Source: Gammaproteobacteria bacterium
GTDB lineage: Bacteria > Pseudomonadota > Gammaproteobacteria > Ga0077536
Length of the DNA: 64,000 nt
Direction: 5' to 3'
Assembly: GCA_021773835.1 (NCBI GenBank)
Contig: JAJFJQ010000046.1
Span: 62,001-126,000 of the forward strand
The notes under the pieces are model-generated. The model was not told where the DNA came from. It saw only the letters and a list, made by a program, of their open reading frames with translations, and did no database searches. The translations under genes were made by a program, and so were the position numbers. This document shows, in pieces, positions 1-64,000 of this stretch. Every line of letters starts with the position of its first letter. The stretch's first letter is position 1.

Positions 1-1
1 T

Positions 2-340
2 TATCACGAGCATATCAGCGCTTCGACACTCCAAGATCTTCTATACGATTCATATGCGGATTTTTACAAAGACGCGATGCAGAAGCACAAATCAAGAATT
101 GATCGTGAGACGAGAAACTATATGGTTTTTTGCCGCTGGAGCGCATCAAATAGAATGCACCCTATGTCCTCAGGTGCTGGCGATGTATTACTTGATAGAT
201 CTAGTGACTATCTAGAATTGAGAAACCAGGTGTTTGATGTGGGATCGTTGCTTCCCCTCCCAGACAATCTAAGTTTATCCGCGTCGGACGAGGCAATTAA
301 TCGGTCTGTTGATTGGAAGCAATCTGCCGTCGCAGAATAG
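2..340 (+). CDS. C-terminal end of an unrecognised protein (5' end outside window)
   Basis: The reading frame is open from the window edge to the TAG at 340, giving 112 residues with no start upstream, so this is the end of a longer gene. The first part is rich in Tyr, Asp and Lys and predicted helical (LYDSYADFYKDAMQKHK). The later part has the segment CRWSASNRMHP and a polar tail. I do not recognise the family. The helical tail is vaguely like the ends of B12-binding radical SAM proteins, but no cysteine motif is visible to support that. It lies 195 bp ahead of the RpfC-like kinase on the same strand. It does not resemble the end of RpfF. Confidence 0.5.
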   Translation, partial: YHEHISASTLQDLLYDSYADFYKDAMQKHKSRIDRETRNYMVFCRWSASNRMHPMSSGAGDVLLDRSSDYLELRNQVFDVGSLLPLPDNLSLSASDEAINRSVDWKQSAVAE

Positions 341-535
341 GTTTACGCTTCGATGACTAACTCGCGCAAAAAAGGCTTCCGCTATTGCGTTTGTTCTGAA
401 TTCTCCATTGGGTTTATTGGTCGTTGGTTAGGTATCAATTGTCGGCTGACGATGATTTTTAGAAGTGTGCCAACTTAACGGCGGGGGAAATACCTGTCCA
501 GTTGGGCAGAATCCGTGTGACCGGATTTCGCATAA

Positions 536-3019
536 ATGAAAACCGATACTGCGAATATACAAGAGGTAGCAATTTCACCTTCTGACATAGGGCAATCCTA
601 TGTGCGTATTGTAGTAGTTACGGGGCTAGGTATCTGGGCCTACGTTAATGAGCTGCCGAAGTCGGCAGCTGACATTTATTCCAACCCAATTTTAAGTAGC
701 CACGCATTGTATTTGGCTTATTGCTTACTATTTCTACTTGTGTCTTATCGAATGGTTAGCGCACCTTTTAGATGGGGTGGATGGTTCCATGTAAAGCGCG
801 TAGTTGGTCTATTCGGAGATCTTATAAGCTGTGGCCTTTACATTTTTTGGGCAGGCGAATACGGCCTAGCCATATACCCAGTCTACGTCACAATAATCGT
901 CGGGTATGGACTTCGTTACGGCTTCAACTATTTATTTCTGGCGATGACTGTTGCGCTTGCTACCTTTACCGCCGCTGCGATTTATAGCCCATTGTTCCAA
1001 GAACAACGTAGCCTGATGGGTGGGTTCTATTTGGGATTAATTTTGATACCGGGATACGCGGCGTTACTGTTAAAGAAGTATCAGGATCTTCTCATTCGGC
1101 TCTCCGAAGTGAACGCGGCACGTGCGCGATTTATTGCCAACATGAGCCACGAATTGAGAACTCCCCTGCACGCCATTATTGGCAATGCGGAAGTTCTTGG
1201 CGAGAAGCTTCGAGGTCTTGAGCGTGCGGATCGAAATGTTTCACAGCTTTCGACGTCGGTCCGTATGGTTTCTGAAGCATCAGAACATTTGCGCGCCCTC
1301 GTCGACGGAGTACTTGATATAGCGTCCAGCGACGCCGGTACCTTTGTATTAGGAGATCCCGTTGAATGTGATTTGTACCGAATCATTCAATCGGCCGTCG
1401 CCATTACGAAACCAGACGGGCGCAGGAAGGATATTGATTTTAAATTGTACATTGACCCCGATACTCCCCGGCTAGTCGAAACATGGGAGCAGTTAGTAAG
1501 GGCGGTATTGATTAACACGATCGGGAATGCAGTTAAGTATACGAACGTCGGATTTATATCTGTTCTCGTTCACCGCTTAGACAGCGAGGAAGCGGGGAGC
1601 GATCAGAATATTCGGATTCGAATCGTGGATACGGGAATTGGTATATCACCTTCTCAGCTCCGGATGGTGTATGAGCCATTTATGATCGGTGATGACAGCC
1701 GGGCTCGGAGTTATGAGGGAACTGGTCTCGGCTTAACAATTACGAAGCAATACCTGACTGAGATGGGTGGGATAATCGATATTCAATCGGAGGAGATGGT
1801 TGGTACGACTGTAACCATCGAGATACCGGTCAGGTCCGTGGTGGCTGAATCAACCGAACTCCCGATGGGCGAGATATTCATAGCAATTGCGTCGCCTACA
1901 CTAGATCCGACGGGCCTTACAGCGTGGTTGGAGCAACATAATGTCGAGGTTGATACTGCCGAATGGACCGGGACACATCTGATCGCCGATTTTCCGTCGC
2001 AGCAACCGGATTTTGTATTAATTAACTCGGTCGAAACTGACGAGATTGAAAGTATCGCTGAATCGGTCAATACGAATTTCGAAGGTACACTGGCCGTACT
2101 GGTTGGCCCTTCGACTCCAGATCAAATCGAGCTCCCCGGAAACTTCATTACTCGAATTGAATTGGAAAATGATCACCACCTATACAACCTACAGTCGCTG
2201 GTAGATCGTACGCAATCATCTCGGCCTGAATCGCCTGTGGCTGGCTACTCTATTTTGGTCGTTGATGATAACGAGACGAACCTCCAATCAGCAGAGATTG
2301 CATTGCAAAGTTATGGCCATTCAGTGCGAACAGCAATCGGTGGGGACGAAGCTTTGCGTGCGATGCGACAGGAGGATTTCGATCTTGTGTTTATGGATAT
2401 GCACATGCCCGAGTTTAGCGGCATCGATGTTGCGAGGGCCTTCGCCGAAGAGGCCGTGAATCCAGTGCCGGTTGTTATGCTTACAGCAGATGTAACGAAA
2501 TCCGCAAGCGTTGATGCAGACATCCCGGAAATTGTCGGGTTTCTAACTAAACCCATAAAACCATCCGGACTTCAGCTGGCTGTCGAGCGATTCGTGGACC
2601 GAAATCGTAGCCAAATTCTTTCCGGAAAAACGGATATGCAGCATCCACTAATGCGCACCATGCGAGCCGGATTGTTCTCCAAGGATAATTATATCGAGCT
2701 GCACCGATCAGGCGTGAGCCAGGTTAGCCTCGACGGATTAATCGGGAAATTTGTGGACGATAGTTTCAATATTATCGATGAATTGAAATCGAATGCAGAA
2801 TCAGGCGATTTGGATGAATTAAAGCGGTTGTTACATAAGCTCCGTGGATCCGCTGGCGCGATGCACGTTGCTGGTTTGGTAACAATAATCGAACAATATC
2901 AAGATCTCAGTAATGAAGATCTCGTTGCTGCATTGCACGCAGACATCGAGATCTTGAAACGATCTATTACGTTTGTTTCTGGTGAAATCAGACGATTTAT
3001 TCGCGAACTCGATCAATAA
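536..3019 (+). CDS. RpfC-like hybrid sensor histidine kinase (membrane sensor, HK, REC, HPt)
   Basis: 827 residues. Residues about 20-185 hold several membrane helices. The segment YGLRYGFNYL and the following helix GLILIPGYAALLLKK resemble the membrane input domain of Xanthomonas RpfC, the receptor for diffusible signal factor (cis-2-unsaturated fatty acids). The kinase core follows: H-box FIANMSHELRTPL with His205, G1 box DTGIGIS at about 365 and G2 box GTGLGL at about 395. A receiver domain runs about 572-690 with acceptor Asp621 and a C-terminal KP motif. An HPt domain contains LHKLRGSAG with His767. All phosphorelay residues are present, so it should autophosphorylate and relay His-Asp-His to a partner. 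The likely partner is the response regulator 80 bp downstream. The ligand is inferred from homology; no rpfF is in the window. Confidence 0.88.
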   Translation: MKTDTANIQEVAISPSDIGQSYVRIVVVTGLGIWAYVNELPKSAADIYSNPILSSHALYLAYCLLFLLVSYRMVSAPFRWGGWFHVKRVVGLFGDLISCGLYIFWAGEYGLAIYPVYVTIIVGYGLRYGFNYLFLAMTVALATFTAAAIYSPLFQEQRSLMGGFYLGLILIPGYAALLLKKYQDLLIRLSEVNAARARFIANMSHELRTPLHAIIGNAEVLGEKLRGLERADRNVSQLSTSVRMVSEASEHLRALVDGVLDIASSDAGTFVLGDPVECDLYRIIQSAVAITKPDGRRKDIDFKLYIDPDTPRLVETWEQLVRAVLINTIGNAVKYTNVGFISVLVHRLDSEEAGSDQNIRIRIVDTGIGISPSQLRMVYEPFMIGDDSRARSYEGTGLGLTITKQYLTEMGGIIDIQSEEMVGTTVTIEIPVRSVVAESTELPMGEIFIAIASPTLDPTGLTAWLEQHNVEVDTAEWTGTHLIADFPSQQPDFVLINSVETDEIESIAESVNTNFEGTLAVLVGPSTPDQIELPGNFITRIELENDHHLYNLQSLVDRTQSSRPESPVAGYSILVVDDNETNLQSAEIALQSYGHSVRTAIGGDEALRAMRQEDFDLVFMDMHMPEFSGIDVARAFAEEAVNPVPVVMLTADVTKSASVDADIPEIVGFLTKPIKPSGLQLAVERFVDRNRSQILSGKTDMQHPLMRTMRAGLFSKDNYIELHRSGVSQVSLDGLIGKFVDDSFNIIDELKSNAESGDLDELKRLLHKLRGSAGAMHVAGLVTIIEQYQDLSNEDLVAALHADIEILKRSITFVSGEIRRFIRELDQ

Positions 3020-3099
3020 TCCCTGTCTAAGTTTCGACTCGACTAGTACTCCGGGGTTCGTGGAAGCGCATGAGAACGCACAAATGGATTATGTAGGAT

Positions 3100-3771
3100 A
3101 TGAACTACCCGCCACTTAAACCACCTTATCGAGTGATGATTGTGGACGACCACAAGTTCGTCGTGGAGCTCCTTGCTCAGCGTCTATCGGTTGAATCGAA
3201 GGTCGAAGTCGTTGGCATGGCGAATCGTGGCTCATCCGCACTGCATATCGCTGAAAGTGAGAAAGTCGACATTGTTCTGTTAGACATGGAGTTGCATCAA
3301 GAGGATGGAATTCACGTTGCGCGTGGTCTTCTTCAAATTGATCCAAAAATAAGAATTATCGGTTTATCCATGCATGACGCTGACCACCACCCGATATCGC
3401 TACTCGAACTTGGTGGTCTCGGGTTTATCTCTAAGTCCGCAACTGGCCGGGAAATTATTGATGGGGTTAATCGAGTCGCCGCTGGGGATATGGCAATTAG
3501 CCCTAAAATTGCAGTGTACTTAGCAACCCAATGCTCGAACCAAAACCCGATCGGCCAAATCCGGTCTTTGTCTCCGAAAGAACTGGGCGTACTGAAATTT
3601 ATTGCGCAAGGATATAGCATTAACGAAATCGCGAAAAAACTGGACGTCGGTGGTAAAACGGTCTCAGGGCACCGTGCTCAGTTGCGGAAAAAGCTACAGG
3701 TGGCAACGGACGTCGAGTTATGCCTGCTAGCGATCAAATCGGGGCTTATAGGCATCCATCAAGATCTCTAA
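3100..3771 (+). CDS. LuxR/NarL-type response regulator
   Basis: 223 residues: an N-terminal receiver (MIVDDHKF, acceptor Asp62 in VLLDMELH, switch Lys in GFISKSATG) and a C-terminal LuxR-type helix-turn-helix from about 150 (SPKELGVLKFIAQGYSINEI, then KTVSGHRAQLRKKL). It lies 80 bp after the hybrid kinase in the same direction and is its probable output, acting as a DNA-binding transcription factor once phosphorylated through the HPt domain. This differs from the Xanthomonas Rpf system, where the partner RpfG is an HD-GYP c-di-GMP phosphodiesterase. Targets are unknown; the adjacent desaturase gene is the obvious candidate. Confidence 0.88.
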   Translation: MNYPPLKPPYRVMIVDDHKFVVELLAQRLSVESKVEVVGMANRGSSALHIAESEKVDIVLLDMELHQEDGIHVARGLLQIDPKIRIIGLSMHDADHHPISLLELGGLGFISKSATGREIIDGVNRVAAGDMAISPKIAVYLATQCSNQNPIGQIRSLSPKELGVLKFIAQGYSINEIAKKLDVGGKTVSGHRAQLRKKLQVATDVELCLLAIKSGLIGIHQDL

Positions 3772-3934
3772 TCATCGTGTACAATGCGGCTTCTGTAACG
3801 GAAACTCGCATTTTTGACCACAACTAACGCTCCGGCACTGCGCATCTCCATCCATTTTGAGGCACCTAGGCAGTGACGGGCAAATGGTCCAAGCTCAGGG
3901 GATAGCTCGAACAATATAATCGGCGTGACTACTC

Positions 3935-5056
3935 GTGATTGAAAGAGCCCAACCACCCGAGGTCAACCACCCGGCCACCGAAACCTCGCAAGCGAAAACC
4001 CTACGCCAAGCCCTGCGCCCCTACACCGTGCGCTCGAACGTCAAAGCGCTGGCAATATTTTCCGTCTTCTATGGCAATCTCCTCGCGTTGGTAGCGCTTG
4101 CTCTGTACGTCGACAACATTTGGTTACGCATGCTGTGCGCCGTGTCTGCCGGTGGCAGTATTTCTGCGTTGTTTGTTATTGGTCACGATGCGGCGCACAG
4201 TTGTTACTCCAGTAATAAATCCTTGGATGCATTGCTCGGGCGTTTGGCATTACTGCCGGCACTGCACAACTTCACCTTATGGCGCATTGTGCACAATCGT
4301 ATGCATCACTTTGAGTTGTGCGTGCAGGGGTTGAATAGCTGGAGCCCGTTGTCGAAAGATGAGTTCGATCGATTGCCGGCGTGGCGCCGTGCGGTGGAGA
4401 AACTCTATCGCTCCCCGCTTGGTCTTGGACCTTACTATTTCGTCGAGCGCTGGCTGAAAGACAAGTTTCTACCCACAGCCCGAATGCGCGATACGCGGCC
4501 GCTACAGCAATGGTTCGATTTCTTTGGGATCCTGGCGTTTCTTGGGGTGCTGGGAGTCATTTTTTGGTTTGCTGCGCAGTCCCTGGAGCATCTGTCCTAT
4601 GGTGAAGCTTGGCTGTGGGGGTTTGTCGTGCCGTTCCTGGTTTGGAATTACTTAATGGGTTTCACCGTATATGTGCAGCACACCCACCCCTTGGTGCCGT
4701 GGTTCAGAACGAAGCAAGACGAGGACCAAGCGGGGGTCGGCCAGCACCAATTGTCAGTACAGCTTGTGTTTCCCAAAGGCTTCGGCTTGATCTCTAATAA
4801 CATCATGGAGCATCCCGCCCATCACGTGAATACTAAAATCCCGCTGTACAATCTTGCGAAAGCTCAACGTCATCTCAATGAATTGATTGGACCGGCTGCG
4901 GTGATCGAACGTTTTACCCTGCCGACGTTTCTGCGCATCATGAAACACTGCAAGCTATTTGATTACGACAACCGGCGATGGCTTGGCTTCGATGGTTCCC
5001 CGAGTGTGTATCCCGATCCGGCGGCGGGTTACGGCGATACTGCACGCACAGCGTAA
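3935..5056 (+). CDS. membrane fatty-acid desaturase
   Basis: 373 residues with the three histidine boxes of membrane di-iron desaturases: HDAAHS from His84, HNRMHH from His120 and EHPAHH around His293, plus an extra HTH near 249. Hydrophobic stretches around 40-90 and 205-250 fit four membrane passes. It would introduce a double bond into an acyl chain; substrate and regiospecificity cannot be read from the sequence. The start is GTG with no clear Shine-Dalgarno, and the first internal ATG would cut into the membrane region, so the exact start is uncertain. It follows the RpfC-like kinase and regulator by 163 bp on the same strand, which suggests membrane-lipid adaptation or fatty-acid signalling as context. 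Confidence 0.88.
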   Translation: MIERAQPPEVNHPATETSQAKTLRQALRPYTVRSNVKALAIFSVFYGNLLALVALALYVDNIWLRMLCAVSAGGSISALFVIGHDAAHSCYSSNKSLDALLGRLALLPALHNFTLWRIVHNRMHHFELCVQGLNSWSPLSKDEFDRLPAWRRAVEKLYRSPLGLGPYYFVERWLKDKFLPTARMRDTRPLQQWFDFFGILAFLGVLGVIFWFAAQSLEHLSYGEAWLWGFVVPFLVWNYLMGFTVYVQHTHPLVPWFRTKQDEDQAGVGQHQLSVQLVFPKGFGLISNNIMEHPAHHVNTKIPLYNLAKAQRHLNELIGPAAVIERFTLPTFLRIMKHCKLFDYDNRRWLGFDGSPSVYPDPAAGYGDTARTA

Positions 5057-5174
5057 CATACTCTTTGCGCCGTTAACTTCTAATTGATTATTCTCGTTAA
5101 GCGAGTGCACGAATTGAAACGATCGCGCGCTTGCCTATCAACGTTAGATCTCTAGCGCTGCATCAACACTTCCC

Positions 5175-5936
5175 ATGAACACTCCAATGAGCGATGACAC
5201 GGCAGCAGTAGCGGCTGCTATCAAGCGTGCCGAGCGCGTCGCGATATTTACCGGCGCCGGGATCTCAGCCGAATCGGGCTTACCGACCTATCGTGGCGTG
5301 GGCGGCTTGTACAACGACATGACCGTCGATGAAGGATTACCCATCGAGGAGGTACTCTCAGGCGGTATGTTCGCCCGATCGCCTGAAATCACCTGGAAAT
5401 ATATCGCCGAGATAGAGCGCGCTTGCCGTGGCGCGGCTGCCAACGATGCCCATCGCGCGATTTTGGCACTCGAGGCCGTTGCTGAAGTGTGGGTGATCAC
5501 GCAAAACGTCGATGGTTTTCACCGCGATGCCGGTAGCGCCAATGTGATCGAGTTGCACGGTAACTTAGCCGATCTTGCTTGCACGCAGTGCGACGCGAAC
5601 TTTACCGTGCGTGACTATGCTGAGTTAAGCATTCCACCGATATGCGATCGCTGCGCTGGCATGATGCGACCGAGCGTTGTGTTATTTGGCGAGATGCTAC
5701 CGGACGCCGCAGTTACCGAATACGATCGGATCTTTCGCGCGGGCTTCGATCTTATTTTCGCGATCGGAACGACCGCCGGCTTTCCCTATATCTACGAACC
5801 AATTGCCCAAGCCTCTCGACAAGGCGTTACCACTGTAGAAATAAATCCCGATGAAACACCCTTGTCTAACGTCGTAACGCATCGCTTTACCAGCGGTGCG
5901 GGCGTCGCACTAAAATCGATCTTGGATGCAATGTAG
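5175..5936 (+). CDS. Sir2-family NAD-dependent protein deacylase
   Basis: 253 residues. The NAD-binding signature GAGISAESGLPTYRG starts at about 27. TQNVDGFH is at about 109, the catalytic His128 is in ELHGNL, and a structural zinc site is formed by Cys136, Cys139, Cys157 and Cys160. GTTAGFPY replaces the usual GTS-V-P loop. The enzyme removes acyl groups from lysine using NAD, giving nicotinamide and O-acyl-ADP-ribose. The chain is close to bacterial CobB length. The class III Tyr-x-x-Arg desuccinylase motif is not obvious, so acyl preference is open. It sits 118 bp after the desaturase and may or may not be co-transcribed. Confidence 0.9.
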   Translation: MNTPMSDDTAAVAAAIKRAERVAIFTGAGISAESGLPTYRGVGGLYNDMTVDEGLPIEEVLSGGMFARSPEITWKYIAEIERACRGAAANDAHRAILALEAVAEVWVITQNVDGFHRDAGSANVIELHGNLADLACTQCDANFTVRDYAELSIPPICDRCAGMMRPSVVLFGEMLPDAAVTEYDRIFRAGFDLIFAIGTTAGFPYIYEPIAQASRQGVTTVEINPDETPLSNVVTHRFTSGAGVALKSILDAM

Positions 5937-6348
5937 ACGTTCGAAGGTATCGGTGTGGGATCGCTTTTATCTGGCGCTTAAGTTTTACGCCTTGAACTTG
6001 GATACCACCGTGCACTCGAAGTCAAGACCGAATACTCGGAATTTTATCGCGACGATCTTCGAAGGTAGAAAGTGCAACGACGTGGGTAAACGGTTGATAT
6101 TGGTGCGTGAGATAAAAAAAAAGCAAAAATATCCTAAAAAAAGGCTGTTTTTTGTCTGTCAAGACTTCCAAAAAATTTCCATCGGACTATATTAGCGGCT
6201 GTCGCGTAAGCGGGGTAAACACCGCTACTTAATACCGATAAGACGTCTGTCGAAACGCAAGTTTTTTCAGTAGTCGTTTGGACGCTGACTAAACGGGGAT
6301 TCAAATTAAATTTTCGCATTAGCAATTTAGATAGAGCCGGGAGGAAGT
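5937..6348 (+). other. intergenic region ahead of the HU-like gene
   Basis: About 410 bp without a convincing gene. An open frame entering from inside the Sir2 gene ends in a Lys-rich, low-complexity stretch and has no ribosome site, so I leave it out. The region has A and T tracts around 6115-6180. A TATATT hexamer at 6188-6193 is a possible -10 element for the HU-like gene, with only a weak -35 match about 16 bp upstream. Confidence 0.4.
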
Positions 6349-6684
6349 ATGTCGAGTTCGAAAAAGGGTGCAATAAAAGATAAACAAACCAAGAGTCAAA
6401 TCTTGTCGACGCTGGCAGAAGAAACAGGACTTTCAAAAAAAGATATTCAAGCGGTCTTCGCAGCAACGAAAGATCTTGCTGCACGTCACTTAGCGTCACG
6501 TGGTTCAGGTGAGTTAACCATTCCAGAGGTTGGAGTGAAACTTCGCCGCGTGAAAAAGGCGGCACGTAAAGCAGGTATGGCACGCAACCCGTTCACCGGT
6601 GAAATGGTGCACGTTGATGCCAAACCAGCGAGTCTTTCCGTGCGCGCGTCTGCAATGAAGGCGATCAAGGACGTCGTGGCCTAA
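6349..6684 (+). CDS. HU/IHF-like histone-like DNA-binding protein
   Basis: 111 residues, basic. A lysine-rich N-terminal arm (SSSKKGAIKDKQTKSQI) precedes the HU helix-turn-helix (LSTLAEETGLSKKDIQAVF). The beta-arm region follows, with the family-type segment ARNPFTGE, and the chain ends in a helix (SVRASAMKAIKDVV). It would bind and bend DNA as a dimer and help organise the nucleoid. A good ribosome site (GGGAGGAAG) lies just before the ATG. The arm after ARNPFTGE is close to the HU pattern but the N-terminal extension is longer than in E. coli HU (90 residues). A strong hairpin terminator follows, so it is probably a single-gene unit. Confidence 0.85.
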   Translation: MSSSKKGAIKDKQTKSQILSTLAEETGLSKKDIQAVFAATKDLAARHLASRGSGELTIPEVGVKLRRVKKAARKAGMARNPFTGEMVHVDAKPASLSVRASAMKAIKDVVA

Positions 6685-6695
6685 CACGAATTCGT

Positions 6696-6734
6696 TCATC
6701 GCGGGCCGGAACGCTTCGCTCCGGCCCGCGATGA
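6696..6734 (+). terminator. strong hairpin terminator after the HU-like gene
   Basis: A perfect 15-bp inverted repeat, 6696-6710 against 6720-6734, GC-rich in the middle, closes a 9-base loop (ACGCTTCGC). It starts 11 bp after the HU-like stop codon. The T-run after it is short (TTCTCTT), so it may be a weak intrinsic terminator or an mRNA-stabilising hairpin. Confidence 0.75.
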
Positions 6735-6805
6735 TTCTCTTAGCCGACGTTCCTGTCGGTTGACGCAAAATCCTACGCACGTTAGTCTCCTCCACGATTT
6801 CGTTT

Positions 6806-7004
6806 CGGTGCCCAGAAGCCATTCGGCCAATGGGGTAAACGGGAAGCCGGTGAGTGAGGTGAGACCCTCTACGATTCCGGCGCTGCCCCCGCAACGGTAA
6901 GCGAGTTAGCTGAGCCCTCTCAAGCCACTTTGCACGTAGGAGTGCATGGGAAGGCGGGCTCAGTTGGTGTGACACCACTCGCAAGCCCGGATACCGGCCT
7001 GAAC
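6806..7004 (+). ncRNA. cobalamin (AdoCbl) riboswitch
   Basis: The conserved cobalamin-riboswitch blocks are present in order: a 5' GGTGCC, GGGAAGCCGGTG at 6841-6852, the long conserved block GCTGCCCCCGCAACGGTAA at about 6882-6900, the B12-box-like AGCCACT near 6923, and the closing GCAAGCCCGGATACCGGCC at about 6981-6999. It sits on the same strand about 145 bp ahead of the BtuB-like receptor gene, the classical target. Adenosylcobalamin binding should lower receptor expression. Confidence 0.95.
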
Positions 7005-7092
7005 GATTGTTACCGTATCGCGGTGGGCGATTTAAACGGGGCGATCGGTGTTGGCTATCTGGTCCGCGGGAAACATTCCCAACCTCAGTTAA

Positions 7093-7145
7093 AACCCTCC
7101 GCATTTATTTGCGCGTCGCTCGGGTGTGAGTGGCGCTGAGGGGTT
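7093..7145 (+). promoter_or_regulatory. putative riboswitch expression platform hiding the receptor ribosome site
   Basis: AACCCTCC at 7093-7100 can pair, with one bulge, with GAGGGGTT at 7138-7145, which contains the ribosome-binding site of the receptor ATG at 7150. No T-run follows, so translational rather than transcriptional control is the likelier mode. This pairing is inferred by eye. Confidence 0.5.
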
Positions 7146-7149
7146 CACA

Positions 7150-9108
7150 ATGCGTTTTATATTTTTCTTTTTGTTAATTTCGTCCATTTTGTCGCCGCTG
7201 CCATCGGCCATAGCAGCCGACACCAATCCACTTGAGCATATGACTGTTACCGCGTCGCGCAATCCAGTACCACTATGGGAAGCGGGGAGCGCGCTCACGG
7301 TCATCGATAGCGTTGAAATCGAACGTCGGCAAACGCCATACGTTGTGGATCTTTTACGCAGCGTGCCCGGCCTGTCCGTGAGCCAACAAGGCGGTGCGGG
7401 AAAGTTTGCTCAGATCCGCGTACGCGGCGCAGAGGCGAATCACGTGTTGGTGATAATCGACGGGGTTGAAGTCAACGATACGACCCGAGGCGATGACTTT
7501 GATTTTTCCACGCTCACCACCTCCGATATTGAACGGATCGAAGTCGTTCGTGGGCCGCAAAGTTCGCTGTGGGGGAGCGATGCATTGGCCGGGGTTATCA
7601 ATATCATCACCAAGCGGGCGAGCCGACCAATTGAAGCGGCTGCATCGGCTGAAGGTGGTTCTTTTGGAACTAGGCAGTTCAGCGGCACGCTAGGCCATCA
7701 AGGCGATGGCTATACGTTTCGCCTCGGCGCCAATCACCTCAGTACTGGCGGGACTAATATCGCCACCACCGGAGACGAGGACGATGCCTATCGCAGCACT
7801 AGCGTTAACGCCAAGGCCGACTGGCAGGCGCACGAGTCCGTGCGCTTCGACGCCAATGCGCGGGTGACCGACATTCGCAATGAGACCGATACCGGCGCAT
7901 TTACCGGGATCCCTGCCGACAGTGACGGTCGAACCGATACTTTTCTTGCCTATGCCGCAGCGAATGCAAGAGCGTCGCTCTACGATGGCCACTGGACGCA
8001 TTGGCTCGGTGGCGCGTGGACTCGCACCGATAATAAAGACAGAGATTTACTCGACGGCAGTAGCGGACGCGTGCAGGGCGATAAATACTCCGTCGACTAC
8101 CAAACGACGCTTCGCTTCGCCACACCGCAATTATTAGACGCCCAACATTCGTTAACCTTTGCACTGGACTATGAAGAGCGGTTTTTTAAGCAGCGAGGTC
8201 CGATAAGTTTTGGCGCAGATCCAAATCAAGACCGAAAGATCGATACGCTTGGGTACATTGGTGAATACCGTCTGCGTTTGTTTGAGGACACAACGATATC
8301 CGCTAGTGTGCGGCATGATGACAACAGCGACTTCGACAACGTCACCACCTTCCGTGTCTCGTTGAGCCAACGACTGACGCAATGGGGCACAGTGATATCT
8401 GGCGCCTATGGCACCGGCCAAAAAGATCCTACGTTTTTCGATCGCTTCGGTTTCTCCGCTGGCGGGTTTTTTCCTTTTGTTGGCAATAGCAACATAACGC
8501 CAGAGAAATCGAAGGGCTGGGAGGTGAGCGTGCAGCAACCCGTATTCGACGAGCGTGTCCTCCTCGGTGCAACGGTGTTCAGCGAACGGCTCGAAGACGA
8601 GATCAATGGCTTCGTAGTAGATCTCGCCACCGGGACGTCCACAGCCGAGAACGTAGACGGCAAAAGCCATCGCGACGGTTTCGAATTGTTCGCGAACGCG
8701 TCATTAACTCCGGCATTGTCGGCGTCGGCCTCCTACACTTATCTCGATGCCAACCAGATCGACCGGACCACGGGTATCCGATCCGACGAGGTGCGGCGGG
8801 CGCGGCATCAGGGCGCGGCATCGATCAACTATTCATTCCACAATGGTCGGGGCAACGTCAATTTACACCTCACTCATACCGGCGACCAAGACGACGACAC
8901 TTTTTTACCGCCGATCTTTGCACGGCAACGGGTCAGCTTAAACAACTTCACCTTGCTTGGACTCTCCGGATCATGGCAATTGCTCGAGCAGCTTTCTGTT
9001 TTTGCTCGCGCGGAGAATATACTTGACGACAACTACCAAGAAGTTTTTGGGTTCCAAGGGGTAGGCGCCTCAGCCTATGTCGGTATCCGGTATACGACGG
9101 CACGCTAG
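7150..9108 (+). CDS. btuB: TonB-dependent vitamin B12 receptor, BtuB-like
   Basis: 652 residues from the ATG at 7150. It has a hydrophobic signal peptide ending near AIA, a TonB-box-like segment (LEHMTVTAS), a plug domain (DLLRSVPGLSVSQQGGAG, IRVRGAEANHVLVIIDGVEV, IERIEVVRGPQSSLWGSDAL) and a beta-barrel to the C-terminus. It would carry corrinoids across the outer membrane using TonB energy. A GTG at 7126 in the same frame is possible, but GAGGGG just before 7150 and the signal peptide favour the ATG. The upstream cobalamin riboswitch makes the substrate call firm. No btuCDF or corrinoid genes follow. Confidence 0.92.
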   Translation: MRFIFFFLLISSILSPLPSAIAADTNPLEHMTVTASRNPVPLWEAGSALTVIDSVEIERRQTPYVVDLLRSVPGLSVSQQGGAGKFAQIRVRGAEANHVLVIIDGVEVNDTTRGDDFDFSTLTTSDIERIEVVRGPQSSLWGSDALAGVINIITKRASRPIEAAASAEGGSFGTRQFSGTLGHQGDGYTFRLGANHLSTGGTNIATTGDEDDAYRSTSVNAKADWQAHESVRFDANARVTDIRNETDTGAFTGIPADSDGRTDTFLAYAAANARASLYDGHWTHWLGGAWTRTDNKDRDLLDGSSGRVQGDKYSVDYQTTLRFATPQLLDAQHSLTFALDYEERFFKQRGPISFGADPNQDRKIDTLGYIGEYRLRLFEDTTISASVRHDDNSDFDNVTTFRVSLSQRLTQWGTVISGAYGTGQKDPTFFDRFGFSAGGFFPFVGNSNITPEKSKGWEVSVQQPVFDERVLLGATVFSERLEDEINGFVVDLATGTSTAENVDGKSHRDGFELFANASLTPALSASASYTYLDANQIDRTTGIRSDEVRRARHQGAASINYSFHNGRGNVNLHLTHTGDQDDDTFLPPIFARQRVSLNNFTLLGLSGSWQLLEQLSVFARAENILDDNYQEVFGFQGVGASAYVGIRYTTAR

Positions 9109-9280
9109 CTCCAGCACCTTGCAACGCAGGGGGGTAACGCAAGGGCGCCGCTACGGCGGTTCGATGCGGCTGTTTCATCGCCCGCGTCGCCACACTGGTT
9201 GATGCTAAACTAGCGCGCTCTTAATTTCGGCAATACCCGCGGCAGCGTGTGCGGCAGCTGGGTCTGTCGTTGGGGTATTT

Positions 9281-10540
9281 ATGCGCGTCGTCATCGTTGG
9301 AAGCGGTCTAATGGGCCTGGTAACGGCCTATTTTCTGCGCAAGTCCGGTGCAGATGTTTGCGTGATCGACCGTCAGGACTCAGCGGCGCGCGAGACCAGC
9401 TTCGCTAATGGCGGCATGCTGCATGCCAGTCAGGCGAGTCCGTGGAATGCACCGGGGATTTTGTGGACCGCACTACGCATGCTCGGTCGCGAGGACTCGG
9501 CACTGCTGATCCGAAAGCACGCACTGCCGCGCATGTTGCGTTGGGGTTTTGGCTTTGTCCGCAATTCGAATCCAGAGCGCTTCGCAGCGAACATCGAACG
9601 CAATACACGCCTGGCGCAATATTCGCTGTCGGTCATGGGTGAGCTGCGCGCGAGCGAAACACTCGACTACGACTATTCTCCACGTGGCACGCTAACGATT
9701 TTTCGTGGCCAACGCGAACTCGACGCCGCAGGAAATTTGTCAACGCAGTTTGCTGGCGGTGATTTGCGCTTTGAATTGATCGATCAAGCCGGCGCTGTGG
9801 CATTGGAACCGGCCTTAGCGCCGATTGCCGATAAGATTGTCGGTGCTATGTACTACCCCTCAGATGAGTCGGGTGATGCGTTTAAATTCTGTCAGGCGCT
9901 GCAGCGTGTGTGTGAACGTGAAGGGGTTGAGTTTCAGTTTGGCGTCCGGGTCAATAAGTTGGTGCGCGAAGGCGGTGTAATCGGCTCAGCGGATACCGAT
10001 AGCCGGCGCTTTCGCGCGGACAAATTTGTGCTTGCCGCGGGCAGCTTTACCCCGTTGCTATCGCGCACCGCCGGGCTACGAGTACCGGTGCAGCCGGTGA
10101 AGGGCTATTCCCTTACAGCACCGATGGGACACTGGGCAGAGCCACCGACGATGCCGGTCATCGACGAACAACTCCATGCCGCCGTTTGTCCCTTGGGCGA
10201 TCGCCTTCGGGTCGCGGGCACCGCAGAATTTACGGGCTACAATTCCGTGTTAACGAAAAGCCGGATCGACAATTTATTTAAATTGTTGTTGTCGATGTAT
10301 CCAGAGTTCGAACCGCATTTGGATCAGGCAACCACCGATCGCTGGACCGGCCTACGCCCGGTTACGCCCGCGGGTGTGGGGATCATGGGTAAGACCGATA
10401 TCGCTAATCTGTATTTAAATACCGGCCATGGTCATTTGGGGTGGACCATGGCGGCAGGTGCAGGCAAGGCGGTGGCCATGGAGATATTGGAAACGGAATC
10501 CGAATTTGATCTGTCGAATTACCGGCTTGCCAAAGCGTAG
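9281..10540 (+). CDS. dadA: FAD-dependent D-amino-acid dehydrogenase, DadA-like
   Basis: 419 residues. The N-terminal Rossmann motif VVIVGSGLMGLVTAYFL binds FAD and is followed by ETSFANGGMLHASQ, characteristic of the DadA/DAO family. The C-terminal part has WTGLRPVTPAGVGIMG and NTGHGHLGWTMAAGAG. It oxidatively deaminates D-amino acids to 2-keto acids and passes electrons to the respiratory chain. Length matches E. coli DadA (432). GGGG before the ATG fits a ribosome site. The D-amino-acid aminotransferase far to the right is a separate enzyme. The substrate could also be another secondary amine. Confidence 0.85.
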   Translation: MRVVIVGSGLMGLVTAYFLRKSGADVCVIDRQDSAARETSFANGGMLHASQASPWNAPGILWTALRMLGREDSALLIRKHALPRMLRWGFGFVRNSNPERFAANIERNTRLAQYSLSVMGELRASETLDYDYSPRGTLTIFRGQRELDAAGNLSTQFAGGDLRFELIDQAGAVALEPALAPIADKIVGAMYYPSDESGDAFKFCQALQRVCEREGVEFQFGVRVNKLVREGGVIGSADTDSRRFRADKFVLAAGSFTPLLSRTAGLRVPVQPVKGYSLTAPMGHWAEPPTMPVIDEQLHAAVCPLGDRLRVAGTAEFTGYNSVLTKSRIDNLFKLLLSMYPEFEPHLDQATTDRWTGLRPVTPAGVGIMGKTDIANLYLNTGHGHLGWTMAAGAGKAVAMEILETESEFDLSNYRLAKA

Positions 10541-10611
10541 TCGGCGTTGGTGAACCGACGATTTCCGGGATCAGAGTAGACTATTTGGTGAAGTAGATCG
10601 GGGAGTAGCCG

Positions 10612-10968
10612 ATGAGCGGCATCGAAGCGAGCTGTTGGAAATGCGGCGGCATTCAAAAAGATATTCTGCTGCCGCTATCGCGTACCGAGGAATGCCAGCA
10701 TTGCGGCACCGACTTACACGTCTGCCGGATGTGCCGGTTCTACGATACAAGCGTGAACAACGCGTGCCGCGAACCGGTGGCGGAATTGGTGTCCGATAAG
10801 ACACGTGCCAATTTTTGCGGTTATTTGGAACTACGAACGGACGCGGGACAGGGGGGTGCGAATGACAGTTCCGCCGCCACCGAGGGCTTGAATGATTTGT
10901 TTGGGCTCGATGGCACGCCAGGCGATGAACCGAAGTCGCTCGATGATTTGTTCGGATCGAAGGACTAG
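10612..10968 (+). CDS. small zinc-cysteine protein with paired LxDLFG motifs
   Basis: 118 residues. The first 70 carry cysteine pairs (CWKCG, CQHCG, CRMCRFYD), a further CREP and FCGYLE: eight or nine cysteines arranged like a double zinc ribbon. The rest is an acidic, disordered-looking tail containing two copies of a short motif, LNDLFG and LDDLFG, the second close to the C-terminus. It has a good ribosome site (GGGGAG). It belongs to a conserved hypothetical type I know only by pattern; no function is assigned. The repeated hydrophobic-acidic motif looks like a docking peptide for a partner protein. It follows the DadA-like gene by 71 bp. Confidence 0.75.
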   Translation: MSGIEASCWKCGGIQKDILLPLSRTEECQHCGTDLHVCRMCRFYDTSVNNACREPVAELVSDKTRANFCGYLELRTDAGQGGANDSSAATEGLNDLFGLDGTPGDEPKSLDDLFGSKD

Positions 10969-11052
10969 AACGCGATTAGATTGCACGCCCGGTCGTCGCA
11001 TATCGCATTCATCCTGCCGAATAAACCGCCGTGTTTCGATTCAATTTACGAC

Positions 11053-12174
11053 ATGACTAGCCCAAGCTACACACTATATGGCGTTGAGGGCTCCTATTAC
11101 GCGGCGAAGATCCGTTGTTACCTGCTGCGCAAAGCTATTCCGTTCCAAGAGATCCAAAGCGATCGCCGGGCATACGCCGATGTGATCGTGCCACGTGTCG
11201 GTTATCCCATCGTACCTATCGTCGTGACACCTGAAGACGAAACGCTGCAGGACACCGCCGAGATCATCGACATCCTCGAACAACGTCACCCAACACCATC
11301 AATGATTCCAACGATGCCGCGACGGCGCTTCGCTGCTTATTTGATGGAGCTCTATGCCGACGAGTGGCTCAAGGTCCCGGCGCTGTATTATCGTTGGCAC
11401 TACGATTACGAGTTCGCCTCAAACATGATGGGGTATAACAACGATCCGGATGCGAGCCCAGAAGAACAGCGCAGGGTTGGCGCGAAGATTGCCGCACGAT
11501 TTAAAGATTGGCCCGAACATCTTGGCGCGACCGAGTCGACGCGAGAGGCGGTCGAGGCGAGCTTCATCGATTGTTTGTCGTTGTTGGATGCGCATTTTAC
11601 CGAGCATCGGTTCGCATTTGGCGACCGGCCGTGCCTCGCGGATTGCGCGATGATGGGCCCCCTATATGCGCACTTGTATCGCGACCCGTATCCGGGAGCC
11701 ATCATGCGAGATAAAGCGCCGATGCTTTGCGCGTGGATCAATCGTATGCGCGCTCCAGCGGCGAGCTCAGAATCTGTTCCGGAAACGTCGGATACCGTAC
11801 CGGAGACAATGCTCGCGGTGTTACGCCATTTGAGCCGCGATTATGTGCCGGTCTTAGCCACTGCTATGCCACTATTGCAAGCCTGGATCGGCAATCGCCA
11901 TGTAGAAGAAATACCGCGTTACGCCGGCAAACACCGTATTACGATTGGTCGCGGAAAAGCTTATGCAGCGCAGGGCCTGCGCTCCATACATCCTTTCGAG
12001 CAATGGAAGCTGCAACGCGTATTAGACGTCTTCTACTCGTATAGCGATAACATCCAAAATGATTTAACGCGTTTCTGCGATGAGACAGAAGCTTTGGACT
12101 TACTCGACCTCAATCTCCTGAATCGGCTCGAACGTAAAGAATTTAGGTTGGTGCGGATGGCCGGCTGCCAATAG
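11053..12174 (+). CDS. glutathione S-transferase-like protein
   Basis: 373 residues from the ATG at 11053 (the frame is open a little further upstream to a TTG). The N-terminal thioredoxin-like fold (TLYGVEGSYYAAKIRCYLLRK, then VGYPIVPIVVTPEDETLQDT) is followed by the all-helical C-terminal domain with RPCLADCAMMGPLY, the usual N-capping region of this fold. Typical GSTs are 200-230 residues. Here about 140 extra residues (from about 235) form a C-terminal extension I do not recognise. Substrate is unknown. It lies 84 bp after the zinc-cysteine gene on the same strand. Confidence 0.8.
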   Translation: MTSPSYTLYGVEGSYYAAKIRCYLLRKAIPFQEIQSDRRAYADVIVPRVGYPIVPIVVTPEDETLQDTAEIIDILEQRHPTPSMIPTMPRRRFAAYLMELYADEWLKVPALYYRWHYDYEFASNMMGYNNDPDASPEEQRRVGAKIAARFKDWPEHLGATESTREAVEASFIDCLSLLDAHFTEHRFAFGDRPCLADCAMMGPLYAHLYRDPYPGAIMRDKAPMLCAWINRMRAPAASSESVPETSDTVPETMLAVLRHLSRDYVPVLATAMPLLQAWIGNRHVEEIPRYAGKHRITIGRGKAYAAQGLRSIHPFEQWKLQRVLDVFYSYSDNIQNDLTRFCDETEALDLLDLNLLNRLERKEFRLVRMAGCQ

Positions 12175-12528
12175 CAATTTAGATTCGGGTTAAAGGGGAC
12201 GCACTTATTTATTTCTGGAAACCCGCTCTCGTAGCGAATTTTATTTTTCTTCTCGACTGGCAAATTATGGCCGCTCGGGTCAATCAGGAAACATAGCGAA
12301 CGGCTGCTTTCCCACAAGCCGACATTCAACATTGGGTTTTTCAACAGAATCGGCCGTTAGCCGCCGTTCAGAACCGAGTTAAGGCCGGTAGCTTTGTGTC
12401 CAGAGCCCCCATTCGACACGTTCGTTGACGGAGGTTTGCGCTGATCTCGGATCGAAAATAACAGCGATTTCCCCATTATGAATTTCTGAGCTTGCAGAAG
12501 GATCCACGCTAGAAGCGCTTTAATGAGA
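12175..12528 (+). other. intergenic region between convergent genes
   Basis: About 350 bp between the convergent GST-like and dioxygenase genes, with no supported gene. It begins with AAAGGGGACGCACTTATTTA (12191-12210), a string resembling the conserved ends left by REP-associated transposases in gammaproteobacteria. No transposase frame remains. A clear terminator was not seen. Confidence 0.35.
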
Positions 12529-13410
12529 CTATTCCTGCGTCACCTCTGAGAGCTGGTCGATGTTGAAACGTTCACGTTTACGCGGGCCGCGACCTAATGC
12601 AAGCTCAGGGACGAGCGGATCGAATTCGCCCGGTGGGGCTTCGGGATCCGAAAAATAGCCGAGCCCGTACGTCGCTTGCGTGTAACCCAAAAGCTCCTGT
12701 AATTCTTCGTCGAGATCTTTTGCGATGTGGGGTGGGCAGGAGAGATACTGATTTTCCTGCTGACGGATCCATGCGAGACAATATGTAATGATAAGACCCA
12801 AGCGCGGAATGCTCGATTTGTTTTCACCACCGCCGTGCAATACCGTTCCGGTATAGAGCAAGACCGATCCCTTAGGCATTTCCGCTTTGAGAATTTGTTC
12901 AGGTTTGGCTTCACGATCCCATGCCCACTTTTGCGATCCGGGCGCAATATGCGTAGCACCGTTTTCCGCGGTGAAATCCGTAATTGCCCACAAAGTATTG
13001 AACTGAGGTTCTACGGTCGGCGGAATATTTGTGCCCCAGGCTTCACGATCCCGGTGCAGCATTTGTGCGCCCTCCCCCGGATGGATCGAGACAGCCTGTG
13101 TCAAATTCAGGGTCAATTTTTCGGTGTGAGGCCCGAGAAATTCGTTCGCTAAGGCGAGGATACGCCCGTCCATTACGAACTGACGACACATCGGCGTTCT
13201 AGCAATCAATGCCCCGGTGCGTTGCGTCTTTTTCCCGGTGAAATCGTCACGGCCTTTCGGTGCTGCACTTAGGTACGGTTCGAGCTCGTGCGTAAAAGCG
13301 TCTAGAGCCTCGTTTCCCAAAACGTTCGTCATCACCGCGCAACCGTCTTCTTGGATAGCCTGAAGAATCTCTTGCAAAGGCGAATCGGAGTCGTAGTACT
13401 TCAAGGACAT
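12529..13410 (-). CDS. phytanoyl-CoA dioxygenase (PhyH) family protein
   Basis: 293 residues from the ATG at 13410, chosen because GAGGA lies seven bases before it; a TTG four codons upstream is less likely. It shows the Fe(II)/2-oxoglutarate facial triad: HRD in QMLHRDREAWG and the distal His in VLHGGGENKS, with a following Arg (RLGLII) to hold 2-oxoglutarate. It would hydroxylate an unknown small molecule. The family covers phytanoyl-CoA, ectoine and many natural products, so the substrate is open. The C-terminus is basic (GRGPRKRERF). It is transcribed against the neighbouring GST-like gene. Confidence 0.85.
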   Translation of the reverse strand: MSLKYYDSDSPLQEILQAIQEDGCAVMTNVLGNEALDAFTHELEPYLSAAPKGRDDFTGKKTQRTGALIARTPMCRQFVMDGRILALANEFLGPHTEKLTLNLTQAVSIHPGEGAQMLHRDREAWGTNIPPTVEPQFNTLWAITDFTAENGATHIAPGSQKWAWDREAKPEQILKAEMPKGSVLLYTGTVLHGGGENKSSIPRLGLIITYCLAWIRQQENQYLSCPPHIAKDLDEELQELLGYTQATYGLGYFSDPEAPPGEFDPLVPELALGRGPRKRERFNIDQLSEVTQE

Positions 13411-13670
13411 CGTTTTCCTCAATCTGATAACTATTACGATAACGCTAGTTTACTTCAACCAATATCCTGCTGTGGAGCCGACCTGAATATCTGCTCATGG
13501 CCGTTAGGCATCCTCGTGGTCGCGGAGCTGTCGGTCCGTTATCGAAGCGTGAACAGCCGCCCATGCGGCACCGCATTAGCAAATCACCAACCCACATAGC
13601 TAATGCCGATTCAGACCACCGTAGCGACATCGCCACGTCGCCGACTTAATTAATTGCGTGTCGCTTGCGG

Positions 13671-14171
13671 TCAATATTGCGGAACTAATTTTCGCCAATC
13701 AGCAAGTTCGAAATTCGTTTCTTGTTGCTTCTCCGCAAATGCAATGAATTCCGGCGGAAGGTATTCTTTCATCGAAAGCAAAACCCCGCGGTAACCGGGG
13801 GTGTTGTAAGCTAACGAGATATCGGTCCTTAGCCACCGCTCATGATGTGTATCGAGGCCATCTTTAGTCAGTAGCGTCCACACGGACTTATGGTGATTGA
13901 CGTATTGTACGACCAGATACCAGAATCTCGCGGCCTCTTGGTCGGTGAGCGAACCAGGATCACTCGCACCCCTAAAAAATAAATCACCTGTCACTTCATC
14001 CTGCGTCATTTGTGCATTTATATCCTGCCAGCCCTTATCTAAAGCGGTGAGCAACGACAGCCTGTTTTGTCGGCGATTAGCGCGCAGTTCGATCGCAACA
14101 ATAATCAACGTTATAACAGTAGCCGTCGCGGCTAACAGTTCACCTACATTCGCAAGATTATCGAGATTCAT
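13671..14171 (-). CDS. one-helix membrane protein of unknown function
   Basis: 166 residues. A single N-terminal membrane helix (LLAATATVITLIIVAIEL) is followed by ELRANRRQNRLSLLTALDKG and a soluble, mostly helical domain with many aromatic residues (RFWYLVVQYVNHHKSVW). The arrangement, a short N-terminus, one helix, an Arg/Asn-rich juxtamembrane helix and a cytoplasmic domain, is common in conserved hypothetical proteins of marine gammaproteobacteria. I can give no function. It stands alone: 260 bp from the dioxygenase gene on the same strand, with a long gap upstream. Confidence 0.65.
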   Translation of the reverse strand: MNLDNLANVGELLAATATVITLIIVAIELRANRRQNRLSLLTALDKGWQDINAQMTQDEVTGDLFFRGASDPGSLTDQEAARFWYLVVQYVNHHKSVWTLLTKDGLDTHHERWLRTDISLAYNTPGYRGVLLSMKEYLPPEFIAFAEKQQETNFELADWRKLVPQY

Positions 14172-14582
14172 GGTTGACTCCGCTCACCGTTGGGTTGTAC
14201 GCGGGAGCATATCCGAACACAGCGAACGTCGCTTCTTGGCCGTTAGCGTCTATCTCGTGATGCTCAGTAGACGGCCGCTCTAGCCTCGATAGCGGTCGTT
14301 CAGTAATCTGTGTCCAAGCACTGGTAGGAAAAATCTACGCTTCCCATGATTCTGTGAAGGGACGCTGTGCACATAAAGTAGTGGAGAGACGTTCTAGATT
14401 AACTGCGGTGCGTCATGCCATGAACCGTTGCACTCCAATAATTAGTTTTGGGAAAAAGGGGGCTCCTAGGCGTAAGCAACGCGCTATGGCTTAAACGGTG
14501 GGGGGCCATCCCGCGATTAAAGTTTTGCCTGGCGTTGCCGATTGCGGGGTTACATAGGTCTGTAATTAAAAAAAGGTCCTGC
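14172..14582 (+). other. intergenic region ahead of the diguanylate cyclase
   Basis: About 410 bp. An upstream in-frame extension of the cyclase (ATG 14448) covers its end but does not look like protein-coding sequence and has no ribosome site. G-rich stretches (14456-14466, 14500-14506) and GCGGGGTTAC near 14544 suggest structured RNA, but no riboswitch class could be matched. Confidence 0.35.
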
Positions 14583-15632
14583 ATGTTTGAAATAACCCTT
14601 GAGATGTCGTCCGAACGTTTGCGTATGGCACTACCGTTGATGGCCAAATACAAAATTCCGGTAACTCCGGAAAATTACTGGGTTTGGTACCAGTACGTTT
14701 CCGGAGACTTAGTACCGATCCGGGAATCCATCGATCGTCTGATCGACGCTGGGGGTCATATCGACGAGACGGCGACGCAGGCGCTCTATCAACGCTATGT
14801 GGCGTCTCAGGACCAACAACACGTCGCCAGTGCAGGGGACACGATCCGTCGCCTGATCGAGTCGATGACCAGTTCACTGAATACCGCCGATTCCGAAGTG
14901 ACTCGTTACGAGGCATCGCTAGGTGAATGCGCCGAAGCATTGGACACTGATATTTCATCGGAGCAGCTCAAAGCTCTGATCGATGCGCTAACGAAAAGCA
15001 CCCAACGTATGCATGAGGGCAGCACCAGCTTGCATGCCAATCTCGATGAAAGCCGCGAGGAAGTTAAAGCGCTGAAAGAAGAGCTAAAGCTTGCAAAAGC
15101 GGCAGCCAAGACGGATCCCATGACGCGACTCGCAAACCGGAGTGGCTTTGAAGCACAACTAGATTCGCTACGCACAGATCCGATTGCAAAAGACGCCACG
15201 CATTCCTTACTCATCGCCGACATCGATAAATTCAAATTAGTGAACGATACCTACGGTCACATTTTCGGAGATAAGATCATTAAAGTGGTGGCCAAAGCGC
15301 TAGACAACCTAACCAAAGGTAAAGACATTGCCGCCCGCTTCGGCGGTGAGGAATTCGTTGTGGTCTTACCGGGAACTAGCATTGACGGTGCCGTCGCGGT
15401 ATCCGAGTCAATCCGTCAGAACATTGCCAACGGACGTATCTTCAATCCAAAAACAAAAGAAGAAATCCAACGCATCACTATCTCTATTGGGGTCACGACG
15501 TTCGACTTGGGCGAAGATATCAACGCCGTTATCGAGCGCGCCGATGGTGCGCTTTATCTAGCCAAGGAAGGTGGGCGTAATCGCGTTGAAGTTGCAGACG
15601 CGACGGCGCCCGTTGCAGCGATGACTGCCTGA
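14583..15632 (+). CDS. diguanylate cyclase (GGDEF protein)
   Basis: 349 residues from the ATG at 14583, preceded by AAAAGGTCC. The N-terminal 100 residues form a helical region (ENYWVWYQYVSGD) seen ahead of GGDEF domains in some gammaproteobacteria. A coiled coil (ESREEVKALKEELKLAKA) leads into the GGDEF domain at about 175-345, with DPMTRLANRSGF and the catalytic signature RFGGEEF at about 252. It should make cyclic di-GMP from two GTP. The product-inhibition I-site is degenerate (KGKD instead of RxxD), so feedback inhibition may be weak. No membrane segments or phosphodiesterase domain. Confidence 0.9.
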   Translation: MFEITLEMSSERLRMALPLMAKYKIPVTPENYWVWYQYVSGDLVPIRESIDRLIDAGGHIDETATQALYQRYVASQDQQHVASAGDTIRRLIESMTSSLNTADSEVTRYEASLGECAEALDTDISSEQLKALIDALTKSTQRMHEGSTSLHANLDESREEVKALKEELKLAKAAAKTDPMTRLANRSGFEAQLDSLRTDPIAKDATHSLLIADIDKFKLVNDTYGHIFGDKIIKVVAKALDNLTKGKDIAARFGGEEFVVVLPGTSIDGAVAVSESIRQNIANGRIFNPKTKEEIQRITISIGVTTFDLGEDINAVIERADGALYLAKEGGRNRVEVADATAPVAAMTA

Positions 15633-15716
15633 TGTGAGACTTCGCCATACCAGCAGCTAGTCTAGAACTCACGCCCTCGCCCATCGATCCTGTTCGACGT
15701 ACGCATGCTCAACAGT

Positions 15717-16235
15717 TTAGCGTTCGCGCGACCGTTTAACCGTGTACATTCGAGCGTCGGCTGAAGCCATCAGGTCGGACAAATTTTTGCCGTCATCGGG
15801 GTAGATCGCAAGCCCAATACTAGCGCCAACCTGTATATTAATGTTTTTCAAATGCATCGGTTCTTCGATTAAGTCGGTCAGCTTTCCTGCCACTATGTCG
15901 GTCATCTTACTGGCGTCGTCCTCCAGTTTAATCAGCGCAACAAACTCATCGCCACCAATGCGCGCCACGAAATCCCCCTGACGCATTCCATGGCCCAAGC
16001 GTCGGGCTAGTAACATAAGAACTTCATCGCCAACAATATGCCCATACTTATCGTTGATAGCCTTGAAACCATCGAGATCGATGAATAAAAGGGCCATCCG
16101 CGCTGCTCTGGCCGGTTCCTGCTTACTCACCTCTGAGAATCTAGATTCTAGGGCTGTGCGGTTAGGTAGTTGTGTCAGCTTGTCATGTTGCGCTTCGAAT
16201 TCGCTGCGACGCCGTTCACGTTCTTCATGTTCCAA
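15717..16235 (-). pseudogene. GGDEF domain, 3' part of a frameshifted membrane diguanylate cyclase
   Basis: 172 residues read from a TTG at 16235. The domain has TQLPNRTALESRF, an intact I-site RQGD and signature RIGGDEF, so the catalytic part is complete. Upstream, the frame continues sensibly (ALDLEHEERERRRSEF) into the coiled linker of the membrane gene at 16175-16867, which runs in another frame and overlaps by 61 bp. One extra base near 16241 would join the two into a single MASE-like sensor-GGDEF protein of about 380 residues. It could be a true disruption, a programmed slip, re-initiation or a sequence error. Confidence 0.75.
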
Positions 16236-16867
16236 ATCGAGAGCTCTAATGCTCGTCGCAAACGCGCATTGTCGATCAGGTAGCGATTGCGTAAGGCGAA
16301 ACTCATATAACCGATGAGCGCGCTCCCAAAAATAAAGAGCATTTGGGTACAGAAAATCGCCATGTTTTGAGGCGCGAGAGAATCGTGCCGCAAGATCATT
16401 AGCGCAGCGTAACTACACACTATCGTCGTCGCTAAGGCGACAACGCCACGGGCGGTAAAGTGGACCCAAGTAAAGAGCCCCATATTGATTAATATGAAGG
16501 CAGAAAAATAAATATCACGTGAAAAATCAGACGGCCCTGAAAGAAAGATCAGCGCGTTGACAGCGGCTGCGATACCAAGATAGGTCGCGAGAATGACAGC
16601 GGCATAGTGCCGTTCGAAGAATGCGCTATTAGCCACAATGAATACGACTAGGAGGCCACCGGCGGCTATTAGCCGAATAGCCCAAGCGATGATGAACTCG
16701 GACGGAAAAGCCCAAATATCAGTGATCGCAAAAACGAACATGAGGGAGATGGCGAGAACGCAGGTAACGCGGGTGTCGCGAACACGCGCCAGAGCTTCAA
16801 CGGCATCGCGCTCAACTCGTTGTTCCGGTTCGTTGATTGCGCACGACCGATTGTCCAGGCTGGTCAT
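16175..16867 (-). pseudogene. membrane sensor domain, 5' part of a frameshifted diguanylate cyclase
   Basis: 230 residues from the ATG at 16867. Six predicted membrane helices lie between about 35 and 200 (for example ISLMFVFAITDIW, LIAAGGLLVVFIVAN, MLFIFGSALIGYMSFAL), then NRYLIDNARLRRALEL, the start of a signalling helix. After that the frame runs into unrelated residues (SIWNMKNVNGVAANSKR) and stops. The normal continuation of the helix lies in the overlapping GGDEF frame. The sensor ligand is unknown. The upstream extension of this frame is not needed. Confidence 0.7.
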
Positions 16868-16919
16868 GTCGCAGATATTATTTTGAATTGGCCTTCTAGG
16901 ACTAAAACGACCAAGCGCT

Positions 16920-18611
16920 TTAGTGCTCAGTAGCCTCTTCCGCCCCGATCCCGGTATGGGCCCTGACCAACAGGTTGTCGAACGATGCCCGCGCGCGTCC
17001 TGCGGCAGCACTGTTGTCAAGGAGCGAGACCACCACGATTGTCACTATCGATACCGTCATCGAAAACAGTGCCGGATAACTATACGGAAATATCGCACGC
17101 TCAAAGCCGAGCGTCTGTACCCATACTGTCGGACCCAAAACCATTAATGTGACTGCAGTGACTAAGCCGATCCCACCACCGATAACTGCACCACGCGGTG
17201 TAAGTCCACGCCAATACATCGACAAGAACAATAGTGGAAAATTTACGCTCGAGGCAATCGTAAACGCGAGTGCAACCATATAGGCGACATTCTGTTGTTC
17301 GAATGCGATCCCGAGCGCTACCGCCAGCACACCTAAGACTAAAGTCGCGATGCGCGAAAGGCGCACGATATCGGCATCAGACGCCGTCCCGTCGCGCATG
17401 ACGTTGACGTAAATATCGTGAGAGATCGCCGAGGCACCAGATAAGGTTAGCCCAGCCACCACCGCTAAAATCGTCGCGAACGCAACGGCCGACAGAAAAC
17501 CGAGAAATAGATCGCCGGCGGCGGCCTGGGCGAGATGGATAGCCGCCATGTTGCTGCCGCCGATCAACTTCCCTGTCGCACTGTCGAAATAGTTTGGGTT
17601 GCCGGCGACGAACACAATCGCACCGAAGCCGAGCACGAATATTAAGATATAAAAATAGCCAATGAACCCGGTGGCGAATAATACTGAGCGACGCGCTGAG
17701 GGCGCATCTGGCACCGTGAAAAAGCGCATCAAGATATGCGGTAAGCCTGCCGTGCCAAAGACTAGCGCGGTGCCAAGCGAGATCGCAGAAATGGGATCTG
17801 AGAAAAGACCGCCCGGTTGCATAATGGCAGTGCCTTGTTCATGCACTAGCGTCGCTTCGCGGAATAATGCCTCGACTGAAAAATCGAGATGCACCATCAC
17901 CATAATCGACAACACAGTGCCGCCGAACAGTAGCAACATGGCCTTTATGATCTGAACCCAGGTAGTCGCGATCATGCCGCCGAAAGTCACATAGATGATC
18001 ATCAATACACCGACCGTCATGACGGCCCAGGTATAGGGGATCCCGAACAGAACTTCGACGAGCTTCCCGGCGCCGACCATTTGGGCGATCAAATACAAAA
18101 CCACCGCAATTAAGGTACCGCAAGCAGAAAGAACACGGACCGATGCGGTATCGAGGCGCATCGCAACCGCGTCGGTGAACGTGTATTTCCCTAAGTTGCG
18201 TAAGCGCTCTGCAAGTAAAAACATGACTATCGGCCAACCTGCAATACCGGCAACGGCAAAGATCAAGCCGTCGAAACCACCGATAAAGATCAAACCCGTA
18301 ACGCCTAATAGTGATGCGGCGGACATAAAATCGCCGGCGATCGCTAGTCCATTTTGCAAACCAGTGACGCGTCTCCCAGCGGCATAAAAGTCCTGTGATG
18401 TTCGTGTTCGTTGTGCCGCCCAATAGGTGATGCCGAGGGTTATGCAGACGAATACCAGGAACATGGCAATCGCGACCTTATTGACAGATCCGTCTGGCGT
18501 TCCGCTGGCAGCGGCAACCATCGGGAAAGCCATGGCAATACCAAACAACACGGATTTCACCGAACTGTGCACAGGGGCGCGGCGATTAGATCGGCAACAT
18601 GAGGTAGTCAC
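16920..18611 (-). CDS. actP: cation/acetate symporter ActP (SSS family)
   Basis: 563 residues. The whole length matches the E. coli ActP pattern: [88 protein letters not shown] and [11 protein letters not shown], with about 13 membrane helices. It imports acetate and related short-chain acids with sodium. The first in-frame start is GTG 18611, which has no good ribosome site, and a GTG at 18560 is an alternative. It follows the DUF485 gene by 141 bp in the same direction, as in the yjcH-actP pair. No acetyl-CoA synthetase gene is next to it here. Confidence 0.95.
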
Positions 18612-18752
18612 ATTAATTAGGCGAATTTTTTCTGTGTCACGACGGATGCTGGGGAGCTATAGAGACGACGACCGCCTGTCTGATGAGGTCTACATAAGAG
18701 GTGTTGGAAATACTGGTAGTCAGCTGCACCGGCCGTGATTGCTGAACGCTTG

Positions 18753-19088
18753 CTATTGTCCATTGGGGGCGGTCGATGTTGCCGCCGTCGCGTGGCCGAT
18801 AATTGATTTAGCAGCAGGATCGAATTCACGGTTCGAGCGGATGACATAAATCGCAGTGAGAAGTTGGGCCATGGCCATCACTGTGAGTGCGCCCACGATC
18901 CCCCAGGTAATCACGGAATTTTCATGCAATGGGATCGCGAACAGTTCTGGTTTAAACGCGACAACGAACAAAAACGCGTAGAACGTACCCAGCATGACCA
19001 ACGCCAAGGTCCAACTAAATCGACTGCGACGCTTCTGCAGCGCTTGAAACGCCGGGTCGGCGTCGATATGCCGACGCAGCGCCTCCAC
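18753..19088 (-). CDS. DUF485 membrane protein, YjcH-like
   Basis: 111 residues with two membrane helices (about 25-50 and 60-85) and FSWTLALVMLGTFYAFLFVVAF, typical of DUF485. These small proteins accompany ActP and probably assist or regulate the permease; the mechanism is not known to me. Its ATG follows the stop codon of the MetE-like gene with a 2-bp gap, so the two are very likely translated from one message. An Ala/Thr-rich tail ends the protein. Confidence 0.88.
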   Translation of the reverse strand: MEALRRHIDADPAFQALQKRRSRFSWTLALVMLGTFYAFLFVVAFKPELFAIPLHENSVITWGIVGALTVMAMAQLLTAIYVIRSNREFDPAAKSIIGHATAATSTAPNGQ

Positions 19089-19090
19089 TG

Positions 19091-20251
19091 CTACCAGAGC
19101 TTCTTGCTTGCCAGGCGTGCGCCTTCGGCCAGTGATTCAAATTTCTTCCACACCACCGACGCGGCAACCATCTCCCAACCGGCGAATGTGCCAAAGCCAC
19201 AATCGGCGCCCGCGATCACGCGCTCCTTGTCTCCCACGGCGTCGACGGCCTCAAGGATGCGATTACAGATCACCTGTGGATGCTCGATATAGTTCACCGT
19301 GGAGTCGATCACGCCGGGGATCAACAAGGCATCTTTCGGGATAGGATTTTGCTTCAAGGAGACGTATTCATGCTGATGGCGCGGGTTAGCAAACTCGAGT
19401 GAAAAAGCACCAACGTTAGCCTCAGAGATAACCGGCAAGATGTCAGCCATCGGCACATCATGGTCATGCGGCCCATCGTAGTTACCCCAGCACACATGCA
19501 ACCGGATCCGATCTTTGGGAATGTTGACACACGCCTCGTTGATGGCATCGATATGGATCGCGATGGCATCTTGGAAATCTTTCAACGTGCCGTTTTGGAA
19601 CATGCCGTGCCATTCCATTGCCAAGTCCGGACAGTCGAGCTGCAACAAATAGCCACGGCTATGGATCAATTCATATTCTTGGCGCAATTCGCGTGCAACC
19701 GCACGCACATAACTCTCGTGTGAATCGTAATGGCCGGCGTTACGCATGGTCGTGCAGACAATACCGGGCGAGGCGGCGGTCATGAATGTCTCGGTGTACT
19801 TACCAGCGTTATCGGCAAGCGCGGCGTCGAACATATCGCACTCGCGGATAGCGGGATCGAGCGATTTATATTTAACCTCACGATCTGCCGCCGGGGCGTC
19901 GAACACCTTCGACATAATCATCCCGCGTCCTTCCCAAATTGCACCGAAATCTGGATGATCGGCAAAGTCGCGGAACGGTTCGCGCTCGCTTACCCCATCG
20001 AAGCCACTAAGGCGTTGGGCGACGTAGGTCTGAAAGCCAACCCGGGGTTGCTCGCCATCGTTAATAACGTCGACCCCAGAATCGATTTCCATCTTCACGC
20101 AGTGGCGAACCCCGCTTTCGGCGAGTTTGTCCATGCGATCGCGATCAACGCTTTCGCGTGCCTCTTCGGCGATGAGCAGGTCAGAAAGTTCTCGATCACG
20201 TGGCAGGCTACCGACGTGCGTGGTCAGGATCCGGTCTTGGCTGTTTTTCAT
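19091..20251 (-). CDS. MetE C-terminal-domain-like protein (cobalamin-independent methyltransferase family)
   Basis: 386 residues from the ATG at 20251, which has AGGGGGA at good spacing; an upstream in-frame GTG is unlikely. It keeps the zinc-site pattern of MetE: His-x-Cys in RLHVCWGNY, a Glu in FSLEFAN, and Cys in GADCGFG. The N-terminal signature is ILTTHVGSLPR. It lacks the N-terminal half of classical MetE (about 750 residues), so it belongs to the short family that includes epoxyalkane:CoM transferase and uncharacterised methyl- or thiol-transferring enzymes. It would handle a thiol or methyl donor; substrate unknown. It is the first gene of a run with DUF485 and actP. Confidence 0.85.
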   Translation of the reverse strand: MKNSQDRILTTHVGSLPRDRELSDLLIAEEARESVDRDRMDKLAESGVRHCVKMEIDSGVDVINDGEQPRVGFQTYVAQRLSGFDGVSEREPFRDFADHPDFGAIWEGRGMIMSKVFDAPAADREVKYKSLDPAIRECDMFDAALADNAGKYTETFMTAASPGIVCTTMRNAGHYDSHESYVRAVARELRQEYELIHSRGYLLQLDCPDLAMEWHGMFQNGTLKDFQDAIAIHIDAINEACVNIPKDRIRLHVCWGNYDGPHDHDVPMADILPVISEANVGAFSLEFANPRHQHEYVSLKQNPIPKDALLIPGVIDSTVNYIEHPQVICNRILEAVDAVGDKERVIAGADCGFGTFAGWEMVAASVVWKKFESLAEGARLASKKLW

Positions 20252-20703
20252 TATTCCCCCTAGTGGTGCACCGCAGCAGGGCGCCGCTGTCACAATTCGG
20301 CGGAGAGTTTACACTGAAGCGGGAAGATGCGGTTAGCGTTGGCTTGGCCCGAGGAAAGGACATCATGCAAAATCGGAATGCGGGCCTAGGTTGCTCGCAG
20401 TCCGTCAACAACCGATCCGCGCAACCCGCGTCGTCGAAAGCCCCGCGGTCACATTTCTAGAGCGAGTCAGAGGCACTAAGTGCGCTCCGCACGACTAAAA
20501 CGTAGCCGGCCATTATTGGTAGAATTTCGCCCACAACATCGAAGACGACGCGGGTGGCCTAAAATCGTATCGAACAGAATTCTGGCCGCCGGACGGTGCA
20601 ATATATGAAAGTCACTCACTACAGCATTAGAAATCTTTAAACGGGCGCAGCTTCGCGCAATGGCAACTTTTCAACAATAACTAGTAACTTCAAGGACCAA
20701 CCC
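20252..20703 (+). other. divergent intergenic region between the MetE-like gene and hyuA
   Basis: About 450 bp between divergent transcription units, so it must hold promoters for both directions. Reading frames in it lack ribosome sites and family resemblance. The hyuA ribosome site (AAGGACC) is at 20693-20699. I saw no operator-like palindrome I would defend. Confidence 0.35.
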
Positions 20704-22791
20704 ATGCCCTATCGAATCTCCGTCGACACCGGCGGTACCTTTACTGATGTCGTTGTAACCGATAGCGACGGCCGTTTCACGGTCGGCAAAGCACTTACCG
20801 ATAAGCAACGCGCGTTTGCGAGTATCGAAGCCGCGATTAAGGTGGCGGCGGAAGAACTGGGCATTACCAGTAGCGACTTGATCGCCGATTCCTCCATGTT
20901 CGTCTACGGCACAACCCGCGCGACGAACGGCATCATTGAACGCAAAATAGCACGAACCGCATTTCTGTCGACCCACGGTTTTCCAGACATTTTGCTATTG
21001 AAGGAAGGCGGTAAATCCGAACCGCATAACCTCCAAGTCGAATATCCAGATCCGTATATCCCGCGCCGTTTGACCTTTGAGATCCCGGAGCGCGTCAACG
21101 CCGAAGGCGGAGTGGAATCACCACTCGACGAACAAGCCGTGCGTGCCTTACTCGCAAGCTTTCCGGCTAAAAACATCGAAGCCATTGCGGTATGTCTGCT
21201 GTGGTCGATCGCCAATCCAGCGCACGAGTTGCGACTCGGCGAATTGATCAGCGAAATACTCCCGGAGGTGCCGTTCACACTGTCGCATAAACTCAATCCG
21301 ATCTTGCGTGAATATCGACGTGCGTCATCCACCTCGATCGACGCATCGTTAAAACCGATGATGCAAGCTTATCTAACGACCTTGGAATCCGACCTGCGCA
21401 ATGCCGGATATCAAAACGACGTATTGGTCAGTACCTCCTTCGGCGGCGTAATGCATCTACGCGACGTCGTCGAACGTCCAATTTTTCTGGTGAAGTCTGG
21501 TCCCGCGATGGCACCCGTGGCCGGACTGGCGTACGTGAACGCAGAAGATCTAGCGACCGACGTGATCATTTGCGATGCGGGCGGCACCACATTCGATGTG
21601 AGCTTAGTACGCGATGGTTTAGTTGAATTTTCACGCGATACCTGGCTTGGGCCGCAATGGGTCGGGGACAATCTCGGCATGGCATCGGTCGCGGTACACA
21701 GCATCGGTGCCGGCGGTGGCTCGATTGCGTGGGTTGATTCCGGTGGTCTATTGCGCGTTGGCCCACATTCTGCCGGCTCCGAACCTGGTCCTGCTTGCTA
21801 CGGCGGTGGCGGCGATCAACCGACGGTTACCGACGCCGCGGTAACGCTCGGGTATATCGATCCCGCGCATTTTCTCGGCGGCCGCATGAAACTCGACGAA
21901 GACGCAGCGCGGGCGACCATCGCTACACTCGCAGAGAAGCTTGGCGAATCGGTCGAACGTGCGGCGTTCGCGGTCATGGCGGTTGCCAACGAGAACATGA
22001 TCCAAGCGATAAAAGAATTGACCATTAACGAGGGCATCGATCCGAGCGAATCGGTGCTTGTTGCAGGCGGCGGCGCCGGGGGATTGAACATCGTTCCAAT
22101 CGCCGCCGAGCTCGGTTGCAAGACCGTGCTCGTTCCGCGCACCGCCGGTGCACTTAGCGCATCGGGCATGCAATTCTCCGACATCATTACCGAAGCCGGC
22201 GCGAGCCGTCTCACCCACTCCGAAGAATTCGATTTCGATGGCGTCAATGCGGCGCTCAGGTCCATCGATGAGAGCCTCGACGAATTTGCCGGTCGGCTAC
22301 GCCAACGCGGCTTCACCGATATCGAGAAACGCTATTTCGTCGAGGCGCGCTACCGCTTTCAGGTTTGGGAACTTGAAATCCCAGTGGCCAAAAGTAGTTT
22401 CGATGGACCCGCGGACGTTGATGCATTAGTGGCCGAATTCCATCGCGTGCATGAGCGCGTTTTCGCCATCCAAGATTTGGGGCAGGCAGTCGAATGCCTC
22501 AACTGGCGCGGCCGCCTCATTGCAGGAGTCAACCAGCCGTCACTAGAACCGGCACATACACCGACCGGCTCGGCGGCGTCGGCCGAGCGTCACCGCCAAG
22601 CTTATTTCGCGGGGGGCTTTCTTGATACGGCAATCTATGTCGGCAACCAACTCGATGTCGGCGCGGTGATAGAAGGCCCAGCGATCGTCGAAGAACCAAC
22701 TTCAACGTTGGTGGTGTATCCGGGGTCAGTGGCGCGGGTTAGCGCGGGCGGCCGCTATATTCTCACGCCACCAGCGGAGGCAGAGCTATGA
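20704..22791 (+). CDS. hyuA: HyuA-type hydantoinase/oxoprolinase subunit A
   Basis: 695 residues. The N-terminal IDs are SVDTGGTFTDVVV and YGTTRATNGIIER; the central ATPase part has CDAGGTTFDVSLV and GPACYGGGGDQPTVTDA; then NENMIQAIKELTINEGID and VAGGGAGG. This is the ATP-binding subunit of the hydantoinase A / 5-oxoprolinase / acetone carboxylase family. With HyuB it opens cyclic amides such as hydantoins or 5-oxoproline using ATP. Which ring it takes cannot be told from the sequence. It overlaps hyuB by 4 bp (ATGA), so the subunits are translationally coupled. Confidence 0.93.
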   Translation: MPYRISVDTGGTFTDVVVTDSDGRFTVGKALTDKQRAFASIEAAIKVAAEELGITSSDLIADSSMFVYGTTRATNGIIERKIARTAFLSTHGFPDILLLKEGGKSEPHNLQVEYPDPYIPRRLTFEIPERVNAEGGVESPLDEQAVRALLASFPAKNIEAIAVCLLWSIANPAHELRLGELISEILPEVPFTLSHKLNPILREYRRASSTSIDASLKPMMQAYLTTLESDLRNAGYQNDVLVSTSFGGVMHLRDVVERPIFLVKSGPAMAPVAGLAYVNAEDLATDVIICDAGGTTFDVSLVRDGLVEFSRDTWLGPQWVGDNLGMASVAVHSIGAGGGSIAWVDSGGLLRVGPHSAGSEPGPACYGGGGDQPTVTDAAVTLGYIDPAHFLGGRMKLDEDAARATIATLAEKLGESVERAAFAVMAVANENMIQAIKELTINEGIDPSESVLVAGGGAGGLNIVPIAAELGCKTVLVPRTAGALSASGMQFSDIITEAGASRLTHSEEFDFDGVNAALRSIDESLDEFAGRLRQRGFTDIEKRYFVEARYRFQVWELEIPVAKSSFDGPADVDALVAEFHRVHERVFAIQDLGQAVECLNWRGRLIAGVNQPSLEPAHTPTGSAASAERHRQAYFAGGFLDTAIYVGNQLDVGAVIEGPAIVEEPTSTLVVYPGSVARVSAGGRYILTPPAEAEL

Positions 22792-24590
22792 ACAAACCCG
22801 AGAGCAATCCGTCGAAATCCGAAATCGATCCGATCTTAATGGCGGTGTTAGGTAATCGCCTCAACGCGATCGTGCGTGAAATGTCGAACACTTTGCTGCG
22901 CACAGCGCGCTCAGCGGTGTTGGCCGTTGTGCGCGATTTCTCGTGTTCGATCGTCACCGGCGACAATCAGATGCTATGCCCAGGCGAGGGTTTGCCGGTG
23001 CATATCTTTGGCAGTTCACTGCAAACCCAAGCAATGTGTGACTTGCATGACGACCTAACCCCAGGCGATGCCTTTCTGCACAACGATCCCTATCTGGGTA
23101 ACACGCATCCGGCCGACCATATGATCATGGCGCCGGTGATCATCGATGGGGTGCATCTGTTTACGACCTGTGCGAAGGCACACCAGGCCGATTGCGGCAA
23201 TTCGATCCCGAGCACCTACCATGCCTATGCAAAGGACGTATACGATGAAGGATCGTTGATCTTTCCATGTGTGCGCGTGCAAAAAAACTATGAAAACGTC
23301 GACGACATAATTCGCATGTGTCGGCGACGCATTCGGGTGCCGGAACAATGGTACGGCGACTACTTAGCGACAGTCGGTGCTGCTCGCATTGGAGAGCGGC
23401 GCTTGGTCGAATTAGTCAACCGTTACGGTATCGATACGATGCAACAATTCATCGGCGAATGGTTTTCCTACTCAGAACGACGCATGGCGGAGGCGATTAA
23501 GAAGCTGCCGAGCGGCACGCTGAAAAATGTTGGTCACTACGATCCCTTCCCACCCGTGTTGCCCGATGGACTCGATGTGCGCGTCGACGTGGCGGTCGAT
23601 GCGGAGGAAGGTCGCATCGAGGTTGATTTAACGCACAACGAAGACAACAAAGCTTTTGGTCTTAATCAATCCGTAGCCTGTGCCACGAGCAACGCCATGG
23701 CGGGCGTGTTCAATTGCCTCGACCACGACGTTCCGCACAATGCCGGAAGCTTTTCGAGAGTAACCGTCAAGCTACGTGAAGGATGCATCACCGGGATCCC
23801 CAAGTTCCCACATAGCTGTTCAATGGCCACGACCAATATCGCCGATCGGATCGTTAATACGACGCAATCGGCATTCGCCGCCATTGGCGATGGCCACGGC
23901 CTGGCCGAGGGTGCGATGGGCATGGGTGCCGGTGCCGGCGTTATCTCAGGACATGACTGGCGGCGCGACGGGCCCTACATCAATCAAGAATGGGTGATTG
24001 CCAACGGCGGTCCCGGTACACCGACAACCGATGGATGGCTCAATTATGGTTTGCCGGTCGTCGGCGGTCTGATGTATCGCGGTAGTGTCGAGGTGGACGA
24101 GTCGAAATATCCGATGATGTTCAAATCCATGCGCGTCGTTACCGGTGGTGGCGGGGCCGGACGTTTTCGCGGATCACCGGGCGCTGAAGTTATCTACGGC
24201 CCACGCAAAGACCCGATGACGGTCGTGATCTCCTGTGATGGCCAGGTCAATCCGCCGCAAGGGGTCCGTGGTGGGCATCCCGGTCCCGCAGCGTCAACAT
24301 TTAAGGTCGATACCGCGGGTAAAGAACAAAAATTGCCCGGGGTTGTCGAATGCCGGCTCGAGCCCGGCGAGTGGGTGCGAGGCGTCGATGCCGGCGGCGG
24401 CGGTTACGGCACGCCGCTTGAACGGGATCCAGAAAGAGTGCTGAAGGATGTGCTGGAACGCTGGGAAACCACCGAGCGCGCGAGCGACGTCTACGGCGTG
24501 ATCTTTACCGGTTCAATCGACGACGATTCGCTCGCGGTCGACCTTAACGCAACCAGCACTCGGCGGGCTGAGCTCGCATCGAACTCATAG
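22788..24590 (+). CDS. hyuB: HyuB-type hydantoinase/oxoprolinase subunit B
   Basis: 600 residues with the family blocks FLHNDPYLGNTHPADH, HQADCGNSIPSTYHAYAKD, GQVNPPQGVRGGHPG and GGGGYGTPLERDPE. It is the partner of HyuA. Together they form an ATP-dependent cyclic amide hydrolase, or possibly a carboxylase. The start overlaps the hyuA stop. The stop codon overlaps the end of the convergent transporter gene by 6 bp. Confidence 0.93.
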   Translation: MNKPESNPSKSEIDPILMAVLGNRLNAIVREMSNTLLRTARSAVLAVVRDFSCSIVTGDNQMLCPGEGLPVHIFGSSLQTQAMCDLHDDLTPGDAFLHNDPYLGNTHPADHMIMAPVIIDGVHLFTTCAKAHQADCGNSIPSTYHAYAKDVYDEGSLIFPCVRVQKNYENVDDIIRMCRRRIRVPEQWYGDYLATVGAARIGERRLVELVNRYGIDTMQQFIGEWFSYSERRMAEAIKKLPSGTLKNVGHYDPFPPVLPDGLDVRVDVAVDAEEGRIEVDLTHNEDNKAFGLNQSVACATSNAMAGVFNCLDHDVPHNAGSFSRVTVKLREGCITGIPKFPHSCSMATTNIADRIVNTTQSAFAAIGDGHGLAEGAMGMGAGAGVISGHDWRRDGPYINQEWVIANGGPGTPTTDGWLNYGLPVVGGLMYRGSVEVDESKYPMMFKSMRVVTGGGGAGRFRGSPGAEVIYGPRKDPMTVVISCDGQVNPPQGVRGGHPGPAASTFKVDTAGKEQKLPGVVECRLEPGEWVRGVDAGGGGYGTPLERDPERVLKDVLERWETTERASDVYGVIFTGSIDDDSLAVDLNATSTRRAELASNS

Positions 24591-25970
24591 ATTGCTCGGG
24601 AGTAGGAACATACCAACCGAGGTTACCGCGAAGCATGCCATTGCAACGAGGAAGGTATAGCCAACGACATCTCCAAATTTCATCCGTGTGACGGCGAGGA
24701 TCGGGATCGCAAAAAACGGTTGGATCAAATTCGTTAATGAATCGCCATACGCATACGCCAAGGTGATCGTGACGACTGAAACGTCCAGTGTTTGGCCCGC
24801 TGGGATCAGAAACGGCGCCTCGATCATCCACTTTGATCCAGCCGACGGAACAAACAGATTCATGAAGCCCGAATAGACATAGACGATAAATGGATAAGTC
24901 GTTTGCGTCGCAATCTCTGCAAACAGACTACCCAACCATTTGCCGAGGCCGGTGAACTGCAGCAAGCCGAAAATTCCGGCGTAAAACGGAAACTGAACGA
25001 TGATGCCCCACGCCGAATCAACGCCGGCTCGGCACGCCCGCAAGAACGGTAGCGGTTTTCCATGCAAGATCAGCGCGAGTACAAGGAAGGTAATGTTGTA
25101 GGCGTTGATCGTCCAACTAACCCCGAAGCCCTTGGTCGCGATCGCATAACCCAATGGGTAGGTCAGGAGAAGCACGGCCAACCAGGTCCAACCACGAAAT
25201 TGGTCAATGTAATCTGCGGGCGTGCTTGGTGGTGGATCTTCCGGCGGCGGCGTAGGCAAGATGCGATCGATTTGTTCTGCAGTCAGAGTGCGCGGGTTCT
25301 TACGCGGATGTATTAAACACACCGCGATCAATCCGACCAAACCAATGACGGAAATATAGGCAATGTTGTAGCCATTAAATAAGGTCTCGGTTACGGGATA
25401 GATCCGATCGACCACGGGTTCCATGTCGGTTGGATTGAGTAATGGGTTGCCTGGGGTTGCCAATATCAATGGCGCAGAGCCAGACAAACCGCCATGCCAT
25501 ACGGTGCCAACGCCTAGATAAGCCGCAGCGATCAACACTCGAACGTCCGTTTTCGGATTACGTTTTAAGACAAACGGGGTAAACAACGCACATGCGATCA
25601 GGCACACGGCCCAATTCAAGTAACCGGTAATTAGGGAAAAAACGCCCATCACGAGCAAGGCTTGCACTGGCTTGTCCGGATTCGGCAGTGAAGCCATCCA
25701 GTCGAACAATCGATAGGCCGGGCGTGAGGCGACCACCGCGCTCGCGGCCACCATCGCGATGGTGAACTGCATTGCTAAGGTCAGGAGTTTCCAGTTGCCC
25801 TGGCCCCAAGCGAGGATCGTCTCTTCGGCCGTTGCGCCCGCGCCGAATAGACACAGCACAATGGCGAGCGCAGTCAGCATCATGCAGATAACCCACGAAT
25901 CCGGCACCCATCGCTCGGTGAATTCCGACAGGCTCGCACCAAAGTCGCGCATTACATTCAAGATGACCAT
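24585..25970 (-). CDS. short-chain fatty-acid transporter, AtoE-like
   Basis: 461 residues from the ATG at 25970, preceded by GAGGAGTCAT; the frame starts four codons earlier at a TTG. About 11 membrane helices. Characteristic segments are ERWVPDSWVICMMLTA, GVGTVWHGGLSGSAPL, SGFMNLFVPSAGSKWMIEAP and AYAYGDSLTNLIQPFFAIPI, as in the AtoE family. It probably imports short-chain carboxylates. Tail-to-tail with hyuB. Confidence 0.88.
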   Translation of the reverse strand: MVILNVMRDFGASLSEFTERWVPDSWVICMMLTALAIVLCLFGAGATAEETILAWGQGNWKLLTLAMQFTIAMVAASAVVASRPAYRLFDWMASLPNPDKPVQALLVMGVFSLITGYLNWAVCLIACALFTPFVLKRNPKTDVRVLIAAAYLGVGTVWHGGLSGSAPLILATPGNPLLNPTDMEPVVDRIYPVTETLFNGYNIAYISVIGLVGLIAVCLIHPRKNPRTLTAEQIDRILPTPPPEDPPPSTPADYIDQFRGWTWLAVLLLTYPLGYAIATKGFGVSWTINAYNITFLVLALILHGKPLPFLRACRAGVDSAWGIIVQFPFYAGIFGLLQFTGLGKWLGSLFAEIATQTTYPFIVYVYSGFMNLFVPSAGSKWMIEAPFLIPAGQTLDVSVVTITLAYAYGDSLTNLIQPFFAIPILAVTRMKFGDVVGYTFLVAMACFAVTSVGMFLLPSNL

Positions 25971-26344
25971 ATGACTCCTCAATCCGAAAAATATTAGGTG
26001 TTCGCTGAGCGGATCGTAGCGATAATGCTATGGATCCCGCACCCAGACCGATAGCACCGCATGATAAACGCTCGCTGTTGTGAAAGCCCCTGTGGCGATC
26101 GGTACTGCCTCGTCGACGTTGTGCATGGTGTCTTCGATAACGCAGGTGGCTACTAATGCGCCCATCCTCAGTAGCGGTATTTGCAACGCATCTGTGGATA
26201 GCCGCCACACTATCTTATTGTTGCGAAAATGCAACTTTATCGTGGACCATCGGCGGTGATATGATGCCGGGACTAGAGAACGTATTACTTTGAACGTTAT
26301 AGAAATAACGCGTTCAAGCATCATACATAAATCGGGTGAGATTA
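25971..26344 (+). other. divergent intergenic region before the autotransporter-type gene
   Basis: About 370 bp carrying promoters for the AtoE-like transporter (minus) and the outer-membrane protein (plus). A frame on the minus strand crosses it but lacks a ribosome site and any family pattern. AT-rich patches lie around 26210-26235 and 26285-26345. No defined site recognised. Confidence 0.3.
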
Positions 26345-27751
26345 ATGAAAATAACGTTTGGTAAATTTGCAACGATCATCATGCTCAGTGCGGCGAGCCA
26401 AGTGGCACCCGGTACCACGCTAGTCGACGATCTAGAGAGTGTCAGTGGTACGGATGCGCAGCGAGCGATGGCGACCCCCATAGGGACGGCCTGCCCAACA
26501 GGACTCGCCCCAGGCGTCCCTGGTGCAAGCCCCAGTAGTATGGGGGTTCTGCTAAGTCGTGATTTCAGAGATCGTTGTACGGAAGTCGTCGTTGCGACAC
26601 TTAGCTCCTCGCCATCGGGTCCATCGGGTCCTTCGTCACCCTCGAGTAGTTCATTAGCCTCCGAGGCACAGGCGGGGTTACAAGGGATGGCGCCCGAAGA
26701 AGGCGCGGTGTTGGCCACATCGCAGGTCGATGCGGGCGAGACGCAGATGAATAACATCGGCGATCGCTTATCTTCATTCCATGGCGGCGGCGGTGCTACA
26801 GGATTGGTCTATCGGAACAATAGCGGCTTCAATTGGTCTTCCGGCGCTGCGGGTGACGGTGCCTCACCGTGGGGCTTTTTCATTAACGGTCTATACGTCA
26901 CCTCGGACCGTGATTCGACCTCGCGCGAGTCGGGCTTCGAGGCAGACGATTTCGGCGTGACTGGCGGTATCGATTACACTTTTTCCGACAAGTTCATCTT
27001 CGGCGTTGCCTTCGGCTACAAAAATTCCGATGCCGACATCGACGCGAACGGCGGCACCCTCGAGACCGATTCGAATAGTTACTTCGCCTATTGGTCTCTA
27101 TATCCGGACGACCGATGGTATGTCGATGCGATGGTGGGATATACCGACAACGACCATGATCAAGACCGTGGTATCAACTACACGATAGCCGGTGCTGGAG
27201 CGACCGCTGGAACAACCGTTGTCGTAAGCAATACGGCGGTATCTGAAACAGACAGCGACGAGATTTCGGTTAGCGTCGCCGCTGGTTATAACTTCTATTC
27301 GGGCACCTGGACGCTGAGCCCTTATGGTCGCATCGAGTATGCCGATATTGATGTTGACGGCTTCACAGAGCAAATGGCCCTGACCGGGGCAAATGGGTCT
27401 GGTTTGGCACTGCAGATCGACGACCAAGATTTTGAATCGCTGATGCTGACGTTCGGTGGGCGCGCCACCGCACAATGGGGCGAGCGCTTTTTTCCAGAGG
27501 TGAGTGTTGAGTACGTGCACGAATTTAAGAACAGCAATTCGCCGACCACCGGCCGATTCGTCGACGACGCCTCAGGTACCACCTTCGTCCTATTGACGGA
27601 CCCACCGGATCGAAACTTCGTCAACATTGGCGCCGGTATGAGTGCCGTTGTTTCAGACCAGCTCAGTGGATTTTTCCGGTATCAGGGCTTGGTGGGTTAC
27701 AAAGACTTAAGCGTGCATGCGTTTGAAGTAGGACTACGTCTCTCGTTCTAA
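26345..27751 (+). CDS. outer-membrane protein with autotransporter-type beta-barrel
   Basis: 468 residues from the ATG at 26345, with GGTGAG six bases before it. A signal peptide is followed by a low-complexity Ser/Pro/Gly stretch (SSSPSGPSGPSSPSSSSLAS) and then ETQMNNIGDRLSSFHGGGG, the linker helix seen before autotransporter barrels. The last 270 residues are amphipathic strands (GGIDYTFSDKFIFGVAFGY, VSVAAGYNFYSGTWTLSPYG) ending in the C-terminal Phe expected for Bam-dependent insertion. There is almost no passenger, so it is not a classical exported toxin or adhesin. Its cargo is unknown. Confidence 0.85.
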   Translation: MKITFGKFATIIMLSAASQVAPGTTLVDDLESVSGTDAQRAMATPIGTACPTGLAPGVPGASPSSMGVLLSRDFRDRCTEVVVATLSSSPSGPSGPSSPSSSSLASEAQAGLQGMAPEEGAVLATSQVDAGETQMNNIGDRLSSFHGGGGATGLVYRNNSGFNWSSGAAGDGASPWGFFINGLYVTSDRDSTSRESGFEADDFGVTGGIDYTFSDKFIFGVAFGYKNSDADIDANGGTLETDSNSYFAYWSLYPDDRWYVDAMVGYTDNDHDQDRGINYTIAGAGATAGTTVVVSNTAVSETDSDEISVSVAAGYNFYSGTWTLSPYGRIEYADIDVDGFTEQMALTGANGSGLALQIDDQDFESLMLTFGGRATAQWGERFFPEVSVEYVHEFKNSNSPTTGRFVDDASGTTFVLLTDPPDRNFVNIGAGMSAVVSDQLSGFFRYQGLVGYKDLSVHAFEVGLRLSF

Positions 27752-28572
27752 TCGACTACGGTTGTAATTAGACGACCGATTCGCTCGATGTGCGCTGGCC
27801 AGATCTCTGGCCAGCAGCATCGATGCCCAAACCCCGCTACAACCTCGACGAGTGCGCTTTCCTGCCGCTCAATGACATGCCGAGCAACTTCCACTGGAAC
27901 GTTCTTGTCATGCTCACCAAAAAAATGAAATTGTCGGATCTTCGGAGACAACGGTGGTTCGTTCGCCGGGTTTAGCGATCCGAGTAATGGACTATAGCCG
28001 TGCAACTCTAGCCAGGCCTCGGTATCGAGATTCGCGGCGATCGTAACCAAGGCGTCGAGACGGTGTAAGGCTGGTGCCACTAACATCGCCAGGGTTCCGC
28101 CACCGCTATATCCAATCAGAATTATTTTAGAGTTCGGAAAGCGGGGAATGAGTTCGTTGATTGCGGAGGCGATCTGTTTCACGACTGCGGCGGAATAACG
28201 TGCTGTGGTCCATTGCGACGGATGGCATTTGGCGGTACTACCGTAATAACACGGACGTCCGACAAGGATGCTCGAGGCGGGATCGGCATTAATTAAATCG
28301 AGAATAATTCGGTCGCGTGAGGTTGGATCACGGGCAATCCGGCCGCGACCGAGTGTCGGTGTCCCGTCACCGTCGAGATAAACGTGGATTGGGTCGCCGT
28401 CAACGAAATGACCTTTGGTGTAGGTGATCAACGCCGCCGCTTGCGTTTGACGCTGAAGCCCGTGTTTGGCTGCCGATTTATGAAATCGCGAGGCAGGCGT
28501 GGTGCAGCCAACCAACACATGCACGGCAGCCGCTACGGTAATTATTCTCAGCCACTGTGATTGGGATATCAT
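27748..28572 (-). CDS. lipoprotein alpha/beta hydrolase
   Basis: 274 residues from the ATG at 28572 (an ATG at 28608 would add 12 residues). A lipobox VLVGC puts the lipidated Cys at about 23, so the protein is anchored to a membrane facing the periplasm. The nucleophile elbow is GYSGGG, a late Asp lies in FGEHDKNVP and a His in GFGHRCCW, consistent with a Ser-Asp-His triad. Two Cys pairs may form disulphides. Substrate unknown; it could be an esterase or lipase. The stop codon overlaps the end of the convergent autotransporter-type gene by 4 bp. Confidence 0.82.
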   Translation of the reverse strand: MISQSQWLRIITVAAAVHVLVGCTTPASRFHKSAAKHGLQRQTQAAALITYTKGHFVDGDPIHVYLDGDGTPTLGRGRIARDPTSRDRIILDLINADPASSILVGRPCYYGSTAKCHPSQWTTARYSAAVVKQIASAINELIPRFPNSKIILIGYSGGGTLAMLVAPALHRLDALVTIAANLDTEAWLELHGYSPLLGSLNPANEPPLSPKIRQFHFFGEHDKNVPVEVARHVIERQESALVEVVAGFGHRCCWPEIWPAHIERIGRLITTVVD

Positions 28573-28645
28573 AAGCTTGGAACGGCCAAATGCCGACAAT
28601 TTGGTCATCGGCAATTATCGCAGTGATTGGATCGGGAGCGACAGT

Positions 28646-29368
28646 ATGAAACTGATGACGATGTTTGGATCGCGGCAGCTGACGGTTGCGGCCATTTGTT
28701 TGTGCTTGATGGCTGGCACCCCCGCCCTAGCGGCAACAACGGCAGCGAATGTAACTAAACTCGACGGCAAGGCATTCGCGGCATCGTCCACTAGTGGCAC
28801 CCGTAAACTTCGCAAAAATGACCGCTTATACGAACAAGAGCGAATCATCACCGGGAAGGGCAGCTCGCTCGAAATAACGTTTACCGACGGTACCAATTTG
28901 ACCCTTGGTGCGAGCGCCATCGTCACCGTGGATTCCTACGCATATCAGAAAAAAGAAACCAACGACGCAGATCGGTCCAAAAGCAGATTCTCTTTGTCCA
29001 TATTGACCGGCGCTGTGCGTGCTGTAACAGGACTGTTGGCAAAACGAAGACCACTTAGCGTTAGATTTAAGACCAAAGTCGCGACAATTGGTATCCGCGG
29101 TACCCATTTCGCCGCCGAAGTGGAGGGCGATAGTGCGACCATTATCTTACTCGCTCAGCAAGACCCGAGCGCATCTAATGCAATCGAGGTGTCTAACGCG
29201 TTCGGAAAGGTCGAAATCGACAAGGCTGGTTGGGGTACGGAAGTTCCTGATGCCAAGAGCCCACCGTCGCCACCTCGCCCGATGCGTACGACGAATTCGA
29301 TGAATCGGATCGTGCGCTCAATCCAAACCAACCGGCGCGTTATGGTGCCTCGCGTACGCATGCGTTAA
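28646..29368 (+). CDS. FecR-domain secreted protein
   Basis: 240 residues from the ATG at 28646 (GGGAG upstream); the open frame extends further but the signal peptide starts here, ending near PALA. The FecR domain spans about 30-170: RLYEQERIITGKGSSLEITF, TLGASAIVTVDSY and ATIGIRGTHFAAEVEG. The tail is Pro/Arg-rich (SPPSPPRPMR). In FecR proper the domain passes a signal from an outer-membrane receptor to an ECF sigma factor, but here there is no transmembrane helix and no sigma gene nearby. It is more likely a periplasmic or surface protein using the same fold. Confidence 0.82.
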   Translation: MKLMTMFGSRQLTVAAICLCLMAGTPALAATTAANVTKLDGKAFAASSTSGTRKLRKNDRLYEQERIITGKGSSLEITFTDGTNLTLGASAIVTVDSYAYQKKETNDADRSKSRFSLSILTGAVRAVTGLLAKRRPLSVRFKTKVATIGIRGTHFAAEVEGDSATIILLAQQDPSASNAIEVSNAFGKVEIDKAGWGTEVPDAKSPPSPPRPMRTTNSMNRIVRSIQTNRRVMVPRVRMR

Positions 29369-29382
29369 ATCGGGCAATCAGT

Positions 29383-31068
29383 TCAGCGCTGCATATGGTG
29401 CTTCGGATCTACCGGACGCATGAAGGCATTGGCCAGCAGCGCAACAAACAATAAAACGGCCATCAGATACATCGTCTGATTATACAAACTCGGGGTTGGA
29501 TCGACCGTACCGACCGGCGCAATCTCCATAAGCTTCGCTATCGTGACGGTCTTAGCCTCAACCAACACATCAAGTTGATCTATTTCCGCACCGAATGTCG
29601 CAGCAAATCGGCCCGGATCGGTGGCATCCGCGAGACGCTTGATTGCTCCGGCGACCGCATTTTCACGCAACGTCGTGATCGCCAGTGGTCCCAACACCCC
29701 GGCCGTACTCCAGGCGGTTAACAAGCGACCGTGGATTCCACCAACATAGCGAGTACCGAAAATGTCCGCCAAATAGGCGGGAATCGTCGCGAACCCGCCA
29801 CCGTACATTGTAAAGATAAGCATCGTAGCCGCGTAGAATCCGACCAACCAAACGGCCACTGGATCGGCGTTTACCCGTTGTGCGAAAAATGGGATGGAGC
29901 AATACAATAAAATGCCGAGCACAAAAAATATGTGATAGGTATTTTTGCGCCCAATATAGTCCGAAGTACTGGCCCAAAAAAAGCGCCCGACCATATTGAA
30001 CAAGCTGATCATCAATACATAGGTAGCGGCAAATTTAACGTCGACAATCGCGGGCAAGGTGGTACCGAATATCTCGGTCATCATTGTCTTGGCAACCGCC
30101 AATACGCCGATTCCCGCCGTTACGTTAAAACACAAAACGATCCATAGTTGGTAGAACTGCGGGGTTTTTAGCGCCTCATCAATGTCCACATCGTGGTGAG
30201 TAATCATCGCGCCGCCTTCATTTTCTGCGGGCGGTTCCCAACCCGCCGGCTTCCATCCGTCGGCTGGTAGGCGATAGGCAAAGGCCGCGATCATCATTAC
30301 GATGAAATAAATCGCGCCAAGTGTAAAAAAAGTCTGCGCGGCACCAACAGATCCCGTTCCAGCGAGATAAACGCCCTCAGGTCCAGGCACGACCATGGCT
30401 GCGACATCATTTGGTCCAACAACGACGACCTCGCGCATTCGGCCTGCAACATCTACGACGCGACGACCACCCTCGGTTACTAACTTAACCGCATCAGAGC
30501 TTCCAAGATATTCCGGGGCCCGGTAGTAGAATTCCAAGAATCCATCGATCATCGGTTTGCCGAGCATCGCGCCACCGCCGAAGCCCATGATCGCGATGCC
30601 GGTCGCCATGCCGCGCCGGTCCGGAAACCAACGTATTAGGGTACTCACCGGCGAGACGTAGCCAAGACCAAGGCCACAACCGCCAATGACGCCATACCCT
30701 AGGTAGAGCAACCATAACTGCCCGCTCGTGATTCCGAGACCACCGACAATGAACCCGCCACCCCAACACGCCGCCGCGACCACCCCAACGGCGCGTGGCC
30801 CGACATCCTCAAGCCACTTGCCCGCCAGCGCCGCAGCAAGGCCCAAAAATACGATCGCGACGGTGAAAATCCACACAACACCTTTTAACGACCAGTCATC
30901 CGCAGCACTTGTGACGACCCCGATCCGCTTGATCAAGGCTGGATTGAACAAACTCCAAGCGTAGACAGAGCCGATACACAGATGAATACCAAGTGCCGCG
31001 GGCGCAATTAGCCAACGATTGAAGCTTGATTTGGCTACTATTCGGTGTTTGGACAGTAGCCCACCCAT
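29383..31068 (-). CDS. OFA-family MFS transporter (oxalate/formate antiporter-like)
   Basis: 561 residues with about 12 membrane helices. GIHLCIGSVYAWSLFNPAL at the start and WFPDRRGMATGIAIMGFGGGAM in the middle are hallmarks of the oxalate:formate antiporter family. A long soluble loop (about 175-250) and a tail insertion (about 480-520) make it larger than the usual 400-450 residues. It probably exchanges small carboxylates, but substrates of this family vary. It is convergent with the FecR-domain gene, 14 bp apart. Confidence 0.88.
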   Translation of the reverse strand: MGGLLSKHRIVAKSSFNRWLIAPAALGIHLCIGSVYAWSLFNPALIKRIGVVTSAADDWSLKGVVWIFTVAIVFLGLAAALAGKWLEDVGPRAVGVVAAACWGGGFIVGGLGITSGQLWLLYLGYGVIGGCGLGLGYVSPVSTLIRWFPDRRGMATGIAIMGFGGGAMLGKPMIDGFLEFYYRAPEYLGSSDAVKLVTEGGRRVVDVAGRMREVVVVGPNDVAAMVVPGPEGVYLAGTGSVGAAQTFFTLGAIYFIVMMIAAFAYRLPADGWKPAGWEPPAENEGGAMITHHDVDIDEALKTPQFYQLWIVLCFNVTAGIGVLAVAKTMMTEIFGTTLPAIVDVKFAATYVLMISLFNMVGRFFWASTSDYIGRKNTYHIFFVLGILLYCSIPFFAQRVNADPVAVWLVGFYAATMLIFTMYGGGFATIPAYLADIFGTRYVGGIHGRLLTAWSTAGVLGPLAITTLRENAVAGAIKRLADATDPGRFAATFGAEIDQLDVLVEAKTVTIAKLMEIAPVGTVDPTPSLYNQTMYLMAVLLFVALLANAFMRPVDPKHHMQR

Positions 31069-31515
31069 AGGCTTGTTCCTCTGCTGTTGCAGTTACGGTT
31101 TTGCTTTTATGTCACGACCCTCCTGACACCAAGGGCGGCACAATGGAGGCTCGCGAATGGCACAGTGTAAGTCAAGCTTCCACAAACGGAACCCTTGGCC
31201 GCTCAAGCGTCTATTCAACGTTCCTAGATGCCGATTTATCTCTAGAACGCAGTAGAAAAAATCGCTCGCGTTGGTGCCATTTAGACGCCCAGAGTCGAAT
31301 TGGCGCGACGTTGTTCCATATCCCAATTTTTTGTATTGAACCTCGCGGGCCGGATTGGGAACCAACTCACAAAATAGAAATAATTCGTTTGCGAACGACA
31401 AACAACATCAACGGATGTCCGCATCTGATGGTGTAACCACTGGGAAATCTTGCACCTTGAGCGCAGCGTGGCAGACCACGTCGTGCCCAAGGTACAACCA
31501 AAGCGGAGGAAATTC
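31069..31515 (+). other. divergent intergenic region before the sugar-dehydrogenase-like gene
   Basis: About 450 bp. Frames on both strands exist, but neither has a ribosome site or looks like a protein. It should contain promoters for the OFA transporter (minus) and the secreted dehydrogenase (plus). The ribosome site GGAGGAAATTC of the latter is at 31505-31515. Confidence 0.35.
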
Positions 31516-33009
31516 ATGAGCCCGCAGAAAATATTAATGCACATAGGCGCGGCGCTCAGCCTCGCCGCAGCCGTTGGCAATACCGGCGCGGTTGACTTTG
31601 ATCCCGCAAATCCGATTCCAGACCCTATTGTTAAGAGTTCGGTCGCTCAGCCCGGCATTACCATCGAACTGGAAACCATCGCTATGGGTCTGAACGCGCC
31701 AAACTTATTGACGCATGCGGGCGACGGTACGGACCGATTATTTGTAGTACAACAATTAGGCCAGATTGGGCTCATCGATGGCGGTGTCTTAAGCCCTACC
31801 CCATTCCTAGATCTTTCTGGCGTGCTGGTGGATCCTCGACCGGGATTTGACGAACGCGGCCTACTCGGTCTCGCGTTTCACCCAGACTTTTCTACGAACG
31901 GCAAACTCTACACCTTCACTAGCGAGCCAATCAGCGCGCCGGCAGATTTCGGCCAACCACCCGTCGACCCACTAACCCACCAGACGGTCATCTCCGAGTG
32001 GATGGTAGATCCAACCGACGCCAACAAAGTGCTGGTAGATCCCGATCCGGCGAAATTAAGTGAATCGCGACGAGAAATCTTGCGTATTGATAACCCACAA
32101 TTCAATCACAACGGCGGATCAATTGACTTTGGGCCGGATGGAAAATTATACGTTGCCATTGGCGACGGTGGGTCTAGCAACGACAACGCACCCGGCCACG
32201 GCCCGGAAATAGCGCCTGGGATATTTGAAGGCAACGGACAAAATCCCAGTAATGTGCTTGGTACCATCTTGCGCATCGATGTTGACGGAAGCGATAGCGC
32301 AAACGGTCAATACGGGATCCCGGGTGATAATCCGTTTACGCTAAATAACGATATTCCCGACGAGATCTTTGCCTATGGATTTCGCAACCCGTTCCGCGCC
32401 AGCTTCGATAGTGAAACTGGGGAATATATCGTCGCCGACGTCGGTCAAGGTGCGATTGAGGAAATCGACATTGTCACCGCCGGTGGTAACTTCGGATGGC
32501 GCGCGAAAGAAGGCTCCTTTGCCTTTGTACTTGACGAATTTGGTGAGGACAGTGTGTCCGACGATCTTTCTGGTGTACCGCTAGGGCTGATCGACCCGGT
32601 ATTGGAATATGATCACACTGAGGGCCTGTCGGTCATTGGCGGATTCGTCTACTACGGCACCGCAATCCCAGAGTTATACGGTAAGTACGTATTCGGTGAC
32701 TTTTCCACGGGTTTCGGATTTGGTGCCGGGCGGCTGTTCTATGGTGATCTAGATACTGGGCTGATCCAAGAATTCATTATTGGATTGGATGATCGAGCAC
32801 TGGGGCTTTTTATCAAAGGGTTTGGCATAGACGCATCGGGCGAAATTTACGTGCTCGGAGATACGGGCCTCGGCCCGGACAGCCTCGGTGGTGTCGCACT
32901 CAAACTCGTTGCAGCCCCCGTACCGGTCCCTGCCGCCGTGTGGCTATTTGGTTCGGCGCTGGGAGCTCTGGTCGTGCGGCGTCGCAAAACGGCGTTCCGG
33001 CAAGCATAG
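31516..33009 (+). CDS. secreted PQQ-type glucose/sorbosone dehydrogenase-like protein with PEP-CTERM-like tail
   Basis: 497 residues from the ATG at 31516, which has a strong ribosome site; an upstream in-frame ATG is unnecessary. An export signal is followed by a six-bladed beta-propeller of the soluble quinoprotein sugar dehydrogenase family: ERGLLGLAFHPDF, NHNGGSIDFGPDGKLYVAIG, FAYGFRNPFRASFD and ADVGQGAIEEID. The end is VPVPAAVWLFGSALGALVVR followed by RRK, the PEP-CTERM layout of a Pro-containing motif, a hydrophobic helix and a basic tail. That tail is normally cut by exosortase, which must be elsewhere. It would oxidise a sugar or aldehyde outside the cell, PQQ dependence inferred. Confidence 0.88.
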   Translation: MSPQKILMHIGAALSLAAAVGNTGAVDFDPANPIPDPIVKSSVAQPGITIELETIAMGLNAPNLLTHAGDGTDRLFVVQQLGQIGLIDGGVLSPTPFLDLSGVLVDPRPGFDERGLLGLAFHPDFSTNGKLYTFTSEPISAPADFGQPPVDPLTHQTVISEWMVDPTDANKVLVDPDPAKLSESRREILRIDNPQFNHNGGSIDFGPDGKLYVAIGDGGSSNDNAPGHGPEIAPGIFEGNGQNPSNVLGTILRIDVDGSDSANGQYGIPGDNPFTLNNDIPDEIFAYGFRNPFRASFDSETGEYIVADVGQGAIEEIDIVTAGGNFGWRAKEGSFAFVLDEFGEDSVSDDLSGVPLGLIDPVLEYDHTEGLSVIGGFVYYGTAIPELYGKYVFGDFSTGFGFGAGRLFYGDLDTGLIQEFIIGLDDRALGLFIKGFGIDASGEIYVLGDTGLGPDSLGGVALKLVAAPVPVPAAVWLFGSALGALVVRRRKTAFRQA

Positions 33010-33293
33010 ACCAGCAACTTGGTACCCTGGGGAGTTCAAGTTATCTCCCCGGGATGCCCACAACTGCATGAGCGCTGCGCACATCAGAGATCGCGGTCGA
33101 GAGGTGCAGCTCGATCGACGCGCGATCATCAGCCATGACGGCAAGCACCGATATGACTTAACGCGCTCACCATCCCTAAAGTGTCATCAGGGTTAAGTCT
33201 CTGGCTACCTACCCAAATGGGCGTAGGTCCGCCGCGCAAAAACCGCTAAACTTGCGAACCCCAAATGAATAGACGCTTAGGAGTGACCTTTCA

Positions 33294-33680
33294 ATGGCCG
33301 ATAGTAATGAAGTATCCCCCGAATTCTTGGCGCGTTTTACCAAAGCCTGGAATGATCAAGATATCGATGGATTAATGGACCACATGGCGGATGACTGCAC
33401 CTTCATGGCATCGGTCGGTACCGAAGTAGAAGGCTCGCTGTGGGTCGGTCGCGAAAAGGTGCGCGAAGGCTTCGCCAGCCTTTGGATTGGATATCCGGAC
33501 GCACATTTCGAACCGGTGGGGGAAGATATCATCATCGGCAACAGGGGTTGTTCCGAGTGGGTATTCACCGGTACGAAGGCCGCGGACGGGACTAAAGTCA
33601 AAGCCCGCGGATGCGACGTCTACACATTTAAGGACGGCAAGATCCTAATTAAAAACTCGATGCGCAAACAGCGTCCGTAG
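33294..33680 (+). CDS. SnoaL-like (NTF2-fold) protein
   Basis: 128 residues. FTKAWNDQDIDGLMDHMADD, GREKVREGFASLW and GCDVYTFKDGKI follow the SnoaL/NTF2-like pattern: a cone-shaped fold used for small isomerases, hydrolases or ligand binding. It has a ribosome site (AGGAGTG). No catalytic call is possible. Convergent with the aldehyde oxidoreductase gene, 27 bp apart. Confidence 0.85.
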   Translation: MADSNEVSPEFLARFTKAWNDQDIDGLMDHMADDCTFMASVGTEVEGSLWVGREKVREGFASLWIGYPDAHFEPVGEDIIIGNRGCSEWVFTGTKAADGTKVKARGCDVYTFKDGKILIKNSMRKQRP

Positions 33681-33707
33681 ACGAAACGATGGTCGCGCCT
33701 TACAGCG

Positions 33708-35429
33708 CTAAGCCTCGTGCTGCTGCCACCAGCGTTCGACCGATTGATTAACTTCTGTAGCATGAAAACGGGCGACTTGATCGCTCGGATATAGCGCCTC
33801 TTCGTAGAAGAAATCCGGGAGTTCATCATCGACCTCGGTAAAACCCGCGGCCTTATTGAATTGCGCTTCGTACTTCAAGGTGTCGCGGCCGAGTTGCCGA
33901 AAAAATTCCGGCTTGAGGTCGGTACCGAGGGCATCGTTAATCGACTCGACGACGAATGCTACGTGCTCGTTGGTTACCGAGCGACCGAATACACATAGTC
34001 CAAGCGAGTCCGCGGTCGCGCACAAGATCTGCATTTCCATGCTGATATCGACCAATTCGTCGACGCCCTTTCCGCTACATTCGTATTTCGGGGCGTTACC
34101 GGTTGTATGGTCCGCGCCTTGGGCGGTCATCATCATCGAAATACCCGTCACTTCTATCACCCGCGGGTCATAGGCACTGATCGCTTGTTTCTTAATTACC
34201 GGCGTTCGATGAACCTTATAATGATCACCGACTCGCGCCGTACCTTGAGCCCACAACATGCCCTGTTCAGTGCCTGCACGAATTTCATCCAATACGGATT
34301 TTAGAAACGCCACATCGCCAAACTTCGCTAAACCAGCGTCGAGCAACACACCCATCATTGCGCCAGTTTCGATCGTATCGATGCCGAGATCGTTTGCGAG
34401 GTAATTAAGATAGGCTAGGTCGTCGGGGTCGGATAATCCACAATTCGTACCCATCAGTCCGAGTGTTTCATATTCCACTGGCGACACGATTTCTTTACCA
34501 TCCGCATCTGCGTAGACGTTGCTGCACTCGATTAGACATCCTGGCATGCACGCATGGGACGTCTCTCCGCCACGCGCCATGTTGAGCTCTCGAATATAAT
34601 CGCCGCCCATTTTCAACGGACCATCATCTGACCCGACCTGCTGGCCGCTACTAAAGTTATTCACCGGCAAGCCGCCGACGTGGTTTGTGTAGTCGGCCAT
34701 CATCGCCGTGCCGTAGTCCTTGAGCGTAGTGATCGCCGCATCGTCTTTCAGCAATGCCGCGTATTTCTTAACCCCTTGGATAACTTTCTTGCGATCGTGA
34801 AAAGTCGGCATCTTATTAAGATCGATAACAATAGCCTTGACCTTCTTTGCCCCCATGACGGCGCCAACTCCGCCGCGCGCGGCGAGTCTCGCGGGGCGGC
34901 GGTCCGTATCGCTCATCGCGATGCCTGCGAGTAATCCGAGACGCTCGCCAACTGGGCCGCAAATGGCAAGCGACACTTTATTTCCGTATTTTTCGTGCAG
35001 TGCATTCGCACAATCGAAGTTACCGCGCCCCATGAATTCTTCGGCGCTATCGAAACTGTAGCTGCCATCTTTACGCAGGTGAATGACTACCCACTGTTCG
35101 GCTGCACCATGGAGCGTAAAGCCCGATAGGTGAAGCTGGCCCATGGCGAGACCGAAGGATCCACCTGAATTTGCCTCTTTAACGCCACCGGTCAACGGGC
35201 TTTTACAGCCGACGCTGGTTCGGTTGGCGTTCGACCAGTTACTGCCGGCAAATGGCCCTGCAGAAAATATCAGCGGATTATCGGGTCCCAAAGGATCGAC
35301 TTGCGCCACACCCATCTCATTTAAGGTTTTGGCAATAAAGTAGCGCCCGGCGTAGGCGGCTTGCTCGCCGGAGACTTCTTCTTCACGCACGCCTTGTGAG
35401 TTCAAGTCGATGTGGAGGTATTTACGCAT
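33708..35429 (-). CDS. aor: aldehyde:ferredoxin oxidoreductase (tungsten/molybdenum pterin)
   Basis: 573 residues matching the AOR family: MRKYLHIDLNSQGV at the start, NRTSVGCKSPLTGGVKEANS in the cofactor-binding N-domain, and the [4Fe-4S] ligands CMPGCLIEC with a last Cys in DSLGLCVFG. It would oxidise aldehydes to carboxylates with ferredoxin using a tungsten or molybdenum bis-pterin. Length is close to the usual 600. It lies downstream of the keto-acid decarboxylase on the same strand with a 100-bp gap and its own ribosome site (AAGGGAAC). No ferredoxin or pterin-cofactor gene is in the window. Confidence 0.93.
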   Translation of the reverse strand: MRKYLHIDLNSQGVREEEVSGEQAAYAGRYFIAKTLNEMGVAQVDPLGPDNPLIFSAGPFAGSNWSNANRTSVGCKSPLTGGVKEANSGGSFGLAMGQLHLSGFTLHGAAEQWVVIHLRKDGSYSFDSAEEFMGRGNFDCANALHEKYGNKVSLAICGPVGERLGLLAGIAMSDTDRRPARLAARGGVGAVMGAKKVKAIVIDLNKMPTFHDRKKVIQGVKKYAALLKDDAAITTLKDYGTAMMADYTNHVGGLPVNNFSSGQQVGSDDGPLKMGGDYIRELNMARGGETSHACMPGCLIECSNVYADADGKEIVSPVEYETLGLMGTNCGLSDPDDLAYLNYLANDLGIDTIETGAMMGVLLDAGLAKFGDVAFLKSVLDEIRAGTEQGMLWAQGTARVGDHYKVHRTPVIKKQAISAYDPRVIEVTGISMMMTAQGADHTTGNAPKYECSGKGVDELVDISMEMQILCATADSLGLCVFGRSVTNEHVAFVVESINDALGTDLKPEFFRQLGRDTLKYEAQFNKAAGFTEVDDELPDFFYEEALYPSDQVARFHATEVNQSVERWWQQHEA

Positions 35430-35529
35430 GCGATAGTTCCCTTCTGAAATTTTCGGTGACCGTCAGATTATATCCTTTCGGTCGAAACACTCCTACCGGA
35501 CTAGGGGGACTGGCCTTGGCCGAGGTCTG

Positions 35530-37191
35530 TCACACCCGTTTGCCGAGCGTGCTGGTCAAGCGCCTAAGTGCCGGAGAAAAATCGTCCGCCGCCAAATTAA
35601 CGTGAATTATCGCAAATTGCCCTGTATCGGCTAGCGCCCCACGGACGGCCGCAACTAAATCGACCTCGGTATGCACAGAATATCCCTGACCAGCGCCAAT
35701 GAGTTTAGTAACCTCGGTTACGGCCCACGGATGCACGTCGTTGAATGGTCCATCGAGCATCGGTCGCTCCGTACCATAACCCTGGTTGTCTAATACCATG
35801 ACGATCGGGGTTAACCCATAGCGCGCTGCCGTACTCAACTCAAGCCCGGTCATTTGAAACGCCCCGTCACCAACCAATACCAACGGGCGCCAAGCCGGTT
35901 CGGCCATTTGCAAGCCGAGCGCAGCGGGCACTGCGAAACCCAATGAGGCGTAGTAAGCGCAACCGATAAATTCGGTGCGCGAATGGATGGTCAGATCGAT
36001 AGCACCGAATAAGGCGTCGCCCGGGTCGGCGATCACGGCAACCTCATCGGTCAGTTCTGCGTCGAGGCATTCAAACACCCGAGAAACGGTGATTGCACTG
36101 TCCGGCGTCGGAGAGAATTCTGTCGGGTGCACGTGTGTACTGGCAGGCTGCGGCGCACGTTCCTTAAGATCTGCAGCGTTCAGTGCTGTCAGGAACGCTC
36201 TCAAATCGATGCCAGCATAATGATGCCGGCGGATGGTCAAGGTATCTGCACTAGACATGATGATGCGCGACGGTTCCAAGTGTGCAGTGAAAATTCCCGT
36301 ATTGAGATCCGTCAGCATTGCGCCAAGATTTAAGATACAGTCACTTTCTTCAACAGCACTGCGCACCTGCGCGTTCGAAAGGCTACCGGCGTAGACACCC
36401 ACGAATCCGGGCGTTGATTCTGACACGACCGACTTGCCCATTATGGTGGTGGCAAACGGGATCCCGGATACCTCTATGAACCGGAGTAAATCATCTTGAA
36501 GGCCAAATCGATGGACTTCGACACCGGCGAGAATAATCGGCCGCTGCGCTGCATTCAGCATCGTTAGCGCCTCGGCTAAGGCCTCGGCCAGCGTTGCCGG
36601 GTCGACAGGTGCAAGCTGCGGTGTAATTAAGGCCGTTGTATCGATTGCCAATTGCGCACAATCACGCGGAATTTCGATATAGACGGGTCGCTTGGTCCGC
36701 TCAGCCACATTCAGCACGCGCATCAATTCGCCATAGGCGGTATTCGGATTATCAAGGACCGCTTGCGCCTCAGTGACCTCCTCGAATACTCGCAGCTGGG
36801 TGCCAAAATCACGCACGCGATGGTGCAATAATGCCTCGCCGGTAATTTCAGAGATCCCAGGGGCACCGCTAATGACCACGACCGGAGACCGTTCGGCATA
36901 GGCCTGAGCCGTGGAGTTCACCAATTTCAGCCCACCAACACCATAGGTCACACATGCGGCGCCCAAGCCAACGACACGCGCATAGGCGTCTGCGGCGAAT
37001 CCCGCACTTTGCTCGTCACAGGTGTTGACGACCGTTAGTGCCGAATGCGTCATTGTGTCGAATAAACTAAGCGCGTAGTCACCCGGGATCCCGAAGACAT
37101 GCTTCACGCCACGCGCGAGCAATGCATCGCACAGCGCAGTCGAAATGCTTGGTTGTTGCCGCAATTGCTGGTCTCTTACATTATCGTTCAT
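35530..37191 (-). CDS. thiamine-diphosphate 2-keto-acid decarboxylase (indolepyruvate/phenylpyruvate type)
   Basis: 553 residues from the ATG at 37191. It has the ThDP activating Glu in CDEQSAGFAADAYAR, the catalytic HH pair in LLHHRVRDFG and the cofactor motif GDGAFQMTGLELS with a later DNQGYGTERPM. The HH pair and the NxGYxTER pattern separate indolepyruvate and phenylpyruvate decarboxylases from acetolactate synthases. It would cleave a 2-keto acid to CO2 and an aldehyde. The aldehyde oxidoreductase gene downstream suggests the aldehyde is then oxidised to an acid. The Lys-poor C-terminus ends at RLTSTLGKRV. Confidence 0.88.
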   Translation of the reverse strand: MNDNVRDQQLRQQPSISTALCDALLARGVKHVFGIPGDYALSLFDTMTHSALTVVNTCDEQSAGFAADAYARVVGLGAACVTYGVGGLKLVNSTAQAYAERSPVVVISGAPGISEITGEALLHHRVRDFGTQLRVFEEVTEAQAVLDNPNTAYGELMRVLNVAERTKRPVYIEIPRDCAQLAIDTTALITPQLAPVDPATLAEALAEALTMLNAAQRPIILAGVEVHRFGLQDDLLRFIEVSGIPFATTIMGKSVVSESTPGFVGVYAGSLSNAQVRSAVEESDCILNLGAMLTDLNTGIFTAHLEPSRIIMSSADTLTIRRHHYAGIDLRAFLTALNAADLKERAPQPASTHVHPTEFSPTPDSAITVSRVFECLDAELTDEVAVIADPGDALFGAIDLTIHSRTEFIGCAYYASLGFAVPAALGLQMAEPAWRPLVLVGDGAFQMTGLELSTAARYGLTPIVMVLDNQGYGTERPMLDGPFNDVHPWAVTEVTKLIGAGQGYSVHTEVDLVAAVRGALADTGQFAIIHVNLAADDFSPALRRLTSTLGKRV

Positions 37192-37262
37192 CGCACCCGG
37201 ATCCGGTTCCTCGTTGACCTGCGCTTGACCGGCGCACAATCGCTTCGCTTAAGATAGCCTTG

Positions 37263-38033
37263 ATGCATCAGATATATCAACTTTGCCAACGCGTCTACAA
37301 CATGGGCGATATTTTGGCCCCAGTTATAACAGAACGTTTGTTTGGGATCCCTGTGCACCGAGTCTATGGAGCTGACGCACAACAATATGCGCAACATAAG
37401 TTACTAGCTGGTCTCGGCAGCATGCTGGCAAATTTTCAGGACCTCGAACTGCACGTGTGGGGTGCGGGTTACGAACCCGGATATTTGATTCAACGCTACG
37501 CCGGCGCGACCAGCGCACGCAATCGTTGGCACATTCATGCCGTGCGCGGTCCCCACACGCGGACACTGTTGGGCGCTCCCGACGACATCGTACTAGGGGA
37601 CCCGGCATTACTAGTGCCCAGGTTTTACACCCCGAAGCCAGTACCTCACGAAGCACGACGGTATTATTATCATTGTGATAATGAAACGACGGATGATATC
37701 GACGTCGATTTCCCGCGGCAGCGAACCGCGGAAGAACCGTTTCGTGTTATCGACACAATCGTACATTCGGATTTCGTTTTCACCGAGGCATTGCATGTCG
37801 CCATTATTGCCCAAGCCTATGGCATACCCTGGGCCTGGAGTTTCAATCGACACGCTCGCGGCGTGTTTAAATGGTTCGATTGGTTTGCAAGTATCGACAT
37901 CGCACCACGGTGTTTTCATCCCTCAGAATCGGCTGAAGCACAGTCATGGGCCGAAATGGCCTCAAAGCAGGCACATCCCCCGCCAACCGATCCCTTGCTA
38001 CAGGCATTTCCTCACTCGGACCTCGCTACCTAA
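37263..38033 (+). CDS. polysaccharide pyruvyltransferase-like protein
   Basis: 256 residues. HVWGAGYEPGY, IHAVRGPHTRTLLG, DDIVLGDPALLVP and a Ser-Asp-containing segment VIDTIVHSDFVFTEALHVAI match the pyruvyltransferase family that adds ketal pyruvate to cell-surface sugars. It is shorter than typical members (300-350 residues) and there is no other polysaccharide gene nearby, so the acceptor is unknown. Divergent from the decarboxylase; their starts are about 70 bp apart. Confidence 0.82.
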   Translation: MHQIYQLCQRVYNMGDILAPVITERLFGIPVHRVYGADAQQYAQHKLLAGLGSMLANFQDLELHVWGAGYEPGYLIQRYAGATSARNRWHIHAVRGPHTRTLLGAPDDIVLGDPALLVPRFYTPKPVPHEARRYYYHCDNETTDDIDVDFPRQRTAEEPFRVIDTIVHSDFVFTEALHVAIIAQAYGIPWAWSFNRHARGVFKWFDWFASIDIAPRCFHPSESAEAQSWAEMASKQAHPPPTDPLLQAFPHSDLAT

Positions 38034-38054
38034 CGCCGACTGCGTGGCGATTCA

Positions 38055-39626
38055 TTAGATATTCTGTTGGGCCATTTGCTCCGCAATAAAGTCTGCTTGG
38101 CGAATTGCCAGGCTGACTATCGTTAAGGTCGGGTTCTCGGCGGCGCTGGTGGTAAATTGGCTACCGTCCGAGACGAAGAGATTACTGATGTCGTGGCTTT
38201 GGCCCCATTTGTTGACCACGCCGTCACTCGCATTCGTGCTCATTCGATTGGTGCCTAAATTGTGCGTCGATGGGTATGGCGGGGTCTCTATTGCACCCAT
38301 TGCGCCTGCGGCTTCATGGACCCGTTTACCGGCATCAAACGCATGGCGACGCATCGCCAGATCGTTGGCGTGATCGTCATAGTGAACGTTCGGCACTGGT
38401 AACCCGTATTGGTCCTTGTCCGAACCATGGAGCGTTACGGCGTTACCTTTTTGCGGTAGATCTTCTCCGACGATCCACATGCCGGCCAAATGATCATAAG
38501 CGTCCAGGAAGGCGGTAAAGTCGCGACCACAAGCGCCCGGGAGCAAGAAGGCAGCGAGAAAGGGCAGGCCTAGCGACACAGTTTCCAGTTCGTAGCCACC
38601 AACGAATCCACGACTCGGATCGTGACGGGATTCATCTGTGACGATGCCGGCCATCGTGGTCCCACGATACATATGGACGGGCTTATCGAACTTGCTATAC
38701 ACCGATCCCGTAAGGTGTCGCATGTAGTTTTTTCCAACCGCACCCGAGGAATTCGCAAGGCCATCTGGGAATAGGTTCGAAGCAGAATTTAGCAATAACC
38801 GTGGACTTTCGATGGAGTTGCCGGCGAGGCAAACAACGCGGGCCTTTTGTCGCTGATGCTTGCCATCGGCGTCGGCGTAGACGACGCCGGTAACTTTGCC
38901 AGATGCATCGTGCTCGACGCTTAGGACATGTGCACGCGGTCGGATTTCGAAATTTCCGGTTTGTTCGGCTTGCGGTATTTCGGTATACAAGGTCGACCAT
39001 TTCGCGCCCATGCGACAGCCTTGAAAACAGAATCCTAGTTGGCGACATGCGTTGCGGCCGTCTCGTGGTTGCGAATTAATCGCCATCCGGCCCGAATGGA
39101 ACTGTTTGTAGCCGATTTTCTTCGCGCCTGCTGCCATGATTTTGAAGTTGTTGCAGGCTGGTAATCCGGGGATGCCATTGGTACGCGTGACGCCCATCTT
39201 AAATTCGGCTTTCGCGTAATACGGCGCTAGATCCTGCAATGTTAGGGGCCAATCGAGTAGATTTGCGTTGTCAATGTCGCCGTAATACGTGCGCGCTTTG
39301 AACTCGTGTTCTTGAAAACGGAGACTCGCCCCGGCCCAATGCACGGTGGAACCACCAACGGTTTTGCATATCCAAGCGGGGAGTCCCGGAAAATCCTTCG
39401 CCACCTGCCAACTGCCCGACGTTGTCCGTTTGTCGAGCCAGGAAATCTTGTCAAACATCGACCATTCGTCGTTGACGAAATCTTTGCTGTAATCGGTGCG
39501 AGAGCCGGCCTCTAGGCACACAACCTTCACACCTTTTTGAGCCAACTCGTTGGATAGTGTGCCACCACCCGCGCCCGATCCGATGACAACAACGACTTGC
39601 TGGTCGCTTAGTTCGAATTTAGTCAT
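38055..39626 (-). CDS. GMC-family oxidoreductase (FAD)
   Basis: 523 residues. The FAD-binding motif VVIGSGAGGGTLSNELA is followed by the GMC signature region (KTVGGSTVHWAGASLRF), CFQGCRMGAKWSTLYTEIP and a C-terminal THNLGTNRMS and TSAAENPTLTIVSLA. It resembles the large subunit of membrane gluconate dehydrogenases and related sugar or alcohol oxidases. No small or cytochrome subunit lies beside it, so its electron acceptor is unknown. Ribosome site GGAGGCC. It is convergent with the pyruvyltransferase-like gene. Confidence 0.88.
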   Translation of the reverse strand: MTKFELSDQQVVVVIGSGAGGGTLSNELAQKGVKVVCLEAGSRTDYSKDFVNDEWSMFDKISWLDKRTTSGSWQVAKDFPGLPAWICKTVGGSTVHWAGASLRFQEHEFKARTYYGDIDNANLLDWPLTLQDLAPYYAKAEFKMGVTRTNGIPGLPACNNFKIMAAGAKKIGYKQFHSGRMAINSQPRDGRNACRQLGFCFQGCRMGAKWSTLYTEIPQAEQTGNFEIRPRAHVLSVEHDASGKVTGVVYADADGKHQRQKARVVCLAGNSIESPRLLLNSASNLFPDGLANSSGAVGKNYMRHLTGSVYSKFDKPVHMYRGTTMAGIVTDESRHDPSRGFVGGYELETVSLGLPFLAAFLLPGACGRDFTAFLDAYDHLAGMWIVGEDLPQKGNAVTLHGSDKDQYGLPVPNVHYDDHANDLAMRRHAFDAGKRVHEAAGAMGAIETPPYPSTHNLGTNRMSTNASDGVVNKWGQSHDISNLFVSDGSQFTTSAAENPTLTIVSLAIRQADFIAEQMAQQNI

Positions 39627-39884
39627 GCTGGCCTCCGCCGATCGATTAAGTCAGCGTATTACTACGCATTCAACAAGTAGTCGACACGCTTAAAGCTTCA
39701 GTCCGTGCGCCTTAGCGACACGATCCAGTGCATCTCAGGGTAGTTTGTTGGGTTCGTTGTGGCAAAAAAGTCCGGCAGCGGAGCTTTGCGATTTGTCGAC
39801 TGACTCGTGTCAGCGAATCAGGACGCCTGCGGCCTCCAAATCGCTTGATTTGTCGAACCGTAGGGTTCTCTTCATGCCAACCCG
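39627..39884 (+). other. intergenic region between the GMC gene and the tRNA palindrome
   Basis: No gene supported. It holds a repeated 10-mer GATTTGTCGA at 39790 and 39847, a small hairpin CAAATC-GCTT-GATTTG at 39837-39852, and a tail CCCGCTCCGCCA at 39881-39892 whose last eight bases match the 3' end of the nearby tRNA-Ser on the other strand. It may be a degraded tRNA-end duplication. Confidence 0.4.
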
Positions 39885-39936
39885 CTCCGCCATATTAAAA
39901 AGGCCCCGCTTGCGGGGCCTTTTTAATATGGCGGAG
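39885..39936 (-). terminator. 25-bp palindrome serving as the tRNA-Ser terminator
   Basis: 39885-39909 and 39912-39936 are perfect inverted repeats with a two-base loop (TT). The GC core (GGCCCCGC) ends in a T-run on either strand, so it can terminate transcription in both directions. The outer arm includes the last bases and CCA of the tRNA gene, so the terminator and tRNA end share sequence. Confidence 0.8.
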
Positions 39937-40019
39937 AGAGAGGGATTCGAACCCTCGATGGGCTTTTGACCCATACTCCCTTAGCAGGGGAGCGCCTTCA
40001 GCCGCTCGGCCACCTCTCC
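39929..40019 (-). tRNA. serX: tRNA-Ser (anticodon GCT), CCA encoded
   Basis: Read on the minus strand from 40019: acceptor GGAGAGG, D-arm GGCCGAGCGGCTGAAGGC, anticodon stem CTCCC-CTGCTAA-GGGAG with GCT at 39983-39985, a long variable arm (ATGGGTCAAAAGCCCAT), T-arm GAGGGTTCGAATCCCTC, acceptor TCTCTCC, discriminator G and an encoded CCA. The long variable arm and the anticodon make it a serine tRNA for AGC/AGU codons. One acceptor pair is G-U. It follows csrA, the usual gammaproteobacterial arrangement. Confidence 0.96.
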
Positions 40020-40074
40020 ACAAGGTGGATCAGGATACCGGGGGCTGTGCTACTCGTAAACTGTTCTGTAGATG

Positions 40075-40278
40075 CTAGTCGTTCGCGTTGGCTATCCGTT
40101 CGGACCCGTCATCCTGCTCTTGTTGGATCCGCTGATATATCTCTTCGCGGTGGACTGCAACCTCTTTTGGCGCATCGACACCGATTCGAACTTGGTTCCC
40201 CTTGATCCCAAGCACCGTGACGTTGACATCGTCTCCTATCATTAGGGACTCACCAACCCGTCTGGTTAGTATTAGCAT
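40075..40278 (-). CDS. csrA: carbon storage regulator CsrA
   Basis: 67 residues. [18 protein letters not shown] at the start and [20 protein letters not shown] in the second half are the CsrA RNA-binding fold, including the conserved Arg near 44. It binds GGA motifs in messenger leaders and represses or stabilises them. Ribosome site GGAGGTC at ideal spacing. It lies between lysC and tRNA-Ser(GCT) on the same strand, as in many gammaproteobacteria. Confidence 0.97.
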
Positions 40279-40464
40279 GCCCGACCTCCAAAATGTCTAT
40301 CGGCTGTAATTTTATTGTCAATCCATTCGGTTTCGTTTGACTGCATCCATGCATACTTCTTCGCGTTTAAGGTCCTCTACGTCCGCGATATTGTATCTGA
40401 GAGCCTTCGAGAAATCTTATAAAAAAGGTTAATTATTGGCCGGAAAACCCTCATTTACCGTCGT

Positions 40465-41682
40465 TCAGGCGTGCTCAAGCTGAAATTCCGAATGCAGCGT
40501 GCGCACCCCTAGTTCGGAGTACTTCTCGTCGACCACGACGGATATCTTGATTTCAGAGGTCGAAATCATCTGAATATTTATCGATTCATTGGCCAGGGCC
40601 GCAAACATACGGCTGGCGATACCGGCATGAGAGCGCATGCCGACCCCAACAACGGAAATCTTTGCGATTTTATTATCGCCCTCAATGGCCCGAGCCCCGA
40701 GTTCCGCCGAGATTTTCTCCAAGATCGATATCGTCGTGTCGAAATCATTTCGATGGACGGTAAAGGTAAAATCCGTCGTTCCGTCATCGCCCACATTCTG
40801 TACGATCATATCGACTTCAATATTTGCCTCTGCAACTGGGCCTAAGATTGTGCTCGCGACACCCGGCCGATCGGGGACGCCAAGCATGGTTAATTTTGCT
40901 TCATCCCGATTTAGGGTGACACCAGACAGCAGTGCTTCTTCCATAATGTTCTCCTCCGACGTAATCAGCGTGCCCGGACCATCCTCGAACGAAGACAATA
41001 CGCGCAGCGCAACTCGGTATTTACTGGCGAACTCGACGGAACGAATTTGCAATACCTTGGCACCGAGACTCGCCATCTCCAGCATCTCTTCGTAAGTAAT
41101 TCTATCGAGCCGCCGGGCGTCAGCTACGAGGCGCGGATCGGTGGTGTAGACACCGTCTACGTCGGTGTAGATCTGACACTCATCGGCCTTGAGCGCGGCC
41201 GCTATTGCCACGGCGGTAGTATCGGAACCACCGCGACCAAGGGTTGTGATGTCACCGCTTTCGCTCATGCCTTGAAATCCCGCGACAACGACAACTTCCC
41301 CCTCGCTGAGCGCCGTATTTATTCTTTTCGTATCAATGTTGGTGATGCGCGCTTTGTTATGAGCGGCGTCGGTTGTTATGCGGACCTGTGACCCCGTTAA
41401 AGAACGCGCGCGGACGTCGAGCGCTTGCAATGCCAAGACCAACAGCGCAATGGTGACCTGCTCGCCGGTTGATAGCAGTACGTCTAATTCTCGCCCTTTT
41501 GGGTTTTTAACAATCTCATTCGCTAGACTGAGTAATCGATCGGTTTCACCGGCCATCGCCGAGACCACAACGATAACTTGATCACCGCGCTGTCGAGAAT
41601 CTCGCACGCGCCGGGCAACCGCGGCGATCCGCTCGGGATCGGCGACCGAGGTGCCACCAAATTTTTGCACCAGGAGACCCAT
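40465..41682 (-). CDS. lysC: aspartokinase LysC
   Basis: 405 residues. The catalytic domain starts with VQKFGGTSVADPERI, and GRGGSDTTAVAIAAALKADE is the aspartate-binding region; two ACT domains follow from about 265 (LTMLGVPDRPGVASTIL and KISVVGVGMRSHAGIASRMF). It makes aspartyl phosphate for lysine, threonine and methionine. Two ACT domains suggest feedback control. Length fits a monofunctional aspartokinase. It is followed by csrA and preceded by alaS. Confidence 0.96.
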   Translation of the reverse strand: MGLLVQKFGGTSVADPERIAAVARRVRDSRQRGDQVIVVVSAMAGETDRLLSLANEIVKNPKGRELDVLLSTGEQVTIALLVLALQALDVRARSLTGSQVRITTDAAHNKARITNIDTKRINTALSEGEVVVVAGFQGMSESGDITTLGRGGSDTTAVAIAAALKADECQIYTDVDGVYTTDPRLVADARRLDRITYEEMLEMASLGAKVLQIRSVEFASKYRVALRVLSSFEDGPGTLITSEENIMEEALLSGVTLNRDEAKLTMLGVPDRPGVASTILGPVAEANIEVDMIVQNVGDDGTTDFTFTVHRNDFDTTISILEKISAELGARAIEGDNKIAKISVVGVGMRSHAGIASRMFAALANESINIQMISTSEIKISVVVDEKYSELGVRTLHSEFQLEHA

Positions 41683-41763
41683 GAAAACTATCCAATAAAA
41701 AATCTTAACGAGATCACGGTTTCAGTTGCCAAACCGCAGTCGAACGAATGACCTCTACAATTG

Positions 41764-44382
41764 TCATCCAACCTGTTCTTCAACCCACCCGACGACACTT
41801 GCGAGCGCCGTATCCAGTTTACTCGGGTCATCGCCACCGGCCTGAGCCATATCCGGGCGTCCACCGCCCTTGCCGCCAACTTGACCGGCTACATAGTTGA
41901 CCAGCTTCCCGGCAGCCATGCGCGACGTGAGATCTTTAGTTACCCCAGCAATTAATCGGACTTTGTCGTTCTCAACGGTCGCGAGCACAATCACCGCCGC
42001 AGACAATCGATCTTTCAGACCGTCCATAGTGCTACGCAGTGTCGCCATGTCGGCACCGTCGATAGCCTGGCTAATCACGTGGATATCACCGACCATCGTG
42101 GCGCTAGTGCTGAGATCCCCACTTGCCTGACCGGCAAGGCGACCTTTTAAGGCCTGGATTTCTTTGTCCTGAGCACGAATACGCTCGCCCAAACCCGCCA
42201 CTCTCTGTTCCACCTGATCAATTGGCGCCTTAACGAGGTCGGCGATAGCGTGCAGGTCGCGCAGGTTCGCCTGCACATGGTCGAGGGCCCGCGTACCCGT
42301 GACCGCCTCGATCCGCCGGATCCCCGCGGCAATACCACTTTCTGAGAGCACCTTGAATAAACCGATATCGCCCGTGCGCGAGGCATGGGTGCCGCCGCAA
42401 AGTTCGACTGAAAACGAACCCATGCGCAAGACTCGTACTTCATCTGTGTACTTCTCGCCGAATAAGGCCATTGCGCCGCTGTCGATCGCTTGTTGGTACG
42501 GCATAAGATCAATCTCGATGGCGATGTTTTCGCGGATCTTCTCATTGACCAATTGCTCGATCTGCTGCAATTGCTCGTCGCTAACCGGATCCGAATGCGA
42601 AAAATCGAAGCGAAGGCGGTCGGGGTCGACTAAGGAGCCTTTTTGCACAACGTGGGTACCCAAAACGAGCCTCAGTGCAGCGTGCAATAAATGCGTGGCG
42701 GAGTGATTGAGCCGGGTCGCTTGACGGCGATCCGTTTCGACTACCGCGGTAACTTTATCGTCGACCTGTAGCGTTCCAGCCTCCATTTTGCCAAGGTGCA
42801 AGATCACACCATCCTGGTTCTGGGCATCGCTTACGGAAAATTCTGCGCCGTCGGTGGCGATTATTCCTTGGTCCCCGATCTGCCCGCCGGATTCCGCATA
42901 GAAAGGCGTCGTCGCCAGCACAACGACCGCCGCTTCGCCCGCATTAACCGAGGTCACCAATTCACCATCGACAAATAAGCCAGCGACATCCGCAGCGACT
43001 TCGGTATTTTCGTATCCACAAAATGCTTGCTCGATTTCAAGTTCTGCTAGGGCGGCGGCGTTTATCGCCGTGGACGTGTCCGCATTCGCGAAGCGACTCG
43101 CGGCGCGTGCGCGTTCCCGCTGAGCGTCCATCGCCGCAGCATATCCCTCCATATCGATTTCTAGGCCGCGCTCGCGCGCGATGTCAGCGGTCAAGTCGAC
43201 CGGAAATCCATAAGTATCGTTGAGCTTAAACGCGACTTCGCCCGGAATCGTTTGACCCTTAAGACCACTCACAGCCGATTCGAATATGACCAGTCCCTGC
43301 TCTAAGGTTTCGGCAAAGCGCTCTTCTTCTCGATGCAGGGTTTTCTCAATTTGCGCGCGTGCGGCGCCAAGTTCCGGCACCGCCTCCCCCATTTGATTCT
43401 CGAGTGCGGCGACCAGTTGGTAAAAGAACGGCTCGGTAGTCCCTAATTTATTCCCGTGACGGAGCGCTCGGCGAATAATTCGGCGCAGCACGTAGCCCCG
43501 ACCCTCGTTCGACGGGTTGACCCCATCCATGATTAAAAACGCACATGAGCGGATGTGATCAGCGAGCACTCTGAGCGACGTAATTTCGGGATCCTTCGCC
43601 GGTACGGTCTCACGCACGGCATCGATAAGGCCACGAAAAAGGTCGATATCGTAGTTGTTATGCACGCCCTGTAGAACGGCTGCCATGCGTTCTAATCCCA
43701 TCCCGGTGTCAACAGACGGCTTCGGGATCGGCGTTAAATTGCCGTCAGCGTCACGGTCGTATTGCATGAATACGAGGTTCCAGATCTCTACAAAGCGATC
43801 ACCGTCCTCGTCAGCCGTGCCTGGGGGACCACCTGGAATATCCCGCCCATGGTCGTAAAAAATTTCCGAACACGGACCGCATGGCCCGGTGTCGCCCATC
43901 ATCCAAAAGTTATCTTTTTCGCCGCACCGAGAAAGTCGATCGGGGTTAACGCCGATGTGTCGTATCCAGATGTCGGCCGCTTCCTCGTCATCCTCAAATA
44001 CCGTGACCCAGAGTTTCTCGGGAGCCAGTTGAAATCGTTCGGTGAGTAACTCCCACGCGAATTCGATCGCTTCACGCTTAAAGTACTCACCAAAACTAAA
44101 GTTGCCGAGCATCTCGAAAAAGGTGTGATGCCGGGCGGTGTAGCCCACATTGTCGAGATCGTTATGCTTTCCACCCGCGCGCACACAACGTTGGCTCGTC
44201 GTCGCCCGCTTGAAACCGAGGTCGTGGCGCCCGAGAAACACATCTTTAAATTGCACCATGCCGGCATTGGTGAACAACAATGACGGATCATTACCCGGGA
44301 CGAGCGAACTACTAGGAACTAGGGTATGTCCCTTGCGTTCGAAGTAGGCAAGAAATTCACGTCGAATTTCTGAGGTTTTCAT
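41764..44382 (-). CDS. alaS: alanyl-tRNA synthetase
   Basis: 872 residues, full length for AlaS. N-terminal class II aminoacylation domain ([20 protein letters not shown]), tRNA-recognition part ([19 protein letters not shown]), editing domain with zinc-binding HxxxH ([12 protein letters not shown]) and CxxxH ([15 protein letters not shown]), and a C-terminal domain ending [15 protein letters not shown]. It charges tRNA-Ala and clears mischarged Ser or Gly. The start is ATG 44382, 30 bp after recX. Confidence 0.97.
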
Positions 44383-44412
44383 CGGCGGTCCAACAGCATT
44401 TCGATACTCGGT

Positions 44413-44871
44413 CTACGCGATAGGATCTGAATTCAACACACCTGCGATCTGGTCACTGGTAAATCCCCGATACTGCAGAAAGCGGGCCTGTTTTGCGTGC
44501 TCAGCGAAATTCGCTGCAGCACTGCTAAATTTCTTCCGCCAAACTGCTTCGACCCGCTCGCCCCAATCGATATCAAGCGCTTCGAAGGAGAGTGCAACAA
44601 GCGCTTCGTCGACTCCGCGCTGGCGTAATTCCGCGCGGATTTTCATCGGACCGTAGCCGCGTCCAGCACGGTAATTTATATAGGATTCGGCAAAACGCCC
44701 ATCGTCTTGCAAGCGCTCTGCCGTCAAGCGGGTGAGCTGAATCTCAATCTCGGATGCGGCGAATCCTTTGGCCGCTAGCTTTCGTTTGAGCTCTAGGAAG
44801 CTATGCTCACGACGTGCAAGCGCGGCGATCGCGACATCGCGTATGCGCCGCGCCGCATCCTCATCACTCAG
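44413..44871 (-). CDS. recX: RecA regulator RecX, starting at CTG inside the recA stop
   Basis: 152 residues. The sequence matches Rec[21 protein letters not shown], then [20 protein letters not shown] and [20 protein letters not shown]. The frame upstream of a TTG at 44727 carries the normal RecX N-terminus ([20 protein letters not shown]) with no ATG, GTG or TTG before the stop at 44877. The only suitable start is CTG at 44871-44869, overlapping the recA stop as CTGA. GGAGGAGG lies 7 bases before it. RecX limits RecA filament growth. The CTG could also hide a sequence error. Confidence 0.85.
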
Positions 44872-45929
44872 GCTTCAGCCTCCTCCGGCTCCATCGGTTC
44901 GGCCGACTCTTCCGACGCTTCGCTGTCAACGTCCTCGAGTTTAGGCAGGGCTATCGCCCTGATCCCGGCGTCGATTTCCGCAGCCATCTCCTTGTTCTCC
45001 TTCAACAACATGCGCACGTTTTCCTTACCCTGCCCCAAGCGTTCTCCATTGTAGCTATACCAGGCACCGGTTTTTTCAACCAATCCATGGAGGACGCCGA
45101 GTTCAACGAGTTCGCTTTCGATCGAGATCCCTTCGTTGTACAAGATATCGAAGTTCGCTTGTTTAAACGGCGGCGCGACTTTGTTTTTAACGACCTTGAC
45201 CCGGGTTTCGTTGCCAATGACCTCGTCCCCACGTTTCAGCGATCCGGTACGACGGATGTCCAATCGCACAGAGGAGTAGAACTTCAGAGCGTTACCGCCG
45301 GTCGTCGTCTCCGGGCTACCGAACATGACACCTATCTTCATTCGTATCTGGTTGATAAAAATGACTAAGGTGTTGGTGCGTTTGATATTGCCGGTCAACT
45401 TGCGCAACGCCTGCGACATCAATCTTGCCTGCAAGCCGACATGGTGGTCACCCATATCACCTTCGATTTCTGCCTTCGGCGTTAATGCCGCTACCGAATC
45501 TACAATGACGATATCCACCGCGCCTGAGCGCACGAGCATGTCGGTGATTTCAAGCGCTTGCTCGCCATGGTCAGGCTGCGAGACCAAAAGGTCTTCGATT
45601 GTGACTCCTAGCTTTTCTGCATATTGCGGGTCAAGCGCGTGCTCGGCGTCGACGAAGGCAGCGGTACCGCCTTGTTTTTGAATTTCGGCAACGACGTGCA
45701 ACGCGAGTGTGGTCTTACCCGATGACTCCGGTCCGTAGACTTCTACGACCCGGCCTTTCGGCATGCCACCGATCCCGAGCGCAATGTCGAGACTAAGCGA
45801 GCCGGTCGATACGACTTCGACATCTCGCAGCGCGCCGGGGTCCCCCATGCGCATGATTGATCCCGTGCCGAATTGTTTTTCAATTTGTGCAAGCGCCGCT
45901 CCTAGCGCTTTTTGGCGGTTTTCGTCCAT
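44868..45929 (-). CDS. recA: recombinase RecA
   Basis: 353 residues, full length. Walker [17 protein letters not shown]-binding loop region [39 protein letters not shown] and a strongly acidic C-terminus ([15 protein letters not shown]). It forms filaments on single-stranded DNA, drives strand exchange and activates LexA cleavage. It begins a run with recX. I did not find an E. coli-type SOS box (CTG-N10-CAG) in the region before it. Confidence 0.98.
44879..44886 (-). promoter_or_regulatory. ribosome-binding site deciding the recX CTG start
   Basis: GGAGGAGG within the last codons of recA, 7 bases before the CTG at 44871. Its strength and spacing are what make CTG believable as the recX start. 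Confidence 0.7.
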
Positions 45930-46189
45930 TGATTTTCCCCCGCAGGTCTACCAGCGTTAATAGAGACCCCCAACCTTGTTTTTTGGCTTTTTCGCCGAGT
46001 GGTCAGGGTATCTTGTGAAGTATCGATTATCGCACAATTGCCGCTATCGTTTAATCGGCGCGGGCGAATATTTCGGCTCGGATCCGGAGACAACTGAAGC
46101 AAAGGAAAAATTGTCGAAGCACCGAGGACAGCGGGTTTATTTGACCGCAAAACGGTCTCCGCCGGTGCGATTTCGACCCGCTTGACGCT
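45930..46189 (-). other. recA upstream region
   Basis: About 260 bp before recA, after pncC, with no gene. It should carry the recA promoter. An E. coli SOS box was searched for by eye and not found. Confidence 0.35.
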
Positions 46190-46702
46190 TTATGGCGTCG
46201 CCACCGCACCTGCTAGCTCTAACAAGCCATCGAAGGCCACGGCGACGGTTTGCGCACGAATGCTTCGCCGATCGCCGTCGAAGCACACCACCCGACTGAC
46301 CGGGTCACTATTCTTTGTGCACCAGCCGAAGCACACCGTACCAACTGGCTTATCGGCAGTGCCACCATCTGGTCCGGCGATCCCGGTGACCGAGACGGCT
46401 ATTTCAACCCCGGCTGTAGTTAATGCGCCGTAGGCCATTTCTCGGGCGACTTCAACGCTGACCGCACCATAATTCAACAGACTAGATTCAGCGACCCCGA
46501 GGACCTCCATCTTGGCTCGATTGGAATACGTCACAAAGCCGCGATCGAACCAAGCAGAACTGCCTGAGATCGCCGTAGCTGTCTGTGCGATCCAACCGCC
46601 GGTGCAGGATTCGGCCGTCACCAACGACCAAGTTCGTTCAATTAATAGCTCGCCCAAACGTTGCGCTAGGGACTCCAACTGGTACTGGTCGTTTTCAGCC
46701 AT
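46190..46702 (-). CDS. pncC: nicotinamide-nucleotide amidase PncC (CinA C-terminal domain)
   Basis: 170 residues from the ATG at 46702. SLVTAESCTGGWIAQTATAI and VSVTGIAGPDGGTADKPVG are the deamidase signatures. It hydrolyses nicotinamide mononucleotide to nicotinic acid mononucleotide in pyridine-nucleotide recycling. It is the stand-alone form, without the N-terminal CinA domain. It starts 4 bp after the tadA stop, so the two are likely co-translated; it is commonly found next to recA. Confidence 0.93.
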   Translation of the reverse strand: MAENDQYQLESLAQRLGELLIERTWSLVTAESCTGGWIAQTATAISGSSAWFDRGFVTYSNRAKMEVLGVAESSLLNYGAVSVEVAREMAYGALTTAGVEIAVSVTGIAGPDGGTADKPVGTVCFGWCTKNSDPVSRVVCFDGDRRSIRAQTVAVAFDGLLELAGAVATP

Positions 46703-46706
46703 CGGA

Positions 46707-47180
46707 TCAACGCCGTTCGCGAAAGAAGGTTTGTAGCAGTGCAGCGCATAAACGCTCCGACACGCCGCCGGTAACTTCCACCCGGTGATTGAACTGCGCT
46801 TGGTCCAACACATCAATCACACTCCCGGCGGCACCAGAATTCGGGTCATATGCACCGAAAATCAATCGCCTAATTCGGGCGTGCAACATGGCACCGCTGC
46901 ACATCGCACAGGGCTCTAGGGTGACGTAAAGATCCGCTTTGTTAAGGCGATAATTCCCTTGAAATTGGGCTGCCGCGCGCAAGGCGATAATTTCCGCATG
47001 CGCGCTCGGATCAGTATCTGCGATGGGCCGATTAGAACCTTCGCCAATGATCTCACCCTCGCATACCACAACCGCGCCAACCGGGACTTCGCCCGCCGCT
47101 GCGCCCGCCTCTGCCAAGCGCAGCGCGTGCGCCATCCACCGCTCGTGTTCGCCGAGAACTGAGCTGTTGTGCGAGACCAC
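46707..47180 (-). CDS. tadA: tRNA adenosine(34) deaminase TadA
   Basis: 157 residues from GTG 47180, selected because GGGGG lies eight bases before it; a GTG two codons upstream is also possible. Zinc site His-Ala-Glu in DPSAHAEIIALRAA and PCAMCSGAMLHARI, with VPVGAVVV upstream. It converts adenosine-34 to inosine in tRNA-Arg(ACG). It follows guaA by 28 bp and precedes pncC. Confidence 0.95.
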   Translation of the reverse strand: MVSHNSSVLGEHERWMAHALRLAEAGAAAGEVPVGAVVVCEGEIIGEGSNRPIADTDPSAHAEIIALRAAAQFQGNYRLNKADLYVTLEPCAMCSGAMLHARIRRLIFGAYDPNSGAAGSVIDVLDQAQFNHRVEVTGGVSERLCAALLQTFFRERR

Positions 47181-47208
47181 ATTCACCGCCCCCACTGCAG
47201 AGACCACG

Positions 47209-48822
47209 CTATTCCCATTCAATGGTCGCCGGTGGCTTACCCGAAATATCGTAGGCAACCCGCGAAATACCGTCGACTTCATTAATGATCCGAAGCGACA
47301 CCTCATCCAAAAACTCATAGGGCAAATGGGCCCAGCGCGCCGTCATAAAATCAATCGTCTCCACTGCACGAAGGGCGATAACAAAATCGTGACGCCGCGC
47401 GTCGCCTTGAACACCTACCGATTTCACCGGTAAGAATACGGCGAATGCTTGACTAACCGAGTCGTACAAATCCCAACGTCGCAATGCGTCGATAAATATC
47501 GCATCCGCTTGGCGCAGCATATCGGCATATTGTTTGCTCACTGCGCCCAATATGCGCACACCGAGACCCGGCCCGGGAAACGGATGCCGGTAGACCATCT
47601 CCGCGGGCAACCCAAGTTCCAAACCTAGTTTGCGAACCTCGTCTTTAAAAAGCTCACGTAGCGGTTCGATCAACTTCAGATCCATATTCGCCGGCAATCC
47701 GCCAACATTATGGTGCGATTTGATCACATGCGCTTTGCCGGTACCGGCACCCGCCGACTCGATCACATCGGGATAAATCGTGCCTTGCGCGAGCCAATTC
47801 ACATCGTCAAGTTGCCGCGCCTGCTGTTCAAAGACCTCGATGAAAACACGGCCGATGATTTTGCGTTTCGCCTCGGGGTCTTCAACCCCGGTAAGCGCTG
47901 ACAAAAAGCGTTCCTCGGCATCGACTCTGATGACATTCACACCCATGTGTCGATCGAATGTCGCCATCACGTCATCGGCTTCGTTGTGCCGCAATAATCC
48001 ATTGTCGACGAACACACATACAAGCTGCGAGCCAATTGCCTTGTGTAGCAGCGCCGCTACAACCGAAGAATCCACACCGCCGGAGAGGCCCAACAAAACA
48101 GTCTCATTACCGACCAGTCCGCGAACGGCATCGATCGCGTCCGTAGATATATTCGACGCGGTCCACAACCCGTCACATCCGCAGATGTCATGCACAAAGC
48201 GACTCAAGATTGCCGCACCTTGGGTGGTGTGCGTTACTTCGGGATGAAATTGGAGTCCGTAGAAACCCCGTTCCTCATCGGCAATGCCGGCGATCGGCGC
48301 ACTATCCGTAGAGGCGATCAGCTTGAAGCCTGGCGGCAAGTTGGTCACGTGATCGCCATGGCTCATCCATACATCGAGTAGACCGTGACCTGCCTCATTT
48401 TTTTCATCCTCAACATCGCGCAGCAGGCGGCTATGACCACGTGCACGAACCTGTGCATAGCCAAATTCGCGCAACGACGAACTCTCGACAGCGCCGCCCA
48501 GTTGGCTTGCCATCGTTTGCATGCCGTAACAAATTCCAAGTATCGGTACACCCATTTCGAAAACCGAGGCCGGCGCGGCATATCCGCTGACGACGGTTAC
48601 CGACTCGGGGCCACCGGATAATATGATCCCTTTCGCACCAAAACTTGTGATCGCAGATGGCGTTAAATCATGCGGTTTGATTTCGCAGTAAACACCTGCT
48701 TCACGCACACGCCGCGCGATCAATTGGGTGTATTGAGAACCAAAATCGAGGATCAGGATGCGGTCGGCATGGATATCCTGGTTTGACGATGGTATCGAAT
48801 TTTGCGGCACCAGGGCTTCCAC
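47209..48822 (-). CDS. guaA: GMP synthase GuaA
   Basis: 537 residues from GTG 48822; GTG 48810 is an alternative and the longer frame upstream is not plausible. The N-terminal glutaminase has GICYGMQTM with the catalytic Cys. The ATP pyrophosphatase domain has [17 protein letters not shown], and the C-terminal dimerisation domain has [16 protein letters not shown]. It converts XMP to GMP with glutamine. The stop of guaB is 13 bp upstream, so guaB-guaA form an operon. Confidence 0.97.
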
Positions 48823-48835
48823 AGTTGGAGACCTA

Positions 48836-50299
48836 TCAGTCGAGGCGGTAATTCGGAGGTTCCTTGGTGATCTGCACGTCGTGCACATGGCTCTCGCGCA
48901 TACCCGCCGAAGAAACCCGTAGGAAACGCGGCTTCGTGCGAAACTCTTCGATGTCTCGACAACCTGTATAGCCCATGGCAGCGCGCAAGCCACCGAGCAT
49001 CTGGTGGACGATAGCGCTGAGCGGGCCTTTGTACGGAACGCGCCCCTCGATCCCCTCCGGCACGAGCTTTTCTATTTCGCCGGCTTCCTGAAAATAGCGA
49101 TCCGAAGATCCGTGCGCTTGTGACATGGCACCGATGGATCCCATGCCACGATAAGATTTATATGAGCGGCCCTGATATAACTCGACATCACCCGGTGCCT
49201 CTTCGGTACCTGCAAACAGACTACCGATCATCACGGCGTGCGCGCCAGCGACGATAACCTTGGCGATATCGCCGGAATACCGGATCCCACCGTCGGATAT
49301 CAAGGGGACGCCGCTACCTTCGAGTTGTTTAGCCACATCCGCCACCGCGGTGATCTGTGGCACGCCAACCCCGGTCACGATCCTGGTCGTGCAAATCGAT
49401 CCTGGGCCAATGCCAACTTTCACCGCATCAACACCGGCTTCGCGCATCGCCTGTGCTGCAGCGCCACTCGCGATGTTACCGCCGATCACCTGAATATCCG
49501 GGTAGGTGGTTTTGATCCATTTAATCGTATCCAACACGCCCCTAGAGTGACCATGGGCTGTATCGACCACAACAACGTCGACGCCGGCGGTTATCAACGC
49601 GTCGACTCTTTCGTGGGTGCCGGCCGAGGTACCAACGGCAGCCCCAACCCGAAGTCTTTGATCTTGATCTTTGCAGGCGTTTGGAAATTCATCCGCCTTT
49701 TGCATGTCTTTCACCGTGATCATGCCACGCAGCTCGAAATCGTCGTTGATGACTAGTAGCTTCTCGATTCGGTGTTGGTGCAACAAACCAATCACTTCGT
49801 CTTTCTCTGCGTCTTCGCCAACCGTAACGAGCCGATCTTTTGGGGTCATGATCTCACTGACCGGCTCCGCGAAGCGGGTCTCAAAGCGAAGGTCGCGACT
49901 GGTGACGATACCGACCAAGTTGTCACCGACGACCACCGGCACGCCGGATATCCGGCGTTCGCGCGTCAACGCGAGCACCTCCCCAATGCTCATATCAGGC
50001 GCCACCGTGATCGGATCGCGGATCACGCCGCTTTCGAATTTTTTTACCTCCGACACATGCGCGACCTGATCGGCCATGGTCATATTCTTATGGATAATGC
50101 CAATCCCACCCTCCTGCGCGAGGGTGATCGCAAGCTTTGCTTCGGTAACGGTATCCATGGCCGCCGAAATTAACGGGATCTGAAGATCTATCTCCCGAGT
50201 AAGGCGGGTTCCGAGCGCCACTTCGCGGGGCAGAACCTCGGAGTAATCAGGCGCTAATAAGACGTCGTCAAAAGAGAGCGATTCGCCGGAAATGCGCAT
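48836..50299 (-). CDS. guaB: IMP dehydrogenase GuaB
   Basis: 487 residues from the ATG at 50299. [16 protein letters not shown] at the start, two CBS domains in the middle (about 95-210), the catalytic loop [19 protein letters not shown] with its Cys, and [17 protein letters not shown]. It makes XMP from IMP. It shares a 21-bp divergent gap with xseA, the usual arrangement. Confidence 0.97.
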
Positions 50300-50320
50300 G
50301 ATTGATTTGGATCTCTTAGA

Positions 50321-51775
50321 ATGATGAGGCTGAATTATATGGGCTGGCCTGGCGCCGGTAAACGAATCTTGAGCGATCGATCTCAATTAGCTGTGGGTAG
50401 CACACCGGCGACCCGCGACATCTACACCGTTTCGCGCTTGAACCGCGAGGCCAGGACCCTGTTGGAGCGCGAGTTAGGTGCTGTGTGGATCGAGGGAGAA
50501 CTTTCAAATCTTGCGCGCCCTCGCTCCGGACACTGGTATTTCTCCCTCAAAGACGATGCCGCGCAAACCCGCTGTGCGATGTTTAAATCGCGAAACAAGC
50601 TGCTTGAGTTTGAACCGCGTGAAGGAAGTCACGTGATCGCCCGCGCGCGGGTTGGACTATATGAACCGCGGGGTGAATTTCAACTCATCGTCGAGCATAT
50701 GGAACCCGCCGGCGAGGGGGTGCTGCGGATAAAATTCGAGCAACTAAAAAGAAAACTGTCCGCCGAGGGCTTGTTTGCGATCGATATTAAGCAAGAACTC
50801 CCGGCCTGGCCAAACCGGATCGGGATCGTTACCTCCCCAAGTGGCGCGGCAATTCGAGATATCGTTACCGTTCTTGGCCGGCGTAATCCCGCGATCGAAG
50901 TCGTACTCTACCCCGCATCCGTACAAGGCGGTAATGCCGCACCGGAACTGGTGCGCGCAATCAAATTGGCGAACAAACGCACAGAGTGCGACATTCTCAT
51001 CGTCGGACGCGGCGGTGGCTCGCTTGAGGATTTGTGGGCGTTTAACGAAGAGCCGGTGGCCCGAGCAATTTTCGCCTCCGAGATTCCGGTGGTTTCCGCG
51101 GTCGGCCATGAGATCGATTTCACCATCGCAGACTTAGTCGCCGACGTCCGTGCACCGACGCCGTCGGCAAGTGCCGAGATATGCTCTCCTGATCGCGATG
51201 AGGCCCTGCGCGTTCTGGCTACCGTCGAACATCGGATCCATCAGGCGATGATTCGAAAAAATGCAGCGCTCGCAAACCAGTTGCGACACCTGCGCGCGCG
51301 CTTACAGCATCCGGGGCGACAACTCGAACAGTATCATCAACGCATCGATGAACTCATGCAGCGCCTACCCGCAGCTTTATTAACTGGCATCCAACTGCAA
51401 CATCGTTCACTAGCGACTTTGCGTGCACGCATTGCGGCATGCGACCCAAAGTCTCGCATCACCCACTATACGGATCGCGTTGCCGACAACCGGCGTCGTT
51501 TGGTCGCCGCTATGCGGACAAGCGCTACCGCACGCCAAGCAACACTTGATGAGTGCGTCCGTGCTTTGCGCGCGATTAGCCCACTGGCGACTTTGCAACG
51601 CGGCTACGCCATTGTTACGAGTGCCGATGGCACAATCGCGCGGGATGCAAATAAATTTCAGCCGGGCGATAGGGTATCGGCGAGATTAGCCAAAGGCCGG
51701 CTTGGACTCAACGTCGAAGAAATTGAGAACGAACCAGTAACCGACGTAACGACGGCACACGATAGTAAGCTATAG
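50321..51775 (+). CDS. xseA: exodeoxyribonuclease VII large subunit XseA
   Basis: 484 residues. N-terminal OB-fold ([37 protein letters not shown]), the core ([59 protein letters not shown]) and a long coiled region, ending [13 protein letters not shown]. It degrades single-stranded DNA with XseB, which is not in the window. The start is one of two adjacent ATGs at 50321 and 50324, or ATG 50339; the first residues are unlike the family. Confidence 0.95.
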
Positions 51776-51829
51776 ACGAAGTGGTAGATCCCTTATGGCT
51801 ATGTCAATCGTTGGCGAGGCTCGACAGCG

Positions 51830-52783
51830 CTAGGCCACTCGCTCGCCTGCGGCTTGCAAATCGGCATGGTATGAAGATCGGACCAAGGGACCACTTGCGA
51901 CATTCGAAAAACCCAATTGACGAGCGAACTCTCCTAATTCATCAAATTCGTCCGGGGTAACATATCGTTCGACGGGAAGATGCGACCGACTCGGTTGCAG
52001 ATACTGCCCTAAGGTGAGCATTGCGCAGGAATGTGCCCGCAGATCTGACAATACCTGTTTAACTTCTTCGATTTCTTCGCCAAGACCGAGCATCAATCCC
52101 GATTTCGTCGGCACATCCGGTTGCTTCTCGGCAAAACGCTTGAGCAAATCAAGCGACCATTGATAGTCGGATCCCGGTCGCACCTGCTTATACAGTCGCG
52201 GCACGGTTTCAAGATTGTGATTAAAGATGTCCGGCGGTGAGATCAATAATTCACCAATCGCCTTGTCTAGTCGGCCGCGAAAATCTGGGACTAAGACTTC
52301 TATCTTTATCTGGGGCACGTACTCTCGAATAAGACGAATACAATCGGCGAAATGGCGCGCGCCACCGTCACGAAGATCGTCGCGGTCGACTGATGTAACC
52401 ACTACGTATTGCAGGTCCATCGCGCGTACTGCTTCGGCAAGATGCCTTGGTTCTTCAATGTCCAGGGGCTCCGGACGTCCATGTGCGACATCACAGAAAG
52501 GGCAACGCCGGGTGCACAGATCACCCATAATCATGAATGTCGCAGTGCCATGGGTAAAACATTCGCCCAAATTGGGACACGATGCTTCCTCGCATACGGT
52601 ATGCAGATTTTGTTCGCGCAGTAAGGCTTTGAGCTCCCGTACACGTGGACTGGTTGGAGCCTTGGCCCGGATCCACGACGGTTTGCGTGCTATCGGGCCC
52701 CGTGTCGGCTCTACTTTAATGGGAATGCGGGCAACCTTGTCGGCACCCCGCTCGACGCGTCCTACTTGTTTAGACTCGGTCAT
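51830..52783 (-). CDS. lipA: lipoyl synthase LipA
   Basis: 317 residues. Auxiliary cluster Cys motif [12 protein letters not shown] and radical SAM motif [13 protein letters not shown], then [13 protein letters not shown] and [16 protein letters not shown]. It inserts two sulphurs into octanoyl groups on lipoyl domains. It overlaps the end of lipB by 14 bp. Confidence 0.97.
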
Positions 52784-53516
52784 GACGTTGACTCATCCCT
52801 TGCGATATTGCGGCTGGCGCCGCACTTTTGTAATTACGCCGTTGCTCGTTCGTCTCATCGTTATTTGTGTGCTTGCGTTCAGGATATCGCACGTCCACGG
52901 TTTGATCCGGACCGTATAGAGAACTGACAAGTTTCGGCAGCAAATGTTCAGCGGCATGGCCACAATCGATGTCGATGCCAAAATCTTTCAGCTGGGTGAC
53001 TTCGAGCCCTTGATAACCACACGGGTCGATGCGAGTGAACGGCTCTAGGTCAAGATCGACATTTAAAGACAAGCCGTGATAACTCTGGCCTCGACGAATA
53101 CGTAGACCTAATGCCGCGATCTTTGCGTCGTGAACGTAAACGCCAGGTGCACCGGGGCGACGATCCGCGAGAAGACTAAGACTCGCCAGCATTTCAATGA
53201 TCCCTTGTTCGATACGGCGCACGAGTTCGCGCGGACCGACACCGAGCCGCTTAATGTCGATTAAGGTGTAGGCGATCAGCTGGCCAGGCCCGTGGTAGGT
53301 GACCTGTCCACCGCGATCGCTCTGAACGACGGGAATGTTACCGGTATTGTGCACGTGCACAGCACGCCCGCCCTGTCCTTGAGTGAACACCGGTTCATGC
53401 TCAAGAAACCAAATCTCGTCAACCGTATCGGGCCTGCGGCCGTCAACAAACGCCCGCATCTGCGAGAGCGCCCACGCGTAGTCCACAACGTCATAATGTC
53501 GAACAACGAGATTCAT
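52770..53516 (-). CDS. lipB: octanoyltransferase LipB
   Basis: 248 residues. [20 protein letters not shown] holds the substrate-binding part, Lys in [14 protein letters not shown] and the catalytic Cys in [13 protein letters not shown]. It transfers octanoyl from acyl carrier protein to lipoyl domains. Its last 40 residues are a hydrophilic tail ([17 protein letters not shown]) not seen in E. coli LipB, partly encoded over the lipA start. ATGA overlap with the DUF493 gene upstream. Confidence 0.95.
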
Positions 53517-53788
53517 AGCACCATTAGTATCCGGTCATGGGCGCTAAGCTCGCGATATAGCTCGTCGAGCTGATGTTGACCCTGCGCCTCAAAAGTGACT
53601 GTAACTGAGACATATTTACCATTCCGGCTCGGCCGAATGGCGACCGCGCCCTCGTTGATATCGCCGATGTGGCGCATCACAATCTCAACGACCAACGCGT
53701 CAAAATTGTTCTCAGCGACCCCCATCACTTTTATCGGGAAATCACACGGAAACTCAAATCCTGTCTGGGTGTTGTCGTTGCTGCGCAA
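53513..53788 (-). CDS. ybeD: DUF493 family protein, YbeD
   Basis: 91 residues. [20 protein letters not shown] and [20 protein letters not shown] are typical of this ACT-like fold that precedes lipB in gammaproteobacteria. No ATG is in frame; translation probably starts at TTG 53788. Function is unresolved in the family. It overlaps lipB by 4 bp. Confidence 0.9.
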
Positions 53789-54345
53789 TATCGCTATTCC
53801 GTGTGGCCTTCAGTGCGTATCCAATTCTAGCGTCAAAAGGACCTCCAATTAAGGAATTTCACAATTCGCTCGCGACGTACGCCACATACGACGTTAGAAA
53901 TCATGCGGAATTAGTGTTCAACAAATTGGCGCGTCACGGTGCGATATACATCACTGTCGCCCTTCAAATGTTTCTGGCACCACGTCACCTGGACAATTTT
54001 ATTAATAAAGTGTGAATTGCGGCCGCTATACCTTTGGATCCGCGTCATGGCGCCTCGTTGTTGTTGTTATGACACGAAAAAGGCGGTCCATTAGGTGAAA
54101 ATCGTCTAGAATTGATCGTCATACAGACAATTAAATGAGAAGGGGGACGGCAGGATGACAGATGCTCTGTTCGGCTTGTTTTATCTGGTCGCCATTGTTG
54201 TCGTGATACTACATTTCACTGGCTGGCTAGAAGAGCACAACATGGAGTGGCTGGTATTCGTAATGGCCGTATTGGTGTTTCCGGTCGTTATCTTCTTATA
54301 GGGCATTTCATCCCCGACAAACGGCCCTGATCCGAAACTCAAGCG
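53789..54345 (+). other. intergenic region with a possible broken small gene
   Basis: About 560 bp. Apart from the small frame described separately it holds no gene. It marks one side of the block inserted between ybeD and dat. A TAGAAT at 54107-54112 could be a -10 element. Confidence 0.35.
54156..54301 (+). pseudogene. possible 48-residue membrane protein, interrupted by a one-base slip
   Basis: An ATG at 54156 after AAGGGGGACGGCAGG reads MTDALFGLF and then stops early. In the next frame, the text continues as a hydrophobic, two-helix sequence (LVAIVVVILHFTGWLEEHN, then WLVFVMAVLVFPVVIFL) to a TAG at 54301. One extra T in the TTT at 54180-54182 would give a continuous small membrane protein with a good ribosome site. 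It may be a pseudogene, a sequence error or coincidence. Confidence 0.35.
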
Positions 54346-54849
54346 TTAGTCGAGCAACTTCGGCCGCTGGTGGTATAGCGAGGTCCCACATCCTCGATCG
54401 AGCATCTCCTGATTCATATTGATGTCGAACGCGTAAACCGCAGCGGTTGGCATTAACTTAGAGAACTCGATCCGGCTCTCCAACCCGGGATCAAGAAAGG
54501 CGATCAAGGACTCAAGCCCAGGGTTGTGGCCAATCAGGACCCAGCAGTGGCTAGGCGGCCGACGCGCTACCTCGATTAATTCATTAAGATCAGCGAGATA
54601 GAGACTTGCTTCGTAAATAATCGGTATCCCGTCGAGTGCTTCGGCGACAATCTCAGCGGTCTCGGCGGCGCGTCGCGCCGGGGAAGCCTTAATGCAACTA
54701 GGCGTGATGTCGAGCTCGCGTAGATATCGTCCCATCCTCAACGCGTCGCTACGGCCTCTAGAATTGATCTGCCGCTCGAAGTCCGTCCCGTGCGTTGCCG
54801 TCCAATCCGATTTCGCGTGTCGCATAACAATCAGCCTCTGATCGCCCAT
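54346..54849 (-). CDS. sixA: SixA-like phosphohistidine phosphatase
   Basis: 167 residues. The histidine-phosphatase motif is LIVMRHAKSDW with the nucleophile His, then ASPARRAAETAEIVAEAL and the second His in VLIGHNPGLESLI. This short form removes phosphate from phosphohistidine in HPt-type proteins (SixA on ArcB) or phosphocarriers. Ribosome site GGGAGGAG. It is the only minus-strand gene of the block between ybeD and dat. A relay to dephosphorylate exists in this window, but the link is not shown. Confidence 0.85.
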   Translation of the reverse strand: MGDQRLIVMRHAKSDWTATHGTDFERQINSRGRSDALRMGRYLRELDITPSCIKASPARRAAETAEIVAEALDGIPIIYEASLYLADLNELIEVARRPPSHCWVLIGHNPGLESLIAFLDPGLESRIEFSKLMPTAAVYAFDINMNQEMLDRGCGTSLYHQRPKLLD

Positions 54850-54994
54850 TTCTCCTCCCTAATGGTGAACTCTGTCGCAGCCTGACGACGCCAGCTTGTC
54901 GCAGCCACATTGTATGGCTATATATCGTATGGGTCCCACAATTCAGGTGAACCCCTAACCACAAATCAATGAAACTGGATTATTCGACGAAACG

Positions 54995-56128
54995 ATGATG
55001 CAAGCACTTGCCCTCGCCGAAAACTTGGAGGAACCCCAAGAGGCTGACCATGAAATAACGATCGATCTGGCGGTCCTTGCACAGGTAAGCCGCGGCGACC
55101 GTATCGAAGTCGAAAATCTTGCCGACCGTACGCTCGATTTATTTCAACGTACCCTGCGGATAGTCGATGAGCAATCCGACGAGGCCGTAGATAGGAATCT
55201 CAATCCACAGGACCCAAACCGATTCGTCCCAGAACACCGGGACCTCAGGCAACGTTTCTTATTTGCCGAGACCCTAGGCAGTTATTCAACGCTCCACGAC
55301 CTACTCGACGGCTACTCACCTGCCTACCGTCTGTCGATGGATTACGACGAAAAGGCTAGGATCGCACGATTAAATGACTTCGAAGTTCGCGCGCTAGAGG
55401 AATATCGCGATCAAATTCACGACGCCTTGCTGCATGCCAATGAGTATCTGCTTGCAAACGCCTCCGCAGGTTACACCTCCGAGGAGCTTCAGCAACTCAA
55501 TGAAATCTTGCTAGAGGCGCGGGCGCGCTTTGAATCCGTCAACGCGATTCTAGGAATGAATCTCATTTACGAAGTCGAGACCAGCGTGCGGGAGTTATAT
55601 GCATTCCAGGAAAAGATACGCACGGTTAAGCGCTCTATCGACGGTATCTTCCTAGTCGACAGTGAGGTCATGTTCATGCCCACTAACGACTTGGTGAGAA
55701 TCGTAAATAACCTATTTAAGGCGGTAGGTAATCCGTTCGTCGCCGAACACATCGATGGCATACTGTTGCTCGCTGCCCGTAACCTTCTGATCCAATCAGT
55801 TTCTTTCTATTCCTACTACGGGAAACAGCAAATTTACACGGTCTTCAAGAGAAACAACGCAACCGTCAACCGAAGCATGATTACGCACCATATCCGCAGT
55901 GAGATTAAGAAGCTGTTTCGTGCCTGCACGACCGAAAACCGACTCGTTTTAAAGCGCGTAATGAACGATGCGGAACGAGAATTTGAGATTTCGGTCGATT
56001 CCATCCGGGCCGAAGCAGAGCGCTCAGCCGTGGAGGTCGTGAATCAATTGATCCCGGAGCCGGTTGCTCCCCCTCCTCCCCCACAAAAATCGTTTATGCA
56101 GCGGATTTCCAACTGGTTGTTCCGCTAA
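54995..56128 (+). CDS. helical protein of unknown function with C-terminal Pro linker and amphipathic end
   Basis: 377 residues, no family recognised. An acidic N-terminus is followed by long helical stretches (LLANASAGYTSEELQQLNEI, then ARARFESVNAIL) and a charged middle (FFKR-type patches near 280-300). At the end is EPVAPPPPPQKSFMQRISNW then LFR: a proline linker and a short amphipathic helix that could attach the protein to a membrane. No enzymatic motif visible. It starts at ATG 54995 or 54998 without a clear ribosome site. It is followed by the cyclic-nucleotide-binding gene (63 bp gap), suggesting they are one unit. Confidence 0.8.
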   Translation: MMQALALAENLEEPQEADHEITIDLAVLAQVSRGDRIEVENLADRTLDLFQRTLRIVDEQSDEAVDRNLNPQDPNRFVPEHRDLRQRFLFAETLGSYSTLHDLLDGYSPAYRLSMDYDEKARIARLNDFEVRALEEYRDQIHDALLHANEYLLANASAGYTSEELQQLNEILLEARARFESVNAILGMNLIYEVETSVRELYAFQEKIRTVKRSIDGIFLVDSEVMFMPTNDLVRIVNNLFKAVGNPFVAEHIDGILLLAARNLLIQSVSFYSYYGKQQIYTVFKRNNATVNRSMITHHIRSEIKKLFRACTTENRLVLKRVMNDAEREFEISVDSIRAEAERSAVEVVNQLIPEPVAPPPPPQKSFMQRISNWLFR

Positions 56129-56191
56129 CGCAATCTGCACTGTAAGATCCACCGTGAGGGAAACACAACGGATCGGTGGAGACGAACGGAC

Positions 56192-57064
56192 ATGCCAACA
56201 TTGCGTGCCAGTGTCGAGTTACTGCAACAGGTGCCCATCTTTGCGAGCTTGACGGAAGATGAGCTACGGCAAATTATCCAATCGCCCGATAACGGAATCG
56301 TCAATTTCAAACCACTCGAGACGATAATTTCGGAGGACGAATTCGGCGATTGTATGTACATCATCTTAGATGGTGCGGTGGATGTTCGGATCAAGGCTGT
56401 CGGGGGTCGAGAAATCACGATCGCGACATTAAAATCTGGTGAATTCTTCGGCGAGCAAGCGCTACTACCCGGGACAACCGGCAAACGAAATGCTGGTGTT
56501 CGAGCGCTGCAAAGCTGCCAGTTGTTTAAGATCACAAAAAAGGATGTCGCACTCGGGATAAGCCAAGACGAAGACTTGAGCGTCGCCCTAGATGATATCA
56601 ATTCCGCTCCGCCCGATGAGCGCGTGCGAATGCTTATCCGCAGCGTCCGATTGTTTCGTTCGTTATCGAAGAAAGACCTCGATAACATTGAATCTTGGAC
56701 CGAAGTCGTCAAATACGACGCCGGCGAAATTGTTGTGCGCGAAGCGGAAGAGGGCGACTATATGTACATCGTACTCGACGGCTCTGTAGAAGTGTTCGTG
56801 GTCGACGACGACGGTCAAATTGTAGTGTTGAGCGAGCTATTCAAAGGTAATTATTTTGGCGAACAAGCGCTGCTGCCTGAAAGCTCCGGTAAGCGAAACG
56901 CGAACGTGCGGGCCAATGGGCCTGCTGTTCTTGTGAAAGTCGCAAAGAAATACTTTCAACTCATCGTAAATCACGACAATAAATTGATGCTGGCATTAAA
57001 AGCAGTCGGCGAAGCGCAGAAAAGTAAAATTGTTAACGCAATCGGCCAGTCGTTCGATTGGTAA
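56192..57064 (+). CDS. tandem cyclic-nucleotide-binding-domain protein
   Basis: 290 residues, two cNMP-binding domains at about 10-125 and 150-270. Each has a phosphate-binding cassette: FFGEQALLPGTTGKRNAGVR and YFGEQALLPESSGKRNANVR, both with the Glu and Arg that hold the ribose and phosphate. They differ in few positions, pointing to duplication. There is no HTH, kinase or membrane domain, so it looks like a pure sensor or regulatory subunit for something else, as in the arrangement of a protein kinase A regulatory subunit. It has GGTGGAG before the ATG. It lies 95 bp ahead of the ABC ATPase gene on the same strand. Confidence 0.9.
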   Translation: MPTLRASVELLQQVPIFASLTEDELRQIIQSPDNGIVNFKPLETIISEDEFGDCMYIILDGAVDVRIKAVGGREITIATLKSGEFFGEQALLPGTTGKRNAGVRALQSCQLFKITKKDVALGISQDEDLSVALDDINSAPPDERVRMLIRSVRLFRSLSKKDLDNIESWTEVVKYDAGEIVVREAEEGDYMYIVLDGSVEVFVVDDDGQIVVLSELFKGNYFGEQALLPESSGKRNANVRANGPAVLVKVAKKYFQLIVNHDNKLMLALKAVGEAQKSKIVNAIGQSFDW

Positions 57065-57159
57065 GCCGATATTCGGCTACCGATTGAATTCTAAGTAAGC
57101 AACCCTATTCCAACCAATGCGTCCGGTGGTGTGACCGCGAACGCACCGATCCTAGCTAA

Positions 57160-58074
57160 ATGCACGCCCTAGAAATTCGTAATCTCACAAAAACCTATGC
57201 GAGCGGTATTCGTGCACTTGATGGTATCGATCTTAACGTCGATCAAGGCGAATTCTTCGCGCTACTTGGCCCAAACGGGGCCGGAAAGTCCACCGCGATT
57301 GGAATAATCTCATCATTGATAAACAAGAGTTCCGGGCTCATTAAGGTCTTCGGAATCGATACTGACCATGACTTCGACCGCGCAAAGTCGTTGATTGGAT
57401 TGGTGCCGCAAGAACTGAATTTCTCACAGTTCGAGTCAGTGTCCGAAATTGTGCTCAATCAAGCAGGCTACTATGGGATACCTCGCCGGAGCGCCCGCGC
57501 CAATACTGAAAGATTCCTCCGTCAATTGGGACTTTGGGATCGCAGAAATCAACGTTCACGAGATCTATCCGGCGGAATGAAGCGCAGACTGATGATTGCG
57601 CGCGCTTTGGTACACGAGCCGAAACTGCTTATTCTTGATGAACCAACCGCCGGGGTAGACATCGAGCTGCGGCGATCGATGTGGGATTTCTTGCGCGATC
57701 TGAATGCTGCCGGGACAACGATTATTCTAACAACTCACTATTTGGAAGAGGCAGAACACTTATGCCGCAATATCGCGATCATCAACAGAGGCCAAATAAT
57801 AGAAAACACTTCGATGAAGCGCTTGCTAACACAATTGCATGCCGAAATATTTGTGCTGGATCTGTCAGCGCCAATTAGTGCGGCACCCGAAGGAAGTGAT
57901 TTCGACTTCCGTCTGAAGGACGATACAACACTGGAAGTGGTGGTTTATTTGGGTCAAACCATCAACGATGTATTCGAATTTTTATCCGGTAAATCTATCC
58001 AGGTGACGAGTATGCGAGGAAAATCAAATCGCCTTGAGGAGCTTTTCGTTAATTTGATCCAAGAAGATGAATAG
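57160..58074 (+). CDS. ABC-2-type exporter ATPase, YadG-like
   Basis: 304 residues. Walker A LLGPNGAGKSTAIGIISSLI, Q-loop region GLVPQELNFSQFESV, ABC signature LSGGMKRRLMIARALVHEP, Walker B LLILDEPTAGVD and switch His in LTTHYLEEAEHL. It drives export through the permease encoded 8 bp later (overlapping ATG...). Substrate unknown. No strong ribosome site is visible before its ATG. Confidence 0.92.
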   Translation: MHALEIRNLTKTYASGIRALDGIDLNVDQGEFFALLGPNGAGKSTAIGIISSLINKSSGLIKVFGIDTDHDFDRAKSLIGLVPQELNFSQFESVSEIVLNQAGYYGIPRRSARANTERFLRQLGLWDRRNQRSRDLSGGMKRRLMIARALVHEPKLLILDEPTAGVDIELRRSMWDFLRDLNAAGTTIILTTHYLEEAEHLCRNIAIINRGQIIENTSMKRLLTQLHAEIFVLDLSAPISAAPEGSDFDFRLKDDTTLEVVVYLGQTINDVFEFLSGKSIQVTSMRGKSNRLEELFVNLIQEDE

Positions 58075-58876
58075 CACCACAACTTTTGAAGTGGACATGA
58101 AAAGCCGATGGCAACGTAACAGGATTGCGTTTCAAACAATCTTTTCCAAGGAGCTCGCGCGGTTTCTGCGCATATGGATGCAGACGATCCTACCGTCAGC
58201 CATAACGATGGCTTTATATTTTGTGATATTTGGGAATTTAATTGGTTCTCGGATCGGCTCTATGGGCGGCTTCAGCTACATTCAATACATCGCCCCCGGC
58301 ATCATCATGATGGCTGTTATTACGAACTCGTATTCGAACGTGGTCTCTTCTTTTTTTGGCGCGAAATTCCAACGCCATATCGAAGAAATCCTGGTCTCGC
58401 CAGTCCCGCACGTTTTGATTGTCGCCGGCTACGTCGCAGGCGGTGTCGCTCGCGGCGTGATCGTCGCATTTGTCGTACTAATGGTCGCGCTGTTGTTTAC
58501 AGAAATTCAGATTTATTCGTATGCAATAACGCTAGCAGTCGTAGTCTTAACGGCTACATTATTTTCGATTGGTGGGTTAATCAATGCGATATACGCGAAG
58601 AAATTTGACGATATATCGATCGTGCCAACATTTGTTCTGACGCCGCTGACCTATCTAGGCGGTGTATTCTATTCAATTGATTTATTACCAGACTTTTGGC
58701 GCACCTTGTCGTTGGCAAATCCAGTGCTGTATATGGTCAACGCATTTCGATATGGAATACTAGGTGTAAGCGATATCGGCCTTGGAACTGCCTTTTTAGT
58801 GATCATCGTATTCACCAGTGGCTTGTTCTACTTTAGCCTGTCGCTACTTCGCCGCGGGGTCGGTATCCGAAGCTAG
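58067..58876 (+). CDS. ABC-2-type exporter permease, YadH-like
   Basis: 269 residues with six membrane helices, FGNLIGSRIGSMGGFSYIQY, IAPGIIMMAVITNSYSNVV and GAKFQRHIEEILVSPVPHV, as in YadH and other ABC-2 permeases. It overlaps the end of the ATPase gene. With the ATPase it forms an exporter for an unknown lipid, sugar or drug. It ends 10 bp from the convergent dat gene. Confidence 0.92.
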   Translation: MNSTTTFEVDMKSRWQRNRIAFQTIFSKELARFLRIWMQTILPSAITMALYFVIFGNLIGSRIGSMGGFSYIQYIAPGIIMMAVITNSYSNVVSSFFGAKFQRHIEEILVSPVPHVLIVAGYVAGGVARGVIVAFVVLMVALLFTEIQIYSYAITLAVVVLTATLFSIGGLINAIYAKKFDDISIVPTFVLTPLTYLGGVFYSIDLLPDFWRTLSLANPVLYMVNAFRYGILGVSDIGLGTAFLVIIVFTSGLFYFSLSLLRRGVGIRS

Positions 58877-58885
58877 GACTCGTGA

Positions 58886-59740
58886 TTATTCGGTTTTGCC
58901 CCCGACGCTTTCTCGATAAATCTGATAAACCGATTTTACGCGCTGAAAAAGCGGGCCGATTGAGCCATCCCCAACCTGCTTTTCGTCGATTTTTATTACT
59001 GGGACGAGTTCTCTACTTGAACTTGTCAACCAAACTTCGTCGGCGTCCATCAATTCGTGGAGCGAAATTGATTCTTCGCGCGCCGATGGATCTGTGCCAT
59101 CGAGTAACTCGACGATCAAGTTTCGTGTAACCCCGGACAGGATTTCGGACGTCAACGGGGGTGTCTTGACTACCCCAGACTTCGCAATGAAGACATTGCA
59201 AGCTGCGGCTTCGGTGACAAAGCCATCTCTTATATAGATTGCTTCTTGCGATCCGAGGCTAGCTGCATGTGCCCGAGCCATGACATTGGCGATAAGCGAC
59301 GTCGTTTTGATATCACATCGATGCCAACGAAAGTCCTCGATCGTGACCGCCGTGATGGGCTCTACGTCGTGCGACCGCTTCAGCGGCGAAGACATTAAAA
59401 ATACCGTCGGTTCAACGGCCGAATTCAGCACATGGTCTCGGGGCGCGACACCGCGTGACACCTGAATATAGATTGTTTGGTCGCCTTCGCCGTGCAGCCC
59501 GATCAACTCTTCTACGATCGACGTCCAACGGTGCGTGGGTAAGGGATCGACAATCGAAACGGCTGCAAGACTGGCGCGGAGCCGCTGAAGATGCTCGAGT
59601 AGTCGAAATGCGCCACCGCCGAACACCGGGATGACTTCATAGACCGCATCACCAAAAATAAACCCTCGATCCAATACCGAGACCTTCGCTTCGCGAAGCG
59701 GTAAGAAGCGACCATTGAGGTAGCAGATTGAATCCGTCAT
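58886..59740 (-). CDS. dat: D-amino-acid aminotransferase Dat
   Basis: 284 residues. SVLDRGFIFGDAVYEVIPVF, the pyridoxal-phosphate Lys in CDIKTTSLIANVMA and EAAACNVFIAKSG are the class IV aminotransferase pattern. It makes D-amino acids (D-Ala, D-Glu) for peptidoglycan, or acts on branched-chain amino acids; the position after dacA favours the D-enzyme. It starts 21 bp after the dacA stop. Confidence 0.9.
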   Translation of the reverse strand: MTDSICYLNGRFLPLREAKVSVLDRGFIFGDAVYEVIPVFGGGAFRLLEHLQRLRASLAAVSIVDPLPTHRWTSIVEELIGLHGEGDQTIYIQVSRGVAPRDHVLNSAVEPTVFLMSSPLKRSHDVEPITAVTIEDFRWHRCDIKTTSLIANVMARAHAASLGSQEAIYIRDGFVTEAAACNVFIAKSGVVKTPPLTSEILSGVTRNLIVELLDGTDPSAREESISLHELMDADEVWLTSSSRELVPVIKIDEKQVGDGSIGPLFQRVKSVYQIYRESVGGKTE

Positions 59741-59761
59741 GAGGCGACATGCAATTTCAAA

Positions 59762-60898
59762 TCACTCAAGGCGCATCATGACTTCATCGAGTGCTCGAGA
59801 GAATATGGACCCTTTTCCTACTGCCTCGTTCGCAATAAGCGGCGCCACAGCGACAACTTGTTCTTCAAGTTTTAAATGTAAGCTTCCAACCGATTGCCCT
59901 AACTCAACGGGGGCTTTTACGGATTCAGAAATCTCGGCGGCCGCCTCAACATCGTCGTATCTACCCCGTGGTATAGCAACGAATAGATCTGAAGCGACGC
60001 CAAGCTGCACCTCGCTGGCCTTACCCTTCCAAACCTTTGCGCTAGCGACTACATCTCCGACGCCGTATATCTTGCGCGATTCGAAAAATCTAAATCCATA
60101 ATTTAGTAACGCTTGACTTGCCTCGGTTCGTTCTAAATCCGATTTACCGCCCATCACGGCTGCTACCAATCGCATGTCACCACGTAGCGCCGACGACACA
60201 AGGCAATATCCGGCGGCCTCCGTATGACCGGTTTTAACCCCATCGACGGACGAGTCGCGACTTAGCAATCTATTGCGGTTGTGCTGACGGATCCCCGCAT
60301 AGGTGTATTCAGTCTCGGAAAATCGCGCGTAGATTTCGGGGAAATCGCGTATGAATGCCGTTGTCAGCAACGCTAAATCGTGCGCGGTTGAGTAGGTGTT
60401 TGGATCTGGTAGGCCAGTACTATTAGCGAAGCTTGAATTTTCCATTCCCAGTCGCGCCGCTTGTTGATTCATGACAGCCGCGAAAACGTCTTCGGATCCT
60501 GAGATGTACTCTGCGAGCGCCACACTTGCATCATTGCCGGATTGAATAATGATGCCTTGCAATAGCTCATCCACGGACACCTGTTTGTTCACCTCAATGA
60601 ACATTCGCGATCCGTCCATCCGCCAAGCCTTTTCGCTAACCGTCGTCACGTCGTCGAGCGCGATCGCACCGGATGTTAGTGCGTCGGCCGCAACGTAAGA
60701 TGTCATGATTTTGGTCAAGCTCGCGGGATCTGCGCTGTCGTGCGCGTTGTGCTCAGCCAATACCGTACCGCTATTAAAATCGACCAGAATGTAAGAGGCG
60801 ACATCTAGTTTAGGGGCTGCCGGTACGCCTGGCATGGGGTCGGCGGCGATCGCACCCGGCCCAACCAGAAGTGAAATAACGGCGATTACGCGCAACAT
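59762..60898 (-). CDS. dacA: D-alanyl-D-alanine carboxypeptidase DacA (PBP5/6 type)
   Basis: 378 residues from the ATG at 60898; the longer frame overlapping rlpA is not plausible. A signal peptide is followed by the three motifs SLTKIM, SGNDASV and KTGHT, then a C-terminal domain and an amphipathic end (ALDEVMMRLE) that anchors it to the membrane. It trims the terminal D-Ala of peptidoglycan stem peptides. Confidence 0.96.
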   Translation of the reverse strand: MLRVIAVISLLVGPGAIAADPMPGVPAAPKLDVASYILVDFNSGTVLAEHNAHDSADPASLTKIMTSYVAADALTSGAIALDDVTTVSEKAWRMDGSRMFIEVNKQVSVDELLQGIIIQSGNDASVALAEYISGSEDVFAAVMNQQAARLGMENSSFANSTGLPDPNTYSTAHDLALLTTAFIRDFPEIYARFSETEYTYAGIRQHNRNRLLSRDSSVDGVKTGHTEAAGYCLVSSALRGDMRLVAAVMGGKSDLERTEASQALLNYGFRFFESRKIYGVGDVVASAKVWKGKASEVQLGVASDLFVAIPRGRYDDVEAAAEISESVKAPVELGQSVGSLHLKLEEQVVAVAPLIANEAVGKGSIFSRALDEVMMRLE

Positions 60899-60977
60899 GC
60901 CGCCAGCTCGATCGCGAAACTTTACGATATCGAAAAAATTTATACTACGGTTAGAAACGCGAGCGACTCGCGTCCTA

Positions 60978-61781
60978 TCAGTTGCTGACAAAGTGATGCT
61001 CATTGATGCCCAGGTCAAACAGTGTGTCAACCAGCTGATCGGCAATATCGACTGAGGCGATCGGTCCAAGCTGGACGCGATAGATTGCTCCGGTGCCGTT
61101 GCTGGCTTCGTGGATCCGCACTTTTTTGGGTACAAATTGCGCTACCCGTTGCGACAGGCGCTGCGCATTGAGACGATCGTTAAACGCGCCAATTTGAAGA
61201 TATAGGCCGAGGTCGTCCATCGCTGCTTGTGATTTCGCGTCGACTTTCGCCGTAAGAACAGATTGATCTTCATTAATCGCTGTGACTTCTACGAATGCGG
61301 TGCCCTTTTTTGCCAATCCTAGCTTTAATGCGGCAGCATAGGATAGATCGATCACCCGATTTTCGTGGAACGGTCCACGATCATTGACCCTGAGTACGGC
61401 GCTACGACCGTTTTCTAGGTTCGTCACCTTTACGTAAGTGGGTAGCGGCAGGTGCTTATGCGCCGCGGTCATCTGGTACATATCATAGACTTCGCCACTC
61501 GATGTCTTTCGTCCATGAAACTTTTTACCGTACCACGATGCAATTCCGCGCTCCTGAAATCCGTGGCTTGTCTTTAGCGTGTAATAGCGCTTGCCCAAAA
61601 CTTCGTAGGACTCTGGGTTGCCGTAGCGGCTGCGAGGCTCTGCTTTTGGGATTGCATTGACAACCTGCCCGCTTGGAACTTCACTGCCAGGGCCGTCCCG
61701 TTCTAGCATGACACTGCAGCCGCTCGTCAGCACGATGAAGCTGGCCGCCGCCATAATTTTTGCGCTACGAACCAATGCCAT
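60978..61781 (-). CDS. rlpA: septal-ring lipoprotein RlpA with SPOR domain
   Basis: 267 residues. Lipobox LTSGC, then the double-psi beta-barrel GIASWYGKKFHGRKTSSGE and VRVNDRGPFHENRVIDLS (catalytic Asp and His of the lytic transglycosylase), and a C-terminal SPOR domain (LYLQIGAFNDRLNAQRLSQR) that binds denuded glycan strands. It cleaves glycan in the septum. It starts 4 bp after mltB ends. Confidence 0.95.
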   Translation of the reverse strand: MALVRSAKIMAAASFIVLTSGCSVMLERDGPGSEVPSGQVVNAIPKAEPRSRYGNPESYEVLGKRYYTLKTSHGFQERGIASWYGKKFHGRKTSSGEVYDMYQMTAAHKHLPLPTYVKVTNLENGRSAVLRVNDRGPFHENRVIDLSYAAALKLGLAKKGTAFVEVTAINEDQSVLTAKVDAKSQAAMDDLGLYLQIGAFNDRLNAQRLSQRVAQFVPKKVRIHEASNGTGAIYRVQLGPIASVDIADQLVDTLFDLGINEHHFVSN

Positions 61782-61785
61782 TCGA

Positions 61786-62784
61786 CTAAGACATCGTTCT
61801 CATGCGGGCGTCGCGTATTGCCTGTGCAAGCTTTACTACCGCCATCGCATATTTTGTACGCGGGTTATAACGCATGATCACATAGAAATTATTTAGCGCG
61901 AGCCAATATTCGGGTGCGACTTCGCCTTCCAACGTAAATAGCGCAGCAAGCGCGTCGCCTGTCTCATCGTTCGCGTTGATCCCAAGGCGACTAAACTCAC
62001 TAATACTACGGTGCGGTTTGACGCTTTCCGACAATAGACCTTGAACGTCAGTGCTGTCGACGACTGCCGCCACCACGATGGACTTATCGCGGTCCCAACC
62101 ATGAGCTTTAAGGTAGTTCGCGACGCTACCAATTGCGTCGATTCGGTCTTGCCAAATATTACGCTCGCCGTCGTTGTTAAAATCAACCGCGAATTTTCTG
62201 TAACTTTCCGGCATAAACTGAGGGATACCCATTGCACCGGCATAGGAACCTGACAAGCTCAACGGATTAAGATTCTGCTCGCGGCTCATTAAAAACAGGT
62301 GCGTCAGCTGCGTACGAAAGTAGGCCATACGCTTCGCATTTTTCTTTGGATAGTGGAAGGCTAACGTGGCCAAGGCATCAACGACACGGTCGCTGCCGAC
62401 AATCCGGCCGTAAGCGGTTTCGACACCGATGATCGCGACAATTATTTCCGCCGGCACGCCATAGACTTCGGTCGCTTGGACTAATGTGTCAGCATTCAGG
62501 TTCCAAAATTTAATGCCCGCATTAATGCGATCTCGGGTGAGAAAATGCTTCTGGTATTCGTACCACGGTTTGGCTTTCTCGGCGGGTCGGGACATTGCCT
62601 TTAAGATCCGATCAGAGCGCTTCGCCTGTTTCAGGGTTTCGGCCAACGCTTGCTTATCGAAATTGTGTTCTTCGACCATTTCAGTGATGAAGGCGTCGAT
62701 CGCTTGCGCGTCTAATTCACCGCCGTGAGCGACCGGGGAGGCGAGCAATAAAATCAAAAAGAGGCCACGAAAATTATTAAACAT
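61786..62784 (-). CDS. mltB: lytic murein transglycosylase MltB
   Basis: 332 residues from the ATG at 62784 (a TTG start three codons earlier is possible). N-terminal export signal, then the transglycosylase domain with the catalytic Glu in GVETAYGRIVGSDRVVDALA and YAGAMGIPQFMPESYRKFAVDF. It cuts glycan strands forming 1,6-anhydromuramic acid. No lipobox: the mature protein would be periplasmic rather than outer-membrane anchored. Next to rlpA and rodA, as usual. Confidence 0.94.
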   Translation of the reverse strand: MFNNFRGLFLILLLASPVAHGGELDAQAIDAFITEMVEEHNFDKQALAETLKQAKRSDRILKAMSRPAEKAKPWYEYQKHFLTRDRINAGIKFWNLNADTLVQATEVYGVPAEIIVAIIGVETAYGRIVGSDRVVDALATLAFHYPKKNAKRMAYFRTQLTHLFLMSREQNLNPLSLSGSYAGAMGIPQFMPESYRKFAVDFNNDGERNIWQDRIDAIGSVANYLKAHGWDRDKSIVVAAVVDSTDVQGLLSESVKPHRSISEFSRLGINANDETGDALAALFTLEGEVAPEYWLALNNFYVIMRYNPRTKYAMAVVKLAQAIRDARMRTMS

Positions 62785-62811
62785 AAATATCAATAAAGCT
62801 CCATAAGCTAT

Positions 62812-63906
62812 TCAAGTATCAACGATAAATCGTCTGTGAGTCTGGATCGACATCAGGATACCCAAACCGGCCAAAATAGTCACTAATGAAGTCCCGCCAT
62901 AGCTCACAAGTGGTAAGGGAACGCCTACAACCGGCAGCTGTCCGGTAACCATACCCATATTGACAAAAATGTAGATGAATAAGGTCATGGTTAAACTCGC
63001 CGCCAGTAAGCGACCGAAACTATCCTGGGCGCTCATAGCGATGCTCAGGCCGCGCGCCAGCACCAGCGCATAGGCTGCCAACATGACAATGACGCCAATG
63101 AATCCGAACTCCTCACAATAGACTGCGAAGATGAAATCTGTCGCGCGTTCGGGCAAAAACTCGAGATGCGATTGGGTGCCGTTCAACCAACCCTTTCCAG
63201 AAATGCCGCCGGAGCCAACGGCGATGGTTGCCTGAATGATGTGGTACCCAGTCCCCAACGGGTCCTGCTGTGGGTCGAACAATGTAAGAATTCTCTGGCG
63301 CTGATAGTCGTGGAGTAGAAACCATGCAAGCGGCGCTGCCAGTAATCCGCAGGCGGCGGCTGACAAGATCCAGCGCCAACTTATTCCGGCAAAAAAAAGC
63401 GCGAACAGGCCAGCCGCCATGACTAATAAGGCTGTGCCCAAATCTGGTTGTTCGATGATCAAAAAACCGGGTACCAAAACTAACAGCAGCGCGACAATTG
63501 TCGTTCGCAGGTTTGGCGGCAACACCTTATCAAAAAGAAACCATGCTACTGTGACGGGTACAGCGATTTTCATAATTTCGGAAGGTTGGAACTGGACTAC
63601 CCCCAAGTGCAGCCATCGTTGAGCACCACGCCCCGTGCCGAACATATACACGGCGAGCAACAGACCAATACCAACTAGATAGATAATTGGAGCCCAACGA
63701 GCGAGCCGCGCCGGACTTATTTGCGCAACAAGGAGCATTGTGACAATGCCAATAGACATCCGGATCGATTGGCGCATGACAACATCTATGGATTGATCGG
63801 CCGCGCTATAGAGAACGACAAGACCCAAACCGCACAATATCAACGCGCCGCTTAATAACTGCGGGTCAATGTGGAGCCGAACTAATAGGCCACGTTCGCT
63901 ATCCAC
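62812..63906 (-). CDS. rodA: rod-shape SEDS protein RodA
   Basis: 364 residues from the GTG at 63906, chosen since GAGGG lies before it; a GTG at 63930 would add 8 residues. About 10 membrane helices, with WLNGTQSHLEFLPERATDFI, the SEDS signature, and GMVTGQLPVVGVPLPLVSYG near the end. RodA polymerises glycan with PBP2. The start overlaps the mrdA stop by 8 bp. Confidence 0.95.
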   Translation of the reverse strand: MDSERGLLVRLHIDPQLLSGALILCGLGLVVLYSAADQSIDVVMRQSIRMSIGIVTMLLVAQISPARLARWAPIIYLVGIGLLLAVYMFGTGRGAQRWLHLGVVQFQPSEIMKIAVPVTVAWFLFDKVLPPNLRTTIVALLLVLVPGFLIIEQPDLGTALLVMAAGLFALFFAGISWRWILSAAACGLLAAPLAWFLLHDYQRQRILTLFDPQQDPLGTGYHIIQATIAVGSGGISGKGWLNGTQSHLEFLPERATDFIFAVYCEEFGFIGVIVMLAAYALVLARGLSIAMSAQDSFGRLLAASLTMTLFIYIFVNMGMVTGQLPVVGVPLPLVSYGGTSLVTILAGLGILMSIQTHRRFIVDT

Positions 63907-64000
63907 TGTCACCCTCGGCGATAACTGCACCCGTCAAGTAGTAGTCGAGAATCGAACGCGCAATTGGTGCGGCGGTTCGACTACCGCTGCCGCCATTCTC
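63899..64000 (-). CDS. mrdA: penicillin-binding protein 2, C-terminal end (rest outside window)
   Basis: The last 33 residues: ENGGSGSRTAAPIARSILDY then YLTGAVIAEGDSG. This matches the end of the transpeptidase domain of PBP2. Runs off the right edge. The gene pair mrdA-rodA is conserved. Confidence 0.85.
   Translation of the reverse strand, partial: ENGGSGSRTAAPIARSILDYYLTGAVIAEGDSG

Follow-up and report, generated by a model that had tools for sequence, protein, structure and literature searches.

An exporter encoded by a two-gene pair of ATPase and permease is described from Escherichia coli as YadGH, and the window analysed here (the whole stretch of 64,000 nucleotides) carries such a pair, with a permease that falls by score into the same subfamily, PRK15066. 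The E. coli genes presumably have no neighbours of the kind found in the window, whereas our exporter is encoded together with a tandem cyclic nucleotide-binding protein (CNB), a helical protein (HEL) and a membrane peptide. Export of fosfomycin (PMC11980398) and of an anthocyanin (PMC11026601) has been reported in E. coli, as far as the excerpts of both papers go. In the same excerpt YadG is reportedly bound by a small RNA, and fosfomycin export changes with the amount of YadG given as unchanged (PMC11980398), while the accessible part of a Pseudomonas putida study has yadG and yadH in a table of genes regulated by c-di-GMP/FleQ (PMC8125075).

Several described proteins resemble the CNB protein. 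The regulatory subunits of PKG and PKA (PKA-R) likewise have CNB domains in series and no DNA-binding domain, and the best PDB sequence match of CNB is a cGMP-dependent protein kinase (E 2.7e-30), but there is no kinase in the block and the phosphate loop of CNB is longer, with the motif FGEQALLPx3GxRNAxVRA. The cyc_nuc_ocin subfamily (TIGR03896) is also stand-alone, transporter-associated by its name and matched by the CNB part of our protein; however the window protein reaches 74.6 bits, below the subfamily cut-off of 161.05, and we take the subfamily to be cyanobacterial and linked to peptidase exporters. HetC, a peptidase-containing ABC exporter of Nostoc, needs its CNB domain for function, and according to the part of the study available to us this domain binds ppGpp (Kd 59 uM) and not cAMP (PMC10986499). 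On that partial account both systems associate a CNB domain with an ABC exporter, but HetC unites a peptidase and a single CNB domain in one fused polypeptide, whereas the window has a separate tandem CNB and an ABC-2-type exporter. Since CNB-bearing exporters are already known from HetC, we regard the block as a variant of an exporter with a CNB-type sensor. Family 2B encapsulins also carry a CNB domain, according to an excerpt of PMC8346489. In the open-licence PMC full-text literature we found no title describing an arrangement of CNB, HEL or the peptide with YadGH.

Layout of the locus between ybeD and dat

The window comes from a gammaproteobacterial genome of 6.1 Mb (G000). An initial annotation had dat and ybeD separated by SixA, a helical protein, a tandem cyclic-nucleotide sensor and a YadGH exporter, and these genes are indeed found at that place:

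53513-53788, minus strand: ybeD, the left housekeeping flank
54155-54301, plus strand: gene for a 48-aa membrane peptide (open reading frame, purine-rich stretch upstream, conservation, pN < pS on average)
54346-54849, minus strand: sixA-like histidine phosphatase gene (PF00300, 43.7 bits; RHA and GHNP motifs)
54995-56128, plus strand: HEL, 377 aa, predicted mostly helical by a low-confidence model (open reading frame, homologues)
56192-57064, plus strand: CNB, tandem cyclic nucleotide-binding protein (two PF00027 stretches, E 8e-41)
57160-58074, plus strand: ABC ATPase, YadG-like (PF00005, E 5.2e-31)
58067-58876, plus strand: ABC-2 permease, YadH subfamily (NCBIfam PRK15066, 404.3 bits, above the cut-off of 225)
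58886-59740, minus strand: dat, the right housekeeping flank

Four of the five genes named in that annotation run opposite to ybeD and dat, in agreement with its statement that most do. All five are present, but the gap of 557 bp between ybeD and the sixA-like gene is not empty, and the gene for the 48-aa peptide had been missed there. The name SixA was also firmer than the evidence: PF00300 lies above its cut-off and the protein has RHA at residue 10 and GHNP at residue 107, RH and GH being the catalytic motifs of the histidine phosphatase fold, but it reaches only 47.8 bits with the equivalog model TIGR00249, whose cut-off is 74.5.

The spacing is tight, with 63 bp between HEL and CNB, 95 bp between CNB and the ATPase gene and an overlap of 8 bases between the ATPase and permease genes, and because of these short gaps and the overlap we predict that HEL, CNB, ATPase and permease share one transcript. 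Promoter-like sites (2 found, 6.0 expected at shuffle level) and terminator-like sites (6 found, 6.1 expected) were at or below chance, and no RNA family was found by Rfam at the gathering threshold in 53500-59800.

The Walker A, LSGG signature, Walker B and H-loop motifs of the ATPase are intact, and no YadG-specific model was among the matches listed (25 of 195 NCBIfam matches). Judged by these motifs and the permease score, ATPase and permease form a YadGH-type ABC-2 exporter with a putative role in export. In CNB the two PF00027 domains were the only domains found by Pfam at E up to 0.1, a search that returned no DNA-binding domain; the protein scores 96.4 bits with the CRP model, below the cut-off of 266, and no C-terminal DNA-binding domain of the CRP/FNR kind was found.

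CNB and the exporter are linked and co-inherited

The link between CNB and the exporter is the firmest of the block, and both their linkage and their co-inheritance are real. In 25 of 30 CNB loci (24 of the 29 fetched, and the window) the ATPase gene follows CNB immediately and in the same orientation, and this adjacency is found in seven gammaproteobacterial families (f1, f9, f71, f96, f119, f133 and f140). The earlier proposal that a second-messenger sensor is joined to an exporter is thus upheld, and the counter-case of genes not linked elsewhere falls away. The other five loci comprise one cut by a contig end (L059) and four with no exporter beside CNB (L106, L108, L109 and L110). Among the 369 genomes of our class sample a CNB orthologue (E <= 1e-30) was found in 18, directly preceding the ATPase gene in 15 of them. 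Copies of CNB away from the exporter are found in G046 and G198 of f12, in G043, where this applies to one copy of two, and in G364 (the genome of L110), which has no permease match among the matches listed. Distances between CNB sequences follow those of the exporter with a Mantel r of 0.78, a value reached by 0 of 5000 permutations (22 rows, 21 loci and the window, L057 and loci with an incomplete set of CNB, ATPase and permease being left out).

At roughly even weight, we read the block as a widespread YadGH-type exporter with an optional, nucleotide-responsive and post-translational control layer in some gammaproteobacterial lineages. It is possible, though doubtful, that CNB and the exporter are old neighbours, kept side by side by vertical inheritance and shared expression, and that CNB serves another target with the exporter not its effector. 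The loci just listed in which CNB stands apart would fit such a history, as would the fact that most exporters have no CNB (a permease homologue at E <= 1e-50 in at least 266 of the 369 genomes of the class sample, against a CNB orthologue in 18), but the adjacency persists in seven families while the remaining neighbourhood changes.

The exporter is also found in other company. We compared 40 further exporter loci, chosen among listed permeases with better scores and no CNB next to them and therefore not a random sample, some of them cut by contig ends: none had HEL, a sixA-like gene or a CNB of the window type (a CNB protein in L158 shares 23% identity), one carried the peptide, and dat or dacA lay nearby in 4. 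As read from these neighbourhoods, the exporter alone occupies many genomic contexts.

Within the window's family, taken as the 36 genomes of the collection among the matches listed (a search at the level of the taxonomic order returned the same 36), the interval between ybeD and dat could be read in 31, G001, G002, G010, G024 and G031 being left out. The ATPase gene is present in 30 of these genomes, the sixA-like gene in 26, CNB in 15, the peptide in 13 and HEL in 6; in G006 the contig ends in CNB and the permease is on another contig. We could reject the idea that the block is peculiar to the window's genome, since an exporter between ybeD and dat or dacA is the usual state of the family. 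A single fixed unit was likewise rejected, given a presence that ranges from 30 genomes for the ATPase gene down to 6 for HEL. The exporter occurs without CNB in 16 of the 31, and the most parsimonious histories on a lipA, lipB and dacA tree take 6 changes for the peptide, 3 for the sixA-like gene, 5 for HEL and 3 for CNB. In G003, of the same genus and with a permease 89% identical, the sixA-like gene and the exporter are kept and peptide, HEL and CNB are missing from the site, which argues that the exporter is independent of these three. The block is therefore not always together or absent, as had been considered: the exporter is constant, and the presence of CNB, HEL, the sixA-like gene and the peptide varies separately for each. 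Of the original notion of a cyclic-nucleotide-controlled envelope system, the link between sensor and exporter (25 of 30 loci) survives and the genes as one fixed unit do not. By gene content the unit is modular, with a fixed exporter core, an optional sensor found across seven families, and rarer accessories.

The ligand site of CNB

The motif given above is present in both CNB domains of the window. Across 29 CNB sequences (L057, with CNB split over two frames, was dropped) the ligand-site Glu is kept in 28 in domain A and in all 29 in domain B, and the Arg in all 29 in domain A and in 25 in domain B, where the other 4 have His; we take this Glu and Arg to be residues of the phosphate-binding cassette. 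The longer loop and a Gln set the motif apart from CNB motifs in 21 other stretches searched in these genomes, and its Arg-Asn-Ala is shared with some of the others.

The window's genome has 23 class III cyclase-domain matches among the matches listed, and at least two occur in every one of the 15 family genomes with CNB. In the small genomes of genus g3, 5 of 6 have no class III match among the matches listed. Five genomes without CNB at the site (G008, G016, G022, G009 and G017) have 6 to 16 cyclase matches among the matches listed, which argues against a tight link between cyclases and CNB.

These residues bear on a second alternative, that CNB, having lost nucleotide binding, serves the exporter as a structural adaptor. 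We consider this unlikely: the His for Arg in domain B and a loop longer than in other CNB proteins examined in these genomes would suit it, but Glu and Arg are otherwise kept in the numbers given, and each CNB-bearing family genome has cyclase domains. A role of the block in anti-phage defence by cyclic nucleotides is highly improbable. Its support would be the matches of CNB to Pycsar-type PADLOC models (best E 8.6e-20) and the patchy distribution of HEL. The PADLOC matches, however, map to the CNB domains and to the generic ATPase, and those of CNB reflect the domain that it has in common with the models; HEL, the sixA-like protein and the permease have none. Inheritance follows the exporter at a site fixed between housekeeping genes in the window's family, and the interval from ybeD to dat contains neither a cyclase gene nor a TIR or other effector, whereas a Pycsar-type locus has its own cyclase and an effector of TIR or membrane type.

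Accessory genes and the proposed control layer

HEL had been taken for a possible membrane-bound partner. This is unsupported: its best 19-residue Kyte-Doolittle mean is 1.38, no transmembrane-like stretch was found by this measure, and we rejected HEL as a membrane protein because no segment is hydrophobic enough. Its C-terminal region consists of a proline-rich linker, plain in 7 of the 8 HEL sequences aligned, followed by a short hydrophobic tail ending in WLFR, and the tail (mean hydrophobicity 0.51-0.70, moment 0.42-0.63) is compatible with anchoring to a membrane or a partner. No curated family (Pfam, NCBIfam) or PDB entry matched HEL; a profile of the 8 sequences gave chance-level matches in the PDB (best E 0.18), family members gave sub-threshold matches in Pfam (best E 0.012), and a scan of viral contigs returned no relative. 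An AlphaFold2 model built on a two-row alignment (window and L015) had a pLDDT of 46; CNB, whose fold is known, reached only 42 in the same set-up, and the value is therefore uninformative on HEL.

Eight HEL relatives were found, and HEL occurs in 4 of the 369 genomes of the class sample, 2 of them of the window's family; a pattern scan across the contigs of all GTDB species, able to detect close relatives only, gave one match. The relative L015 comes from uncultured groundwater Gammaproteobacteria. HEL precedes CNB in the window, L016, L017 and L018, and in L019 the contig ends just past HEL. At the loci of G017 and of G063 (f29) CNB is absent, and HEL there lies directly before the ATPase gene, at 107 bp and 48 bp respectively, which suggests that HEL is tied to the exporter and not merely to CNB; the G063 site has no lipB or dat within the 18 kb read. 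In G280 and G401 (f134) the 18-19 kb read at the HEL locus contain no exporter gene, and G280 has a permease homologue elsewhere in the genome.

The membrane partner of the block may instead be the 48-aa peptide, which has two hydrophobic stretches flanking a charged loop. Within the loci already fetched around CNB, HEL or the exporter, tblastn found it, at 48-53 aa, in 12 other family genomes and in L111 and L112 (f71) and L131 (f120). In 14 of the 15 loci the contig also carries the ATPase gene, and the peptide gene is on the exporter strand in every one of them; in the fifteenth, L019, it is on the strand of HEL. The gene is under selection: over 120 pairs of 16 sequences the mean pN is 0.24 and the mean pS 0.61, with pN/pS below 0.5 in 93 pairs. 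Pfam gave nothing for the peptide even at E up to 10, and no NCBIfam model scored above its cut-off. All 6 family genomes with HEL also have the peptide (Fisher p 0.0023, for one of the six pairs tested); on the tree there are 5 independent pairs, 3 concordant and 0 discordant (median p 0.25), too few for confirmation. Outside the family, G063, G280 and G401 have HEL and no peptide match in the fetched stretch.

The divergent sixA-like gene is a frequent neighbour. Outside the family it is found in 4 of 12 CNB- or HEL-bearing exporter loci (L082, L111, L112 and L116, from three families) and in 0 of the 40 further exporter loci without an adjacent CNB, samples that are small and uneven, with L111 and L112 from the same genus; this is suggestive of a gene that accompanies CNB- or HEL-bearing exporters. 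Within the family its presence does not track that of CNB (Fisher p 0.33).

The control layer that we favour would be encoded immediately upstream of YadGH. The tandem CNB would bind a nucleotide, most likely cAMP or cGMP and possibly ppGpp or c-di-GMP, and would act on the exporter by protein contact, altering its ATPase cycle. Contact is proposed because CNB has no DNA-binding domain and its gene sits against the exporter in seven families. Where present, HEL would serve as a cytoplasmic adaptor and the 48-aa peptide as a small membrane subunit. Adjacency in 25 of 30 loci, the Mantel r, the kept Glu and Arg, the HEL-ATPase adjacency and the cyclase domains argue for such a layer, with the CNB domain of HetC and the RNA-bound YadG of E. 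coli as precedents; CNB with no exporter beside it (L106, L108, L109, L110), the exporter without CNB in 16 of 31 genomes, several of them rich in cyclases, HEL apart from the exporter in f134, HEL with no peptide match in G063 and f134, the chance-level promoter and terminator scans, the His in domain B (4 of 29) and the binding of ppGpp and not cAMP by the HetC domain argue against it. More tentatively, HEL, CNB and the peptide might together form a detachable gate on YadGH, the nucleotide signal being relayed via the adaptor and the peptide subunit. If true, this would be a second-messenger-gated ABC-2 exporter with its sensor in trans, built partly from two families without a curated match.

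The two uncharacterised protein families, HEL and the 48-aa peptide, are the most original part of the block; routine annotation would overlook them or give them no name. A sensor gene beside a widespread YadGH-type permease in seven families would offer a natural handle on how this exporter is switched.

The ybeD side of the block

The gap between ybeD and sixA holds a conserved and previously overlooked gene for a small membrane peptide, which is also carried by families f71 and f120.

54155-54301 of the window, + strand: 48-aa membrane peptide gene

In some relatives (loci L016, L051, L057, L071 and L072) a YqeC-like gene is inserted next to ybeD, before sixA or the gene of the tandem cyclic-nucleotide-binding protein (CNB); the L051 gene gave a PF19842 match in the domain scan and the other four were called by sequence likeness. 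The CNB gene of genome G032 is broken across two frames (L057 8737-9610), and no sixA lies between it and the peptide gene, reflecting either an assembly error or decay.

Genes adjoining the exporter loci

In families f29, f133 and f9, loci with the exporter include a divergent pyridoxal-dependent decarboxylase gene that adjoins CNB or the gene of the 377-aa helical protein (HEL), and CNB-exporter loci of f140 and f119 have Alpha-E and circularly permuted ATP-grasp genes nearby.

Neighbouring genes at exporter loci of relatives
L082 7064-8266, divergent from HEL/CNB: pyridoxal-dependent decarboxylase (PF02784/PF00278)
L103 7250-8434, divergent from HEL/CNB: pyridoxal-dependent decarboxylase (PF02784/PF00278)
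L116 1975-3282, divergent from HEL/CNB: putative pyridoxal-dependent decarboxylase, judged from the start of its sequence
L104 820-1785, near a CNB-exporter locus: Alpha-E/circularly permuted ATP-grasp
L105 10348-12737, near a CNB-exporter locus: Alpha-E/circularly permuted ATP-grasp, the Alpha-E called by likeness of sequence only

Cyclases and further CNB domains

At L106 (3240-4709 and 4758-5921), a CNB relative with no exporter beside it is adjoined by a globin-coupled diguanylate cyclase gene, whose domains were identified by scan as PF11563 and PF00990. Genome-wide, class III cyclase-domain matches are very numerous (23 in the window's genome, 41 in G032), and the former has 28 CNB-domain matches, 26 of them over the cut-off.
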